From positions 1 to 50,623 of the forward strand of contig WHTT01000047.1 in assembly GCA_009377605.1 (NCBI GenBank): a stretch of DNA of 50,623 bases. Reading direction: 5' to 3'. This stretch comes from Luteitalea sp. (GTDB taxonomy: Bacteria > Acidobacteriota > Vicinamibacteria > Vicinamibacterales > Vicinamibacteraceae). The notes under the pieces were generated by a model. It saw only the letters and a program-made list of their open reading frames with translations, was not told where the DNA came from and did no database searches. The position numbers and the translations under genes are program-made. Shown here one piece after another: positions 1 to 50,623 of this stretch; position 1 is the first letter of the stretch; every line of letters begins with the position of its first letter.

Positions 1-770
1 CAGGAGTCGATCTCGTCACGCTCGCGCCGCCAGAGCTCCTTTCCGGTCAGTGCATCGAGCGTCACGATGAAGGAGTCGCCCTGATGATCCCAGACCTGCA
101 CGAGCCGATTGTTGTAGAGCGCGGGCGTGCTTCCTTCGCCGAACTCGTTGCGCATCTGCTTGTCGCCGAGGTCTTTCTGCCAGAGGAGCTTGCCATCCAT
201 GTCATAGGCGTACAGGCCATGCGATTCGAAGGAGGCAAACACACGCTCACCGTCGGTCACCGCCGAGCTCGAGGCCCAGGTGCCGTGCTCGCGATGCGCC
301 CCTTCGTGAGGGGCTCCTTCCTTGGCGACCTGCTCCCAAACAACCCGCCCCGTACGCCGGTCGAGCGCCATGACGGTGAAGCGGTGAACCTCTCTCGGCT
401 CGACGCCGCCTCGCGGCTCGTGAGCATCCGCTCCTGACACATCCTTCGGAACCGCGGTCACGAGGAAGAGCCGATCACCCCAGATCACAGGAGTCGCCGA
501 GCCGCGCCCGGGGATCTCCACCTTCCATCGAATGTTGCTCGTCTCGCTCCACTCGATCGGTGGATCAGCCTGTTTCGACCCACCCGTTGCCTCCGGCCCA
601 CGCCACTGAGGCCAGAAGCGCTCCGCGGCCGGGTCGGAATCAGCGAGCACGGACGCGAACATTCCAAGAGCGCCGGTAATCGCCAAAACTGCTATGCGCG
701 TGCCACGATCGCACGCGTCGTCCAGCAGGAGGCGCGTCAGCTCTTCGTTCTCGTTGAACTGCCAGATCAT
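1..770 (-). CDS. PQQ-like beta-propeller protein, secreted, partial (3' end outside window)
   Basis: Reading the minus strand gives an N-terminal hydrophobic stretch (TRIAVLAITGALGMFASVLA) that looks like a signal peptide. It is followed by WPQWRGP, SNIRWKVEIPG, and propeller repeats such as GERVFASFESHGLYAYDM, DGKLLWQKDLG and LDALTGKELWRR. These are the alternating GxxxALDxxTGKxxW blades of PQQ-binding-like (BamB/quinoprotein-type) proteins. The WPQWRGP opening is typical of secreted propellers in Acidobacteria and Planctomycetes. The start is uncertain. I used the ATG at 770 (MIWQFNENEEL), which leaves about 25 residues before the signal. The frame is open back to an ATG at 1058 that has a strong AAGGAG site, and a nearer ATG at 662 falls inside the signal. 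Sequence 5' of 770 may come from an insertion-element end that replaced the native start. A quinone cofactor cannot be shown, because most relatives bind none. The family call is firm; the function is unknown. Confidence 0.8.
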   Translation of the reverse strand, partial: MIWQFNENEELTRLLLDDACDRGTRIAVLAITGALGMFASVLADSDPAAERFWPQWRGPEATGGSKQADPPIEWSETSNIRWKVEIPGRGSATPVIWGDRLFLVTAVPKDVSGADAHEPRGGVEPREVHRFTVMALDRRTGRVVWEQVAKEGAPHEGAHREHGTWASSSAVTDGERVFASFESHGLYAYDMDGKLLWQKDLGDKQMRNEFGEGSTPALYNNRLVQVWDHQGDSFIVTLDALTGKELWRRERDEIDS

Positions 771-1080
771 CCGCCCGCCCGCGCGCCGGAGGGCTGCAAT
801 CCGCTCGTCGCGGAACGCCGCCCACGCGTGAGGCGACTCCTTGTCCGCCATCGAGGATCCGATATCGCCTTCCGCGGGCGCGACCAGATCGGCCAGATGG
901 CTGTAGGTGCCAAGCCCGCACCCGCAGCACGGGCGCCACAGCGGCAACGGCATGAACCCCGCTGTGGAAATGACGCGCCGGTGGACATCACAGAACGATG
1001 CCCACAGGCGCTTGGAAATCTCGCACAGAACGCGAGATTCCCACATTCCCACAGCCATTCTTCTCCTTGGAGTTGAGAAC

Positions 1081-1131
1081 GAACCGGACAGATCACGTGT
1101 CAAACAAGAACCGGACATTTCACTTGTCAAC
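1081..1131. repeat. Two tandem 27-bp-spaced repeats resembling an insertion-sequence end
   Basis: GAACCGGACAGATCACGTGT at 1081 and GAACCGGACATTTCACTTGT at 1108 are direct repeats with the same spacing and the shared core GAACCGGACA--TCAC-TGTCAA. Read on the minus strand they begin TGTTGACAAGTGAAATGTCC, the style of multiple terminal repeats found at the ends of IS21-like elements. No transposase gene lies beside them, so this would be a solo or degraded end. The whole 771-1295 stretch has no convincing gene of its own. It holds this repeat, a 15-bp tandem duplication and presumably the sigma-factor promoter. Confidence 0.45.
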
Positions 1132-1133
1132 AA

Positions 1134-1163
1134 CAGAGAGAGGAAGCACAGAGAGAGGAAGCA
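1134..1163. repeat. 15-bp exact tandem duplication
   Basis: CAGAGAGAGGAAGCA occurs twice back to back, directly after the insertion-element-like repeats. It is purine-rich and low in complexity. It may be replication slippage or debris from an insertion event. Confidence 0.6.
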
Positions 1164-1295
1164 CGCCGGCCTTGTCGGCATGAACCGCCTCCGTGGACTG
1201 GCGCCGATCTCAGGTGTTGCTTGGTGCGGCCGTCGGTCGGGCAGCGGAGGGAACCGCGGCGTCCCTTCGGCGGTAAGAGCCTTTAGAGCACGTGG

Positions 1296-1823
1296 ATGGA
1301 CCTGCTGCAACGGTTTGCGGCCGGCGATCTCGACGCGTTCGAGACGCTGTTCCGCCAGCACCAAGGAGAGGTGTACGGCTGGATCGTTCGCCTCGTCCGG
1401 AACCCGTCCGTGGCCGAGGAGCTGACAATCGACGCCTTCTGGCGCATCTACCGTGCTCATGCTCGGTTCGACGCGACGCGAAGCTTTGGCGCCTGGGCGC
1501 GGCGGATAGCCACGAATCTCGCGCTGGAGCACCTGAAGCGGCACCGCGTGGAGGTCGAGCTCGATCCCTCGAGGGTGCCCGAGCCGCAGACTCAGCCGGA
1601 TGCGGTCGATGTGCTCGAACAACGAGAGATACGACAGAGGATTGGCGGCGCGTTGGACCGCCTCTCACCGAAGCTGCGCGCCGCCGCGACTCTCGCATTG
1701 GTCGAGGAACAGCCATACGACCAGATTGCCGACGCGCTGGGTGTGTCGGTGGGCACTGTGAAGTCGCGTGTTTTCCGCGCCGTGCGCCACATGCGACGCT
1801 GGCTCAGTGATCTCGTGGAGTGA
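1296..1823 (+). CDS. ECF-type RNA polymerase sigma factor
   Basis: This 175-residue protein has the two-domain layout of extracytoplasmic-function sigma factors. Region 2 (about residues 10-55) carries AFETLFRQHQGEVYGWIVRLVRN and EELTIDAFWRIYRAHARFD. Region 4 (about 115-165) carries LSPKLRAAATLALVEEQPYDQIADALGVSVGTVKSRVFRAVR, the helix-turn-helix for the -35 element. There is no extra C-terminal extension. It is followed at once by a small single-pass membrane protein that overlaps its end, the usual place for an anti-sigma factor. The pair therefore probably answers an envelope signal. A GTG lies 4 nt upstream but in another frame, so the ATG at 1296 is preferred; no strong ribosome site is visible. 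The target regulon is unknown. Confidence 0.92.
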   Translation: MDLLQRFAAGDLDAFETLFRQHQGEVYGWIVRLVRNPSVAEELTIDAFWRIYRAHARFDATRSFGAWARRIATNLALEHLKRHRVEVELDPSRVPEPQTQPDAVDVLEQREIRQRIGGALDRLSPKLRAAATLALVEEQPYDQIADALGVSVGTVKSRVFRAVRHMRRWLSDLVE

Positions 1824-1825
1824 CG

Positions 1826-2044
1826 ATGGCGAATCAACGTGAGGAGCGAATCCGAGCATTGCTGCAGCAGGCGCTGCCGCCCGTCGACCTGCGGCTTCGT
1901 CGCGACCTGTGGCCGCGCATGGCGAGGCGCCTGGACGAGCCGCCGCGACGTGTGTCGCTCGTCGATTGGGTGCTCGTTGGAGGGTTAGTGGCAACGGCCG
2001 CCTTCCTGCCGGAGATTCTGTTGCCATTCCTGTCGTTGCTCTAG
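1826..2044 (+). CDS. Small single-pass membrane protein, candidate anti-sigma factor
   Basis: It encodes 72 residues: a charged cytoplasmic N-terminus (about 1-48, rich in Arg and Glu), then one transmembrane helix (about 49-70, WVLVGGLVATAAFLPEILLPFL) ending at the C-terminus. The ATG at 1826 follows a GGAG at 1817-1820 inside the end of the sigma gene; a GTG at 1820 is an alternative. Translational coupling to the ECF sigma gene suggests it binds and holds that sigma factor at the membrane. No zinc-binding ZAS motif (HxxxCxxC) is present and there is no periplasmic sensor domain. It would therefore be a minimal or atypical anti-sigma factor. The role is inferred from position only. Confidence 0.6.
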   Translation: MANQREERIRALLQQALPPVDLRLRRDLWPRMARRLDEPPRRVSLVDWVLVGGLVATAAFLPEILLPFLSLL

Positions 2045-2099
2045 GTAGGGCCGCCTCGCCGAGGCGGCCGTAACGGCGCGCTCGGCGAGCGCGCCCTAC
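2045..2099. repeat. Bipartite palindromic intergenic repeat (GTAG...CTAC), copy A
   Basis: GTAGGG at the left end and CCCTAC at the right end are inverted. Inside are two successive palindromes, CCGCCTCGCCGAGGCGG and a CGCGCTCGGCGAGCGCG-type one. It starts directly after the TAG of the upstream gene. The same design recurs at 5415, 22777, 24601, 44979 and 50571. Confidence 0.85.
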
Positions 2100-2115
2100 C
2101 ATCTCGGAGCTCGGT

Positions 2116-2529
2116 ATGAAGACGCACCCGTACATCCGAGCGTACATGGCAGGGATCACCCTGCCGACGCTGTTTCTGCTGGTCATCCTGACGGCCTTCG
2201 TCATCGCTCGCTACGTCTACGACGTCGACGTGCCAGTCGAGCGTGTGGTCGTCTTTCCGATGGCGGCCGTGCCAAACTCCTGGGGCGCGTGGAACATCCT
2301 CTACGTGTGGCTGCGAAAGCGCGTGAGCTGGCCGATTGGTCTCCACGGCGCGCTTCTACCACTCCTGCTCGTGCCGGCTGGATATCTCGTGGCGAGGGCC
2401 GTAGGCGTTCCCTTTCCGTTGACCGCCGCACAGTTGTTCCCGGTGGTCTTGCCGCTCGGCTTGGTGGCGTACTACCTCCTCTGGAAGTACCTCGTAGGCT
2501 CCTTGAACGATCTCCTTGGCATTGGGTGA
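2116..2529 (+). CDS. Hypothetical integral membrane protein
   Basis: The product is 137 residues with about four transmembrane segments: ITLPTLFLLVILTAFVIARYV near residues 14-34, a weaker one around 45-65, GALLPLLLVPAGYLVARAVGV near 78-98, and FPVVLPLGLVAYYLLWKYLVG near 107-128. I do not recognise a named family or catalytic motif. It lies between the sigma/anti-sigma pair and an ICMT-like gene on the same strand. Its end is 16 nt before the preferred start of that gene, so the two may be co-transcribed. It may be part of an envelope-maintenance set, but nothing in the sequence proves it. Confidence 0.75.
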   Translation: MKTHPYIRAYMAGITLPTLFLLVILTAFVIARYVYDVDVPVERVVVFPMAAVPNSWGAWNILYVWLRKRVSWPIGLHGALLPLLLVPAGYLVARAVGVPFPLTAAQLFPVVLPLGLVAYYLLWKYLVGSLNDLLGIG

Positions 2530-2545
2530 CAAGGTGGAGGGTGTC

Positions 2546-3055
2546 ATGCAGACGATCGCCGTTGCGATCCGTGCCGTCACTTACATGGCTGGCTTCGTTC
2601 TCGCCTTCACGTGGCTCGCGCTCAGCGCGCCAGACCTCGACGCGCCTTCCGACACAATGCTTCCAGCGAGCGTAATGCCGGTCGGCGCGGCGCTGATGTT
2701 GACTGGTGGCCTCCTCGCTCTAGCGTGCGCAGCTTGCTTTGTCGTGCGCGGCGGCGGAACGCCCGCGCCGTTCGACCCGCCACGAGCGCTGGTCATTGTC
2801 GGACCGTATCGCTACGTTCGGAACCCGATGTACGTCGGTGGCCTGCTGACCTGGCTCGGCTTGGGGCTTCTCTGGCGCTCCTGGTCCGTGCTTGCGGTGA
2901 CGGCAGTGCTCGCCATAATCGTTCACCTCTTCGTCGTCCTCTAGGAAGAGCCGACACTACGCCGGCTGTTTGGCGACGACGACGAAGCGTACTGTCGCTC
3001 TGTGCACCGCTGGCTCCCGATGGCCGGTGCCTGGTTAGCGTGCTCCCTCGCCTGA
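2546..3055 (+). pseudogene. Isoprenylcysteine carboxyl methyltransferase-like protein interrupted by an in-frame TAG
   Basis: The frame from ATG 2546 (GGAGG at 2535-2539) encodes three or four membrane helices. It then has the family signature GPYRYVRNPMYVGGLL, the S-adenosylmethionine-binding part of ICMT/PEMT-type methyltransferases. Translation stops at TAG 2942-2944 just after HLFVVL. Reading through that TAG in the same frame gives EEPTLRRLFGDDDEAYC followed by RSVHRWLPM, ending at TGA 3053-3055. This is the conserved C-terminal motif of the family, where a tyrosine normally stands before EEP. The TAG therefore replaces a tyrosine codon by one base. Either the gene is a very recent pseudogene, or the stop is read through, or the base is an assembly error. 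The last 20 bases overlap the 3' end of the convergent gene at 3035. Confidence 0.8.
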
Positions 3056-3520
3056 CGGTTCCCGCGTTTCGAGGTCGATCTCGTTCAGCGGCACATCCCA
3101 GTGCGCCTCTAGGAGCTCGAAGCGCTCGCGCTCTTCCTGACGCCAGACGGCGAAATCCTTGTAGAGCTGTCGTGCAATCGCAATTTCATCGACTGGCTGC
3201 ACGAGCGCCGCGGTGTTCTTGAACGTCAGGGCCACGGCAAACGTCCAATCGGCCCGGCCGTCGCCATGATACGTCGGCACGTAGGTGTTGATGGACACGA
3301 GCCGCGACCCGAGCTGTTCCTGGAGAACGGGGTAGTGGTTCTTCTGGAAGAGATCGAGGAACCGCTCCTGGGCCCCCCACTTGACCCGGTAGAAGTACCA
3401 GACCGTGCGCGGGGCGTCCGCCTCGTCAGTCTGTGGCGGCGGTGCCTGCGCCGTGAGCATGCTCGGCGGCAGCAGCAACGCTGCCACCAGGGCGAACATC
3501 GAAGCGCGTCTGAATCCCAT
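3035..3520 (-). CDS. Secreted protein of unknown function
   Basis: The 161-residue protein begins MGFRRASMFALVAALLLPPSMLTAQA, a clear signal peptide with cleavage near TAQA-PPPQ. GAGGAG lies about 5 nt before the ATG at 3520, so this start is preferred over a longer frame reaching 3631. The mature part contains TVWYFYRVKWGAQERFLDLF and DWTFAVALTFKN, giving a small alpha/beta look like dimeric ferredoxin-like stress-response proteins, but I cannot assign a family. It is divergent from the GMC oxidoreductase with a 154-bp shared upstream region, and its 3' end overlaps the broken methyltransferase frame. Confidence 0.78.
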   Translation of the reverse strand: MGFRRASMFALVAALLLPPSMLTAQAPPPQTDEADAPRTVWYFYRVKWGAQERFLDLFQKNHYPVLQEQLGSRLVSINTYVPTYHGDGRADWTFAVALTFKNTAALVQPVDEIAIARQLYKDFAVWRQEERERFELLEAHWDVPLNEIDLETREPSGEGAR

Positions 3521-3642
3521 GGCCCCTCCTCGGGTTGAACGTGACTTGCGCGTTGCTTTGGTGCCAAGAATACAGGAGGAGATGAAGAGATGACACACAT
3601 CCTGGTCTTGCATTAAGCTCCGAGAACTCACAACTCAATCGA

Positions 3643-3657
3643 CACCGGTTCCCGGTG
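3643..3657. promoter_or_regulatory. Inverted repeat in the divergent promoter region
   Basis: CACCGG-TTC-CCGGTG is a perfect 6-bp inverted repeat, 6 nt upstream of the AAGGAGG ribosome site (3663-3669) of the GMC oxidoreductase. It could be an operator or an mRNA hairpin near the ribosome site. No regulator gene lies beside it. Confidence 0.35.
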
Positions 3658-3674
3658 GGAGCAAGGAGGTTCGG

Positions 3675-5378
3675 GTGTTGCAGCAGGGTGGCGAGGCGGC
3701 GGGCAAGACGTTCGACGTGGTCGTGGTCGGCGCGGGCGCCTCCGGGGGGTGGGCGGCGAAGCGCCTCTCCGAGGCAGGGTTGGAGGTCGCCTTGCTCGAT
3801 GCCGGCCGGCCGCACACGGCCGAAGACAACCGGGAGCATATCCCGCCCTTCCAGGTGAAGTATCGCGATCGCGTCGCGGAGCTGATTCGCCGCACGCGGC
3901 CGCGCCAAAAAGACTGCTACGCCTGCCAGGAGTACAACTACGACTGGTTCGCCAACGACCTCGAAGAGCCGTACACCACGCCGGACGGCAAGCCTTTCAG
4001 TTGGCAAGGGCGCATGCGGATCGTCGGTGGGCGCACGAACGTGTGGGGACGCCAAAGTTATCGGTTCGGCGATCTCGACTTCAAGGCGGCTTCAGCCGAT
4101 GGCTTTGGGATGGATTGGCCGCTCAGCCACGCGGATTTGGCATCGTACTACGAGATCGTCGAGCAGTACGTCGGCATCACGGGTATTGCCGAGGGCGTGC
4201 CGGAGCTGCCGGATAGTCACTTCTTGCCACCCATGGGCATGACATGCGCAGAGACAGCCCTGCGCACGAACGTCAAGGCAAAGTTCGGCCGGATCGTGAC
4301 GCTTGGCAGATCCGCCAATCTCACGCGCCCTGTGAATGGACGCGCAGCGTGCCACTACTGCGGCCCCTGCGAGCGCGGCTGCGTGACCCGCTCGTATTTC
4401 AACGCGGCGTTCACGACGATTCCGGATGCTATCGAGACCGGCCGCTGCACGCTCGTGCCCAACGCGATGGCGTATCAGGTCGTGATGGACGAGGGAACCG
4501 GCCGCGCGAAGGGTGTCGTCTACATCGATCGCGTGACGCGACAGCCGAAAGAGATCTTCGGCCGCGTCGTCATATTGTGCGCGCAGGCGCTCGAATCGGT
4601 CCGCATCTTGTTGAACTCCGCGACCCGGCGGTACGCGAACGGTCTGGCGAACTCGAGCGGCGTCCTTGGTAAGTACCTGATGGACCACATGTGGGTGGCG
4701 GGCGGCGCAGAGGCGGAGTTTCCACAATTTTCCCAGAAGCCATCCCACAACGCCCCGCGGCGGCCCAACGGCCTGTACGTCATTCGCTTTCGTAACCGCA
4801 AGAGTGAGAGGCCGTTTGGCAAGTTCCTGCGCGGCTACGGCTTCCAGGGGGGCGGGGCCACCTCGTTCAACATGGGTGCGGCTGGATTCGGCGCGAGATA
4901 CAAAGCTACCGTGGAAGAGGGCCTGACCACGGTCAAGCTCTCCGGGTTTGGCGAGTGCTTGCCGTACGAGACGAACTATGTCGAGATCGACCGCGGCGTC
5001 GTCGATACGTTCGGCATTCCCGTGCTCCGCATTCACATGGCGTGGGGTGAGAACGAGCGGGCGATCATCCCGGACATGGCGGAGACGGCCGCCGAGATGT
5101 TGGAGGCGGCGGGCGGAAAGAACATCGTGCCGTTCGCCGTCCCTGATCGAGTTCCCGGCTTCGGCATCCACGAGATGGGTGTCGCTCGTATGGGTGCTGA
5201 CCCAAAGACGTCGGTGCTCAATCAGTTCCAACAAGCACACGACGTCAAGAATCTCTTCGTCATGGACGCGGCAGGCTTCACGTCCGGTGGTTGCCAGAAC
5301 CCCACGCTGACCATCATGGCGCTTACCGTGCGGTCCTGTGATTACTTGAAGGAGCAGCTCCGCAAGGGTGAAGGTTGA
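3675..5378 (+). CDS. GMC family FAD-dependent oxidoreductase
   Basis: The 567-residue protein starts with a Rossmann FAD motif, FDVVVVGAGASGGWAAKRL (GAGASG at 19-24), with an acidic residue ending the second strand in VALLDAGR. A four-cysteine cluster, CHYCGPCERGC (Cys226, 229, 232, 236), is seen in gluconate 2-dehydrogenase-type flavoproteins. The C-terminal GMC domain has His499 (GIHEMGVARMG) and Asn542 (GGCQNPTLTIMAL), the catalytic His/Asn pair that oxidises an alcohol. The GTG start has AAGGAGG five bases upstream. No signal peptide is seen and no cytochrome or subunit-3 partner gene is adjacent. The substrate, probably a sugar or polyol, is not known. It is transcribed away from the secreted protein at 3520. 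Confidence 0.92.
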   Translation: MLQQGGEAAGKTFDVVVVGAGASGGWAAKRLSEAGLEVALLDAGRPHTAEDNREHIPPFQVKYRDRVAELIRRTRPRQKDCYACQEYNYDWFANDLEEPYTTPDGKPFSWQGRMRIVGGRTNVWGRQSYRFGDLDFKAASADGFGMDWPLSHADLASYYEIVEQYVGITGIAEGVPELPDSHFLPPMGMTCAETALRTNVKAKFGRIVTLGRSANLTRPVNGRAACHYCGPCERGCVTRSYFNAAFTTIPDAIETGRCTLVPNAMAYQVVMDEGTGRAKGVVYIDRVTRQPKEIFGRVVILCAQALESVRILLNSATRRYANGLANSSGVLGKYLMDHMWVAGGAEAEFPQFSQKPSHNAPRRPNGLYVIRFRNRKSERPFGKFLRGYGFQGGGATSFNMGAAGFGARYKATVEEGLTTVKLSGFGECLPYETNYVEIDRGVVDTFGIPVLRIHMAWGENERAIIPDMAETAAEMLEAAGGKNIVPFAVPDRVPGFGIHEMGVARMGADPKTSVLNQFQQAHDVKNLFVMDAAGFTSGGCQNPTLTIMALTVRSCDYLKEQLRKGEG

Positions 5379-5414
5379 CGGCTGGCCGCCGTCCTTCGTG
5401 GTTGGTCCGTACCG

Positions 5415-5476
5415 CGCGGCCGCCTCGGCGAGGCGGCCCTACCTTTCTTTGGTAGCGCGCGTTCGCCGAGCGCGCC
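5415..5476. repeat. Bipartite palindromic intergenic repeat, copy B (arms rearranged)
   Basis: It contains the GGCCGCCTCGGCGAGGCGGCC palindrome followed by CTACC, a short spacer, then GGTAG and a GCGCGTTCGCCGAGCGCGCC palindrome. These are the parts of copy A in inverted order. It fills the gap between the convergent GMC and exonuclease III genes and could form hairpins in both transcripts. Confidence 0.75.
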
Positions 5477-5487
5477 GTGCGAGACTA

Positions 5488-6237
5488 TCAGACGTCGAAC
5501 TCCGCGACGAGCGGCGCATGATCGCTGGTGCCGAATTCCGCGAGGACACGGGAGCTCCGGGTCGCTCCAGCCACGGGCGTTGCCGCCAAGATGTAGTCGA
5601 TGCGCCAGCCGATGTTCCGTTGACGCATGCTGCGCCACGGCGCCCACCAGGTGAACAGGCCATCGTTGTCCGGATCGAACGTCCGGCCGACGTCGACGAG
5701 ACCCTGATCGAGCACACGCTCGAACAGCGCACGCTCGTCTGGACGTTGGCCGACGGCGTTGGCCTTCCGCTCCTTCGGATGGACGTCCATCTCCGCTCGC
5801 GCGACGTTCATGTCACCGCACAGCACGACCGATTCCCCTTGTGTCCGGGTTGCCGCCACGTAGTTCCCCATGGCTTCGAGAAACCGCAGCTTGGCTGGAA
5901 AGTCCCGTCCGCCGTTGGGCACGTAAACGGACGCAATCGTGAGACCTCCCATGGAAGTCGTGGCAATCCGATGCTCGACGTTGAAGTCGGGATGGGAGAA
6001 CTCCGGCTGGCGCGCGCTGTGCGCGCGCCGAACCAGCAGCGCGATGCCCGAGTACCCTTTGCCGCCATGCCAGTAGCTCCAGTAGCCGGCCATCTCGAAG
6101 AGGGCAATTGGCACGAGATCCGCCGACGCTTTGATCTCTTGCAGGCACGCCACATCAGGCGCCTCGCGGGCGAGCAACTCGGCAACCTCACCGGCTCGCT
6201 TCCGAATACCGTTGACGTTCCACGACAGGATTTTCAT
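5488..6237 (-). CDS. xthA: Exodeoxyribonuclease III (AP endonuclease)
   Basis: The 249-residue protein begins MKILSWNVNGIRKR and shows the full exonuclease-phosphatase fold signature. Metal and catalytic residues visible are Asn7, Glu34 (ACLQEIKA), the GDMNVA Asp/Asn motif, and the C-terminal GTSDHAPLV Asp-His. WRIDYILAA is the conserved segment before the end. In E. coli this enzyme cuts at abasic sites and removes 3' blocking groups in base-excision repair. The start at 6237 is fixed by alignment to the family; an upstream extension to 6267 would add an atypical leader. It is convergent with the GMC gene and separated from it by a palindromic repeat. Confidence 0.95.
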   Translation of the reverse strand: MKILSWNVNGIRKRAGEVAELLAREAPDVACLQEIKASADLVPIALFEMAGYWSYWHGGKGYSGIALLVRRAHSARQPEFSHPDFNVEHRIATTSMGGLTIASVYVPNGGRDFPAKLRFLEAMGNYVAATRTQGESVVLCGDMNVARAEMDVHPKERKANAVGQRPDERALFERVLDQGLVDVGRTFDPDNDGLFTWWAPWRSMRQRNIGWRIDYILAATPVAGATRSSRVLAEFGTSDHAPLVAEFDV

Positions 6238-6340
6238 GTCGACCAGTCCATGGCGGGTACATAGCACAGCTCGTCCGCCCCTGCGCTACGATGAGAATGC
6301 AGATCGTGTCGCCATGGTCTGCACGTTCGGAGGGAAAATC

Positions 6341-7087
6341 ATGCACAAGCTCATCAAGAGCATCGCCCTGGTCGGACTCCTGTGTCTTTGGGGCTCGGAC
6401 GGCTTCGCACAGACCGTCGACGAGCTCGCTCGAAAGAACCTGACCGCGTTGGGCGGCGAGGCCGCATGGCGGCGCCTCGAAGCCATTCAGAGCAATGGCA
6501 CGATGACCGGTCCCGAAGGGCAGAAGGCGGAGCTCACGCTGTGGACCAAGCGCCCGAACTTGAGACGCCAGGATGTCCGCATCGACGATCAGATCATCAC
6601 GAACGCGTTCGACGGGAAAGACCTCTGGGTGCGTCATCCGCGCATGGGGGATAAACCGCAGCTCGTGACCGGCGAGGCTGCAGAGTCGGCGAGAGCCGAA
6701 GCGACCTTCGATCCGCCCTTCTTGGATTACGAGGAACGCGACATCGAGATCGACGAGCAGGGTACCGTGCAGGTCGACGGCAAGAGGGCGCACAAGCTGC
6801 AACTGTCTTATCCCGAGGGTCCGAGTCCCGTGCTCTACCTGGATGATGCAACGGGGCTCATTCTCCGAGTCGTCATGCAGGCCGAGGTCCAGGGCAAGAA
6901 GGTCGTGCGCGAGGAGCGCCTTTCGGACTGGCGAAAGGTCGACGGCATCATGCTGCCCTTTCGGACCGAGATGCTCATGAACGGCCGCCCCATGACGACC
7001 ATTACGCTGAGCGGCGTGAAGATCAATCCAGCCATCGACGACAGCTTCTTCCGGATGGAAGCCGCGGATCAGGAGGTCGAGCGCTGA
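6341..7087 (+). CDS. Secreted LolA-like outer-membrane-lipoprotein-sorting fold protein
   Basis: The product has 248 residues. It begins MHKLIKSIALVGLLCLWGSDGFAQ, a signal peptide, after a GGAGGG about 7 nt upstream of ATG 6341. The mature part opens VDELARKNLTALGGEAAWRRLEAIQSNGTMT and continues with a beta-rich domain including NAFDGKDLWV, APSPVLYLDDATGLILR-like and EERLSDWRKVDGIMLPF segments. This pattern belongs to the broad LolA/LolB-like beta-barrel group (DUF4292/outer membrane lipoprotein-sorting-like), common next to secreted peptidases in Acidobacteria. A true lipoprotein carrier role is not implied. It sits 66 bp upstream of a secreted alpha/beta hydrolase on the same strand and may share its transcript. 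Confidence 0.8.
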   Translation: MHKLIKSIALVGLLCLWGSDGFAQTVDELARKNLTALGGEAAWRRLEAIQSNGTMTGPEGQKAELTLWTKRPNLRRQDVRIDDQIITNAFDGKDLWVRHPRMGDKPQLVTGEAAESARAEATFDPPFLDYEERDIEIDEQGTVQVDGKRAHKLQLSYPEGPSPVLYLDDATGLILRVVMQAEVQGKKVVREERLSDWRKVDGIMLPFRTEMLMNGRPMTTITLSGVKINPAIDDSFFRMEAADQEVER

Positions 7088-7153
7088 TCGGCGTTCCTCA
7101 GGAAGTGCTGCCACTGGTGCCGGCTCGGTCGCTCTGGGCTATTATCGGTGGTC

Positions 7154-9247
7154 ATGCCCTCCCGAGCACTGCTGGTACTTGCGGCGACTCTGGTCGTTTG
7201 CGCTACACCACAGACCCAACGCGAAGCGCATGCGGCTCAGGACGCCACGCCGGCCGCGCGGTTCGACGACTGGCTTGATGCCCAGGCCGAGCAGGCCCTC
7301 AGCAACGGCGCTCGCAAGAGAAGCGACGCCTCGACCGCCGAGGAGATCCGGCGTCGGGCCACCGAGGTTCGCCGTCAAGTGCTCGAAGCGATGGGCGGCC
7401 TTCCGGCAGAGCGTGCCCCCTTGAACGCACGCATCACCGGGCGGCTCGATCGCGGCGACTACCGCATTGAGCGCCTGGTCTTCGAGAGCCTCCCGGGCTT
7501 CTTCGTAGCAGCCAATCTCTACGTGCCCACGACTGGATCCGGCCCCTTTCCGGCCCTGCTCGGCACGGCTGGACACTCAGACGAGGGAAAGGCGGCGCCG
7601 ATCTACCAGCACGTGTGGATCAGCCTCGCACGCCGCGGCATCATCGTTCTGGCCTACGATCCACCCGGTCAAGGTGAGCGTCTCGAATACTTCGATCCGG
7701 CGACCGGCACGTCACGCGTTGGCATTGGCACCCCCGAGCATAGGCACGCGGGCCAACAGTGTCTGCTCACGGGCACCAGCATCGCCCGCTACTTTGCGTG
7801 GGACGGCGTTCGAGCGATCGACTATCTGTTGACGCGCTCAGACGTCGATCCCAAGCGTCTGGGTGTGGCCGGCAACTCGGGCGGCGGCACCCAGACGGCT
7901 TGGCTCGCCGTGGTCGAGGAGCGCCTCTCGGCGATCAACTCGTCCTGCTACATCACGTCCTGGGCAGAGCTGTGGAAAGAGCGGGGACCGCAGGACATGG
8001 AGCAGGTTCTGCCCGGATTCCTGGCACGTGGGCTCGACTTCTCGGATCTCATCATCGCCGCGCAGCCACGGCCGTACCTCGTATCGAGCGCCATCCAGGA
8101 CTTTTTCCCAATCGACGGCGCACGCGCGACCATGGCTGAAGTGCGGCGTGCGTACGAGGCGATTGACGCGGCCGACCGCGTGGCACACGCCGAGCACGAC
8201 GACAAGCACGGCTGGTCGCAGCCACTACGCGAAGCGGCGTATGCGTGGTTCCAGAAATGGTGGCGCGGCGGCGCTGCCGGCTCGGCCGAGGGCGACGTGA
8301 CGATAGAGACGGCCGAAGCGTTGCGTGCGACACCAACTGGACAGGTGGCGACAGCCTTCGAGTCGCGCACGATCTTCGACGTCAACCTCGATCGTGCGCG
8401 GCGCTTGAAGCAGACCCGCTCATCTGCAACGCCAGCCTCGCTGCGCGCGCTGCTGCAGCTTCCCGACGAGTTTCCAGCAGCGTCTGCTGTGCATCGCGAA
8501 GATGTGGGGCCAACGCGTGGTCTGCGAACCGAGCGTCTGGAGCTGACCGTCGATACCAACCTGACGTTGCGCGCGCTACTCGTTCATCCGCGGGAGCAGC
8601 GCCCGCGCGGAACGGTGCTCGTGGCCGATGGTCGAGAGAGCGCGGAGAGTGAGAACGCATCCGATGAACCTGGCGAGGCTGCGCGCGCTTGGGCAGAGCG
8701 CGGCTACGTTGCCCTCGAGCTGAACGTGCGTGGCGCTGGTCTGCTGGCGCCGTCGCGACAGGACGGTGGTTACTCGTCCGACTACCAGCTCGCCGCGCGT
8801 GCGTGGCTCCTCGGCACCAGCGTGGTTGCCTGGCAGGCGCGCGATCTCCTGACGGGCCTGGCGTTCCTGGAACAGCAGCTGCCGGACCCTGCGTCCGAGC
8901 GTGTCCTGCACGTCGCTGGCATCGTGACGCCGGCAGGGCTCTTTGCCGCCGCCCAAAACGATGTGAATGCGCTGTGGGTCGAAGAGGGGATCGTCAGCTA
9001 CTCCGATCTCGCGGCCACGCGCGATTATCGAGCGCCCGCTCGTCTCTTCTTACCCGGCGTGCTCGAGGTGACGGACCTGCCCGAGCTGATGGCGCTGGCC
9101 GCACCTGCGACGGTTCATCTGGTGCGGCCCCTCGCTGCCGATGGAGAGATCATCCGCACGGAAGCGCACCTGCGACGCCGAATGGGGAGCGCGTTTCCCG
9201 ATAACGTGACGCTCGAGAAAGGAGACAGACTCCTCTTTCGGAACTGA
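7154..9247 (+). CDS. Secreted alpha/beta hydrolase, acetyl-xylan-esterase/dienelactone-hydrolase type
   Basis: This protein of about 697 residues has an N-terminal signal peptide (MPSRALLVLAATLVVCATP). Next come a helical segment and an alpha/beta-hydrolase domain. The nucleophile motif is GNSGGG with Ser242, the acid is probably Asp321 (FFPIDGARA), and the base His352 (DDKHGWSQPLREAAYAWFQKW). The oxyanion region is ALLGTAGHSDEGK. This order matches the acetyl xylan esterase group (CE7/AXE1-like) seen in Acidobacteria and Planctomycetes. The C-terminal 270 residues look like a second, degenerate hydrolase-like domain (GTVLVADGRESAESEN, GYVALELNVRGAG) without a clear triad. The ATG at 7154 is used; a GTG at 7148 would add two residues. 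The likely task is deacetylation of polysaccharides outside the cytoplasm. Confidence 0.82.
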   Translation: MPSRALLVLAATLVVCATPQTQREAHAAQDATPAARFDDWLDAQAEQALSNGARKRSDASTAEEIRRRATEVRRQVLEAMGGLPAERAPLNARITGRLDRGDYRIERLVFESLPGFFVAANLYVPTTGSGPFPALLGTAGHSDEGKAAPIYQHVWISLARRGIIVLAYDPPGQGERLEYFDPATGTSRVGIGTPEHRHAGQQCLLTGTSIARYFAWDGVRAIDYLLTRSDVDPKRLGVAGNSGGGTQTAWLAVVEERLSAINSSCYITSWAELWKERGPQDMEQVLPGFLARGLDFSDLIIAAQPRPYLVSSAIQDFFPIDGARATMAEVRRAYEAIDAADRVAHAEHDDKHGWSQPLREAAYAWFQKWWRGGAAGSAEGDVTIETAEALRATPTGQVATAFESRTIFDVNLDRARRLKQTRSSATPASLRALLQLPDEFPAASAVHREDVGPTRGLRTERLELTVDTNLTLRALLVHPREQRPRGTVLVADGRESAESENASDEPGEAARAWAERGYVALELNVRGAGLLAPSRQDGGYSSDYQLAARAWLLGTSVVAWQARDLLTGLAFLEQQLPDPASERVLHVAGIVTPAGLFAAAQNDVNALWVEEGIVSYSDLAATRDYRAPARLFLPGVLEVTDLPELMALAAPATVHLVRPLAADGEIIRTEAHLRRRMGSAFPDNVTLEKGDRLLFRN

Positions 9248-9304
9248 CGCCGCCCGAAGAGGGCCCTGTCCCCTTTTTCTGCTCACGCTTCTTCGTTCAG
9301 GCTA

Positions 9305-9463
9305 AGGGCCTGTCAGGGAATAAGTGCACCATTCTGGCTGCCGATGCATCCCGTCTGGCAGCGTTGCTCGTCGCTTACATACTCCCGGTATGCGCACTCC
9401 TCGCGCCTCGCCAGACGGGCGCCTCGACACCCAGAACGGCACACTTATTCCCTGACAGGCCCT
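9305..9463. mobile_element. 159-bp palindromic element (MITE-like)
   Basis: The left arm AGGGCCTGTCAGGGAATAAG matches the reverse complement of the right end exactly. The arms stay about 85 percent alike for roughly 54 bases, with one single-base indel, to GTCTGGC/GCCAGAC. The centre has a smaller stem, CATAC-TCCCG-GTATG. The element carries no gene and lies between two convergent genes. It could be a non-autonomous transposable element or a very large hairpin terminator. No target-site duplication is obvious. Confidence 0.7.
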
Positions 9464-9498
9464 AACCCCCGAACCCTCGAACCAGGAACCAAGGACCT

Positions 9499-12400
9499 CT
9501 AACGCCCTCCCGTTTCAATCACTGGCTTCGGCACGCGGCGCTCATACGCCGGGCGCGACGGTGCAGCGGGTTGCTTCGCGATCCGGTCGAGCACTTCGGC
9601 TATCGCCCGCTCGAGCTGAGGATCCGTACCTCGTGCGAGCTCCGAGGGATCTTCGGGCACCTCGATGTCCGGCTCCACCCCGTGCCCTTCGGCGAACCAC
9701 TGTCCCTTCACGTCGTACATGCGGAACGTGGGGACGGTGACCGTCCCGCCATCGACCAGGCCCGGCGCTCCGCTGATGCCGATGAGGCCGCCCCAGGTTC
9801 GCGTCCCGATGAGCGGCCCGAGCTCCGCCTCGCGAAAGTAGAACGGAAAGGCGTCGCCGCCCGAGCCGCTCCAGCCGTTGATGAGCATCACTTGCGGTCC
9901 GCGGTGTGCCACCGGTGGCCACTGCCAGTCTTCGCCGTGCCGGACGGCCCAGTGGCTGAGAATCGGGCGATTGAGCAGCTCGACGAAGCGGTCCGGAATC
10001 TGCCCGCCGCTGTTGAACCGCTCGTCGATGATCAGGCCGTCCTTGCGCCAGGCCGCCATGAACTGCCGTATGAGCTCGTTCTGCGCGTCTCTCCCCGTGC
10101 TCTGCACGTAGACGTAGCCCACACGGCCCTTCGTGGCTTCTGCGACGCGCTGGCGGCGCTCCTCGACCCACGCCCGAAACCGCAGCTCCGTCTCGTCCGT
10201 GAGGCACTTGACGACGACACGTCGGGCACGATCGACCGTGGGCTTCTCGTTCACCGTGAGGACGACCGTCTCATTGGCCAACCCCTGGAACGCCGCCCAG
10301 GGGTCCTTTGCCGTATCGAGTGGACTGCCGTTCACGGCGAGCACGTAGTCGCCTTGTTCGACGTCGACACCGGGCTCGGCCAGTGGCGACCGCACATCGG
10401 CGCTCCACGTCCCGCCCGACACGATGTGCGCGATGCGATACGCGCCGTTCTCGAGCGCCCAGTCCGCGCCCAGCATGCCGACGCCACGCGTGGGTGCCTT
10501 CTGCTCGTCGCCACCTCCGCGGTAGGTATGCGACGCGTTCAGCTCGGCGATGAACTCCCCGAGGACGAAGTTCACGTCCCACCGTGTGACGGCCGCGTCC
10601 AGCAGCTTCGCGTAGCGGTCGCGCGCCGCCGCCCAGTCGACGCCGTGCATGTTCGGGTCGTAGAAGAAGTCACGCTCGAGGCGATAGGTGTCTGCGAACA
10701 TCTGTCGCCACTCGGCCGCCGGATCGATGACCGCCTCCATCTCGGCAGTCCGCATCGGCTTCTCGAACTTCTGCTTCTCGTCGAGCTCGACCATCGCGTA
10801 CTTCTTCTCGTGGAGGACGAACAGCTTCTTGCCGTCGAAGGTCGGCTCGAAACCGTCGGCATCCGCAAGCACGGTCTTCTCTTCGCGCTCCTCGAGATCG
10901 AAATAGACAAGGGGGCTCTTCTCGTCGCTGGAGCCCGTACGCGGCCCGCGCCGGTAGAGCACCTTGCCGTTCACGGCGAAGAGATCCGCGTAGTTGCCTG
11001 GCTTCGGCGGCAAAACGACGGCCCGCGCTTCGAAGCCCTCGATGTCGATCTCCACCGGCTTCGGCTTCTCATCCTTCTCGTCAGTCGCATCCTTCTCGTC
11101 TTGCTCGCTCTCCGTCTCATCTGCCTCGTCTTGCTCGCTTGCTTCCTTCTTCTTCTTCTCGTCGGTGTCATCCTCCTCTGCTTCGTCTTCCCCCTCGGCG
11201 TCGTTGCGCGCGGCCAGCGGCGACGGCACGTCCTTTCTCAGCGGCACGGCGACGATGTGCGTGGCGTTCGGGTAGGTCCACGAATTGTCGAAATCGCTGT
11301 AGACGGGCTCGAAGTGTCGGTTCGAGAAGAAGTACAGGTAGCGCCCTTCCGGATCGAAGACCGGGCTCGAGTCCTGGAAGTAGCCAGACGTCACCTGGTG
11401 GCGCTGCGCTGTCTTCGTGTCATAGAGGAACACCGCTTCGCTGCGTGTCTGCGCGTCCGGCCGGGCCCAGGCGATCCAGCGAGAGTCGGCCGACCAGTGG
11501 ATCGGCAGGCGTTGTAGCGTCCCGTTGTCCATGAAGATCGGGCTCTGATCGATCACCGTTGCCTCGTTGCGCGCGACGTCGTAGAGCTGAATCTGGAGCT
11601 TTTCGTCGGCAAACGCGACGCGCGTGCTGTCCGGCGACCAGTGCGGAGGATAGCGGTAACCGGGACCGAGCTTCGTGACGACTCGCTCCTCGCCCGCTCC
11701 GCTGACGAGACGAAGCGCGAGCTCGTATTCGCCGGAGCGGTCGGTCCAGTAAGCAAGGGTCTTACCGTCTGGTGACCAGCGGGGGTAACGCTCCGCGACC
11801 CCGGAGCTGCGCGTGACGTCGAGAACTGGCCCGTGCTCGGCCGGCACCGTGAACGCATCACCCCGTGCCTCGAATACCGCGCGCTTGCCGGTCGGCGACA
11901 CGCTGGCGGACGTGATCGAATCGCCAACCTTCACGGTGCGCGTCTTGAGCGTCGAGCGATCGGTCACGACACGAATAGCGACTTCGGCTACTCGCTCGGT
12001 CTCGAGGTCGAGGCGGTACAGGCGCCCTCCCGCCTCGAAGACCATGTCGCTCGGACCGATGGCAGGGAACGTGATGTCGAACTCGTCGAACCGTGTCACT
12101 TGACGGACCGCCCCAGTGGCTCGGTCGTAGGCCCAGATATTGTGCCGCTGCCTGGGGCCGCGGTCGGACACGAAATAGATCGTGTTGCCGTGCCACATGG
12201 GATGCTCGTCGATTGCCTCGCTCGCCGAGATGTTCTTCGCGTCGAGGCTCGTGAGGTTGAAGAGCCACACGTCGGGCGCCCAGCCGCCGCGATAGCGCTT
12301 CCACGTGCGGAATGCCTGCGACTGCGGCAGGTAGACGAGCTCCTTACCGTCTGGCGAGAAGGCGGCGAACTCGCCGTAGGGGACCGGCAGCTTCTCGGGC

Positions 12401-12849
12401 AGGCCGCCTTCAGCCGAAGCGAGGAAGAATTGGTTGAAGCGTTGGCGACCGCTCTCGCGCTGCGAGGCGAAGAGCACGCGCGCTCCGTCGGGATGCCAGT
12501 CCAGGAGCCGATCGGCCGCCGGATGATGGGTGACGCGCACCGGATCGCCGCCCATCGCCGGCACGACGTACACGTCGAGGTTGCCATCGTAGTTGGCGCT
12601 GAACGCGATGTGTGATCCGTCGGGAGAGAAGCGGGGGAACGCCTCCTCGCCCGCGGGCGAGCTGAGGTGCGAGGCGACGCCCCCTTCCTTCGGAACGATC
12701 CAGATGTCGCCCGCATACACGAACGTGATGTGCGTGGCCGAGATGTCGGGGTATCGGAACATTCGCGCGTCGATCTGCGCGAGTGCGGGCCCGGGCCCCA
12801 CGAGCAGGACAGCCGCGGCACCGAGGAACAGCGTGGCGAAGTAGCGCAT
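9499..12849 (-). CDS. Tricorn protease homologue, secreted (S41 family C-terminus)
   Basis: The 1116-residue protein carries a signal peptide (MRYFATLFLGAAAVLLVGPGPALAQ). Two WD40/TolB-like beta-propeller regions follow (about 27-540), with repeats such as FPRFSPDGSHIAFSANYDGN and PRWSPDGKTLAYWTDRSG. After a Glu/Asp/Lys-rich linker (about 545-598) come the core domain, a PDZ domain (GVDVEQGDYVLAVNGSPLD) and a C-terminal S41-type peptidase domain. Tricorn catalytic residues can be read: His774 (NASHTYRGG), Ser996 (NGWSGSGGDAF) and the conserved Glu in EGHGVEPDIEV. Tricorn cuts oligopeptides made by larger proteases. The signal peptide places this one in the periplasm, unlike the archaeal cytosolic enzyme. 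ATG 12849 has GGAG about 6 nt upstream; a TTG at 12861 is less likely. It converges on the 159-bp palindrome. Confidence 0.94.
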   Translation of the reverse strand: MRYFATLFLGAAAVLLVGPGPALAQIDARMFRYPDISATHITFVYAGDIWIVPKEGGVASHLSSPAGEEAFPRFSPDGSHIAFSANYDGNLDVYVVPAMGGDPVRVTHHPAADRLLDWHPDGARVLFASQRESGRQRFNQFFLASAEGGLPEKLPVPYGEFAAFSPDGKELVYLPQSQAFRTWKRYRGGWAPDVWLFNLTSLDAKNISASEAIDEHPMWHGNTIYFVSDRGPRQRHNIWAYDRATGAVRQVTRFDEFDITFPAIGPSDMVFEAGGRLYRLDLETERVAEVAIRVVTDRSTLKTRTVKVGDSITSASVSPTGKRAVFEARGDAFTVPAEHGPVLDVTRSSGVAERYPRWSPDGKTLAYWTDRSGEYELALRLVSGAGEERVVTKLGPGYRYPPHWSPDSTRVAFADEKLQIQLYDVARNEATVIDQSPIFMDNGTLQRLPIHWSADSRWIAWARPDAQTRSEAVFLYDTKTAQRHQVTSGYFQDSSPVFDPEGRYLYFFSNRHFEPVYSDFDNSWTYPNATHIVAVPLRKDVPSPLAARNDAEGEDEAEEDDTDEKKKKEASEQDEADETESEQDEKDATDEKDEKPKPVEIDIEGFEARAVVLPPKPGNYADLFAVNGKVLYRRGPRTGSSDEKSPLVYFDLEEREEKTVLADADGFEPTFDGKKLFVLHEKKYAMVELDEKQKFEKPMRTAEMEAVIDPAAEWRQMFADTYRLERDFFYDPNMHGVDWAAARDRYAKLLDAAVTRWDVNFVLGEFIAELNASHTYRGGGDEQKAPTRGVGMLGADWALENGAYRIAHIVSGGTWSADVRSPLAEPGVDVEQGDYVLAVNGSPLDTAKDPWAAFQGLANETVVLTVNEKPTVDRARRVVVKCLTDETELRFRAWVEERRQRVAEATKGRVGYVYVQSTGRDAQNELIRQFMAAWRKDGLIIDERFNSGGQIPDRFVELLNRPILSHWAVRHGEDWQWPPVAHRGPQVMLINGWSGSGGDAFPFYFREAELGPLIGTRTWGGLIGISGAPGLVDGGTVTVPTFRMYDVKGQWFAEGHGVEPDIEVPEDPSELARGTDPQLERAIAEVLDRIAKQPAAPSRPAYERRVPKPVIETGGR

Positions 12850-12917
12850 CTCAGACTCCAAGGCTTGAGCACGTAGCAGATGAGGTAGAGAACATTATGG
12901 ATCACGAAGATATACCT

Positions 12918-12938
12918 AGGTGGATGACTGCTCCACCT
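12918..12938. promoter_or_regulatory. Inverted repeat upstream of the tricorn homologue
   Basis: AGGTGGA and TCCACCT form a perfect 7-bp inverted repeat with a 7-base centre, 69 nt upstream of the tricorn start. The sequence just downstream on the minus strand is AT-rich (TAGGTATATC), unusual for this DNA and promoter-like. It is a candidate operator. Confidence 0.35.
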
Positions 12939-13054
12939 CCGGACAGCGTCACCGCCGTCGAACCGGCGCGGGAGCTGAGCGTCATGCTCGTTCCGCCTTG
13001 AAGAACCGATGGTCGCGGGGCCACAATGGAAGCGACACGTCTCTGGCCGATGCC

Positions 13055-13255
13055 ATGGTGCTGAAGCGAGCTCCCCGACCGGCCCTGCGGCCGTTCGTGC
13101 AGGTCGTCTGGGCGACGGACGAAGTGCAGGGGCCACGGCCGTTCCTGGCCCATCGTGAACATGTCTTGCCGACTGGGCAGGCGCACATCGCTCTTCGTCT
13201 TTCCGACGACCCGTTGCGCCTGTTCGACGCCGTGGACGACACCTCGGGTCGGTAG
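13055..13255 (+). pseudogene. Remnant of an AraC-family regulator (N-terminal DUF6597-like part only)
   Basis: About 66 codons read LKRAPRPALRPFVQVVWATD and then FLAHREHVLPTGQAHIALRL followed by SDDPLRLFDA. This is the ligand-binding N-terminal segment found in AraC-type regulators (DUF6597), with its RERVLPTG core. The frame then ends at TAG, and no helix-turn-helix domain (normally about 100 residues at the C-terminus) follows in any frame before the next gene at 13320. The remainder was probably deleted when the VOC gene was joined here. The domain assignment rests on a short match. Confidence 0.55.
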
Positions 13256-13319
13256 TAGGCCGACGGCGCTACTGTGCTCCCAGGGGTTGGTTGGTTCTTT
13301 CGTCGAGAGGAGGGACACG

Positions 13320-13763
13320 ATGGCGGTTCGCGAATTGTTCGCCTACCTCTGCGTCACGAACGCGGCGGAGGCCATTGCTTTCTATACGACAGCGTTCGAG
13401 GCGAAGGAGAAGCTTCGCCTCACCGAGCCCAGTGGCCGCATCGGGCACGCCGAGCTCGATTTCGGCGGCGCGACGCTGATGCTGTCCGACGAGTTCCCGG
13501 AGTACGGCATCAGGGCGCCGCAGCCCGGAATGGGCACGCCCGTCACCATCCATCTTCACGTTGACAACGCGGACGAGGTGATTCGGCGTGCCGTCGGCGC
13601 GGGCGCGACCATTGAAATGGAGCCGAAAGACGAGTTCTACGGCGAGCGTTCCGGCTGCATCCGGGACCCCTTCGGCCATCGCTGGAACATTGGCCATCAG
13701 ATCGAAGAGGTCTCCGGTGCCGAAATGCAACGTCGCTACACGGAGATGCTCCAGGCCAAGTAA
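13320..13763 (+). CDS. VOC (glyoxalase/bleomycin-resistance) family protein, PhnB-like
   Basis: The product is 147 residues. It starts MAVRELFAYLCVTNAAEAIAFYTTAFEAKEK, the beta-alpha-beta opening of vicinal-oxygen-chelate proteins. The second half carries VTIHLHVDNADEVIRRAVGAGATIEMEPKDEFYGERSGCIRDPFGHRWNIGHQIEEV, the DPFGHRW metal-ligand region of the PhnB/YdfO-like subgroup. AGGAGG lies about 6 nt before the ATG, which fixes the start. Members bind a metal and act on varied small substrates, so the substrate here is unknown. It follows an AraC remnant directly and converges on the DUF4143 ATPase with only 13 bases between the stop codons. Confidence 0.9.
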   Translation: MAVRELFAYLCVTNAAEAIAFYTTAFEAKEKLRLTEPSGRIGHAELDFGGATLMLSDEFPEYGIRAPQPGMGTPVTIHLHVDNADEVIRRAVGAGATIEMEPKDEFYGERSGCIRDPFGHRWNIGHQIEEVSGAEMQRRYTEMLQAK

Positions 13764-13776
13764 AGGTCGCTCGGAA

Positions 13777-14937
13777 TCATGCCGCGGCCAGCGGTTCACC
13801 GGAGAGTTGGGCGATTAGGCCCTCCAGGGAGACAAACCTGACCCGGAGACCGTTGTACGTGCGCACGAACGATTGCTCGACGTCCCTGGCGACCACGAAG
13901 CTCTCACCCTTGGGATAGAGACGCCGAAAGGCGAGAAGGCAGCTCTCGTGGAACGACGCCGTTGTCCACCTGCACTCGACGGCGATCGGGTCACCCCGGC
14001 CACGGCGAGGCAGCACGAAGTCTATTTCGGCACCTCGCTTGTTGCGCCAGTAACGCAGGGCCCGGTGCTGCAAGCGTCCCTGTATCTCGTTGAGGACGAC
14101 GTGCTCCCACAGCAGCCCCATATCGTCCGGTCGTAGCGTGACCCACCCGCGGTGGTAGCAGACAAAGCCGGTGTCGAAGGCGTACACCTTGGGAGCCGCC
14201 ACGATCTCGGTCGGTTTGTGGGTGCTGTAAGGGCGTACGACGTGGACGACGAACGTCGCCTCCAGCGCGCCCAGATAGTTCATGATCGTTTGGCGGCTGA
14301 CCTCGCACGACGCCGCGAACCGCGTCGCCTCGAACAGGCCGCCGCTCTGGGCGAACAGCAACTCTGCGAACCGCTGAAACGACGACCGCCGCTCGAGACG
14401 AAACAGCTCCTGGATGTCCTTCGCCCAGTAGGCATCCATCCATTCCTGAAAATCTCGTTCAGGGAGCTCGTCGGCGAGGAAGAATGGGGGCAGACCACCT
14501 CGCAGGAAGCGATGTGTAAGGTTCCTGCGGCGGAAGTCCTCGAGGTCGGGCAGAAGCATGGGCGTCAGCCAGACGGTTTCCTTGCGGCCGGCCAAGGTGT
14601 CTCGAAACTTCGCCGTCGCCTCGAGGGTCGAGGAGCCGGTCGCGAGGACCTGGGTCTCTGGGAAGTGATCCGCGGCAATCTTCAAGAGCTCGGATGGGTT
14701 GGGCAAACGATGCACTTCGTCCAAGACAATACGGCGCCCGCGCAACTCCTCGAGGAACCCCTGAGGAGCCTCCATGAGCCGCCGCGTGCGGGGCAGCTCG
14801 CAGTCGAAGTACTCGACGTTATCAAGGCTTTGGCAGAGGACCGTCTTACCGGCGCGGCGGACACCGGCGAGCCAGAGGACCGACCGCCGCTCCCATGCCT
14901 TGGTGAGGCGCTCGATCCAGTATCGCCGCCGTACCAT
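13777..14937 (-). CDS. AAA-type ATP-binding protein with DUF4143 C-terminal domain
   Basis: The 386-residue protein has Walker A at 24-32 (AGVRRAGKT), Walker B at 69-74 (RIVLDE) and a sensor-like VLATGSS. These are the features of the small AAA_14 ATPases. The C-terminal half contains FRLERRSSFQRFAELLFAQSGGL and SCEVSRQTIMNYLGALEATFVV, then AFDTGFVCY, LWEHVVLNEIQ and a nuclease-like end, YWRNKRGAEIDFVLPRR followed by IAVECRW. That last part is the PD-(D/E)xK-like core of DUF4143. Many copies of this family exist in bacteria and archaea and their role is not settled; defence or mobile-element control has been proposed. Two strong hairpins lie just upstream of its start. Confidence 0.9.
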   Translation of the reverse strand: MVRRRYWIERLTKAWERRSVLWLAGVRRAGKTVLCQSLDNVEYFDCELPRTRRLMEAPQGFLEELRGRRIVLDEVHRLPNPSELLKIAADHFPETQVLATGSSTLEATAKFRDTLAGRKETVWLTPMLLPDLEDFRRRNLTHRFLRGGLPPFFLADELPERDFQEWMDAYWAKDIQELFRLERRSSFQRFAELLFAQSGGLFEATRFAASCEVSRQTIMNYLGALEATFVVHVVRPYSTHKPTEIVAAPKVYAFDTGFVCYHRGWVTLRPDDMGLLWEHVVLNEIQGRLQHRALRYWRNKRGAEIDFVLPRRGRGDPIAVECRWTTASFHESCLLAFRRLYPKGESFVVARDVEQSFVRTYNGLRVRFVSLEGLIAQLSGEPLAAA

Positions 14938-14961
14938 ATGCCGTCAGAATAGCGAATAGCA

Positions 14962-15019
14962 CGACCAAACGCAAATGTGATGGCGTTTGGTCGCAGCATG
15001 GCGCCACGGGGAGGCGCCA
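14962..15019. promoter_or_regulatory. Two adjacent perfect hairpins between the ATPase and padR
   Basis: CGACCAAACGC (14962-14972) pairs with GCGTTTGGTCG (14983-14993) across a 10-base loop. TGGCGCC (14999-15005) pairs with GGCGCCA (15013-15019). They lie in the 143-bp divergent region, 25 nt upstream of the ATPase start and just before the padR -35 box. Neither has a T-tract, so operators or a structured leader are likelier than terminators. Confidence 0.55.
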
Positions 15020-15025
15020 GTTCCC

Positions 15026-15073
15026 TTGACAGTCGAAAGGAACCAGATCTATTCTTCTTTCGTATATCGAAAG
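15026..15073 (+). promoter_or_regulatory. padR promoter with overlapping PadR-type operator
   Basis: TTGACA (15026-15031) is followed after 16 bases by TCTATT (15048-15053), a plausible sigma-70 promoter. CTTTCGTATATCGAAAG (15057-15073) is a perfect inverted repeat with a TATAT centre, placed at the expected transcription start and running into the AAAGGAG ribosome site. A PadR dimer bound there would block transcription of its own operon. Confidence 0.65.
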
Positions 15074-15080
15074 GAGAGAC

Positions 15081-15419
15081 GTGAGCAAGGACAAGAGCGA
15101 CCTTCTACAGGGCACACTCGACATGCTCGTGCTAAAGGCGCTGCAGCTCGAGCCAATGCACGGCTGGGGCATTACCGAGCGCATCGAGCAATGGTCGGAG
15201 AGCGTGTTGCAGCTCGGGCAGGGCACGCTCTACCCGGCGCTCTATCGGCTCGAGCGTCAAGGTCTCATTCGATCCGAGTGGAATGTTACCGAGAACAATC
15301 GCCGCGCGCGCTACTACTCGCTGACGCGTGAGGGAAGACGACGATTCAGCGATGAGATCGAGCAGTGGCAGCGCATGTCACGCGCCGTGAACATGGTGCT
15401 GCAGGCCACCATCGAATAG
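15081..15419 (+). CDS. PadR family transcriptional regulator
   Basis: The 112-residue winged-helix protein begins at GTG 15081 (SKDKSDLLQGTLDMLVLKAL). It carries the family core, MHGWGITERIEQWSESVLQLGQGTLYPALYRLERQGLI, and the wing SEWNVTENNRRARYYSLTREGRRRF. This short acidobacterial PadR type (TIGR03433-like) is almost always paired with an ADOP permease gene, as here, 12 nt downstream. It would repress its own operon by binding the palindrome at 15057-15073. The effector is not known; PadR proteins often sense phenolics or antimicrobials. Confidence 0.95.
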   Translation: MSKDKSDLLQGTLDMLVLKALQLEPMHGWGITERIEQWSESVLQLGQGTLYPALYRLERQGLIRSEWNVTENNRRARYYSLTREGRRRFSDEIEQWQRMSRAVNMVLQATIE

Positions 15420-15431
15420 CGGGGAAGCCTC

Positions 15432-18128
15432 ATGAGATGGATGACCGAGGCCTGGCGCCGGATTCGGTCGATCGGGCGACGGCACGAGATCGAACGCGGC
15501 CTCGAAGAAGAGATCCGCTTCCACGTCGATCAGCAAATCGAGAAGAACGAGCGGGCTGTTATGAGCCGGGACGAGGCACGTCGTCGGGCGATGCTCAGGT
15601 TTGGCGGGATGGAGCGCGTCAAGGAAGGCACGCGGGATGAGTTTCGTTCCGCGTTGCTCGAAGACGCCGTGCGCGACCTCCGCTACGGCTTGCGTGCGCT
15701 GCGGAGGGTGCCAGGATTCACCATCGTCTCCAGCCTCATGCTCGCGCTCGGCATTGGCGCCACGACCGCGGTCTTCAGCGTGGTCAACGGCGTGCTCGTC
15801 AAGCCGTTGCCCTATCCGAAGCCCGGGGAGTTGGTGAGCCTGGAGCACACAGCACCGGGCGTGAGCGACGATGCGGACGTGTCAATGTCGGCCGCGTTGC
15901 TCTTCACCTACCGCGACGAGAATCACAGCTTTCAGGAGTTGGGCCTCTGGAACGCGGGCAGCGATAGCGTGACCGGACAGGGCGAGCCGGAACAGGTCCA
16001 GAGTCTGTACGTCAGCCATGGCACGCTCCAGGTGCTCGGCGCGCAACCGCTGATTGGACGCCGGTTCTCGCAGAAGGACCATACCCCGGGATCTCCGGAC
16101 ACGGTGATGCTCACCTACGGCTACTGGCAGCGGCGGTACGGCGGTGACGGCTCGGTCATTGGCCGTCGCCTGACCGTGGATTCGCGACCGCGGACCGTCA
16201 TCGGCGTGATGTCCGAAGAGTTCCGATTCCTGAATGCCGATCCGGATCTCATTCAGCCACTCCGCTTCGAGCGCGAGAAGCTAAACCTTGGCCAGTTCAG
16301 CTTTCAGGGTCTCGCACGGCTCGAGCCTGGTGTGACGCTCGCGCAAGCCAACGCAGACGTCTCGCGGATGATTCCCATCTGGCTGAACACCTGGCCGACA
16401 TTTCCGGGCATCGACCGGGCGTTCTTCGAAGATGTCCGGCTGACACCGGCACTACGTCCGTTGAAGGAAGAGGTAGTGGGCGACGTTGGGAGCGTGCTCT
16501 GGGTCCTCATGGGGACCATTGGGATCGTGCTGTTGATCGCCTGCGCCAATGTGGCGAATCTCCTCTTGGTGCGCGCAGAAGGACGTCAGCACGAGCTGGC
16601 GATCCGCGCCGCGCTCGGCGCGGGCTGGGCCCGCATCGCGCGCGAGTTGCTGATCGAGAGTTTGGCGCTGGGCCTGTTCGGCGGAGCACTTGGCTTGGCG
16701 CTCGCATTTGCGGCGCTGCGGCTGCTCGTCGCCATCGGGCCAGCGACGCTCCCGCGGCTCAACGAGATCACCATCGATCCGACGGTCTTGTGGTTCACGC
16801 TGATCGTTTCGGTGCTCTCGGGCCTCCTGTTCGGCTGTATTCCGGTGGCCAAGCACGCCGGCCCGCAGATCGCGCGAGCGCTTCGAGGCAGCGGCCGCAC
16901 GTCGAGTGCGAGCAAAGAGCGTCACCGGGCGCGCAACACGTTGGTTGTCGTCCAGGTGGCCCTGGCGTTGATGCTGCTGGTGGGCTCTGGCCTCATGATT
17001 CGCACGTTCCTGGCGCTGCGCGCCGTGCAACCTGGATTCAGCGATCCCGACCACGTCCAGTTGGTGCGCGTGGGGATTCCCGAGACACAGGTGGCGGACG
17101 AGGAACGGGTCTTCCGCATGCAGAGCGATATGCGCGATCGGCTCGCCGCCATCCCTGGTGTCTCCACGGCATCGTTCACCAGCTCCGCGCCGATGGAAGG
17201 GGGCACCAGCGACTCCGTGCTCCTCGCCCGAGAGCAGACATCCGCCGAGCGGCAGAGCCCTCCCGTGCGCCGATTTAAGTTCGTGTCGCCAGGATTCCTC
17301 CGGACCGTCGGCACTCCACTCGTTGCGGGGCGCGACTTCACGTGGGCCGAGGTGAATGAGCGCAGGCCCGTGGTCATGATCTCCGAGAACCTCGCGCGCG
17401 AGATGTGGCGAGAACCGGCTGCGGCACTCGGCAAGCACATCCGCGAGAGCACGGAGAACCCCTGGCGTGAAATCGTCGGCGTCGTCGGCGACGTCCATGA
17501 CCGCGGCGTGCAGGAGCCGGCGCCTGCCCTCGTGTATTGGCCGGCGCTCATGGAGAACTTTTTCAACGATCGGGTTCAGGCCCCACGGTCGGTGTCATTC
17601 GCCATCCGTAGCAGCCGGACTGGCACCGAAGGGTTTCTCGACGAAGTCCGAAGAGCAATCGGGGCCGTGAACGCGAGTGTTCCGCTCGCGCAAATCCGCA
17701 CGCTGGGAGATGTGTACGAACGCTCGCTGGCACGAACGTCGTTCACGCTCGTGATGCTGGCGATAGCGGCTGCAATGGCGCTCCTGCTTGGCGTCGTCGG
17801 CATCTACGGCGTCATCGCGTATGCGGTCTCGCAGCGGACGCGCGAAATCGGCATCCGCGTCGCGCTCGGCGCACAGCACGGACAGCTCACAGGAATGTTC
17901 GTCCGCCACGGTCTCGTCCTGTCGACCATTGGCGTGATCTGCGGGCTGGCGGGCGCGGCGCTGCTCACGCGGTTGATGGCCTCCCTTCTGTTCGGGATTA
18001 GCCGGCTCGATCCCACGACGTACGTCGTCGTCTCGCTTGGACTCGTTGCCGCTGCTGCCCTCGCCAGCTATGTGCCGGCACACAGGGCGACGGTCGTCGA
18101 TCCCGTGAAGGCGTTACGCGCGGAATAG
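15432..18128 (+). CDS. ADOP-type ABC permease (MacB/FtsX-like), PadR-linked
   Basis: The 898-residue protein starts with a cytoplasmic, acidic/basic helical region (RHEIERGLEEEIRFHVDQQIE, about 17-40). This is the extra N-terminal domain of Acidobacterial Duplicated Orphan Permeases. Two MacB-PCD/FtsX modules follow. The first has a membrane helix near GFTIVSSLMLALGIGATTAVFS, a large periplasmic domain, then a three-helix block (about 358-470) including LLIACANVANLLLVRAEGRQHELAIRAALGA. The second repeats the pattern and ends with ASYVPAHRATVVDPVKALRAE. No ATPase gene is adjacent, hence orphan. It is co-transcribed with padR. Export of a toxic compound or peptide is the usual guess; the substrate is not shown. 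Confidence 0.94.
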   Translation: MRWMTEAWRRIRSIGRRHEIERGLEEEIRFHVDQQIEKNERAVMSRDEARRRAMLRFGGMERVKEGTRDEFRSALLEDAVRDLRYGLRALRRVPGFTIVSSLMLALGIGATTAVFSVVNGVLVKPLPYPKPGELVSLEHTAPGVSDDADVSMSAALLFTYRDENHSFQELGLWNAGSDSVTGQGEPEQVQSLYVSHGTLQVLGAQPLIGRRFSQKDHTPGSPDTVMLTYGYWQRRYGGDGSVIGRRLTVDSRPRTVIGVMSEEFRFLNADPDLIQPLRFEREKLNLGQFSFQGLARLEPGVTLAQANADVSRMIPIWLNTWPTFPGIDRAFFEDVRLTPALRPLKEEVVGDVGSVLWVLMGTIGIVLLIACANVANLLLVRAEGRQHELAIRAALGAGWARIARELLIESLALGLFGGALGLALAFAALRLLVAIGPATLPRLNEITIDPTVLWFTLIVSVLSGLLFGCIPVAKHAGPQIARALRGSGRTSSASKERHRARNTLVVVQVALALMLLVGSGLMIRTFLALRAVQPGFSDPDHVQLVRVGIPETQVADEERVFRMQSDMRDRLAAIPGVSTASFTSSAPMEGGTSDSVLLAREQTSAERQSPPVRRFKFVSPGFLRTVGTPLVAGRDFTWAEVNERRPVVMISENLAREMWREPAAALGKHIRESTENPWREIVGVVGDVHDRGVQEPAPALVYWPALMENFFNDRVQAPRSVSFAIRSSRTGTEGFLDEVRRAIGAVNASVPLAQIRTLGDVYERSLARTSFTLVMLAIAAAMALLLGVVGIYGVIAYAVSQRTREIGIRVALGAQHGQLTGMFVRHGLVLSTIGVICGLAGAALLTRLMASLLFGISRLDPTTYVVVSLGLVAAAALASYVPAHRATVVDPVKALRAE

Positions 18129-18273
18129 CCCCAGGGCCGCTTCCGCCGCCATCGAGGCCCCTGCCTTCTGGCGCATGCCGTATCACCACGGTCGACGCAC
18201 CGCAGGCAATCCGCCGCGGCGTTTCCGCGCAAACGTACGTCCCGTCGGTATCCTCGAGCACCGCCTTGGCGGA

Positions 18274-19029
18274 TTATTGCGGCTTCTTCTCGTAAAAGCG
18301 GACGTAGTCGAAGTAGACGTGTCCTGGGAGCCGACTGTCGTCGACGCGATCCGTGTTGCCAAGGTGGGATGCAATAGAGGTCAGCCAGATATGTAAGTCG
18401 CCCTGAGGCTGACCGGAGATGTCCAGGCTCTGCACGAGCTTGCCGTCGAAGAAGTACCTGACCTCGCTCGGTGTGTATTCGCAGCCGTAGACGTGAAAGT
18501 CCGACAATGGTGGCGTCTGAACGTTCTTATGCCCGAAGGAGGCGTGCTCACCCTTCCAGCGGTGTGTGTTCACGCCGTAACGATTGAGGTTGATGGAATC
18601 GTTCTCAATGACGTCCAGCTCGAGGTCGGCAGCGTTGGTGCCCGTGCCTCCCGAGCCATCGTGCTTCATCATCCAGAAGGACGAGTGCCAACCCTTGCCG
18701 GCTGCGATACGAAAGCGCGCTTCATAGTAGCCGTAGCCGAAGAGCCGCTTGCTGATCACCCCTGCTCCTGTGTACTTCTTAGCTTCTCTCTTCTGCTTGC
18801 GGAGTGTGAGCAGTAGATCGCCGTTCTCAACTGAAACGTTCTGCGGCGCCTGCGCGCTCCAGTGCTTCGAGTCCGTGCGATAGTTCCAATGTGCGGTATC
18901 CAGCGAGGCTCCCTCGAACTCATCCGACCAGACGAGCACGTAGCCTGCGAGGGGTGTCTCACCGGACTCTGCGGGGGCCGACGAAGCGACGCTCAGGAGC
19001 ACGATCACGGTCGGTATCAGTCGTTTCAT
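18274..19029 (-). CDS. Secreted GH16 family glycoside hydrolase (beta-glucanase type)
   Basis: The 251-residue protein has a signal peptide (MKRLIPTVIVLLSVASSAPA). Its catalytic signature LELDVIEND provides the GH16 ExDxxE triad: Glu137 (nucleophile), Asp139 and Glu142 (acid/base). Other family features are LVWSDEFEGASLDTAHWNYR at the mature N-terminus, GYGYYEARFRIAAGKGWHSSFWMM, and FHVYGCEYTPSEVRYFFDGKLVQ. GH16 enzymes cut beta-1,3/1,4-glucans, agar or carrageenan, and the subfamily cannot be told by eye. GGAGG is 5-6 nt upstream of ATG 19029. It is a single-domain enzyme without a carbohydrate-binding module, convergent with the ADOP gene across 145 bp that shows no clear feature. Confidence 0.92.
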   Translation of the reverse strand: MKRLIPTVIVLLSVASSAPAESGETPLAGYVLVWSDEFEGASLDTAHWNYRTDSKHWSAQAPQNVSVENGDLLLTLRKQKREAKKYTGAGVISKRLFGYGYYEARFRIAAGKGWHSSFWMMKHDGSGGTGTNAADLELDVIENDSINLNRYGVNTHRWKGEHASFGHKNVQTPPLSDFHVYGCEYTPSEVRYFFDGKLVQSLDISGQPQGDLHIWLTSIASHLGNTDRVDDSRLPGHVYFDYVRFYEKKPQ

Positions 19030-19064
19030 GAGGGCCTCCGAGTCCGGCGCAGGCTTTGTGTGGG

Positions 19065-19610
19065 CTACTCTAGGTGGCGCGCCATGACGCGATCCTGTTG
19101 CACGTCGCGGCCAAGGACGAAGGGCTGCCATCCGACATCGACATAACCAGCTTTGCGATAGAAAGCGATGGCGCGGGTATTGTGGTCCCAGACGCCTAGC
19201 CACATCGTCCGTGCGCCGCGCTCGACGGCTTTCGCCTCGATCGCGCGGATCAAGGGTAGCGCCAGCCCTTGGCCCTGCCAGCCGCGGTCGACGTAGAGGC
19301 GTCGAAGCTCCATGGGCACCGCTCCCTCGACGCACGCAGGCGGCGGCGCGTCGGACATCTGAGCGTAGGCAACGAGCTGCCCGTCCTGCTCCACCAGTAG
19401 TGTCACCGAGGCCTCGTCTGTCAGCTCGCGCGTCTGCGTTGCCGCGCCAAAGGCCTGCGCGACATAGAGAGCCATGTTCTCGGGTGTGTTGTCGGCCGCG
19501 AAGGTGTCGAGAAAGCTTTGCCGCGCGAAATCTGTCAATGCCGCCGCATCATCGACAGTGGCAAGACGGATGGCAACCGCTGTGGCGGCCCGCTCCATGC
19601 GATCGCTCAT
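19065..19610 (-). CDS. GNAT family N-acetyltransferase
   Basis: The 181-residue protein begins with AIRLATVDDAAALTDFARQSFLDTF, the first strand and helices of the GNAT fold. Motif A for acetyl-CoA is MELRRLYVDRGWQGQGLALPLIRAIEAKAVERGARTMWLGVWDHN. Motif B is NTRAIAFYRKAGYVDVG. The substrate is unknown. Its ATG overlaps the TGA of a possible 28-codon reading frame (ATGA), and it lies 36 nt upstream of the GH16 start on the same strand, so the two may be co-transcribed. Confidence 0.92.
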   Translation of the reverse strand: MSDRMERAATAVAIRLATVDDAAALTDFARQSFLDTFAADNTPENMALYVAQAFGAATQTRELTDEASVTLLVEQDGQLVAYAQMSDAPPPACVEGAVPMELRRLYVDRGWQGQGLALPLIRAIEAKAVERGARTMWLGVWDHNTRAIAFYRKAGYVDVGWQPFVLGRDVQQDRVMARHLE

Positions 19611-19693
19611 CGCGAGACGCCGCCTTCAGCCGCGCGGACCAGGGTGACCGCGAGCTCTGTTGCAAGGTCGGCCAGCACATTAGAAGCATCCAT
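19607..19693 (-). CDS. Possible 28-residue peptide coupled to the GNAT gene
   Basis: ATG 19693 opens MDASNVLADLATELAVTLVR and ends at a TGA that shares its bases with the GNAT start (ATGA). The peptide is one predicted amphipathic helix with no known family. It may be a leader peptide or the tail of a decayed gene. Support is only the tight overlap and the protein-like composition. Confidence 0.25.
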   Translation of the reverse strand: MDASNVLADLATELAVTLVRAAEGGVSR

Positions 19694-19753
19694 TGTCGGA
19701 TCATAAGCGGTGATCTTCTGATCGTCCTAGATCGACACTAGTTTGGACGCGGG

Positions 19754-20296
19754 CTACCCGAGGAGTTTGGCCATTTCGAGCACCTTGCCAACGGTGCGCC
19801 AGTTGCGGGCCGTGGCCTCGACGCCAAGGTGGCGCACGGCGCGCTCGGCCAGCTTCGACGTACCGAAGCCGTCCGGCGTGTAGAGATAGAACACCTTGTC
19901 GATTAGCTCGAAGGCTTCGCCGCCTGCTTTGAGCTCGCGCAATGCGCCGAGATTCGGCGAGGAGGGCTTGCTCGCGAGAAAGAACAAGTGCAGCGCCTTT
20001 GGATTGGCGTCGGCCTGTGGGAACGGGTTCGAGCGCGCGGCGCGTTCCAACTCCGCCACCCTGAGCACGAGTACGCGCGGCTGGAATCCATGGCTCTTCA
20101 GCACGGCGTTGCCAATCTGTTTTTCCAACGTGGGTGCGTTCGCCTTGGCACTCCGGAACACCACGTTGCCGCTTTGAATATATGTCCGAACGTCGGTTAA
20201 CCCTTGTTTGCCGAGCAACGCCGCCAGCTCCTTCATCGGCAGCATGTGGTTGCCACCGACGTTGATCCCGCGAAGGAACGCGATCCAGCTGGACAT
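19754..20296 (-). CDS. DUF1697 family protein
   Basis: From ATG 20296 the 180-residue protein reads MSSWIAFLRGINVGGNHMLP followed by MKELAALLGKQGLTDVRTYI. This is the strongly conserved opening of DUF1697 (xxYxALLRGINVGGxxxxxMxxLxxxxxxxGxxxVxTYIQSGNVVF). The C-terminus KVFYLYTPDGFGTSKLAERAVRHLGVEATARNWRTVGKVLEMA also fits the family. The start at MSSW is chosen because the family begins 3-5 residues before AFLRG; six extra upstream codons (to 20314) look unrelated. The biochemical role of DUF1697 is not known. It is followed by the GNAT cluster and preceded by the second ADOP permease. Confidence 0.93.
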   Translation of the reverse strand: MSSWIAFLRGINVGGNHMLPMKELAALLGKQGLTDVRTYIQSGNVVFRSAKANAPTLEKQIGNAVLKSHGFQPRVLVLRVAELERAARSNPFPQADANPKALHLFFLASKPSSPNLGALRELKAGGEAFELIDKVFYLYTPDGFGTSKLAERAVRHLGVEATARNWRTVGKVLEMAKLLG

Positions 20297-20324
20297 GAGG
20301 GGCCACGCTATCACTTTCGTCCGA

Positions 20325-22745
20325 TCAGTAGTCCGCCCGCAGCACCGCGACCGGATCCGCGCGCGTCGCCCGCTGCGCGGGAATATAGCAGGCCGCGAGC
20401 GCCACGACGAGGAGGACCAGCGGCACGCCGGCCAGCGTGAGGGGATCGGCGGGACTAACGCAGAACAGAAGGGATTGGAGCACGCTGCCGCCGGCGAGGG
20501 CGGTGGCCAATCCCAGGAGGATGCCGGCGCCGGTCATCATCGCGCCCTGGCGCAGCACGAGCGCGCGCAGACGCGACGGCGATGCGCCCAAGGCGTGCCG
20601 GATCGCCAGCTCGCGCGTTCTCCGTCGAACGATATAGGCGAGCATCGCGTAGAGCCCGACGCCTGCCAATAGAAGAGCGCCGATGCCGAAGACACCGAGC
20701 AGAACCGCGCTGAGACGCGGTTGCGCGAGCTCCCCTGCCAGGAGACGCGCCATCGTCTGCGCCTCCGTCACGAGGACGTCTGGATCCGTCTCCTGCACCG
20801 CATGGCGAATGGACGGCAGGACCGCGGCAGGCTCCCCGCTCGTGCGGATTGCAAGCATGTGCCCAACGAAGCTGGCTCCCGCAAACTGTCGATGGGGGAG
20901 GTAAACGGTGGGCAACGGCTCACGCATGGCCCGGTAGCGCGTTTCGGGGACGACGCCTACGACAGTCCACCAGTCCTCCGGCTGCTTCGGCTGTCCAAAG
21001 CCGAGACGCTTTCCCACGGCGTCCTGGGCGGGCCAAAAGAGCCGAGCCACCGTCTCGCTGACGACGACCGCGCGCGGGCTGTTCTCGCGGTCTGCGTCGG
21101 TGAGGGGTCGACCGCGCAGAAGCGGTATGTCGAGTGTACGGAAGTAGCCAGGGCCCACCACTTCCATGTTGAGGAGTGGGCGAGTCGCTTCGGCTGCTTC
21201 TGGCTTGCCTTCGGCGACGAAGTGTCCATCGATGCCCCCCATCGCGCCGCCAAACGGCATCAGGCTCAGCGACGCGACCGAGACGACACCCGGAAGCGCT
21301 TCGAGGCGCGGGATGAGGCGATCGTAGAGCGCGCGCACCTGCGCAGGGCTCTCGAACTTCGTTCCGGGCCGAGCCAACTGCACTATCGCAAGCCGGTCGG
21401 AGATGAAGCCCATGTCCAAGCGTTCGAGCTCACGGAGGCTTCGGCCGAGCAAACTGGCGGCGACGAGCACGATGACCGCGAGCGCGATTTGAAAGACAAC
21501 GAGCGCATGCTGCGCGCGTCGTCTACCCTTCGGCGCGGTGCTGGATCGATTGCTGGCCCGCAACGAGGAAGCCCCGGCGCGCGAGGCAAAGAGCGCCGGG
21601 AAGAGCCCGAAGGCCAAAGTAGCGGCACCCGTGATGCCAGCGGCAATCCAGAGAGGGACGCCAGTGAGCCGAATCTCTTCGAGCCGCGGAAGCTCTGGCG
21701 GCGCCAGGATGAGCAGACCGCGGACGAGACCCACCGCGAGCAGGGCGCCCAGCAGCCCACCCGCGACAGCCAGCACGGAGCTCTCGGTGAGAAGCTGACG
21801 CAGGATCCGTCCTCTGCTCGCCCCGAGCGCGTGTCGTGTCGCAATTTCGGGCATCCGGCCCGAAGCGCGGGCGAGCAGCAGGTTCGCCACATTGACGCAC
21901 GCGATGAGCAGGAGCAGCGCCGCGGCGGCCGACAGGAGAAACAGCGCCGGTCGCACATTGCCGATCACGACGTCCCGCAGCGAGCTCGCAGCGGCACGGA
22001 GATCGCCCCGATTGATGGGATCCTCACGTTCGAAAGAAGCCCGCAGCTCTGCGGCGGCCTGCGCCGGCGTGGCGTGCGCTGCCAGCCGCCCGAGCGGCAC
22101 CACCTCGAGCTTGATGAATGGGACCAGCGGCACCCAGAGATCCGCGCCACCGGGATATTCGAGCCCCGGCTGCGCCACGCCCACCACCGTGTACGTGAGC
22201 TCCCGCTCATGCAGCGTGAGGCGGCGGCCGATCACGTCGCGATTGCCACCGAAGCGCCTGCGCCAGAGGCCGTGGCTGATCACCGCCACCCGCTCCGCCC
22301 CTTCCACATCGTCATCCGGTCGCAGCGTGCGTCCGATGAACGGCGGCGAGCCGAGCAGGCCGAAGAAGTTGCCCGTCACGGGTGCTACGTTCAGCGTGAG
22401 CGCCCGCTCGCCGTCACGCACCGCCGTACGTGAGGCGCGCATGTTGAGCACGCCAGCAACTTCCTGCAACGTGTGCGGGTTCTGACGGAAGCGCTCGAAG
22501 TGCTCATAATGAAGCGGCAGGCGACGCAGGCTTCCGTCTGCTTCTCCCCAGAGCACGACGACGCGTTCCTGTTCCTGCACCGGCAGCGGGCGCCGCAAGA
22601 CGGCGTCGAAGACCGTGAACATGGCAGCGGCCAGACCGATGCCGAAGGCGAGCGTGATGACAGCGGCCGCCGCGAAGCCGGGGTCGCGCGCCGACGTTCG
22701 GACGGCGAGCCGGACATCCTGTTTCAGCGCGTCCAACGAGGTCAT
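20325..22745 (-). CDS. ADOP-type ABC permease (MacB/FtsX-like), second copy
   Basis: The 806-residue protein has two FtsX/MacB modules, the first with RTSARDPGFAAAAVITLAFGIGLAAAMFTVFDAVL and a three-helix block including LLLIACVNVANLLLARASGRMPEIATRHALGASRGRILRQLL. The second module ends CYIPAQRATRADPVAVLRADY. Unlike the first ADOP it lacks the roughly 60-residue acidic N-terminal helical region, starting at MTSLDALKQDVRLAVR, and no PadR gene precedes it. GGAGG is upstream of the ATG. No ATPase partner is nearby. The two copies are clearly diverged paralogues rather than a recent duplication. Confidence 0.93.
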   Translation of the reverse strand: MTSLDALKQDVRLAVRTSARDPGFAAAAVITLAFGIGLAAAMFTVFDAVLRRPLPVQEQERVVVLWGEADGSLRRLPLHYEHFERFRQNPHTLQEVAGVLNMRASRTAVRDGERALTLNVAPVTGNFFGLLGSPPFIGRTLRPDDDVEGAERVAVISHGLWRRRFGGNRDVIGRRLTLHERELTYTVVGVAQPGLEYPGGADLWVPLVPFIKLEVVPLGRLAAHATPAQAAAELRASFEREDPINRGDLRAAASSLRDVVIGNVRPALFLLSAAAALLLLIACVNVANLLLARASGRMPEIATRHALGASRGRILRQLLTESSVLAVAGGLLGALLAVGLVRGLLILAPPELPRLEEIRLTGVPLWIAAGITGAATLAFGLFPALFASRAGASSLRASNRSSTAPKGRRRAQHALVVFQIALAVIVLVAASLLGRSLRELERLDMGFISDRLAIVQLARPGTKFESPAQVRALYDRLIPRLEALPGVVSVASLSLMPFGGAMGGIDGHFVAEGKPEAAEATRPLLNMEVVGPGYFRTLDIPLLRGRPLTDADRENSPRAVVVSETVARLFWPAQDAVGKRLGFGQPKQPEDWWTVVGVVPETRYRAMREPLPTVYLPHRQFAGASFVGHMLAIRTSGEPAAVLPSIRHAVQETDPDVLVTEAQTMARLLAGELAQPRLSAVLLGVFGIGALLLAGVGLYAMLAYIVRRRTRELAIRHALGASPSRLRALVLRQGAMMTGAGILLGLATALAGGSVLQSLLFCVSPADPLTLAGVPLVLLVVALAACYIPAQRATRADPVAVLRADY

Positions 22746-22776
22746 GTGGGAGCGCCTCCTGCCACCAGTATCTACG

Positions 22777-24083
<1,307 letters not shown>

Positions 24084-24104
24084 CTACTGCGGCCGTGACT
24101 GGAC

Positions 24105-24551
24105 CGACCGATTCACGTGCCGCCGCTGCGCGAGCGCCGCGACGATATCCTCATGCTCGTCCGCCACTTCGCACAGCAGTTCGCACGGCGGATGAGGAGG
24201 GGCATCGAGCTCATTCCTTCGGAAAGCATGGAGGCGCTCGTCCGCTACGACTGGCCGGGCAATATCCGTGAGCTGCAGAACCTCATCGAGCGCGCGGTCA
24301 TTCTCTCGCGTGGTCCAGCATTGGAGGTTCCGGTCGCTGAGCTGAGCACGCGGCAGTCGGCGCCGTTCCCAACGTCGCCGTCGGAGACCCTCGAGCAGGC
24401 TGATCGCAGACACATTGTCGCCGTGCTCGAGGCGACCAACTGGGTGGTTGCTGGTCCCAACGGTGCAGCCGCCCGTCTGGGGATGAAGCGCTCCACGGTG
24501 CAGTTCCGCATACAGAAGCTGGGGATCACCCGGCCCGGCCGGCCGTCATAA
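24105..24551 (+). pseudogene. C-terminal remnant of an NtrC-type sigma-54 activator (end of AAA+ domain plus Fis-like HTH)
   Basis: Reading from about 24105 gives PIHVPPLRERRDDILMLVRHF, then YDWPGNIRELQNLIERAVIL and the Fis-type DNA-binding end NGAAARLGMKRSTVQFRIQK. These are the last third of the AAA+ domain (sensor II region) and the HTH of FhlA/NtrC-like activators. Walker A, GAFTGA and Walker B are all absent, and an in-frame TGA lies at 24096, directly before the homology begins. A GTG at 24117 could still start a 144-residue product, but it could neither hydrolyse ATP nor contact sigma-54. The truncation point lies about 30 bp upstream of the serB start. Confidence 0.85.
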
Positions 24552-24600
24552 GCACACGCTGTCGAGGTGCGCACGCCGTGCCGCGCCACGCATCAACACA

Positions 24601-24662
24601 CGTAGCGCAGGCCTTCAGGCCTGCCAGTCGCCGCTCGGGCAGGCCTAAAGGCCTGCGCTACG
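24601..24662. repeat. Bipartite palindromic intergenic repeat, copy F
   Basis: CGTAGCGCAGGCC starts and GGCCTGCGCTACG ends the element as perfect inverted arms. Each half also contains its own palindrome (GGCCTTCAGGCC and AGGCCTAAAGGCCT). It lies between the convergent NtrC remnant and the M14 peptidase and could end both transcripts. Confidence 0.8.
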
Positions 24663-24682
24663 ACCGACCATCCACGTGAGCC

Positions 24683-27475
24683 CTAATTCCGTGAATCCGC
24701 AGCCGCCTGCGACGGCTCGGCGACGGCACTCTGGAGCTTCCCGAGCTCCGCGGCGGTGACTGGCGTCGATGGGCCGTGGAACAGCGCGTTGAACAGCAGC
24801 TTGTAGGTCGCGCGCGTCTGCGAGCGGAAGTGGACCTGTGTCCCGAGCGTTACGACATAGCCACGCCCGACCCGGAAGGCAACGACGTTGGCTTGATCGT
24901 GGAGGAGCTCCTCACCGAGCAACCAGCCGCTTTGCAGGATTGGACCCTCGGAGGGATACCGTGCGACCACTTCGGGGCGGATATCGAACGACGGTGTGAG
25001 GCGATACGCCTGATCCGACTCGAAGAACACCGGCCAGGATGCCGGCATGCCGAAGCCGATCGGATGATCGACGTCGAAGTCGTTCTGCAGCAGCGAGCCG
25101 GGGCAGTAGAACCGCGCTTCGGGCTCGATGACGCGCTCGCTCAGGGTCGCGGCCAGGCGCGCGGGGCTGGAGAAGGTCTCGCGCAGCACCTGGTTCGTCT
25201 CGGCTGTCGTCGCAGGCTCGCTGGGCGTCTCCTCTTCGCTTGACCCGCGCCCTCGGCGGCGCGACTCGGGCAGCACCTTTTCAATCGGCAGATCGAGCAG
25301 CGCGCGCGCCGTCTCCACCGAGCTGCCGGTGGCCACCAGCGTCCCGCCGTCGCGGACCCACTGCGCGAGCTTCTTCCACCCGTCCTCACCCACACCGTAG
25401 GCCCACTCCCACGTCTTGTCGTGCGTTGCCGGATCGAGGCCGTCGACGATAGTCTCGCGGCTGATCCCGTCGGGCAGGACGATGGCATCGTAACGGTTGG
25501 CGAGATCGCCGGCGAAATCTGTCGACGAAACGACGTCGTGGCTCATGCCGTACTGCTCGAAGGTCCACTGGAGCCACCCGCCAGGCATGTTGTTCGCGCC
25601 GCGCCACAGCCCAATGCGCGTCGGCGCTTTCAAGCGGAAGCCTGCAACCGCGAGCGGATCGTCCGCCCCGATCACTTCGAGGCCCGTCTCGCGTGCGACG
25701 GTCTCGAGCAGGCCGCGGGCCTCATTCGAGGCTGGCACCACCCAGGTGCCTGCTGCGAGGGCCTGACCGTTGAGTGTTGCGCCCGAAGCCGTGCGAAAGA
25801 GCGGAATACCCGCCTTCTGCAAGCGCGCCGCCGCCACGAAGCCGGCGTTCGACTCCGGCCCGAACACGTAGGCCCAGCGCGGCGACGCAGGCAGCGGCGA
25901 CTGCACCGGCTCGAGATCCGTGACGCGTTCGAGCGACGCTTGGAACGGCTCCGCGATCGGGTCGACCGACACGCCCATCAGGTATCCGAGCGTGTGGCCT
26001 GTCACGTCGTACGGCGGCTTCGGCGGGCCCCCAGGGAAGAGCCGCAGATCCGGATAGACCTGCTTCTCCAGCATCGTCTTTGCAAACGCGCCGTAAGGCT
26101 GTGCAAGATGGATGACATACGATCCGGCCGCGTAGGACTTGCCGCCGGCCTGGAAGGCGCTCGTTGCCTGCTCGATCTCGACCGCTCCGGTCCTCAGGAT
26201 GTCGAGCAGCTCGTAGGTCGCCAGCGGATCGCGCTGACCTGCCGGCACGACAAACGCGTGGGGCGAGCCCTTCCAATTCACCCACTCACGGTGGACCTTG
26301 TAGAAGTTGGTGAGGAACTCAGCGTGGTACTTCGCGACGTGTGAGATACCGGCGAGCGCCGCAGTTACCCCATAGTCGACGATTTGCGACAGCCGCCACT
26401 CGCTCTTCGAGTACGGCTTCGGGAAGTTGACGCGCACCTCCTGCGGGCCGAGTGGTGTGTCCTTTCCTTCCGGGCTCGAGTACGGATCTGCGAGATTCGC
26501 GGATGCAATCTCGGTCAGGATGCGTGGCTGGCCATGGTAGACCATGTACTGGCGCGCCGGCGTCCAGAGGTCGTACCGCTCGTTGAACGCGACGCCTTCC
26601 TTCCCTTCGGCGATGAGCGCTCCTGCCATGGCTTGCCCGACCTGCGCCTGCTCCTGCGCGAGAATCGGGTGGAAGTTCACGTCGTAGGGCTCCTGGAACG
26701 GCGGTACGAAGATCCGCGACCCCGTTTGCCCCTGCTGGTGCATGTCATGCGTGATGACTGGTTTGTAATGGTTCTGCACGCGCTCGACCATCAACCGCGT
26801 CTCTTTCTGCGTGAACATGAACCAGTCGCGGTTGTCGTCATGTCCCACATATTTGTGGTACAGGTCCGGATACACCCGCTCGAGATCCGTGCCTTTCGTC
26901 TTGTACCAGTGATCGATCACCATCACCTGGCCGTCTGGATTCTGCGACGGCACGAGCAGCAGCACGGAGTTGTCCAGAATCTCCTGTGTCGCAGGGCCGG
27001 AGTCGGTCGCCAGCTTGTGCGCGACGCGCAGGATCGCCTGCCCGTTGCCTACCTCGGTAGAGTGGATCGTGGCATACAAGAGATAGAAGGGGCGTCCTTC
27101 GCGCGCGAGCTGCGTCGCCTCCGCCTCGTCTACTCCGCGCGGGTCGGCCAGCCGCCGGTTGATCTCCACCAGACGATCCAGCCGCTCCAGGTTCTCAGGG
27201 GAGCTAATCGTCACGAGCGCGTAGGGGTTCCCGAGCGTTGTCTTGCCCAGCTCCTCGTACCGCACGCGATCGCTCTGCTTCGCCAGGTGCTGGAAGTACT
27301 CCAGCGCCTTCGGATAACGGACCAGCTCTCCGTCGGCACCGATCTCGAAGCCGACGAACTGTGCTGGTGTCTGCACCTGCCGAGGGGCGGTGACGCTCTG
27401 CTGCGCAGCCGGCAGGGCCTGCACCAGGAGCGCGAGAGCAAGACAGACTGCGAAAGGACCGAAGCGATATCGCAT
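24683..27475 (-). CDS. Secreted M14 family zinc carboxypeptidase-like protein
   Basis: The 930-residue protein begins MRYRFGPFAVCLALALLVQALPAAQ, a signal peptide. The peptidase domain (about 40-420) includes RVRYEELGKTTLGNPYALVTI and the zinc motif IHSTEVGNGQ (His138, Glu141). VPSQNPDGQVMVIDHWYKTKGT follows, then a THDMHQQG segment around residues 240-245 that probably gives the third ligand, and a glutamate in RILTEIASAN near 321, the likely general base. The long C-terminal part (about 480-900) has class-I glutamine-amidotransferase-like folds (RYDAIVLPDGIS, WVRDGGTLVATGSSVETARALL), seen in this large secreted M14 group of Acidobacteria and Bacteroidetes. It probably works with the tricorn homologue in peptide use, but no operon links them. 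Confidence 0.9.
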   Translation of the reverse strand: MRYRFGPFAVCLALALLVQALPAAQQSVTAPRQVQTPAQFVGFEIGADGELVRYPKALEYFQHLAKQSDRVRYEELGKTTLGNPYALVTISSPENLERLDRLVEINRRLADPRGVDEAEATQLAREGRPFYLLYATIHSTEVGNGQAILRVAHKLATDSGPATQEILDNSVLLLVPSQNPDGQVMVIDHWYKTKGTDLERVYPDLYHKYVGHDDNRDWFMFTQKETRLMVERVQNHYKPVITHDMHQQGQTGSRIFVPPFQEPYDVNFHPILAQEQAQVGQAMAGALIAEGKEGVAFNERYDLWTPARQYMVYHGQPRILTEIASANLADPYSSPEGKDTPLGPQEVRVNFPKPYSKSEWRLSQIVDYGVTAALAGISHVAKYHAEFLTNFYKVHREWVNWKGSPHAFVVPAGQRDPLATYELLDILRTGAVEIEQATSAFQAGGKSYAAGSYVIHLAQPYGAFAKTMLEKQVYPDLRLFPGGPPKPPYDVTGHTLGYLMGVSVDPIAEPFQASLERVTDLEPVQSPLPASPRWAYVFGPESNAGFVAAARLQKAGIPLFRTASGATLNGQALAAGTWVVPASNEARGLLETVARETGLEVIGADDPLAVAGFRLKAPTRIGLWRGANNMPGGWLQWTFEQYGMSHDVVSSTDFAGDLANRYDAIVLPDGISRETIVDGLDPATHDKTWEWAYGVGEDGWKKLAQWVRDGGTLVATGSSVETARALLDLPIEKVLPESRRRGRGSSEEETPSEPATTAETNQVLRETFSSPARLAATLSERVIEPEARFYCPGSLLQNDFDVDHPIGFGMPASWPVFFESDQAYRLTPSFDIRPEVVARYPSEGPILQSGWLLGEELLHDQANVVAFRVGRGYVVTLGTQVHFRSQTRATYKLLFNALFHGPSTPVTAAELGKLQSAVAEPSQAAADSRN

Positions 27476-27550
27476 GGTAAGAGTCTACACGCAGCTTCCA
27501 CGGCTGCGCACGAGACGAGGTGGGCCTTCCGAACAGTCTACGCTCAACGA

Positions 27551-29551
27551 TCACGGTTCGTTTCTCAGCTCGTCGGTAACCCAGATAGGACTGGACCACG
27601 CCATGGCAATGCGGTTTCGCACCATCCGTTTCTGCCGCAAACGAACATAGTAGATGGAGTCCTCGCGAAACGTCCGATCGCGATCTTTCCAGTGAAAGTC
27701 GAGCGCGTGCGGCTCGATGGAGTAAATCACCTCGAACCCGCCGTCCGTGCGGCTATGGCGCAGCACCTCCAATTTCTCGATCACATCGGTTCCGTGCGCT
27801 TCCACCTCCAACAGCGGGAGGTGCTGCGTACTGATCCGCGTTCCCATGGGCTCGCCGTTGATCCGGAAATCCAGCAGAATCCGTACTCCGGTCGTCCCGT
27901 ATGTCCGACGCTCGTAGAGCCCATCGAAGATCTCCGCGCGGGTCAGACCGGTCGCGGAAACGGCGCTCAGGCCCCAGTGGGGGCGGCCCGGGTGCGAGCG
28001 GTGGTCATCGCTGGCGGCGATCGTGCTGAGCATCAGACCGGCCATCCAGGCATCCTGGGCGAATTGAGGAGCGCGAGCCGACCGGCGCGGCTCGCTGAAG
28101 TCGCTCTGCTCGAACGCGAGCGGATGGTCCGGTTGGTAGGCTTCACTCAGGCCGTGGGCGGAGTAGATCTCGAAGTTTCGTTGGAATTCCGGATCGTGAG
28201 GCTCCCAGCGAACACCTTGCGGAAACGCCCCAGTATGGTGAGGAATCGTCAACCCTTCTCCTGCGTTCAGGGCCTTCCACAAGTCTGGGAGCGTTGCACT
28301 CTCGGGAGCCAGCAGCGGCCCGGGCCGGCCTCGGAAATACACATTCCGATGTCCGTAGGGTGCGCCAAAGGAGGTTTCATAGCCGAACAAGGTCGCGAAC
28401 GCTCCGGGCTGGTCGTACTCTTCCGCCAGTTGCTTGTATTCCTCCCAGACGTGCGGTCCGAGGCCGCGGGTAAATCCTCCCTCGGGAGTTCGGCTGTGAT
28501 CGGTCAAGCTGAAGAAATCCAGGCCGGCGATATCTCGAGCGTACTCGTAGGGATTTCGCCCAACGCCGTCCCAACTGTAATGCGAGTGTGAATGCAGATC
28601 CCCCCAGTAGATTCGCCGCTTCGGTGGGGTCGAATGAACCATCATGGGATTGCCCGCCGTTCGAAGAATCCCTCCTCGTGCCGTTGCTTCGACGCGTACG
28701 AGTCCAGCGCGCTTGGGGGTGAAGCGCACACGTGCCCAGCCCTGTCCCCGCATGAACGAGACGGTGGCAGGAACATCCGCTTCTCCTTCGACCACGTCGA
28801 GACGCGCTTCTTCGGCAAAAGCGGTGGACGGATTGCCGTACTCGTCCACCACCGCCAACGATAGCGTTGCTGGCGTGCCGGCCACGAGAGCCGACTGTCC
28901 GGAGAGCCGTAGCTCGGCCGCCGGGCGGCTGACAATGTGCACGGTGGGGTGGTCTGGAAGGCGCTGAAACTTTTCCGTTCCGTCATGGTCTACAGCCGCC
29001 AGGATCGGCTCGGGCGGCGTGCTGACGATGCCGGCCTTCATCCCGCGGCTGCCCATGGAGGTGTCGCCGTAGGTCACCGAGACGGTATCGCCCTCCTGGA
29101 GCTCGCCCTCCCCAACGGTGACTCGTACGACAAAGACATATCGCTCCAACCGACCATCCAACCCAGGCCGCGCCGACTTGACGAGATAGCTCGCGCTTTC
29201 TGATTCGACTGCCGTCTCGAGCCGCACGTTGTCGCGAGAAGACCGACTGGAGATGTAGTGATCGCCTTTCGCGTCGGTTGACTGGAGCCGATTCGCAGAG
29301 TTCCGATCGCCCGCATGCCAGGAATCGGGGAACTGAACGCGTAGCGCACCCCCCTTGGCAATTCCACGTGACCCGACACGATAGGTGACCGTCCAGGTTC
29401 CGAAATCTCCCGCAACGGCCGTTGTGGGACTGACCGAGATCTCGCCGTCGGCGCTCTTCGACGTACGGGTGACGGCCACCCCAAGGGCGGCGAGACAGAT
29501 AACACACAGGAGAAGGCGTGTTCTCTCGACCATGTTCGGTTTGAAGATCAT
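27551..29551 (-). CDS. Secreted DUF3604 (PHP-like) protein
   Basis: From ATG 29551 the protein has about 666 residues. A hydrophobic N-terminal segment (VERTRLLLCVICLAALGVAV) is followed by a beta-sandwich N-terminal region (to about 320). The DUF3604 domain then opens with IYWGDLHSHSHYSWDGVG and continues FFSLTDHS, IPHHTGAF and STIAASDDHRSHPG. These His/Asp clusters resemble metal-binding residues of PHP phosphoesterases, so a metal-dependent hydrolase is likely, substrate unknown. The start is uncertain: ATG 29533 (MVERTRLL) is equally good and neither has a clear ribosome site. The frame stays open upstream to 29776, but that part lacks a protein-like look. The intergenic region to the M14 gene is 75 bp, so the two could be one operon. 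Confidence 0.85.
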   Translation of the reverse strand: MIFKPNMVERTRLLLCVICLAALGVAVTRTSKSADGEISVSPTTAVAGDFGTWTVTYRVGSRGIAKGGALRVQFPDSWHAGDRNSANRLQSTDAKGDHYISSRSSRDNVRLETAVESESASYLVKSARPGLDGRLERYVFVVRVTVGEGELQEGDTVSVTYGDTSMGSRGMKAGIVSTPPEPILAAVDHDGTEKFQRLPDHPTVHIVSRPAAELRLSGQSALVAGTPATLSLAVVDEYGNPSTAFAEEARLDVVEGEADVPATVSFMRGQGWARVRFTPKRAGLVRVEATARGGILRTAGNPMMVHSTPPKRRIYWGDLHSHSHYSWDGVGRNPYEYARDIAGLDFFSLTDHSRTPEGGFTRGLGPHVWEEYKQLAEEYDQPGAFATLFGYETSFGAPYGHRNVYFRGRPGPLLAPESATLPDLWKALNAGEGLTIPHHTGAFPQGVRWEPHDPEFQRNFEIYSAHGLSEAYQPDHPLAFEQSDFSEPRRSARAPQFAQDAWMAGLMLSTIAASDDHRSHPGRPHWGLSAVSATGLTRAEIFDGLYERRTYGTTGVRILLDFRINGEPMGTRISTQHLPLLEVEAHGTDVIEKLEVLRHSRTDGGFEVIYSIEPHALDFHWKDRDRTFREDSIYYVRLRQKRMVRNRIAMAWSSPIWVTDELRNEP

Positions 29552-29705
29552 ATTCTGAAACAAGGACGAGTCAACCGAGTGAGGGGGAAACGGACCAGTG
29601 GTGCGTGAGGCTCTCGGGGTCGCGCGGGCATTTTGCCGAGGTGGGATATCCTCTGTTGTCAGAGCGTCGCTCGTGCGGCACGATGAAGGCATGATGCGCG
29701 AACTC

Positions 29706-29719
29706 GCCCCGGCCGGGGC
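29706..29719. promoter_or_regulatory. Perfect 14-bp palindrome upstream of the OsmC gene
   Basis: GCCCCGGCCGGGGC is fully self-complementary and lies 115 nt upstream of the OsmC start, in the 283-bp divergent gap to the DUF3604 gene. It may be an operator or a fold in the leader. No other feature is evident in that gap. Confidence 0.35.
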
Positions 29720-29834
29720 CAGTTCGGCGCGGTTCTTGCCGGCGTGGACGTTCAGGTCACGGATCCCTACGAACACCGAACGTCGTCTCTCTTATCAGAA
29801 CGGCGCGATCACCATTCCCTCAGGTAAGCAGCAC

Positions 29835-30296
29835 ATGAGCATGTACACAACGACCGTCGTATGGACGCGCGCAGCGGACGAGCTGTTCAATGACAACAAG
29901 TATTCCCGGGCCCACGAATGGCGCTTCGACGGCGGCACCGTGGTTCCAGCCTCTAGCTCGCCTCAGGTGGTGAAGCTGCCACTGTCGAAAGAGGACGCCG
30001 TGGACCCGGAAGAAGCGTTCGTCGCCTCGCTGTCCTCCTGCCACATGCTTTTCTTCCTATCCTATGCGGCCAAGGGTCAATTCGTCATTGATCGATACGA
30101 GGATGAAGCCGTCGGCGAGATGGGAAAGAACGCGAACGGTAACATAGCAATACTGAGGGTCGTCCTGCGTCCACAAGTTACGTGGGCGGGAAACCGGCCC
30201 TCGCGTGAGCAGCTCGATGCGCTGCATCACCGCGCGCACGAATCGTGTTACATCGCGAACTCTGTGAAAACGGAAATCCTCGTCGAGCCGCGGTAG
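29835..30296 (+). CDS. OsmC-family peroxidase-like protein
   Basis: The 153-residue protein has the OsmC/Ohr fold pattern. The first cysteine is Cys69 in AFVASLSSCHMLFFL and the second is Cys138 in HESCYIANSV. These two thiols reduce organic hydroperoxides in this family. The start is ATG 29835 (MSMYTTTVVWTRAADELF); a second ATG lies two codons on. The frame extends 5' to 29598, but the extra sequence shows no homology and includes the palindrome. The length equals that of typical OsmC proteins. It precedes a zinc-ribbon gene on the same strand by 122 nt, and its role is probably defence against organic peroxides. Confidence 0.92.
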   Translation: MSMYTTTVVWTRAADELFNDNKYSRAHEWRFDGGTVVPASSSPQVVKLPLSKEDAVDPEEAFVASLSSCHMLFFLSYAAKGQFVIDRYEDEAVGEMGKNANGNIAILRVVLRPQVTWAGNRPSREQLDALHHRAHESCYIANSVKTEILVEPR

Positions 30297-30418
30297 CACG
30301 AAAGCCCTCTTTCTCAAGTTGGGCATAGCCGCGGGGCGGATGCTGCGTGCACCGAGCCCACTCGCACGAGTGGCCTGCGTATACGCGCATGCGCGTGTGG
30401 CGCGCAATGAGGAGACCG

Positions 30419-31108
30419 ATGAGCAACTTTCGTCGATGGTGGCCCAAACGCCTCGGTGCTGGCGACGTGTCCAAGGAACTTTCGCAGCAGGCCGACGATA
30501 TGGAGGCGCAGCGATCAATACCAGGTATCCGGATCAAGGCCAGCGGCGACAACGCACTGGTCACCGTCGATCTAGACGAGATCGGACCCGAAGCGCAGCC
30601 ATTGATCATGGAGGAAATGGCCCAGCAGGAGGGGCTGGCCATCTTCAGAGGAAGCGTCGAGCACGGTTATGCGATGCGTGCGGTTGCGTCCCACCTACAG
30701 TGTCCGCGCTGCAAAGCTCAGACGCGGCAGCAGATGGCGAACTTCATCTATGCCACCAACATCGCACCGCGCGCCATGTTCGCCCCAGCCGGGTACTTCT
30801 GCACCGCCTGTCCGACCGTCATCGTCGACGAGAATCTCATAGCGGTCGGCTTGAAAGAGGGTTACAGGTTTCGCGCTGTGGTCGGCATCGATTATGGCAG
30901 AGAGAGGGACCCCGACCTCTTCAGAACGTGGAATGGTCACGAGCCCATGTACATTCTTGACGAAGAGGGGCGGGTGATGGATTTGGTAACGGGCGACCAA
31001 CGCCATTCCACGGAGCGCGCACATCGGCGGCATGCAGGTCGCGACTCAACGACAGGCAAACGGCGTCGAAGGATGGCCCAACAGTCTCGCCGACGAAACA
31101 GGCGGTGA
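30419..31108 (+). CDS. Zinc-ribbon protein of unknown function with Arg-rich tail
   Basis: The 229-residue protein starts at ATG 30419 (MSNFRRWWPKRLGAGDVSKEL) with a GAGGAG-type site upstream. It has two CxxC pairs, CPRC (Cys95/98) and CTAC (Cys128/131), spaced 30 residues apart and separated by a mixed segment, so they probably bind one zinc. Earlier residues (about 40-85) form a small alpha/beta part, IRIKASGDNALVTVDLDEIG. After about residue 135 comes a beta-rich region (YRFRAVVGIDYGRERDPD). The last 30 residues are strongly basic (HAGRDSTTGKRRRRMAQQSR), like a nucleic-acid-binding tail. I do not recognise the family. Confidence 0.75.
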   Translation: MSNFRRWWPKRLGAGDVSKELSQQADDMEAQRSIPGIRIKASGDNALVTVDLDEIGPEAQPLIMEEMAQQEGLAIFRGSVEHGYAMRAVASHLQCPRCKAQTRQQMANFIYATNIAPRAMFAPAGYFCTACPTVIVDENLIAVGLKEGYRFRAVVGIDYGRERDPDLFRTWNGHEPMYILDEEGRVMDLVTGDQRHSTERAHRRHAGRDSTTGKRRRRMAQQSRRRNRR

Positions 31109-31166
31109 GCATGATCCTGCCGGCTGTAATCTTTCCGCGTCCTACGGATGGCGACGACGCGCGGAT

Positions 31167-31712
31167 TCACGAAGAGCTCGCATCTGAACCGGCAGACTCG
31201 ACGCAGGCTTCGACAGATCGGCGAAAACTGCGGGGATCAATCGATGGGTAGCGGTACAATTCTGGCTCGATAGCTGTGAAGAGATCCAAGAGACGCTTCG
31301 GGTCAATCAGTCCTCTCTTCAGCATTTCTTCCACGTCGGTGATGTCCTGGGCGTGACCCCGCTCCAACTTCGATAGAGCCTGAGCGTAGTAGTCGTAGTG
31401 GCGAAATGTCAGGTGGCGCTGTTGTTGGACGAAGGTACTGCGCTCTTCCCACCCGGGTAGTTGAGGGATGAAGTCATCCGGTGAGGCGAGCTCCACGTTG
31501 ATCTCCAACTCTTCCTTCAACCGTGGAATCGCCCGGAGCAGACGGTCCTGCTCGGGAACGATCTTCAGGTCAACATCGATCGTCGTTGCCCGCCATCCAT
31601 TGAGGAGCGCTGTCGCTCCGCCTGTGAAATACACGCAAGCCGACTTGTCAGCTTCCGCTGCTAGCGCTCGCATAAACTGGTAGAGACGGTCGACGTCGGT
31701 TAGCTTACGCAT
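31167..31712 (-). CDS. DUF6036-like nucleotidyltransferase-fold protein
   Basis: The 181-residue protein has VYFTGGATALLNGWRATTIDVDLKIVPE (about 27-54), the GG...(D)xD core of minimal nucleotidyltransferases such as AbiEii/DUF6036. It also has VELASPDDFIPQLPGWEERS, FRHYDYYAQALSKLERGHAQDITDVEEMLKRGLI and a C-terminal helix set with YPSIDPRSFRRSVEA. It overlaps the 94-aa gene upstream by 13 bases, so the pair is translationally coupled. Related NTase pairs work as toxin-antitoxin or abortive-infection units, but this exact pair is not one I can name. I recall the same two-gene arrangement from other bacterial genomes, from memory only. Confidence 0.85.
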   Translation of the reverse strand: MRKLTDVDRLYQFMRALAAEADKSACVYFTGGATALLNGWRATTIDVDLKIVPEQDRLLRAIPRLKEELEINVELASPDDFIPQLPGWEERSTFVQQQRHLTFRHYDYYAQALSKLERGHAQDITDVEEMLKRGLIDPKRLLDLFTAIEPELYRYPSIDPRSFRRSVEACVESAGSDASSS

Positions 31713-31984
31713 GCCAGCGCCCGTTCGAAACTGACCAGTCGCCGGAGAAGCGCGTTGTAGCGGCTGTGCGCGGAGTCGGGATCGCTAGCGGCCAGGCGCT
31801 CGTAGAGACGAAGCTCGGGCGTCTTCTCGGCCAAAACGGACAGGCGAGGCACATCCACGCCGAGGCGCCGTAGTCGCGGAGCTCCAATGAGTACGAGGAG
31901 AGCCGCCTCAGTCTCTTCGCCTAAGGCAAGTTCCTGGAGACCCCGTTCAATCAGCTCACTCCCCGGGAGTGCGAGTGTGCCCAC
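31700..31984 (-). CDS. Small conserved partner of the nucleotidyltransferase
   Basis: The 94-residue protein has LIERGLQELALGEETEAALLVLIGAPRLRRLGVDVP and ends LRLYERLAASDPDSAHSRYNALLRRLVSFERALACVS. It looks all-helical. It is not a HEPN protein (no RxxxxH motif) and has no helix-turn-helix that I can see. The likely start is GTG 31984. A TATATT hexamer 7 nt before it suggests a leaderless message. Its stop overlaps the next gene. It is probably the antitoxin or a regulatory partner, an inference from coupling only. Confidence 0.8.
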   Translation of the reverse strand: MGTLALPGSELIERGLQELALGEETEAALLVLIGAPRLRRLGVDVPRLSVLAEKTPELRLYERLAASDPDSAHSRYNALLRRLVSFERALACVS

Positions 31985-31990
31985 ATTCCA

Positions 31991-31996
31991 AATATA
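31991..31996 (-). promoter_or_regulatory. Candidate -10 element giving a leaderless transcript
   Basis: On the minus strand TATATT ends 7 bases before GTG 31984, which would put the transcription start at or next to the start codon. No purine-rich ribosome site fits in that space. No clear -35 box is seen. Confidence 0.4.
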
Positions 31997-32157
31997 GCTC
32001 GACAGCGGCGTGCCCGCACACTGGCGGCTTCCGTTTCGAGCGCACCGAGGTTACGTCGGGAGGGAGTGTACGTCGTGTTTATAGTGACCCGTGCCACGAC
32101 ATCTTCACTCCTGCCGCAAGGCTGACGGACGCGCGTACGAGCACCCGGTACCGTCGC

Positions 32158-32979
32158 TCACACCTTTGTCGCGCGCGTGATCAGGTAATCCTGCCGAACG
32201 AGATTGTCTTCGAAGTACCCTGCAATGAGCTCGTCGAGCTCTCGCCGGAATGTTGCGAGTCGGGCGGGATCTGCCGCCGTCAACGATTCGACCAACTTCA
32301 TCACCTGGCCAGAGGTGCGCTCCAGCATCGCCCGCATGTGCTGCGGGCTCAGCGCCGGCACCGGCATGCGGGCGCGATCGAACGTGACGTCCGCGACGCC
32401 GGCACCGAGACGCTCGCGGATGACGCTCGGATCGCCCCACAATGCCGGCGATACGACACCGGCCGGCGGCTCGGGCAAGTAGCGTCCAAGGAGCGCGATC
32501 AGCCGTCCGATGTAGAGCTCCGGCGGCCAGGTCGCGAACGCGATCGTCCCGCCCGGCTTCAAGACGCGCAGCAACTCACTCACGGCGACATCAGGCCTTG
32601 GTGCGAAGATGTGTCCGAATTGACTCAGGACGATGTCGAACGTCGCGTCGTCGAACGGCAGCTCTTCGACATCGCCTTGGCGCCACTCGATCTCGACGCT
32701 CGCGAGACGCGCGTTCTCACGCGCACGCTCGAGCAGCTCGGGCGTCAGATCGAGTCCCGTGACGTGGGCACCCAGCCGCGCGGCCGTGACCGCGACCACG
32801 CCGGTCCCGCACGCCACATCGAGCACGCGTCGTCCGGCGGCGACCTGCGCACGTTTGACCAGCACCGCCGCCGCCGGCGTCGTCAGCGCCTCGAGCGCCG
32901 TGAAATGCACCCACGATTGCTTTTGAGCTTCTTTGAATTGCGTCAGTGCGTCCGGGCTGATCTCTGGGGATGATGACAT
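32158..32979 (-). CDS. Class I SAM-dependent methyltransferase
   Basis: The 273-residue protein contains the SAM motif I VLDVACGTGVVAVTAARLGAHVTGLDLTPELLERARENA (about 48-86). It also has the post-motifs WRQGDVEELPFDDATFDIVLSQFGHIFAPRPD and LLRVLKPGGTIAFATW, as in UbiE/Coq5-like methyltransferases. GGAGG lies 7 nt upstream of ATG 32979 (MSSSPEISPDALTQF). An extension to 33078 has a less likely start. The C-terminal helices (YLPEPPAGVVSPALWGDPSVIRERLGAG) occur in a common soil-bacterium group. The substrate is unknown. The nearby SDR fragment (same strand, 51 bp upstream) hints that the two genes were once neighbours in one pathway. Confidence 0.9.
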   Translation of the reverse strand: MSSSPEISPDALTQFKEAQKQSWVHFTALEALTTPAAAVLVKRAQVAAGRRVLDVACGTGVVAVTAARLGAHVTGLDLTPELLERARENARLASVEIEWRQGDVEELPFDDATFDIVLSQFGHIFAPRPDVAVSELLRVLKPGGTIAFATWPPELYIGRLIALLGRYLPEPPAGVVSPALWGDPSVIRERLGAGVADVTFDRARMPVPALSPQHMRAMLERTSGQVMKLVESLTAADPARLATFRRELDELIAGYFEDNLVRQDYLITRATKV

Positions 32980-33029
32980 GAACAACCTCCAGCGCGGTCG
33001 CATATAACGGTGGCATAGAAACGGGGAGA

Positions 33030-33370
33030 TTAGAAGGCTACACCGCCCCCCGCCTGGACGTTCTGCGCCGTCACCCAATGCCCGTCAGGTGAAGTAAGGA
33101 ACGCGACGACCGCGGCCACTTCATCCGCGCTGCCGGTCCGGCTGAAGGGCGACAGCGATGCGCCGTAGACACGCATCTCGTTCAGCATCATGTCGGTCTC
33201 GGTGAATCCGGGAGAGATGGTGTTGACGTTGATGTTGCGAGGTCCAAGCTCGCGGGCGAGCGTGGGCACGAACTGCTCGGCCGCCCCCTTGCTGGCAACG
33301 TAAATGGAGGATCCGGCCATGTTCATTCTGGTAGCGCCTGTAGAGACGACCGCGATGGATCCGCCTTCTT
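33030..33370 (-). pseudogene. C-terminal fragment of a short-chain dehydrogenase/reductase
   Basis: The minus strand reads GGSIAVVSTGATRMNMAGSS, IYVASKGAAEQFVPTLAREL and INVNTISPGFTETDMM, ending AEVAAVVAFLTSPDGHWVTA-like and TAQNVQAGGGVAF. These are the catalytic half of an SDR (Ser, YxxxK as YVASK, and the C-terminal substrate loop). The TGxxxGxG cofactor-binding half, about 120 residues, is absent. The similarity begins at about 33370, exactly where the divergent HxlR coding region starts. The upstream 30 codons of the open frame do not look like SDR. Deletion of the 5' half of the gene is the simplest reading. Confidence 0.85.
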
Positions 33371-33736
33371 GTGTGCCACGTGAGCCTCGAGGTCGAAGCA
33401 CAAACTGCCACCTGCCAGATTTACATGACGCTTGCGGCCATCGGCGGGAGATGGAAGCCGCTAATCATCTACCGACTCTTCCAGGGCACCAAACGGTTCT
33501 CCGAGTTGAAGCGTGGGATCGCGGGCGTCACGCAGAAGATGCTGACGCAGCAGCTGCGGGAGCTCGAACGCAGCGGTTTGGTGACGAGGAAAGTGTATCC
33601 TGAGGTGCCGCCGCGGGTGGAGTATTCGTTGACGGCCACCGGTCAAAGTCTCCGTGGCGTGATGAGCGCGATGAGCGCATGGGGCGAGCGCTACAAGCTC
33701 GTCAACGGCTGCAGGGTCGTGAAGAAGCGAGCGTAA
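33371..33736 (+). CDS. HxlR-family winged-helix regulator
   Basis: The 121-residue protein has CQIYMTLAAIGGRWKPLIIY and RLFQGTKRFSELKRGIAGVT followed by QKMLTQQLRELERSGLVTRKVYPEVPPRVEYSLTATGQSL, the complete HxlR (DUF24) fold. The conserved N-terminal cysteine near position 15 is present; in this family it often senses redox or electrophiles. The start is GTG 33371 or GTG 33380, with no good ribosome site, consistent with the loss of its native upstream region. HxlR genes commonly sit divergent to the reductase they control, and here the reductase has lost its 5' half. The protein itself looks intact. Confidence 0.9.
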   Translation: MCHVSLEVEAQTATCQIYMTLAAIGGRWKPLIIYRLFQGTKRFSELKRGIAGVTQKMLTQQLRELERSGLVTRKVYPEVPPRVEYSLTATGQSLRGVMSAMSAWGERYKLVNGCRVVKKRA

Positions 33737-33757
33737 CCGTCTCGTGGGGAGAAGCGC

Positions 33758-35113
33758 ATGCCCGTGAACAAGCGAACATTCCTGAAGATGTCGGCGGCCG
33801 TGCTGGCCAGCGCTGCTCTGCCGCGGGAGATCGAAAGCGCCCAAAACAGCACGGAGCGAAACTGGGCTGGCAACATCGAATACAGCACGGCGCAGATCCA
33901 CTCTCCCAAGACGCTGGACGAGGTCCGGCAGGTCGTGAAGCGGTGCCGCAAGCTGCGGGCGCTGGGCACCCGCCATTCCTTCAATCAGATCGCAGACAGC
34001 ACGGAAAATCTCGTCTCGGTCTGGCATCTCGACCAGGTCGTGTCGTTGGACAAAGCGTCACGGACGGTCACCGTCGGGGCCGGTATGCGCTACGGCGAGC
34101 TGAGCGAGTATCTGCACGAGAAGGGCTTTGCGCTGCACAACCTGGCTTCACTGCCGCATATCTCCGTTGCTGGCGCTTGCGCGACGGGAACGCACGGGTC
34201 CGGCGTCGAGAACGGGAATCTGGCCACGGCAGTGCTCGGGCTGGAGGTCGTCACTGCCGATGGCGAGGTCCTGACGCTATCGCGCGACAAGGATGGCGAT
34301 CGCTTCGACGGCACCGTCGTGGCGCTTGGCGGTCTGGGAGTCGTGACCGCGGTGACGCTCGAGATCCAGCCGACCTTCAGCGTGAGGCAGGACGTCTACC
34401 AGAACCTGCCAGTGAAGCAGGTGCGTGGGCATCTCGACGAGATCCTGGCGAGCGGCTATAGCGTCAGCTTGTTCACCGACTGGCAGGGGGACACGGTCAA
34501 CCAGGTCTGGGTCAAGACCCGAATCGGCGAGGAGACTGCCCAAACGGGAGGGCCCGAGCTATTCGGCGCGAAGCTTGCCGCGAAGAACTTGCACCCCATT
34601 GCAGAGCTCTCCGCTGAGAATTGTACCGAGCAGATGGGCGTCGCCGGGCCGTGGCACGAGCGGCTGCCACACTTCCGTCTGAACTTCACCCCGAGCAGCG
34701 GCGAAGAGCTGCAGTCGGAGTATTTCGTGCCTCGCGACCACGCACTGAAGGCGCTGACTGCCGTCTACGAGCTGCGCGATCGCATTGCACCACACCTCTT
34801 GATCTCCGAGGTGCGAACCATCGACGCCGACCGTTTCTGGATGAGCCCCTGCTACCAGCAGCCCTGTCTGACCATTCATTTCACGTGGAAACAGGACTGG
34901 CCCGCCGTCAAAGCGCTGCTTCCAGTGATCGAACAGGCCCTCGAGCCGTTCGACGTCAGGCCGCACTGGGGCAAGCTGTTCACGATCCCCTCGTCACGGC
35001 TGAGTGCCCGGTATCAGAGGCTACCGGCGTTTCGGGAGCTATTGGCCGCGCACGACCCTCAGGGCAAGTTTCGCAACGCATTCTTCGAGACGCACATCTT
35101 CGGCGGCGCCTGA
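33758..35113 (+). CDS. FAD-linked alditol-oxidase-like flavoprotein
   Basis: The 451-residue protein opens MPVNKRTFLKMSAAVLASAALP, a Tat-like signal (KRTFLK followed by a hydrophobic stretch). The FAD-binding PCMH domain includes RALGTRHSFNQIADST. His73 in GTRHS is the histidine that binds FAD covalently in the alditol oxidase/aldonolactone oxidase group. LHNLASLPHISVAGACATGTHGSG and VVTADGEVLTLSRD complete it. The C-terminal half (VRPHWGKLFTIPSSRLSARYQRLPAF) matches the D-arabinono-1,4-lactone oxidase/xylitol oxidase (AldO) group. It likely oxidises sugar alcohols with oxygen, releasing hydrogen peroxide. It starts 22 nt after the HxlR gene on the same strand and may be controlled by it. Confidence 0.92.
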   Translation: MPVNKRTFLKMSAAVLASAALPREIESAQNSTERNWAGNIEYSTAQIHSPKTLDEVRQVVKRCRKLRALGTRHSFNQIADSTENLVSVWHLDQVVSLDKASRTVTVGAGMRYGELSEYLHEKGFALHNLASLPHISVAGACATGTHGSGVENGNLATAVLGLEVVTADGEVLTLSRDKDGDRFDGTVVALGGLGVVTAVTLEIQPTFSVRQDVYQNLPVKQVRGHLDEILASGYSVSLFTDWQGDTVNQVWVKTRIGEETAQTGGPELFGAKLAAKNLHPIAELSAENCTEQMGVAGPWHERLPHFRLNFTPSSGEELQSEYFVPRDHALKALTAVYELRDRIAPHLLISEVRTIDADRFWMSPCYQQPCLTIHFTWKQDWPAVKALLPVIEQALEPFDVRPHWGKLFTIPSSRLSARYQRLPAFRELLAAHDPQGKFRNAFFETHIFGGA

Positions 35114-35122
35114 CGTGCGCGA

Positions 35123-35146
35123 TTCTATATTCCTTGAAATATAACG
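35123..35146. promoter_or_regulatory. Mo-box-like palindrome (candidate ModE binding site)
   Basis: TATATT (35126-35131), a 6-base centre CCTTGA, then AATATAACG (35138-35146). On the minus strand the right half reads CGTTATATT, the same as one half of the E. coli modA ModE site as I remember it. The TATA-N6-TATA spacing matches the Mo-box consensus. It lies 9-10 bp past the alditol oxidase stop and 41 bp beyond the 3' end of modE, not between modE and modA. An AT-rich bidirectional terminator is the alternative reading. Confidence 0.55.
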
Positions 35147-35186
35147 ACTCGTGTATGCTGGTGCGGGACGCCTACCGTGGCGGCCA

Positions 35187-35555
35187 CTACGCGGTCTGCG
35201 CCGTGCGCCGCTGCCGTGGGCGTCTGAGGCGGCGCTGCAATGCGGCCGCGTCCCGTGCGACCGCGCGGCGAGATGCGGCTTCCATGGCGTGGTAGCGGTT
35301 GATGATCTCGAGGCCGAACGGTGTGAGCGTGGCAGCTCCACCACGCCTGCCGCCGGCCAGCGTCCGGACGGCTGGCTCGCGGAACATCCGATTGACGCTG
35401 TCGACGAGCAACCAAGCACGACGATAGGACATATCCATCGCGCGCGCCGCGGCGCTGATCGAGCCGCAATCGCGGATCCCTTCGAGGAGCTGGACCTTGC
35501 CCGGGCCGATCCAAGCGTCTGGCCGGAAATAGACGCGCAAGAAGAGTCTCGTCAT
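35187..35555 (-). CDS. ModE-like regulator, DNA-binding domain only
   Basis: The 122-residue protein begins MTRLFLRVYFRPDAWIGPGKVQLLEGIRDCGSISAAARAMDMSYRRAWLLVDSVNRMFREPAV, the winged-helix N-domain of ModE (LysR-type HTH with GSISAAARAMDMSYRRAW). RTLAGGRRGGAATLTPFG follows. No molybdate-binding MOP domains are present, so it is the short ModE type, about half the length of E. coli ModE. It would control the molybdate genes that diverge from it. Its ATG (35555-35553) overlaps the modA ATG (35554-35556): both are read from CATG. A basic tail (RRLRRPRQRR) ends the protein. Confidence 0.88.
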   Translation of the reverse strand: MTRLFLRVYFRPDAWIGPGKVQLLEGIRDCGSISAAARAMDMSYRRAWLLVDSVNRMFREPAVRTLAGGRRGGAATLTPFGLEIINRYHAMEAASRRAVARDAAALQRRLRRPRQRRTAQTA

Positions 35556-36372
35556 GACGGCGCAATCCTACGCCAACCGTATCAGATCAGTACTGGCGTC
35601 AACGCTGAGAGAGACGTGCTGCGTGGTCCTCGTGTGGGTGGCGCTGACGACGTGTCTCGGGGCTCAGCAACCTCCCGCCGTCGCAGCGGCCGCCAATCTG
35701 AAGTTCGCGCTCGAAAAGATTGGGCGGCAGTTCGCCGCTCAGCAGGGAGAGGGCGTGAGCTTGATCTTTGGGTCCTCCGGCAATCTGACCCGTCAAATCC
35801 TCGATGGGGCGCCCTTCGAGCTATTTCTCTCCGCAGACGAGGCGTTCGTGACCAAGCTTGCCGATGCCCGCCTGACCCGTGATCGGGGCGTGCTCTACGC
35901 GCTCGGTCGCCTCGTGATCTTCGCGCCGGAGGGATCGCCACTCGAGACCGATGCGGAGCTCGAAGGGCTCCGCGCGCTGCTGGCGCGCGGCGGAAGCCAC
36001 CGATTCGCGATTGCCAATCCGGAGCATGCACCTTACGGGAGGGCAGCGGAGGCCGTGTTGCGCGCCAAAGGTCTCTGGGCGCCGCTGCAGCCGTCACTCG
36101 TCTTGGGCGAGAACATCGCGCAGGCGGCGCAGTTCGCGACCACCGGCAACGCCGTGGGCGGGCTACTTGCCTACTCGACCGTGCTGGCCCCGCCGCTCGC
36201 GGGCAAGGGCACCTACGCCCTGCTTCCCGAGGCCGATCAGCCGCCGCTGCGACAGCGGATGGTGCTGCTCGAACGTGCCGGCCCGGTCGCGGAACGCTTC
36301 TATCGCTATTTGCAGGCGTCCGAGGCGCGTGATGTGCTACGCCGGTATGGGTTCGCCCTGCCCGGCGACTGA
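35554..36372 (+). CDS. modA: Molybdate-binding periplasmic protein
   Basis: The 272-residue protein carries an N-terminal signal region (TLRETCCVVLVWVALTTCLGAQQ). The ModA core is PPAVAAAANLKFALEKIGRQF, LIFGSSGNLTRQILDGAPFELFLSADEAFVTKL and GENIAQAAQFATTGNAVGGLLAYSTV. GSSGN and the AQF segment line the oxyanion pocket in known structures. The signal may begin at a later start than ATG 35554, because the first 15 residues precede the hydrophobic segment. The ATG shares bases with the divergent modE start, so the operon promoter must lie inside or beyond modE. It is followed by modB and modC in the standard order. Confidence 0.93.
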   Translation: MTAQSYANRIRSVLASTLRETCCVVLVWVALTTCLGAQQPPAVAAAANLKFALEKIGRQFAAQQGEGVSLIFGSSGNLTRQILDGAPFELFLSADEAFVTKLADARLTRDRGVLYALGRLVIFAPEGSPLETDAELEGLRALLARGGSHRFAIANPEHAPYGRAAEAVLRAKGLWAPLQPSLVLGENIAQAAQFATTGNAVGGLLAYSTVLAPPLAGKGTYALLPEADQPPLRQRMVLLERAGPVAERFYRYLQASEARDVLRRYGFALPGD

Positions 36373-36394
36373 CAGGGTGAGAAAGCGATATCAG

Positions 36395-37063
36395 ATGGAT
36401 TGGACGGCGTTCACGCTCTCGATTCAGCTCGGTGCCGGGACGCTCGCCTTACTCCTGCCAATTGGCGTGGTCGTCGGCCGCATGCTGGCCGTGCGCCGTT
36501 TTGCGGGAAGGGGAGCAGTCGAGGCGCTCGTGGCGCTGCCGCTCGTGTTGCCGCCGACCGTCCTCGGGTTCTATCTCTTGGTCGCGTTTGGCGCCCGATC
36601 GCCGCTAGGTCAGTTCTTTGCATCACTGACCGGCCAGTCGTTGGCGTTCAGCTTCGAGGGGTTGCTGCTCGCGTCCGTGCTGATCAACCTTCCCTTCGCG
36701 GTGCAGCCCATCCAGCGCGCGTTCGAGAGCGTTCCCGTCGACGTGCGTGAGGCCGCGGCCTGCTGCGGGATGCCGTGGTGGCGCGCATGGCTCGCCATCG
36801 AGCTGCCCCTCGCGTGGCCTGGCATCGTAACCGCTGCCGTGTTGACGTTTGCACACACGCTCGGCGAGTTCGGTGTGGTTCTGATGGTTGGCGGCAACAT
36901 CCCAGCCGAGACGCGCACGCTGAGCATCGCCATCTATGACCAGATGCAAGCGTTCGACGACCGAGGCGCGGGCATCATGGCGGCGACGCTTCTCGTCCTC
37001 GCGCTGGTAACGCTCGCCATGACCAACGCCCTGAGTCGTCGGGTTGGACGTCGGCATGCGTGA
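36395..37063 (+). CDS. modB: Molybdate ABC transporter permease
   Basis: The 222-residue protein has about five or six transmembrane helices. It carries the family motif EAAACCGMPWWRAWLAIELPLAWPGIVTAAVLTFAHTLGEFGVVLMVGG, the EAA loop that contacts the ATPase. VALPLVLPPTVLGFYLLVAFG is the conserved first-half segment of ModB. ATG 36395 (MDWTAFTLSIQLGAGTLALLLP) is used; a GTG at 36377 would add six residues. It starts 22 bp after modA and overlaps modC by 8 bases. Confidence 0.95.
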   Translation: MDWTAFTLSIQLGAGTLALLLPIGVVVGRMLAVRRFAGRGAVEALVALPLVLPPTVLGFYLLVAFGARSPLGQFFASLTGQSLAFSFEGLLLASVLINLPFAVQPIQRAFESVPVDVREAAACCGMPWWRAWLAIELPLAWPGIVTAAVLTFAHTLGEFGVVLMVGGNIPAETRTLSIAIYDQMQAFDDRGAGIMAATLLVLALVTLAMTNALSRRVGRRHA

Positions 37064-38159
37064 AGCAGCCATGTTGATGGTCGACGTCCAGCAGCGCGTC
37101 CCGATTCCATTGGACGTGAGCCTCTCGTGCGGTCCTGACGAGCTTCTGGCGGTGTTCGGGCCATCTGGCAGCGGCAAGACCACACTGTTGCGGTGTATCG
37201 CCGGCCTGCACCGACCGGTGCGGGGCCGCATCGCCTGTGCGGGGGAGATCTGGACGGACACAGAGTCTGGCCTGCACGTGCCGACGGAACGGCGGCGCGT
37301 GGGACTGGTCTTTCAGGACTATGCGTTGTTCCCGCACCTCACGGCTCGCGGCAACGTCATGGCGGCACTGGGCGAGCGGCGGCGACGGGAACGGCGCCAG
37401 GAAGCGGACCGTTGGTTGGCAGCGGTGCACCTGAACGGGCTCGAATCGCGGCGCCCCGCGGAGTTATCGGGCGGGCAGCGACAGCGCATCGCCCTGGCAC
37501 GTGCGCTGGCGCGCGATCCACAGGTTCTCCTGCTCGACGAGCCATTTGCCGCCATTGACCGGGCGATCCGGACGAAATTGCACGACGAGCTCGATCTCTT
37601 GCGGCGACGCGTGCACATTCCAATTCTGCTGGTCACGCATGATTTCCACGACGTCGTGCGTCTTGCGACGCATGTTCTCGTGATGGAGCAAGGACGGGGC
37701 GTTGCTGCTGGACCGATCGAGACCCTCACGAGCCGCACGGACATTCCCTGGTCCCGCCATGCGCTGGATGCGGGCAGCGTGTTCGACGGGCAGGTCCGCG
37801 CCCGTGAGCACGCGCGTGGGCTCGCGGACGTGCAGTTTCCCGGCGGCAGTCTGCTCGTGCCCGACCGAGGCCTACCCGTCGGCGCTCACCTGCGCGTGCG
37901 CATCCCCGCTCGCGAGGTCATTCTCGCCGTCACGCGACCCGAGGGGCTGAGCCTGCACAACATCCTGGAAGGCCGTGTCGCTGCTGTTGCCCAGGATGCA
38001 GATGAGCAACTCGTGCAGATTGCCGTCGGTGACGGACGGCTCCTCGCAGCGGTTACCCGCGATGCCGTCAACCGGCTAGCGCTCGCACCAGGAAGGCCAG
38101 TGTACGCACTGATCAAATCGTTGTCGATTGATACGTATGGTCCGCACGTCGCTGGTTAA
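37056..38159 (+). CDS. modC: Molybdate ABC transporter ATP-binding protein
   Basis: The 367-residue protein has Walker A GPSGSGKTTLLRCIAGL, Q-loop VGLVFQDYALFPHLT, signature LSGGQRQRIALARALARDP, Walker B VLLLDEPFAAID and switch His VTHDFHD. A C-terminal TOBE/MOP domain (about 290-365, LSLHNILEGRVAAVAQDADEQLVQIAVGDGRLLAAVT) is the ModC oxyanion-binding regulator region. The preferred start is ATG 37056, whose next codons carry the modB stop (ATGCGTGA); a TTG 4 codons upstream and an ATG at 37071 are possible. The molybdate operon ends at a hairpin directly after the stop. Confidence 0.94.
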   Translation: MREAAMLMVDVQQRVPIPLDVSLSCGPDELLAVFGPSGSGKTTLLRCIAGLHRPVRGRIACAGEIWTDTESGLHVPTERRRVGLVFQDYALFPHLTARGNVMAALGERRRRERRQEADRWLAAVHLNGLESRRPAELSGGQRQRIALARALARDPQVLLLDEPFAAIDRAIRTKLHDELDLLRRRVHIPILLVTHDFHDVVRLATHVLVMEQGRGVAAGPIETLTSRTDIPWSRHALDAGSVFDGQVRAREHARGLADVQFPGGSLLVPDRGLPVGAHLRVRIPAREVILAVTRPEGLSLHNILEGRVAAVAQDADEQLVQIAVGDGRLLAAVTRDAVNRLALAPGRPVYALIKSLSIDTYGPHVAG

Positions 38160-38184
38160 CCACGAACCTTCGTGTTCTTCGTGG
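38160..38184. terminator. Hairpin between convergent modC and uxaC
   Basis: CCACGAA (38160-38166) pairs with TTCGTGG (38178-38184) across an 11-base loop, followed on the plus strand by TGGTTTCAG. It starts directly after the modC stop and lies 5 bases from the uxaC stop, so it probably ends both transcripts. Confidence 0.55.
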
Positions 38185-38189
38185 TGGTT

Positions 38190-39593
38190 TCAGCCGAGGC
38201 GATACGTCCGCTTCGCCAGCGTATACGACAGATCCACGATGAGCTCGTGGGCCTCTTCCTCTTCGAGGATGTGCCGGGTGACGAGACGACCGAGAAAGTT
38301 CGCATCGACGCGGCGACAGAGGTCATGCCTCGCGGGAATCGAAGGGAATGCACGGGTGTCGTCATTGAAGCCGGCCGTGTTGTAGAAGCCGGCTGTCTCC
38401 GTAGCAGCGTGCCGGAAGCGCAGCATCCCCTCGATGGAGTCGTGGAACCACCAGGGCGGACCGAGGCGCACCGCGGGATAGTGGCCTGCCAGCGGCGCGA
38501 GCTCTCGTGTGTACGTGGTTTCGTCGAGCGTGAACAAAACGAGGGTGAAGGTTGGCTCGTTGCCGTACTTGTTGAGCAGCTCCTGCAGGTTTCGCGTGTA
38601 CTCGGTTGCGACCGGGATGTCACAGCCCCGGTCAGGGCCGAAGCGCTGATAGATGCGCTGATTGTGGTTGCGGAGCGAGCCCGGGTGGATTTGCATCACT
38701 AGCCCGTCCTCGACACTCATGCGCGCGAATTCCATGAGCATGTGCGCCGTGAAGGCCCGCGCATCATCCGCGGAGGCTTGCCCTGCCAAGGCACGCGCGA
38801 AGATGGCCGCCGCTTCCGCCTCGGAGAGCTCGTGCGTGTACGGCGCGACGACCGCGTGATCCGTGGCTGTGGCGCCCTGTGCCTTGAAGAATGCGCGCCG
38901 CGCCTCGAGGGCTGTGATGAACCTGCGGAGCTCGGCAATCTCCTGTCCTGTTTGCTCACCGAGTCGAGTGATCTCGGCCCGCCACTTCGGGTGAAGGATA
39001 TCAACCGCGAGGTCTGGCCGAAATGTGGGACGGATGTTGCCCTTCCAGCCCGACGCGCGAAGCCGTTGGTGTAGCTCCAGCGTATCGGTGGCGGCATCGG
39101 TGGTGCACAGGACCTCGATGTTGAACTGCTCGAACAGCGCGCGCGGCCGGAACTCCGGGCGTGCCAGCTTGTCTTGGAGCTCGTCGTAGATGGCGTCGGC
39201 GGTATCGCCGCCAAGTGGTGTCGAGATACCGAACACGCCTTCGAGCTCCTCTTTGAGCCAGCAGCCGGTCGGTGTCGCCCGAAAGAGGTGGAAGTGCTCG
39301 GCGAAGCGCCGCCAGATCTCGTGCGGGTCTCCTTCGACTGGCGTGCCGTCGAGCGTGGGGATCCCTAGACGTTCCAGCGAGATCCCCTGCGAGTAGAGCA
39401 TCCGCGTCACGTAATGATCCGGCACCACCAACAGCGTCGCCGGATCCGAGAACGCCCGATCGTCGGCCAGCAATCTGGGGTCGACGTGGCCATGAGGACA
39501 GATGAGGGAAAGCGATGCCGCCCGGTCGTAGAGCGCGCGGGCAACCGCCCGCGTAGCGGGGTCAGGATCGAAGTAACGGTCCGGATTGAGCAT
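38190..39593 (-). CDS. uxaC: Glucuronate (uronate) isomerase
   Basis: The 467-residue protein shows the amidohydrolase-like UxaC fold: YDRAASLSLICPHGHVDPRLLADD at the start (HxH metal ligands), FRATPTGCWLKEELEGVFG, FNIEVLCTTDAATDTLELH and NIRPTFRPDLAVD. VMQIHPGSLRNHNQRIYQRFGPDRGCDIP, the histidine/arginine active-site run, follows, then VRLGPPWWFHDSIEGMLRFRHAATETAGFYNTAGFNDDTRAFPSIPARHD. It isomerises D-glucuronate to D-fructuronate and D-galacturonate to D-tagaturonate. No other uronate catabolic gene (uxuA, uxaB, kdgK) is in the window, so it stands alone here. The start ATG 39593 matches the family N-terminus. Confidence 0.96.
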   Translation of the reverse strand: MLNPDRYFDPDPATRAVARALYDRAASLSLICPHGHVDPRLLADDRAFSDPATLLVVPDHYVTRMLYSQGISLERLGIPTLDGTPVEGDPHEIWRRFAEHFHLFRATPTGCWLKEELEGVFGISTPLGGDTADAIYDELQDKLARPEFRPRALFEQFNIEVLCTTDAATDTLELHQRLRASGWKGNIRPTFRPDLAVDILHPKWRAEITRLGEQTGQEIAELRRFITALEARRAFFKAQGATATDHAVVAPYTHELSEAEAAAIFARALAGQASADDARAFTAHMLMEFARMSVEDGLVMQIHPGSLRNHNQRIYQRFGPDRGCDIPVATEYTRNLQELLNKYGNEPTFTLVLFTLDETTYTRELAPLAGHYPAVRLGPPWWFHDSIEGMLRFRHAATETAGFYNTAGFNDDTRAFPSIPARHDLCRRVDANFLGRLVTRHILEEEEAHELIVDLSYTLAKRTYRLG

Positions 39594-39600
39594 GATGGTA

Positions 39601-39655
39601 AAACGGGGACAGCCCCCGTTTTCCGCTATTCGAAAAACGGGGGCTGTCCCCGTTT
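39601..39655. terminator. Perfect 22-bp inverted repeat between grpE and uxaC
   Basis: AAACGGGGACAGCCCCCGTT (39601 on) is matched by a perfect reverse complement ending at 39655, with an 11-base centre. Each arm is itself nearly palindromic (AAACGGGG-ACAG-CCCCCGTTT). On the minus strand it follows the grpE stop by 5 bases and ends in TTTTA. It could terminate the clp-grpE transcript, or be a repeat element used as one. Confidence 0.75.
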
Positions 39656-39660
39656 CTCTC

Positions 39661-40301
39661 TCACGTGAGGGCTGGGGCTTGGGCGACGGCCACCTGCGCG
39701 GGCCGCAAGAGCTCGGCGCCTATCAGATAGCCCGGGGCGATGACGCCGGTGATGAGACCGTCCTGGCCAGGCTCCGCCGTCTGGACTGTCGTGACCGCCT
39801 CGTGACGCGTGGGGTCGAACCGCTCGCCCAGCGGATCGAGACGCGTGACGCCATACGTTTCGAGCTTCAGCAAGAACTGACGACGCACCAGCTCCACACC
39901 TTGAATGAGCGATTCGGTGCCAGATTGGCGCCGCGCCGTCTCCAGCGCACGATCGAGGTTGTCGATCACCTCGAGCAGATCGACGAGGAGCCCGCGTCGC
40001 CCCAGCTCCGCGTCGCGCGCCACCTCCTTTCTGAGCCGTGCGCGCGCCTCCTCGAACTCCCGTGATGCCTCTTTGTACTGGGTGATGTACTGCTGCAGGA
40101 GCTCATTCTTTTCCGCGAGGCGAAGCTCGAGCTCCTCGACGTATTTGGGCTTGCCTGGCTGCCACGGTTCATTGGTTGCGGCATCGGCACGCGTCGACGC
40201 AGGCTCGTCACGCTGCGCCCACCAACGGCGGTCCACGACCTTGATGTCCTGATCGGTTTCGGCGTTCGGTCGTTCCTTCGAGGGATTGTCCATTGCGGTC
40301 A

Positions 40302-40302
<1 letters not shown>
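39661..40302 (-). CDS. grpE: GrpE-like nucleotide exchange factor
   Basis: The 213-residue protein has the long helical N-terminal region and beta-wing of GrpE: LLDVIDNLDRALE-like (here LLEVIDNLDRALETARRQ), IQGVELVRRQFLLKLETYGVTRLDPLGERFDPTRHEAVTTV and GVIAPGYLIGAELLRPAQVAVA. These are the co-chaperone residues that open the DnaK nucleotide site. Residues 1-55 are acidic/basic and unconserved. GTG 40302 overlaps the clpA stop (TAG-TG) by one base; ATG 40293 is an alternative three codons on. No dnaK or dnaJ gene is nearby, so this copy is tied to ClpA/ClpS instead. Confidence 0.94.
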
Positions 40303-42650
<2,348 letters not shown>

Positions 42651-42656
42651 GGTTCT

Positions 42657-43004
42657 CTATTCCGGTTCCACACTCGCGCGAAGCGGAAACCCGTACTGGC
42701 GCGCCAGCTCGTGAACCGCCGTCACCTTCGTCTCCGCGACCTCGAACGGGTACAACCCGCAGAGCCCGCGCCCCTCCCGGTGTACCTTCATCATGATGCG
42801 AAACGACTCCGCCGGCGACTTGTGAAACACCTCCTCGAGGATCAGCACCACGAAATCCATCGTCGTGTAGTCGTCGTTGAGGAGAATCACCTTGAAGAGC
42901 GGCGGCTCCTGGGTGCGCTGATCCGGCCGCTCGTCTACTAGCTCGCCCGTCTGCGGATGCTCATCCGGCATAGTGTACGAATCAGAAACCCTCGAGAACC
43001 CCAT
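42657..43004 (-). CDS. clpS: ClpS adaptor protein
   Basis: The 115-residue protein has LFKVILLNDDYTTMDFVVLILEEVFHKSPAESFRIMMKVHREGRGLCGLYPFEVAETKVTAVHELARQYGFPLRASVEPE. This is the complete ClpS core with the N-end-rule pocket (NDD, TTMDFVV) and the MKVH segment. The first 35 residues are a flexible tail. ATG 43004 or ATG 42971 (MPDEHPQTG) may be the true start; neither has a clear ribosome site. It hands proteins with destabilising N-termini to ClpA, the gene downstream by 6 bp. Confidence 0.95.
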   Translation of the reverse strand: MGFSRVSDSYTMPDEHPQTGELVDERPDQRTQEPPLFKVILLNDDYTTMDFVVLILEEVFHKSPAESFRIMMKVHREGRGLCGLYPFEVAETKVTAVHELARQYGFPLRASVEPE

Positions 43005-43143
43005 GTCTCAGGGTCACTGATCCCAGTATAGCGCCCCAGAACCGGCAGGAAGGTAGGGTGGCCCCTTGGACCGCCCTCTCTCTGCTACCGCAGGATCGAC
43101 ATCGTCGAGCGTGTGGCCGGCGCCTGATCTACGATGAGCGGCT

Positions 43144-44097
43144 ATGGAGATGCTCGCGTCTGGGTTTGGGTTCGTCGACGTTCACTATCGTGAAACGCCC
43201 GGAATCATCGCAACTGCCGTGCTACAGGGCGCGTCGGGCGTTACCCTGGTCGATCCCGGACCGGCGGCTTCGCTCGGCGGCTTGCGGGCCGGGTTGGAGG
43301 GGAACGGTATCCGCACGGCGGACGTGGAGGCCATCCTGCTGACGCACATCCACCTGGACCATGCCGGGGCGACCGGGACGCTCGTCCGCGAGAACCCGAG
43401 GATACGCGTCTTCGTCCACGAGCGGGGCGCAAAGCACGTCGTTGACCCGACGCGTCTGCTCGAGAGCGCGCGTCGCCTGTACGGGGATGAGATGGGAGCG
43501 CTGTGGGGCGAGGTGGAAGCGGTGCCGCCGGCCAACGTGACGTCGCTCGAGGGAGGCGAGACGCTCACCGTTGGCGACCGCGAGCTGCGCGTGTTGTACA
43601 CGCCCGGCCACGCCTCGCACCACGTCAGCTACTACGACGCCGCGTCGCGGGTGGCGCTGGTCGGCGATGTGGCAGGGGTGCGCCTTCCCTCATCATCCAT
43701 CGCCCTGCCACCGACGCCGCCACCCGATGTCGACCTCGAAGCGTGGCGCACGAGCACCGCAGGAATTCGCGCGTGGCAGCCAGACACGCTGTTCCTCACG
43801 CACTTTGGACCATTCACGGCGCCGGGCCCTCACCTTGCGGACATGCTCGATCGCCTCGAGCGACTGGCCGTCTCGACGCGCCGGCTGCTCGATGAGCCGG
43901 CCGCCAACGTCGAGGGGGCCAGTGAGCCGCCCGAGGCCGGCGCGGCAGATGAGGCGCGACAACAGCGGTTTGTCGGGGAGCTCCGTCGCGAGCTCCGACG
44001 TCACGTCGATGAGGCAACGCTCCAACGGTATGCGCTCGCGGTTCCCTTCGAGCACTGCTGGCTAGGTCTGGCCCGATACTGGCGGAAGAGAGCGTAG
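43144..44097 (+). CDS. MBL-fold metallohydrolase
   Basis: The 317-residue protein has the metallo-beta-lactamase signature THIHLDHAG (HxHxDH, near 67-75), later metal ligands in LYTPGHASHHVSYYD and VGDVAG, and a final ligand LFLTHFGPF. It resembles the glyoxalase II/RNase-Z-like hydrolases with an extra C-terminal helical part (about 240-317) rich in Arg and Glu. The substrate is unknown. It is divergent from clpS across 139 bp and followed by the LytTR region on the same strand. Confidence 0.9.
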   Translation: MEMLASGFGFVDVHYRETPGIIATAVLQGASGVTLVDPGPAASLGGLRAGLEGNGIRTADVEAILLTHIHLDHAGATGTLVRENPRIRVFVHERGAKHVVDPTRLLESARRLYGDEMGALWGEVEAVPPANVTSLEGGETLTVGDRELRVLYTPGHASHHVSYYDAASRVALVGDVAGVRLPSSSIALPPTPPPDVDLEAWRTSTAGIRAWQPDTLFLTHFGPFTAPGPHLADMLDRLERLAVSTRRLLDEPAANVEGASEPPEAGAADEARQQRFVGELRRELRRHVDEATLQRYALAVPFEHCWLGLARYWRKRA

Positions 44098-44285
44098 AGC
44101 GCGCGCTATCTTCGTGGTTGAGATCATGCGCATGTCCACCCGGGAGGTGTGTGCTGTCTCGGGTCGTGAGACGACTGCCACGACGATGAAAGCGCTGCAG
44201 TCGCCTGGCACGCCGCTCGCTTGTCTCAGGATCTGTTCCGACGTTGGGCCTGTGCACCGCACGGCCTGATCCAACGTCTATATCG

Positions 44286-44540
44286 ATGTCCTTCTGGGAC
44301 CCGCGAGCGGTGGATTGCCGTATTCATGTGCAACTGCTGGACAAAGCGCCACACGCGATTCGGTTGGCGCCTCGCGCGACCCGCGATGCCGTTCACACGA
44401 GCGCAGGGCGTGTGGAGGTTCTCGACGTGTTGCTGGTGTCCGATAACGGACGGCACCTGTCCCAGATCGAGCAAAGAGGCCGACCCCTGTCGGGTGACTT
44501 GTCAGGTGACTTTGGGGCCGCCGTACCCTGGGAGAGGTGA
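44286..44540 (+). CDS. Small hypothetical protein coupled to the LytTR regulator
   Basis: The 84-residue frame from ATG 44286 (MSFWDPRAVDCRIHVQLLDK) ends 4 bases before the LytTR start, giving tight coupling. It has a regular alternating strand pattern and SDNGRHLSQIEQRGRPLSGDLSGDFG near its end, with no known family. Frames longer at the 5' end begin in the preceding gap and look less protein-like. It may be real, or may be a remnant of the receiver domain that normally precedes LytTR. Confidence 0.45.
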   Translation: MSFWDPRAVDCRIHVQLLDKAPHAIRLAPRATRDAVHTSAGRVEVLDVLLVSDNGRHLSQIEQRGRPLSGDLSGDFGAAVPWER

Positions 44541-44544
44541 TGCC

Positions 44545-44976
44545 GTGGCAACAGCGATTGACGCCATGACCGGCCGTATCGTGGTGCGCAACGAGGGGCG
44601 CGCCGCGTTCGTGCGGCCGGACGAGATCAACTGGGTCGAGGCGGAGCGCAACTATGCACGCCTCTACCTCGACCACGGTTCTCACACGATCCGCGAAACG
44701 ATGAAGGACATCGAGGCCAGGCTCGGTGACCAGTTCGTGCGCATCCACCGATGTCACGCTGTGAACGTGACACGCATACGCGAGCTCCGTGCGTCCCGGG
44801 GCGGAGACTACGAGGTTGTGCTCCATGATGGGACGGGCCTGAAGGTTGGCGCGTGCTTCCGAGCGCGCCTGGAGCAGCGGCTGCAGCGCAGTGGGTCCAA
44901 TCCCAGCGAGAACCAGGACGGTCCGCAGGACCTCATCGCGCCAGAACCGGCGACAGCGCTCGTTTTCGGGAACTAG
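44545..44976 (+). CDS. LytTR DNA-binding domain protein without receiver domain
   Basis: The 143-residue protein (GTG 44545, GGGAGAGG upstream) carries one LytTR domain: VRPDEINWVEAERNYARLYLDHGSHTIRETMKDIEARLGDQFVRIHRCHAVNVTRIRELRASRGGDYEVVLHDGTGLKVG. This is the W-E-A-x-x-x-Y strand pattern and the IHRxxxVN motif used for DNA contact by AlgR/LytR-type regulators. The usual N-terminal CheY-like receiver is missing, and a 35-residue disordered tail follows. It would act as a constitutive or protein-regulated DNA binder. No histidine kinase gene is nearby. Confidence 0.88.
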   Translation: MATAIDAMTGRIVVRNEGRAAFVRPDEINWVEAERNYARLYLDHGSHTIRETMKDIEARLGDQFVRIHRCHAVNVTRIRELRASRGGDYEVVLHDGTGLKVGACFRARLEQRLQRSGSNPSENQDGPQDLIAPEPATALVFGN

Positions 44977-44978
44977 CA

Positions 44979-45038
44979 CGGCGCGTTCGGCGCGCCCTAC
45001 CATGAGCGGAAGGTAGGACGCCCCGCCGAGGCGTCCGT
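44979..45038. repeat. Bipartite palindromic intergenic repeat, copy C (arms rearranged)
   Basis: A GGCGCGTTCGGCGCGCC palindrome plus CTACC, a 10-base spacer, then GGTAG and a GGACGCCCCGCCGAGGCGTCC palindrome. It has the inverted arm order of copy B and lies in the 238-bp gap before pruA, which otherwise holds only a short GGGGACAG motif at 45096 and the pruA leader. Confidence 0.7.
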
Positions 45039-45214
45039 TGTCGCCGAACCAGAACGCCCCTTCTCCGGACTGGTTGTGAGCCGCGTGTGCGGAAAGGGGA
45101 CAGGTGTCTCTCGACAGGCGGCCTGCGGTGCTCGAAGCCCGGACCGGGGGCTGATAAACTGGAAAGGATATTGGTGTGGAATTCATCGAACCACGACATA
45201 GGACCTGAGACCCC

Positions 45215-46924
45215 ATGGCTACTCCGACCCAGGACATCCCCGCCGCAACACCCAGCGTTGCGGAGCTTTCCCCGGGCGCTGCGCCCTCGTCCGTTGGCGC
45301 CTTTTCAAGCCGTCGTCACGTGCCCGCGCCCGTGAACGAGCCCGTGCGCTCCTACGCGCCGGGCACCGGGGAGCGTACGATGCTCAAGGCGCGGCTCGCC
45401 GCAATCGCAGCCGAGCGCGTCGAGATTCCCATCATCATTGGCGGCAACGAGTACCGCACCGGTAACCTGGGACATGCGGTCATGCCGCACGATCACGGCC
45501 ATGTGCTGGCTGATTGGCATCGAGCAACGCCTGAGCTGGTCGAGCGCGCCCTGGAGGCGGCACGGCAGGCGCACCAGGAGTGGTCGCGCTGGCCATGGGA
45601 AGACCGCGCCGCCGTATTCCTCCGTGCGGCAGAGCTGCTCGCAACGACCTGGCGCGACACGCTCAACGCCGCGACCATGCTTGGTCAGTCGAAGACGCCG
45701 TTCCAGGCGGAAATCGACTCAGCCTGCGAGCTCATCGACTTCTATCGGTTCAACGCGGCGTATGCGCAAGCGCTGTATGGAGAGCAGCCAATCAGCAGCG
45801 CGGGCGTCTGGAACACGATGGAGTATCGCCCACTCGAGGGCTTCGTCTACGCGGTGTCGCCATTCAACTTCACCGCCATTGGGGGGAACCTCACCGGTTC
45901 GCCCGCCCTGATGGGAAACGTGGTCATCTGGAAGCCGGCGTCGACCTCGGTGCTGAGCGCGTACTACACGATGCGCCTGCTCGAAGCGGCCGGGCTGCCA
46001 CCTGGAGTCATCAACTTCGTACCGGGCGACGCAGTGGCTATCTCAGGGCGCTTGCTCTCGGACCCAGATCTCGCGGGCGTGCACTTCACGGGGAGCACGG
46101 AAGTCTTCAACTCGATGTGGAAGACGATCGGCGACCAGATGGCCCGCTATCGCTCGTACCCGCGCGTGGTGGGCGAGACGGGCGGGAAGAACTTCGTCGT
46201 CGTTCACAGGTCAGCGGACGCGCACGCGGCTGCGGTGGCGATCGTCCGGGGGGCCTACGAATACCAGGGACAGAAGTGCTCGGCCGCAAGCCGCGTCTAC
46301 GTGCCGCGCTCGCTTTGGCCGGAAGTGCGCGACCGTATCGTCGCAATGGTCGAGGACATTGCGATGGGCGACATCCGCGATTTTCGGAACTTCATGGGCG
46401 CCGTCATCGATGCGCGCTCGTTCGAGAAGATCAGCGGATACCTCGAGGGGGCACGGCGCAACGCAAAGATCCTTGCGGGTGGCCAGGCCGATGATCGGCA
46501 AGGCTGGTTCATACAGCCAACGCTCATCGAAACCGATGACCCGGCCCACCGCCTTCTGTGTGAAGAGATCTTCGGCCCCGTCGTCACCGCCTACGTTTAC
46601 GAGGATGATCGCTACGTCGAGACCATGCAGCTCGTCGACCGAACATCGCCATACGCGCTCACCGGAGCCGTCTTTGCACGAGACCGGCAGGCGATTCGTG
46701 TCGCGGCGGACATCTTGCGCAACGCGGCGGGAAACTTCTACATCAACGACAAGCCCACCGGTGCGGTAGTCGGGCAGCAGCCGTTCGGCGGCGCCCGCGC
46801 GTCCGGGACCAACGACAAAGCCGGCTCGAAGCTCAACCTCCTGCGGTGGGTCAGCACACGATCCGTCAAGGAGACGTTCGTCCCGCCGACGGATTACCGC
46901 TATCCGTTCATGCTTGAAGAGTGA
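45215..46924 (+). CDS. pruA: L-glutamate gamma-semialdehyde (1-pyrroline-5-carboxylate) dehydrogenase
   Basis: The 569-residue protein has the ALDH fold: NAD-binding VAVSPFNFTAIGGNLTGSPALMGNVVIWKPAS-type segment (YAVSPFNFTAIGGN), GVHFTGSTEVFNSMWKTIG and VVGETGGKNFVVVH with the catalytic glutamate. The catalytic cysteine is Cys355 in EYQGQKCSAASRVYVP. EEIFGPVVTAYVYED and the C-terminal NFYINDKPTGAVVGQQPFGGARASGTNDKAGSKLNLLRWVSTRSVKETFVPP match the P5CDH group (TIGR01236-type). It oxidises glutamate semialdehyde from proline breakdown to glutamate. No putA/proline dehydrogenase gene is in the window. The first 45 residues are Ala/Pro/Ser-rich and unlike the family, so a later start (ATG 45380) is possible. 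Confidence 0.95.
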   Translation: MATPTQDIPAATPSVAELSPGAAPSSVGAFSSRRHVPAPVNEPVRSYAPGTGERTMLKARLAAIAAERVEIPIIIGGNEYRTGNLGHAVMPHDHGHVLADWHRATPELVERALEAARQAHQEWSRWPWEDRAAVFLRAAELLATTWRDTLNAATMLGQSKTPFQAEIDSACELIDFYRFNAAYAQALYGEQPISSAGVWNTMEYRPLEGFVYAVSPFNFTAIGGNLTGSPALMGNVVIWKPASTSVLSAYYTMRLLEAAGLPPGVINFVPGDAVAISGRLLSDPDLAGVHFTGSTEVFNSMWKTIGDQMARYRSYPRVVGETGGKNFVVVHRSADAHAAAVAIVRGAYEYQGQKCSAASRVYVPRSLWPEVRDRIVAMVEDIAMGDIRDFRNFMGAVIDARSFEKISGYLEGARRNAKILAGGQADDRQGWFIQPTLIETDDPAHRLLCEEIFGPVVTAYVYEDDRYVETMQLVDRTSPYALTGAVFARDRQAIRVAADILRNAAGNFYINDKPTGAVVGQQPFGGARASGTNDKAGSKLNLLRWVSTRSVKETFVPPTDYRYPFMLEE

Positions 46925-46935
46925 TGCGCGCTGAG

Positions 46936-46956
46936 AAAAGGAACCGGGTACCTTTT
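46936..46956. terminator. Candidate bidirectional terminator between pruA and the DUF2235 gene
   Basis: AAAAGG-AACCGGGTA-CCTTTT forms a 6-bp stem whose arms are A-rich on one side and T-rich on the other, typical of a two-way terminator. It is 12 bp past the pruA stop and 24 bp from the convergent DUF2235 stop. Confidence 0.55.
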
Positions 46957-46979
46957 CACCCCTGTCCCTACGTTCGGCA

Positions 46980-48578
46980 TCATCCTACGTGACGGGGACG
47001 ATGCTGACCGTCGAGTGTCACCAACGATTGCCGCACCTGCTTCAACGCCGCTCTCAGATCGCGCTGGAGGGCGAACCAGAAACAGGAGAACTTCGCGCTC
47101 ATCGTGCGATCTGCGATGAGCGACATGACATACGCGGCAATCAGACCTGCAGAGAGCCAGGCAGCGAGGCGTAGATTCGACAGGAGCACCCGGACAATGT
47201 CGATCGCCGTCTGGAGCGGGCTCGTCACCAAGCCGGCGATGAGACGGCCCAGGTTTGCGAAGAGCGTGCCCGGATCGAGCAGGGCGGGGAGGCTGTTCCC
47301 ACCCGCTGCGGCGATCAGGACGAGCGTGCACGTCACGAGGTAGAGGTAGTACGAGAGCCGCCCGACGAACACCGCGCGCCGGACGCCAGAGAGCAGCGGC
47401 TCCGCGTATCGCAGCTGCACGACCTCTTGAAGCGCCGTCGTGCGTGCGCCCCGGAAGGCATCGGCCTCAGATCGCAACGACGAGGTGAAGACCAGCGACG
47501 CACCCGTGGGCACGTTCCCTGGAGCGTAGTCGTCGGTGCCGTGGGCGATACGCTCCAGCGCGGTGACATGTACCTTTGGTGCAACGCCGTTGGCTTGGCA
47601 GATGGCGTGGGTGTCACGCGGCTTCCACCGGTAGAAGATGCCCAAGCCGGCGCGCGGGTCGTACAACTTGTCGTCTGCATTCGCGTGCTGGCTGTAAGCT
47701 TCACGCTCCTCGACGTTGAAGCGCAGGCCGGCTCGCTCTGCTTCTGTCATCATCCAGTCCAGCGCCACCAGCGACAATCCTTGCTTTGGATAGCCGCCGC
47801 CCACGTTCGAGTGCGCTCCCGCGAACCAGACTTGCGTGATGCGCCCGTTGGCCTCCTGCGTTTCATCCCACAGCAGCGGATTGAACGAGTGGCGCCCATC
47901 GTCGAGGGCGAGCGCGTGGCACGCGCGGTCCACGAGCGGGCTGAGACGGTAGTCCGGGAACTTGTACCGGTAGACCACGGTGTTGAGGATGTCGCTGAGG
48001 TGAAAGGGCAGCCCGACGGCGTCTACGGTATCCCAGACACCGACGAAGCGAATGCGCGCCTCGTCACCCAGGCAGCATGCCTTCTTGAATGCCTCCAGCC
48101 GCTTGTCGTCTGGTGGACCGAAGAGCACGCGGGCGAGCGACGTGCGATACCGGTAGCGATAGAGGCGATAGGCTCGTGCCACCGCTCGGTGTAGATCGCG
48201 GGTCGTAGGGGTCTTCGACGTGTCGAGGATTCCACACGTGGCGATGAGGCCCGCCAACGTCCGCACGGTGAACGCGCCGCGGCTGAAGCCGAAGATAAAA
48301 ATCTGATCTCCTGGGTCGTAGATGCGAACCAGCTCCTTGTAGAGCTGCTTGACGTTGCGGCTCAATCCATAACCGCTCATTCCCGCGATGATCTTGATTG
48401 GCTTGAAGTTCTCCGTCCCCACGCCATCGTCGTAGAAGGCCACCTGCGGTCTGAGGCCAGGGTCGACACGATGTCCATTGAGGTCGACGGCCTCGTAGAG
48501 CTTGAACACGTTCGTGCCCCGCCCTTTGATAGCGGTGTTTCCGGTTCCATCGGAGCAGACGACGATGTTCTTGGCCAT
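46980..48578 (-). CDS. DUF2235 family hydrolase with C-terminal membrane helices
   Basis: The 532-residue protein has the DUF2235 alpha/beta-hydrolase pattern: KNIVVCSDGTGNTAIKGRGTNVFKLYEA at the start, nucleophile elbow IFGFSRGAFTVR (GxSxG), VGVWDTVDAVG and WFAGAHSNVGGGYP with the catalytic histidine region. It is related to Tle1-type phospholipase effectors, but no type VI secretion or VgrG gene is nearby. Residues about 405-500 have two or three hydrophobic helices (YYLYLVTCTLVLIAAAGG, AAWLSAGLIAAYVMSLIA), so it is probably membrane-attached. A lipase or esterase role is likely, target unknown. Confidence 0.9.
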   Translation of the reverse strand: MAKNIVVCSDGTGNTAIKGRGTNVFKLYEAVDLNGHRVDPGLRPQVAFYDDGVGTENFKPIKIIAGMSGYGLSRNVKQLYKELVRIYDPGDQIFIFGFSRGAFTVRTLAGLIATCGILDTSKTPTTRDLHRAVARAYRLYRYRYRTSLARVLFGPPDDKRLEAFKKACCLGDEARIRFVGVWDTVDAVGLPFHLSDILNTVVYRYKFPDYRLSPLVDRACHALALDDGRHSFNPLLWDETQEANGRITQVWFAGAHSNVGGGYPKQGLSLVALDWMMTEAERAGLRFNVEEREAYSQHANADDKLYDPRAGLGIFYRWKPRDTHAICQANGVAPKVHVTALERIAHGTDDYAPGNVPTGASLVFTSSLRSEADAFRGARTTALQEVVQLRYAEPLLSGVRRAVFVGRLSYYLYLVTCTLVLIAAAGGNSLPALLDPGTLFANLGRLIAGLVTSPLQTAIDIVRVLLSNLRLAAWLSAGLIAAYVMSLIADRTMSAKFSCFWFALQRDLRAALKQVRQSLVTLDGQHRPRHVG

Positions 48579-48682
48579 GAGGCACCTCGTGCGCGCTGCC
48601 GCCGAGCCCGGGAGACGACCCAGGCCGAGAGGCTACATACAATAACGACGCGAGGCCGCCAACCGATCGCGGGGCGCTGGGC

Positions 48683-49345
48683 TTATGTCTTGCGGAGCTT
48701 CCGAAGCGATTCCCGGAATACCTCGAGCACAGCCTGTGCACTGTCCGTCCGGATTTGCAGGAGGACCGCGGTTAGCATGTCAGCCGTAAGCCCGGGAAAC
48801 GCAAGGCTTGTCGAGGCTTCGGTGTATTCCGTTCTGGTGAGCTGATATATCGAGGCACGTGGCTCTTTGAATCGCCACACTTCCGGCACGCCGAGCTTGG
48901 CGTAGAACGCGAGCTTTCGTTTGGAGCTGTGAGAAACGTCGATTTCGACGACGACGTCCGGTGGTGGATCGACGGCGAGATCGAGATCCATCTTTCCTAC
49001 GACTTGGGCCGCATGTTGCACGTAGAAGCAGGTGTCAGGCTCGGCGCCTTGCTTCAAAGCCGGCTCCTTGAAGGTGGTTGAGCCAAAGCTCTCCACGTTC
49101 ATCTTCAGCTCGCTGGCGAGCACATCCGCGACGCGCGACACGAACGCGGTGTATCTTCCATGCCTGGACGAAGGGCTCATGATCTCCAACCTCCCCTGGT
49201 CGTAGGTGAGTCGGACGGCGTAGCCATCGCCCAGATCAGCTAGAAGCTGCTCGTACTCTGCCCAGGAGACGTCGGGAATGATCAAAGTGCTGCCGGCCGG
49301 CAGATGCCGAATGGCATCGACATAGGTGACCGCCTGCGTCGGCAT
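48683..49345 (-). CDS. Uma2-family (DUF820) PD-(D/E)xK nuclease-like protein
   Basis: The 220-residue protein has the Uma2 core: YAVRLTYDQGRLEIMSPSSRHGRYTAFVSRVADVLASEL, then GAEPDTCFYV, and PDVVVEIDVSHSSKRKLAFYAKLGVPEVWRFKEP, the PD...(D/E)xK pattern of this large cyanobacterial/planctomycete/acidobacterial family. ATG 49345 (MPTQAVTYVDAIRHL) with GGGAG upstream is preferred; the frame extends to 49384. Members are mostly uncharacterised and often in many copies; a restriction or mobile-element role is suspected. It is divergent from corA across 223 bp that contains a triple GGTGACCAC repeat. Confidence 0.88.
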   Translation of the reverse strand: MPTQAVTYVDAIRHLPAGSTLIIPDVSWAEYEQLLADLGDGYAVRLTYDQGRLEIMSPSSRHGRYTAFVSRVADVLASELKMNVESFGSTTFKEPALKQGAEPDTCFYVQHAAQVVGKMDLDLAVDPPPDVVVEIDVSHSSKRKLAFYAKLGVPEVWRFKEPRASIYQLTRTEYTEASTSLAFPGLTADMLTAVLLQIRTDSAQAVLEVFRESLRKLRKT

Positions 49346-49480
49346 GGTTGCTCCCTGCAAAGAAGAAGCTGCGTAGGAACTCATTATACGTCCGCTCCGG
49401 CTACGCGTCGGGCACCCTCGAGGGGCGCCCCCTGCTCTTTCGACGACGATGCCATCGTCCCGAGGCGAGTGTCAATCGGT

Positions 49481-49519
49481 CGGTGACCACATCGGCCGGT
49501 GACCACGGCCGGTGACCAC
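49481..49519. repeat. Three direct CGGTGACCAC repeats upstream of corA
   Basis: CGGTGACCAC occurs at 49481, 49497 and 49510, spaced 16 and 13 bases, the last 50 bases before ATG 49569. Short iterated repeats in a divergent promoter region suggest binding sites for a regulator, though simple slippage is also possible. Confidence 0.45.
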
Positions 49520-49568
49520 GCGACGGCGCCCGGCCGGTATACTCATCGCCCAGGCCGCGATCTCAGCG

Positions 49569-50534
49569 ATGATTAGCGTCTTCGCCCACGTCGATGACCA
49601 TACACGACAGGCCGACCGCGTCGACCCCCAGTGGTTGGCGCCAGACAGCCTCGTCAACCTCTGGGTGGACATCGCGCTGCCCGAACCCGCGGCTGAAGAC
49701 CTGCTGAGCGGCCTCTTCCGGTTCCACGAGCTATCGATCGAGGACGCGATTGCCGAGGTGCATCATCCGAAGATCGAGTCCTATGATGACTACCTCTACC
49801 TGGTTCTTCACGGCATTGCGTACCAGGCGGGCGGCGAGGCATTTGCCACCCACGACGTCGACTTCTTTCTTGGGCAACACTACCTGGTGACCGTGCACGA
49901 CGGCACGTCGCGCTCGATCGCGCGGATCAAAGACCTATGCATCAGAAACGAACGGCTGCTCGGTGAAGGCCCGGGTGCGCTGATGCATCGCATTGTCGAC
50001 ACGATGGTCGACCATTACGCCCCGGAGTTGGACCAGCTCGAAGATCGGCTCGAGGCGCTGGAAGACGATGTACTGGAAGGACGAGACAAAGATATCGTCC
50101 GAAGAATCATGGAGCTGAAGCGCGATGTCGGTCTGCTGAAACGGATCACGGTGCCGCAGCGTGACGCCGTGGCGCGGCTCGCTCGCCGCGAGTACGTCGC
50201 GATTGAGGAGCCGCTGGCCTACCGCTTCCGCGATGTCTATGACCATCTCGTGCGCTTCACCGAGGAGGCCAATACCTTCCACGACCGCGTGACAGCGCTG
50301 CTCGATGCGCACCTGTCGTTCATGTCGAACCGGCTGAACGAGGTGATGAAGGTGCTCACGCTCATTGCCACTATCTTCATGCCGCTCACCGTGCTTACTG
50401 GGCTTTACGGCATGAACGTCACGCTTCCCTTGATGCCAGGCGGGGATCACGCCCAGTTCTGGTGGATCGGAGGCATGATGGGGACCCTCGGGCTTGGGAT
50501 GGGTTGGTGGTTTCATCGGCGCCGATGGTGGTGA
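49569..50534 (+). CDS. corA: CorA-type magnesium/divalent cation transporter
   Basis: The 321-residue protein has the long cytoplasmic helical domain (MISVFAHVDDHTRQ..., DLCIRNERLLGEGPGALMHRIVDTMVDHYAPELDQLEDRLEALEDDVLE), then two C-terminal helices. The GMN signature lies in LTGLYGMNVTLPLMPGG between them, the Mg-selective pore entrance. A KRDVGLLKRITVPQRDAVARL segment is the conserved helix. ATG 49569 (MISVFAHV) is chosen over the in-frame GTG 49512, which would start inside the repeats. It ends 36 bp before another palindromic repeat. Confidence 0.93.
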   Translation: MISVFAHVDDHTRQADRVDPQWLAPDSLVNLWVDIALPEPAAEDLLSGLFRFHELSIEDAIAEVHHPKIESYDDYLYLVLHGIAYQAGGEAFATHDVDFFLGQHYLVTVHDGTSRSIARIKDLCIRNERLLGEGPGALMHRIVDTMVDHYAPELDQLEDRLEALEDDVLEGRDKDIVRRIMELKRDVGLLKRITVPQRDAVARLARREYVAIEEPLAYRFRDVYDHLVRFTEEANTFHDRVTALLDAHLSFMSNRLNEVMKVLTLIATIFMPLTVLTGLYGMNVTLPLMPGGDHAQFWWIGGMMGTLGLGMGWWFHRRRWW

Positions 50535-50570
50535 GTGATCTGCAGCGCCACGCGGATTCTACAGCCAACA

Positions 50571-50623
50571 GGTAGGGCCGCCTCGCCGAGGCGGCCGTGA
50601 CGGCGCGGGAGGCTGACGCGCCC
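50571..50623. repeat. Bipartite palindromic intergenic repeat, copy D (cut by window end)
   Basis: GGTAGGGCCGCCTCGCCGAG and the following GGCGGCCGTGACGGCGCG match copy A (2045-2099) almost base for base. The right half is cut off by the end of the window. Confidence 0.8.

Follow-up and report, generated by a model that had tools for sequence, protein, structure and literature searches.

How does an operator for the molybdenum regulator ModE come to lie beyond the far end of the regulator's own gene, and could it from there control the transporter operon on the other side? The window examined here, 50,623 nt of a Luteitalea sp. contig (WHTT01000047.1), carries modE on the minus strand (35187–35555) head to head with modABC on the plus strand (35554–38159), and the two ATGs overlap in a palindromic CATG. 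The operon encodes a molybdate-binding protein (modA, 35554–36372), a permease (modB, 36395–37063) and an ATPase with a TOBE domain (modC, 37056–38159; PF03459), and the three products match TIGR01256, TIGR02141 and TIGR02142, respectively, above their cut-offs. The predicted operator, or Mo-box, is a strandless palindrome at 35123–35146 in the tail-to-tail gap between modE and a gene for an FAD-linked lactone oxidase (ending at 35113). It lies 40 nt from the 3′ end of modE and 407 nt from the modA ATG, with all of modE in between. The first-pass annotation had described a box more than 400 bp upstream of modA, past the far end of a divergent modE whose start codon overlaps that of modA, and both parts of this description are borne out.

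The starts of the two divergent genes were considered separately. An in-frame TAG five codons before the modE ATG means that modE cannot start further upstream, and a ribosome-binding-like TAGGAT ahead of this ATG is kept in a congener (genome G001). In the window, modA has no in-frame ATG before its signal peptide other than that at 35554; the congener's modA has additional in-frame ATGs 7 and 21 codons in, and its true start could lie slightly downstream. Surrounded by fast-changing signal-peptide codons of modA is a 33-nt block (35579–35611) with TTGACG on the minus strand and 27 of 33 positions identical in the alignment with G001, a candidate modE promoter whose role is speculative.

The palindrome reads TTCTATATT-CCTTGA-AATATAACG, and its arms, TATATT (35126–35131) and AATATA (35138–35143), enclose the spacer CCTTGA in a TATATT-N6-AATATA core spanning 35126–35143. 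The E. coli modA box has CGTTATATT as its left half, and the right half of the palindrome, which ends in the flank ACG, is the exact reverse complement of this sequence; the left flank TTC departs from CGT, so that one half-site is a perfect 9/9 and the other 6/9. The site is an inverted repeat of the CGnTATAT type with an N6 centre, deviating in the three outermost bases on the left. The exact core occurs only here in the whole genome (6,786,431 bp), and 0.01 matches per window would be expected by chance even with two mismatches allowed. A looser search (CGNTATATTN6AATATANCG, up to three mismatches) returned two genome sites, the Mo-box and one within an acetyltransferase gene, but a reversed control pattern also returned two, and the loose count alone therefore proves nothing. 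Because the loose 24-nt consensus did no better genome-wide than its control, a scoring matrix was built from 121 boxes near short-modE genes of other taxa, the window's genus excluded; resemblance to the E. coli box guided the choice of these boxes, and the matrix therefore retains some dependence on that consensus. By this matrix the site scores 25.1 bits, the second-best site of the window 1.7, and 3 Mb of simulated sequence contain nothing that equals it. The palindrome is thus almost certainly a real Mo-box, as predicted from its sequence, and the ModE-site layout with an E. coli modA half that had been recognized in it at first sight stands. Both the Mo-box and the short ModE belong to kinds already known, and neither is new. 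The matrix scan gave no second Mo-box in the window, near modA or elsewhere. A wider regulon was also considered for the genome and rejected, the sole other loose match being that inside the acetyltransferase gene, at the level of the control.

The cognate regulator is a single-domain protein of 122 aa (ModE-S type). It is a winged-helix DNA-binding domain of the ModE type, matching TIGR00637 at E 3.4e-23 (81.6 bits, below the curated cut-off of 98.5), PDB 2ijl at E 2.2e-30 and E. coli ModE (1b9m/1o7l) at E ~2e-9, and a domain search returned no TOBE match in it; a full-length ModE, with C-terminal Mop/TOBE molybdate-binding domains, is excluded. Judging from a pN/pS of ~0.27 against G001, the ModE protein is kept under selection. 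The effector had initially been given as ‘ModE-Mo’, which is probably not the right picture for a regulator consisting of a DNA-binding domain only. From work in Agrobacterium, short ModE is reportedly believed to read cofactor status and not to bind molybdate itself.

That relatives sharing the gene order should have the box in the corresponding position had been named beforehand as a check, and the box passes it in G001, the only such relative and the only congener in the comparison, so that the conservation concerns two genomes of one genus. The congener shares the overlapping ATGs, the divergent modE and a box past the modE 3′ end (contig 64, 10164–10187), which scores 22.0 by the matrix (next 4.0). 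The arms are identical and the spacer differs (TATATT-CCTTGA-AATATA versus TATATT-CCGCCA-AATATA). Over the block 35123–35162 the two genomes agree at 31 of 40 positions, the best of ~34,700 placements (next 22), and the sequence flanking this block on either side aligns only at chance level. Silent divergence between the species is 35–47% per site; identity as high as 31/40 would have P ~0.004 if these sites changed as fast as silent ones. Beyond the box itself, conservation is found on the modA side only, over ~16–18 nt (TCGTGTAT(G/C)CT(G/A)GTGC). Within modE, silent-site conservation is only slightly raised (pS 0.35 versus 0.40–0.47; Fisher P 0.07, not significant), and strong silent-site constraint in the gene was rejected.

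To the left of the box the two genomes part. The neighboring gene differs between them, both versions reading rightward into the gap, and synteny breaks within ~15 nt of the left edge of the box and holds for 7.8 kb rightward. Since synteny is broken on the left and kept on the right, the Mo-box belongs to the mod side. The upstream block of the G001 contig corresponds to window positions 5485–7099, and the stretch from ~7,100 to 35,118 has no counterpart at the corresponding place there; by this alignment about 28 kb was gained or lost, and one boundary of that stretch lies close to the left edge of the Mo-box.

Control of modABC from the Mo-box is well supported. By gene order modABC is the only operon that the box could sensibly serve, since a box in a tail-to-tail gap has no leftward gene to serve. 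The conserved right flank (ACTCGTGTATGCTGGTGC, 35147–35164, plus strand; 14 of 18 positions identical in G001) is proposed as the modABC core promoter, and carries a −10-like hexamer that reads TATGCT in the window (35154–35159) and TATCCT in the congener. A consensus sigma-70 promoter was found around the box in neither direction, and the absence of a good −35 leaves the rightward direction unproven. Our preferred reading, to which we give somewhat better than even credence, is that the Mo-box is the modABC operator, that ModE-S represses a promoter at the box, and that modABC is transcribed with a ~400-nt leader antisense to all of modE. When molybdenum is sufficient (probably read as cofactor status), a dimer of the short ModE would bind the palindrome and block a promoter whose −10 lies at or just right of it (~35154–35159). 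When molybdenum or cofactor is scarce, RNA polymerase would start near 35166, a start site that we infer, and the transcript would run ~390 nt antisense through modE, cross the modE start region inside the first modA codons and continue through modABC. The leader so placed by the box (35166–35553, plus strand) would contain a Shine–Dalgarno-like AAGAAGAG for modA at 35538–35545. It has no match to any Rfam family and no known structured RNA, and a Moco riboswitch or other known RNA in it was rejected on that ground.

Short ModE proteins and boxes of this kind are associated across the loci compared. Known ModE systems share the parts of this locus and differ in their arrangement. In the modE/acrZ/modABC region of E. 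coli a ModE-type gene is likewise divergent from modABC, with the same 9-N6-9 box spacing and an identical CGTTATATT half. However, the K-12 modA box (CGTTATATTGTCGCCTACATAACG) ends 19 nt before modA in an ordinary intergenic region, whereas the box in the window is 407 nt away past the regulator gene, and E. coli ModE has the molybdate-binding domains that the regulator here is without. The ModE-S proteins of Rhizobiales such as Agrobacterium are single-domain, 50–60% identical to that of the window, and have the same box consensus ahead of modABC, but there modE is convergent with the end of the operon and one or usually two boxes lie close to modA, in contrast to the divergent modE and single distant box found here.

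A search for further loci covered 162 genomes of the order, 193 of the class, 396 of the phylum and 80 of a wider collection, those outside the order being ranked samples and not a census. Among the order and class genomes only G001 has the layout of the window, and the loci of the phylum and wider collection are tandem, convergent or ordinarily divergent. With the window's genus set aside, in no other examined locus does the repressor gene have its own operator at the far end and the target operon at the near end. Elsewhere in the phylum, the same class included, the usual order is modE, box and transporter in tandem. In such loci (L011–L013, L128 and weaker ones) the box lies just past the 3′ end of modE, as it does in the window, and upstream of a mod or tup operon; there modE points at the operon, whereas in the window the unit is inverted and modE separates box from operon. 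The class-level outgroup G516 is likewise tandem (modE, box CGTTATACTCCCGGGTGTATATCG, modA). Within the order, G077 (ModE 61% identical) has modE beside moeA, and its box, CGGTATGTTATCAGAAACATATCG (L124:12453–12476), the only good one in 19 kb, is ~150 nt upstream of an operon for NuoE/F-like proteins and formate dehydrogenase, a molybdoenzyme. Two other divergent loci have a weak box between both starts (L038) or no box (L046).

Three further observations were made in this survey. At loci L014–L035 (e.g. L015:1869–1892) a short modE is in tandem with a tupA-like gene for a tungstate-binding protein, and the half of the box nearer modE is well preserved whereas the tupA half is degenerate; this may be a variant that responds to tungstate. 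Two records, titled Bacillus subtilis SK6B4 and Mycobacterium sp. KBS0706 (L066, L112), contain a modE of a type otherwise proteobacterial, and may be mislabelled or contaminated. In two genomes of the phylum (L016 and L021; G279 and G272) the modE match has an in-frame TGA, which may be a normal stop, the match overrunning the likely end of the gene.

The layout of the window probably arose, to judge from these gene orders, by inversion of a modE–box unit within the widespread order modE, box, modA, as this yields exactly box, reversed modE, modA. A palindromic operator survives an inversion and a promoter does not, so that a rightward promoter would have needed either to arise on the modE side of the box or to be retained there. 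Such a promoter agrees with the conserved right flank.

What the arrangement would do to modE is a more speculative matter. Because transcription would reach modABC only by running backwards through modE, modE expression should fall when the operon opens, conceivably by polymerase collision, promoter occlusion and RNA pairing, and the resulting double-negative loop would make the return to repression sharper or later. The geometry, divergent genes with room for a leader overlapping all of modE, is that of the excludon described in Listeria, in which one gene set has a long 5′ leader that lies antisense to a divergent neighbor (PMC4179725). The likeness is one of geometry read from sequence. 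Here the gene covered by the leader would encode the repressor of the operon itself, and that repressor would act on the leader's promoter. In synthetic circuits, a repressor gene is expressed less, and the switching threshold rises, when an antisense promoter stands at its 3′ end, with weak promoters the most sensitive (PMC4731013). The proposed promoter in the window would likewise fire from the 3′ end of a repressor gene towards that gene's promoter. It would, however, itself be repressed by the product of the gene that it silences, and the output operon would be transcribed from it. A simple steady-state model gives bistability only with at least ~12-fold silencing at n = 2 or ~5-fold at n = 3, and never at n = 1. 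With these requirements, a mild shift of the threshold or a slower shut-off is more probable than a true bistable switch. The full loop would be built by gene order only: the repressor would shut a promoter located at the 3′ end of modE, and this promoter, once open, would both drive uptake and antisense-silence the repressor, giving a sharpened or hysteretic molybdenum switch. It is put forward as a tentative and rather doubtful proposal.

It is quite possible, if short of an even chance, that promoter and operator are as proposed and that the overlap with modE is a neutral accident of the inversion, without measurable effect on modE. Leader RNAs that overlap neighboring genes are common, the layout is confined to a single genus with mild constraint only, and the steady-state model gives no switch at low silencing. 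Against neutrality, a repressor gene that is weakly expressed usually yields less when convergent transcription passes through it, weak promoters being the most sensitive (PMC4731013).

Transcription of modABC mainly from a promoter in the 5′ half of modE or at the modE/modA junction, with the far box a relic or minor upstream regulatory site, seems unlikely. The box has no good −35/−10 pair, the low silent divergence at modE codons 31–60 could hide an element, and modA of the congener could start 21 codons in, which would leave room for a short proximal promoter. Yet the junction is likewise without promoter-like sequence and without a second box, and a box and right flank that stay conserved amid unconserved surroundings are not a decaying relic. 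An unregulated promoter close to modA may exist. It is less probable again, and we think improbable, that the box controls a leftward transcript, whether a small RNA or an RNA antisense to the gene on the left, after inversion of the whole modE–box–promoter unit. In the tandem relatives the promoter does point away from modE (in L013, for example, TTGACC-18 nt-TATATT, ending inside the box), and inverting that unit whole would leave it pointing left in the window. However, a leftward start has no −35, the two species have different upstream genes, both read rightward into the gap, and modABC would be left without an operator although ModE is kept under selection. That the palindrome is a chance A+T-rich inverted repeat, as one other genome site meets the loose consensus by chance, is very improbable given a score of 25 bits against 1.7 for the next site, arms kept in the congener and a position linked to function.

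If the start site proposed for the antisense modABC leader is true, the locus would be a natural version of a circuit until now made synthetically, in which the antisense promoter stands at the repressor gene's 3′ end, and would add feedback to it; modE output would be predicted to fall when modABC is induced. One inversion could then turn simple repression into a mutually antagonistic loop. If it is not true, the locus still provides a clear example of an operator that has stayed next to modE through an inversion.
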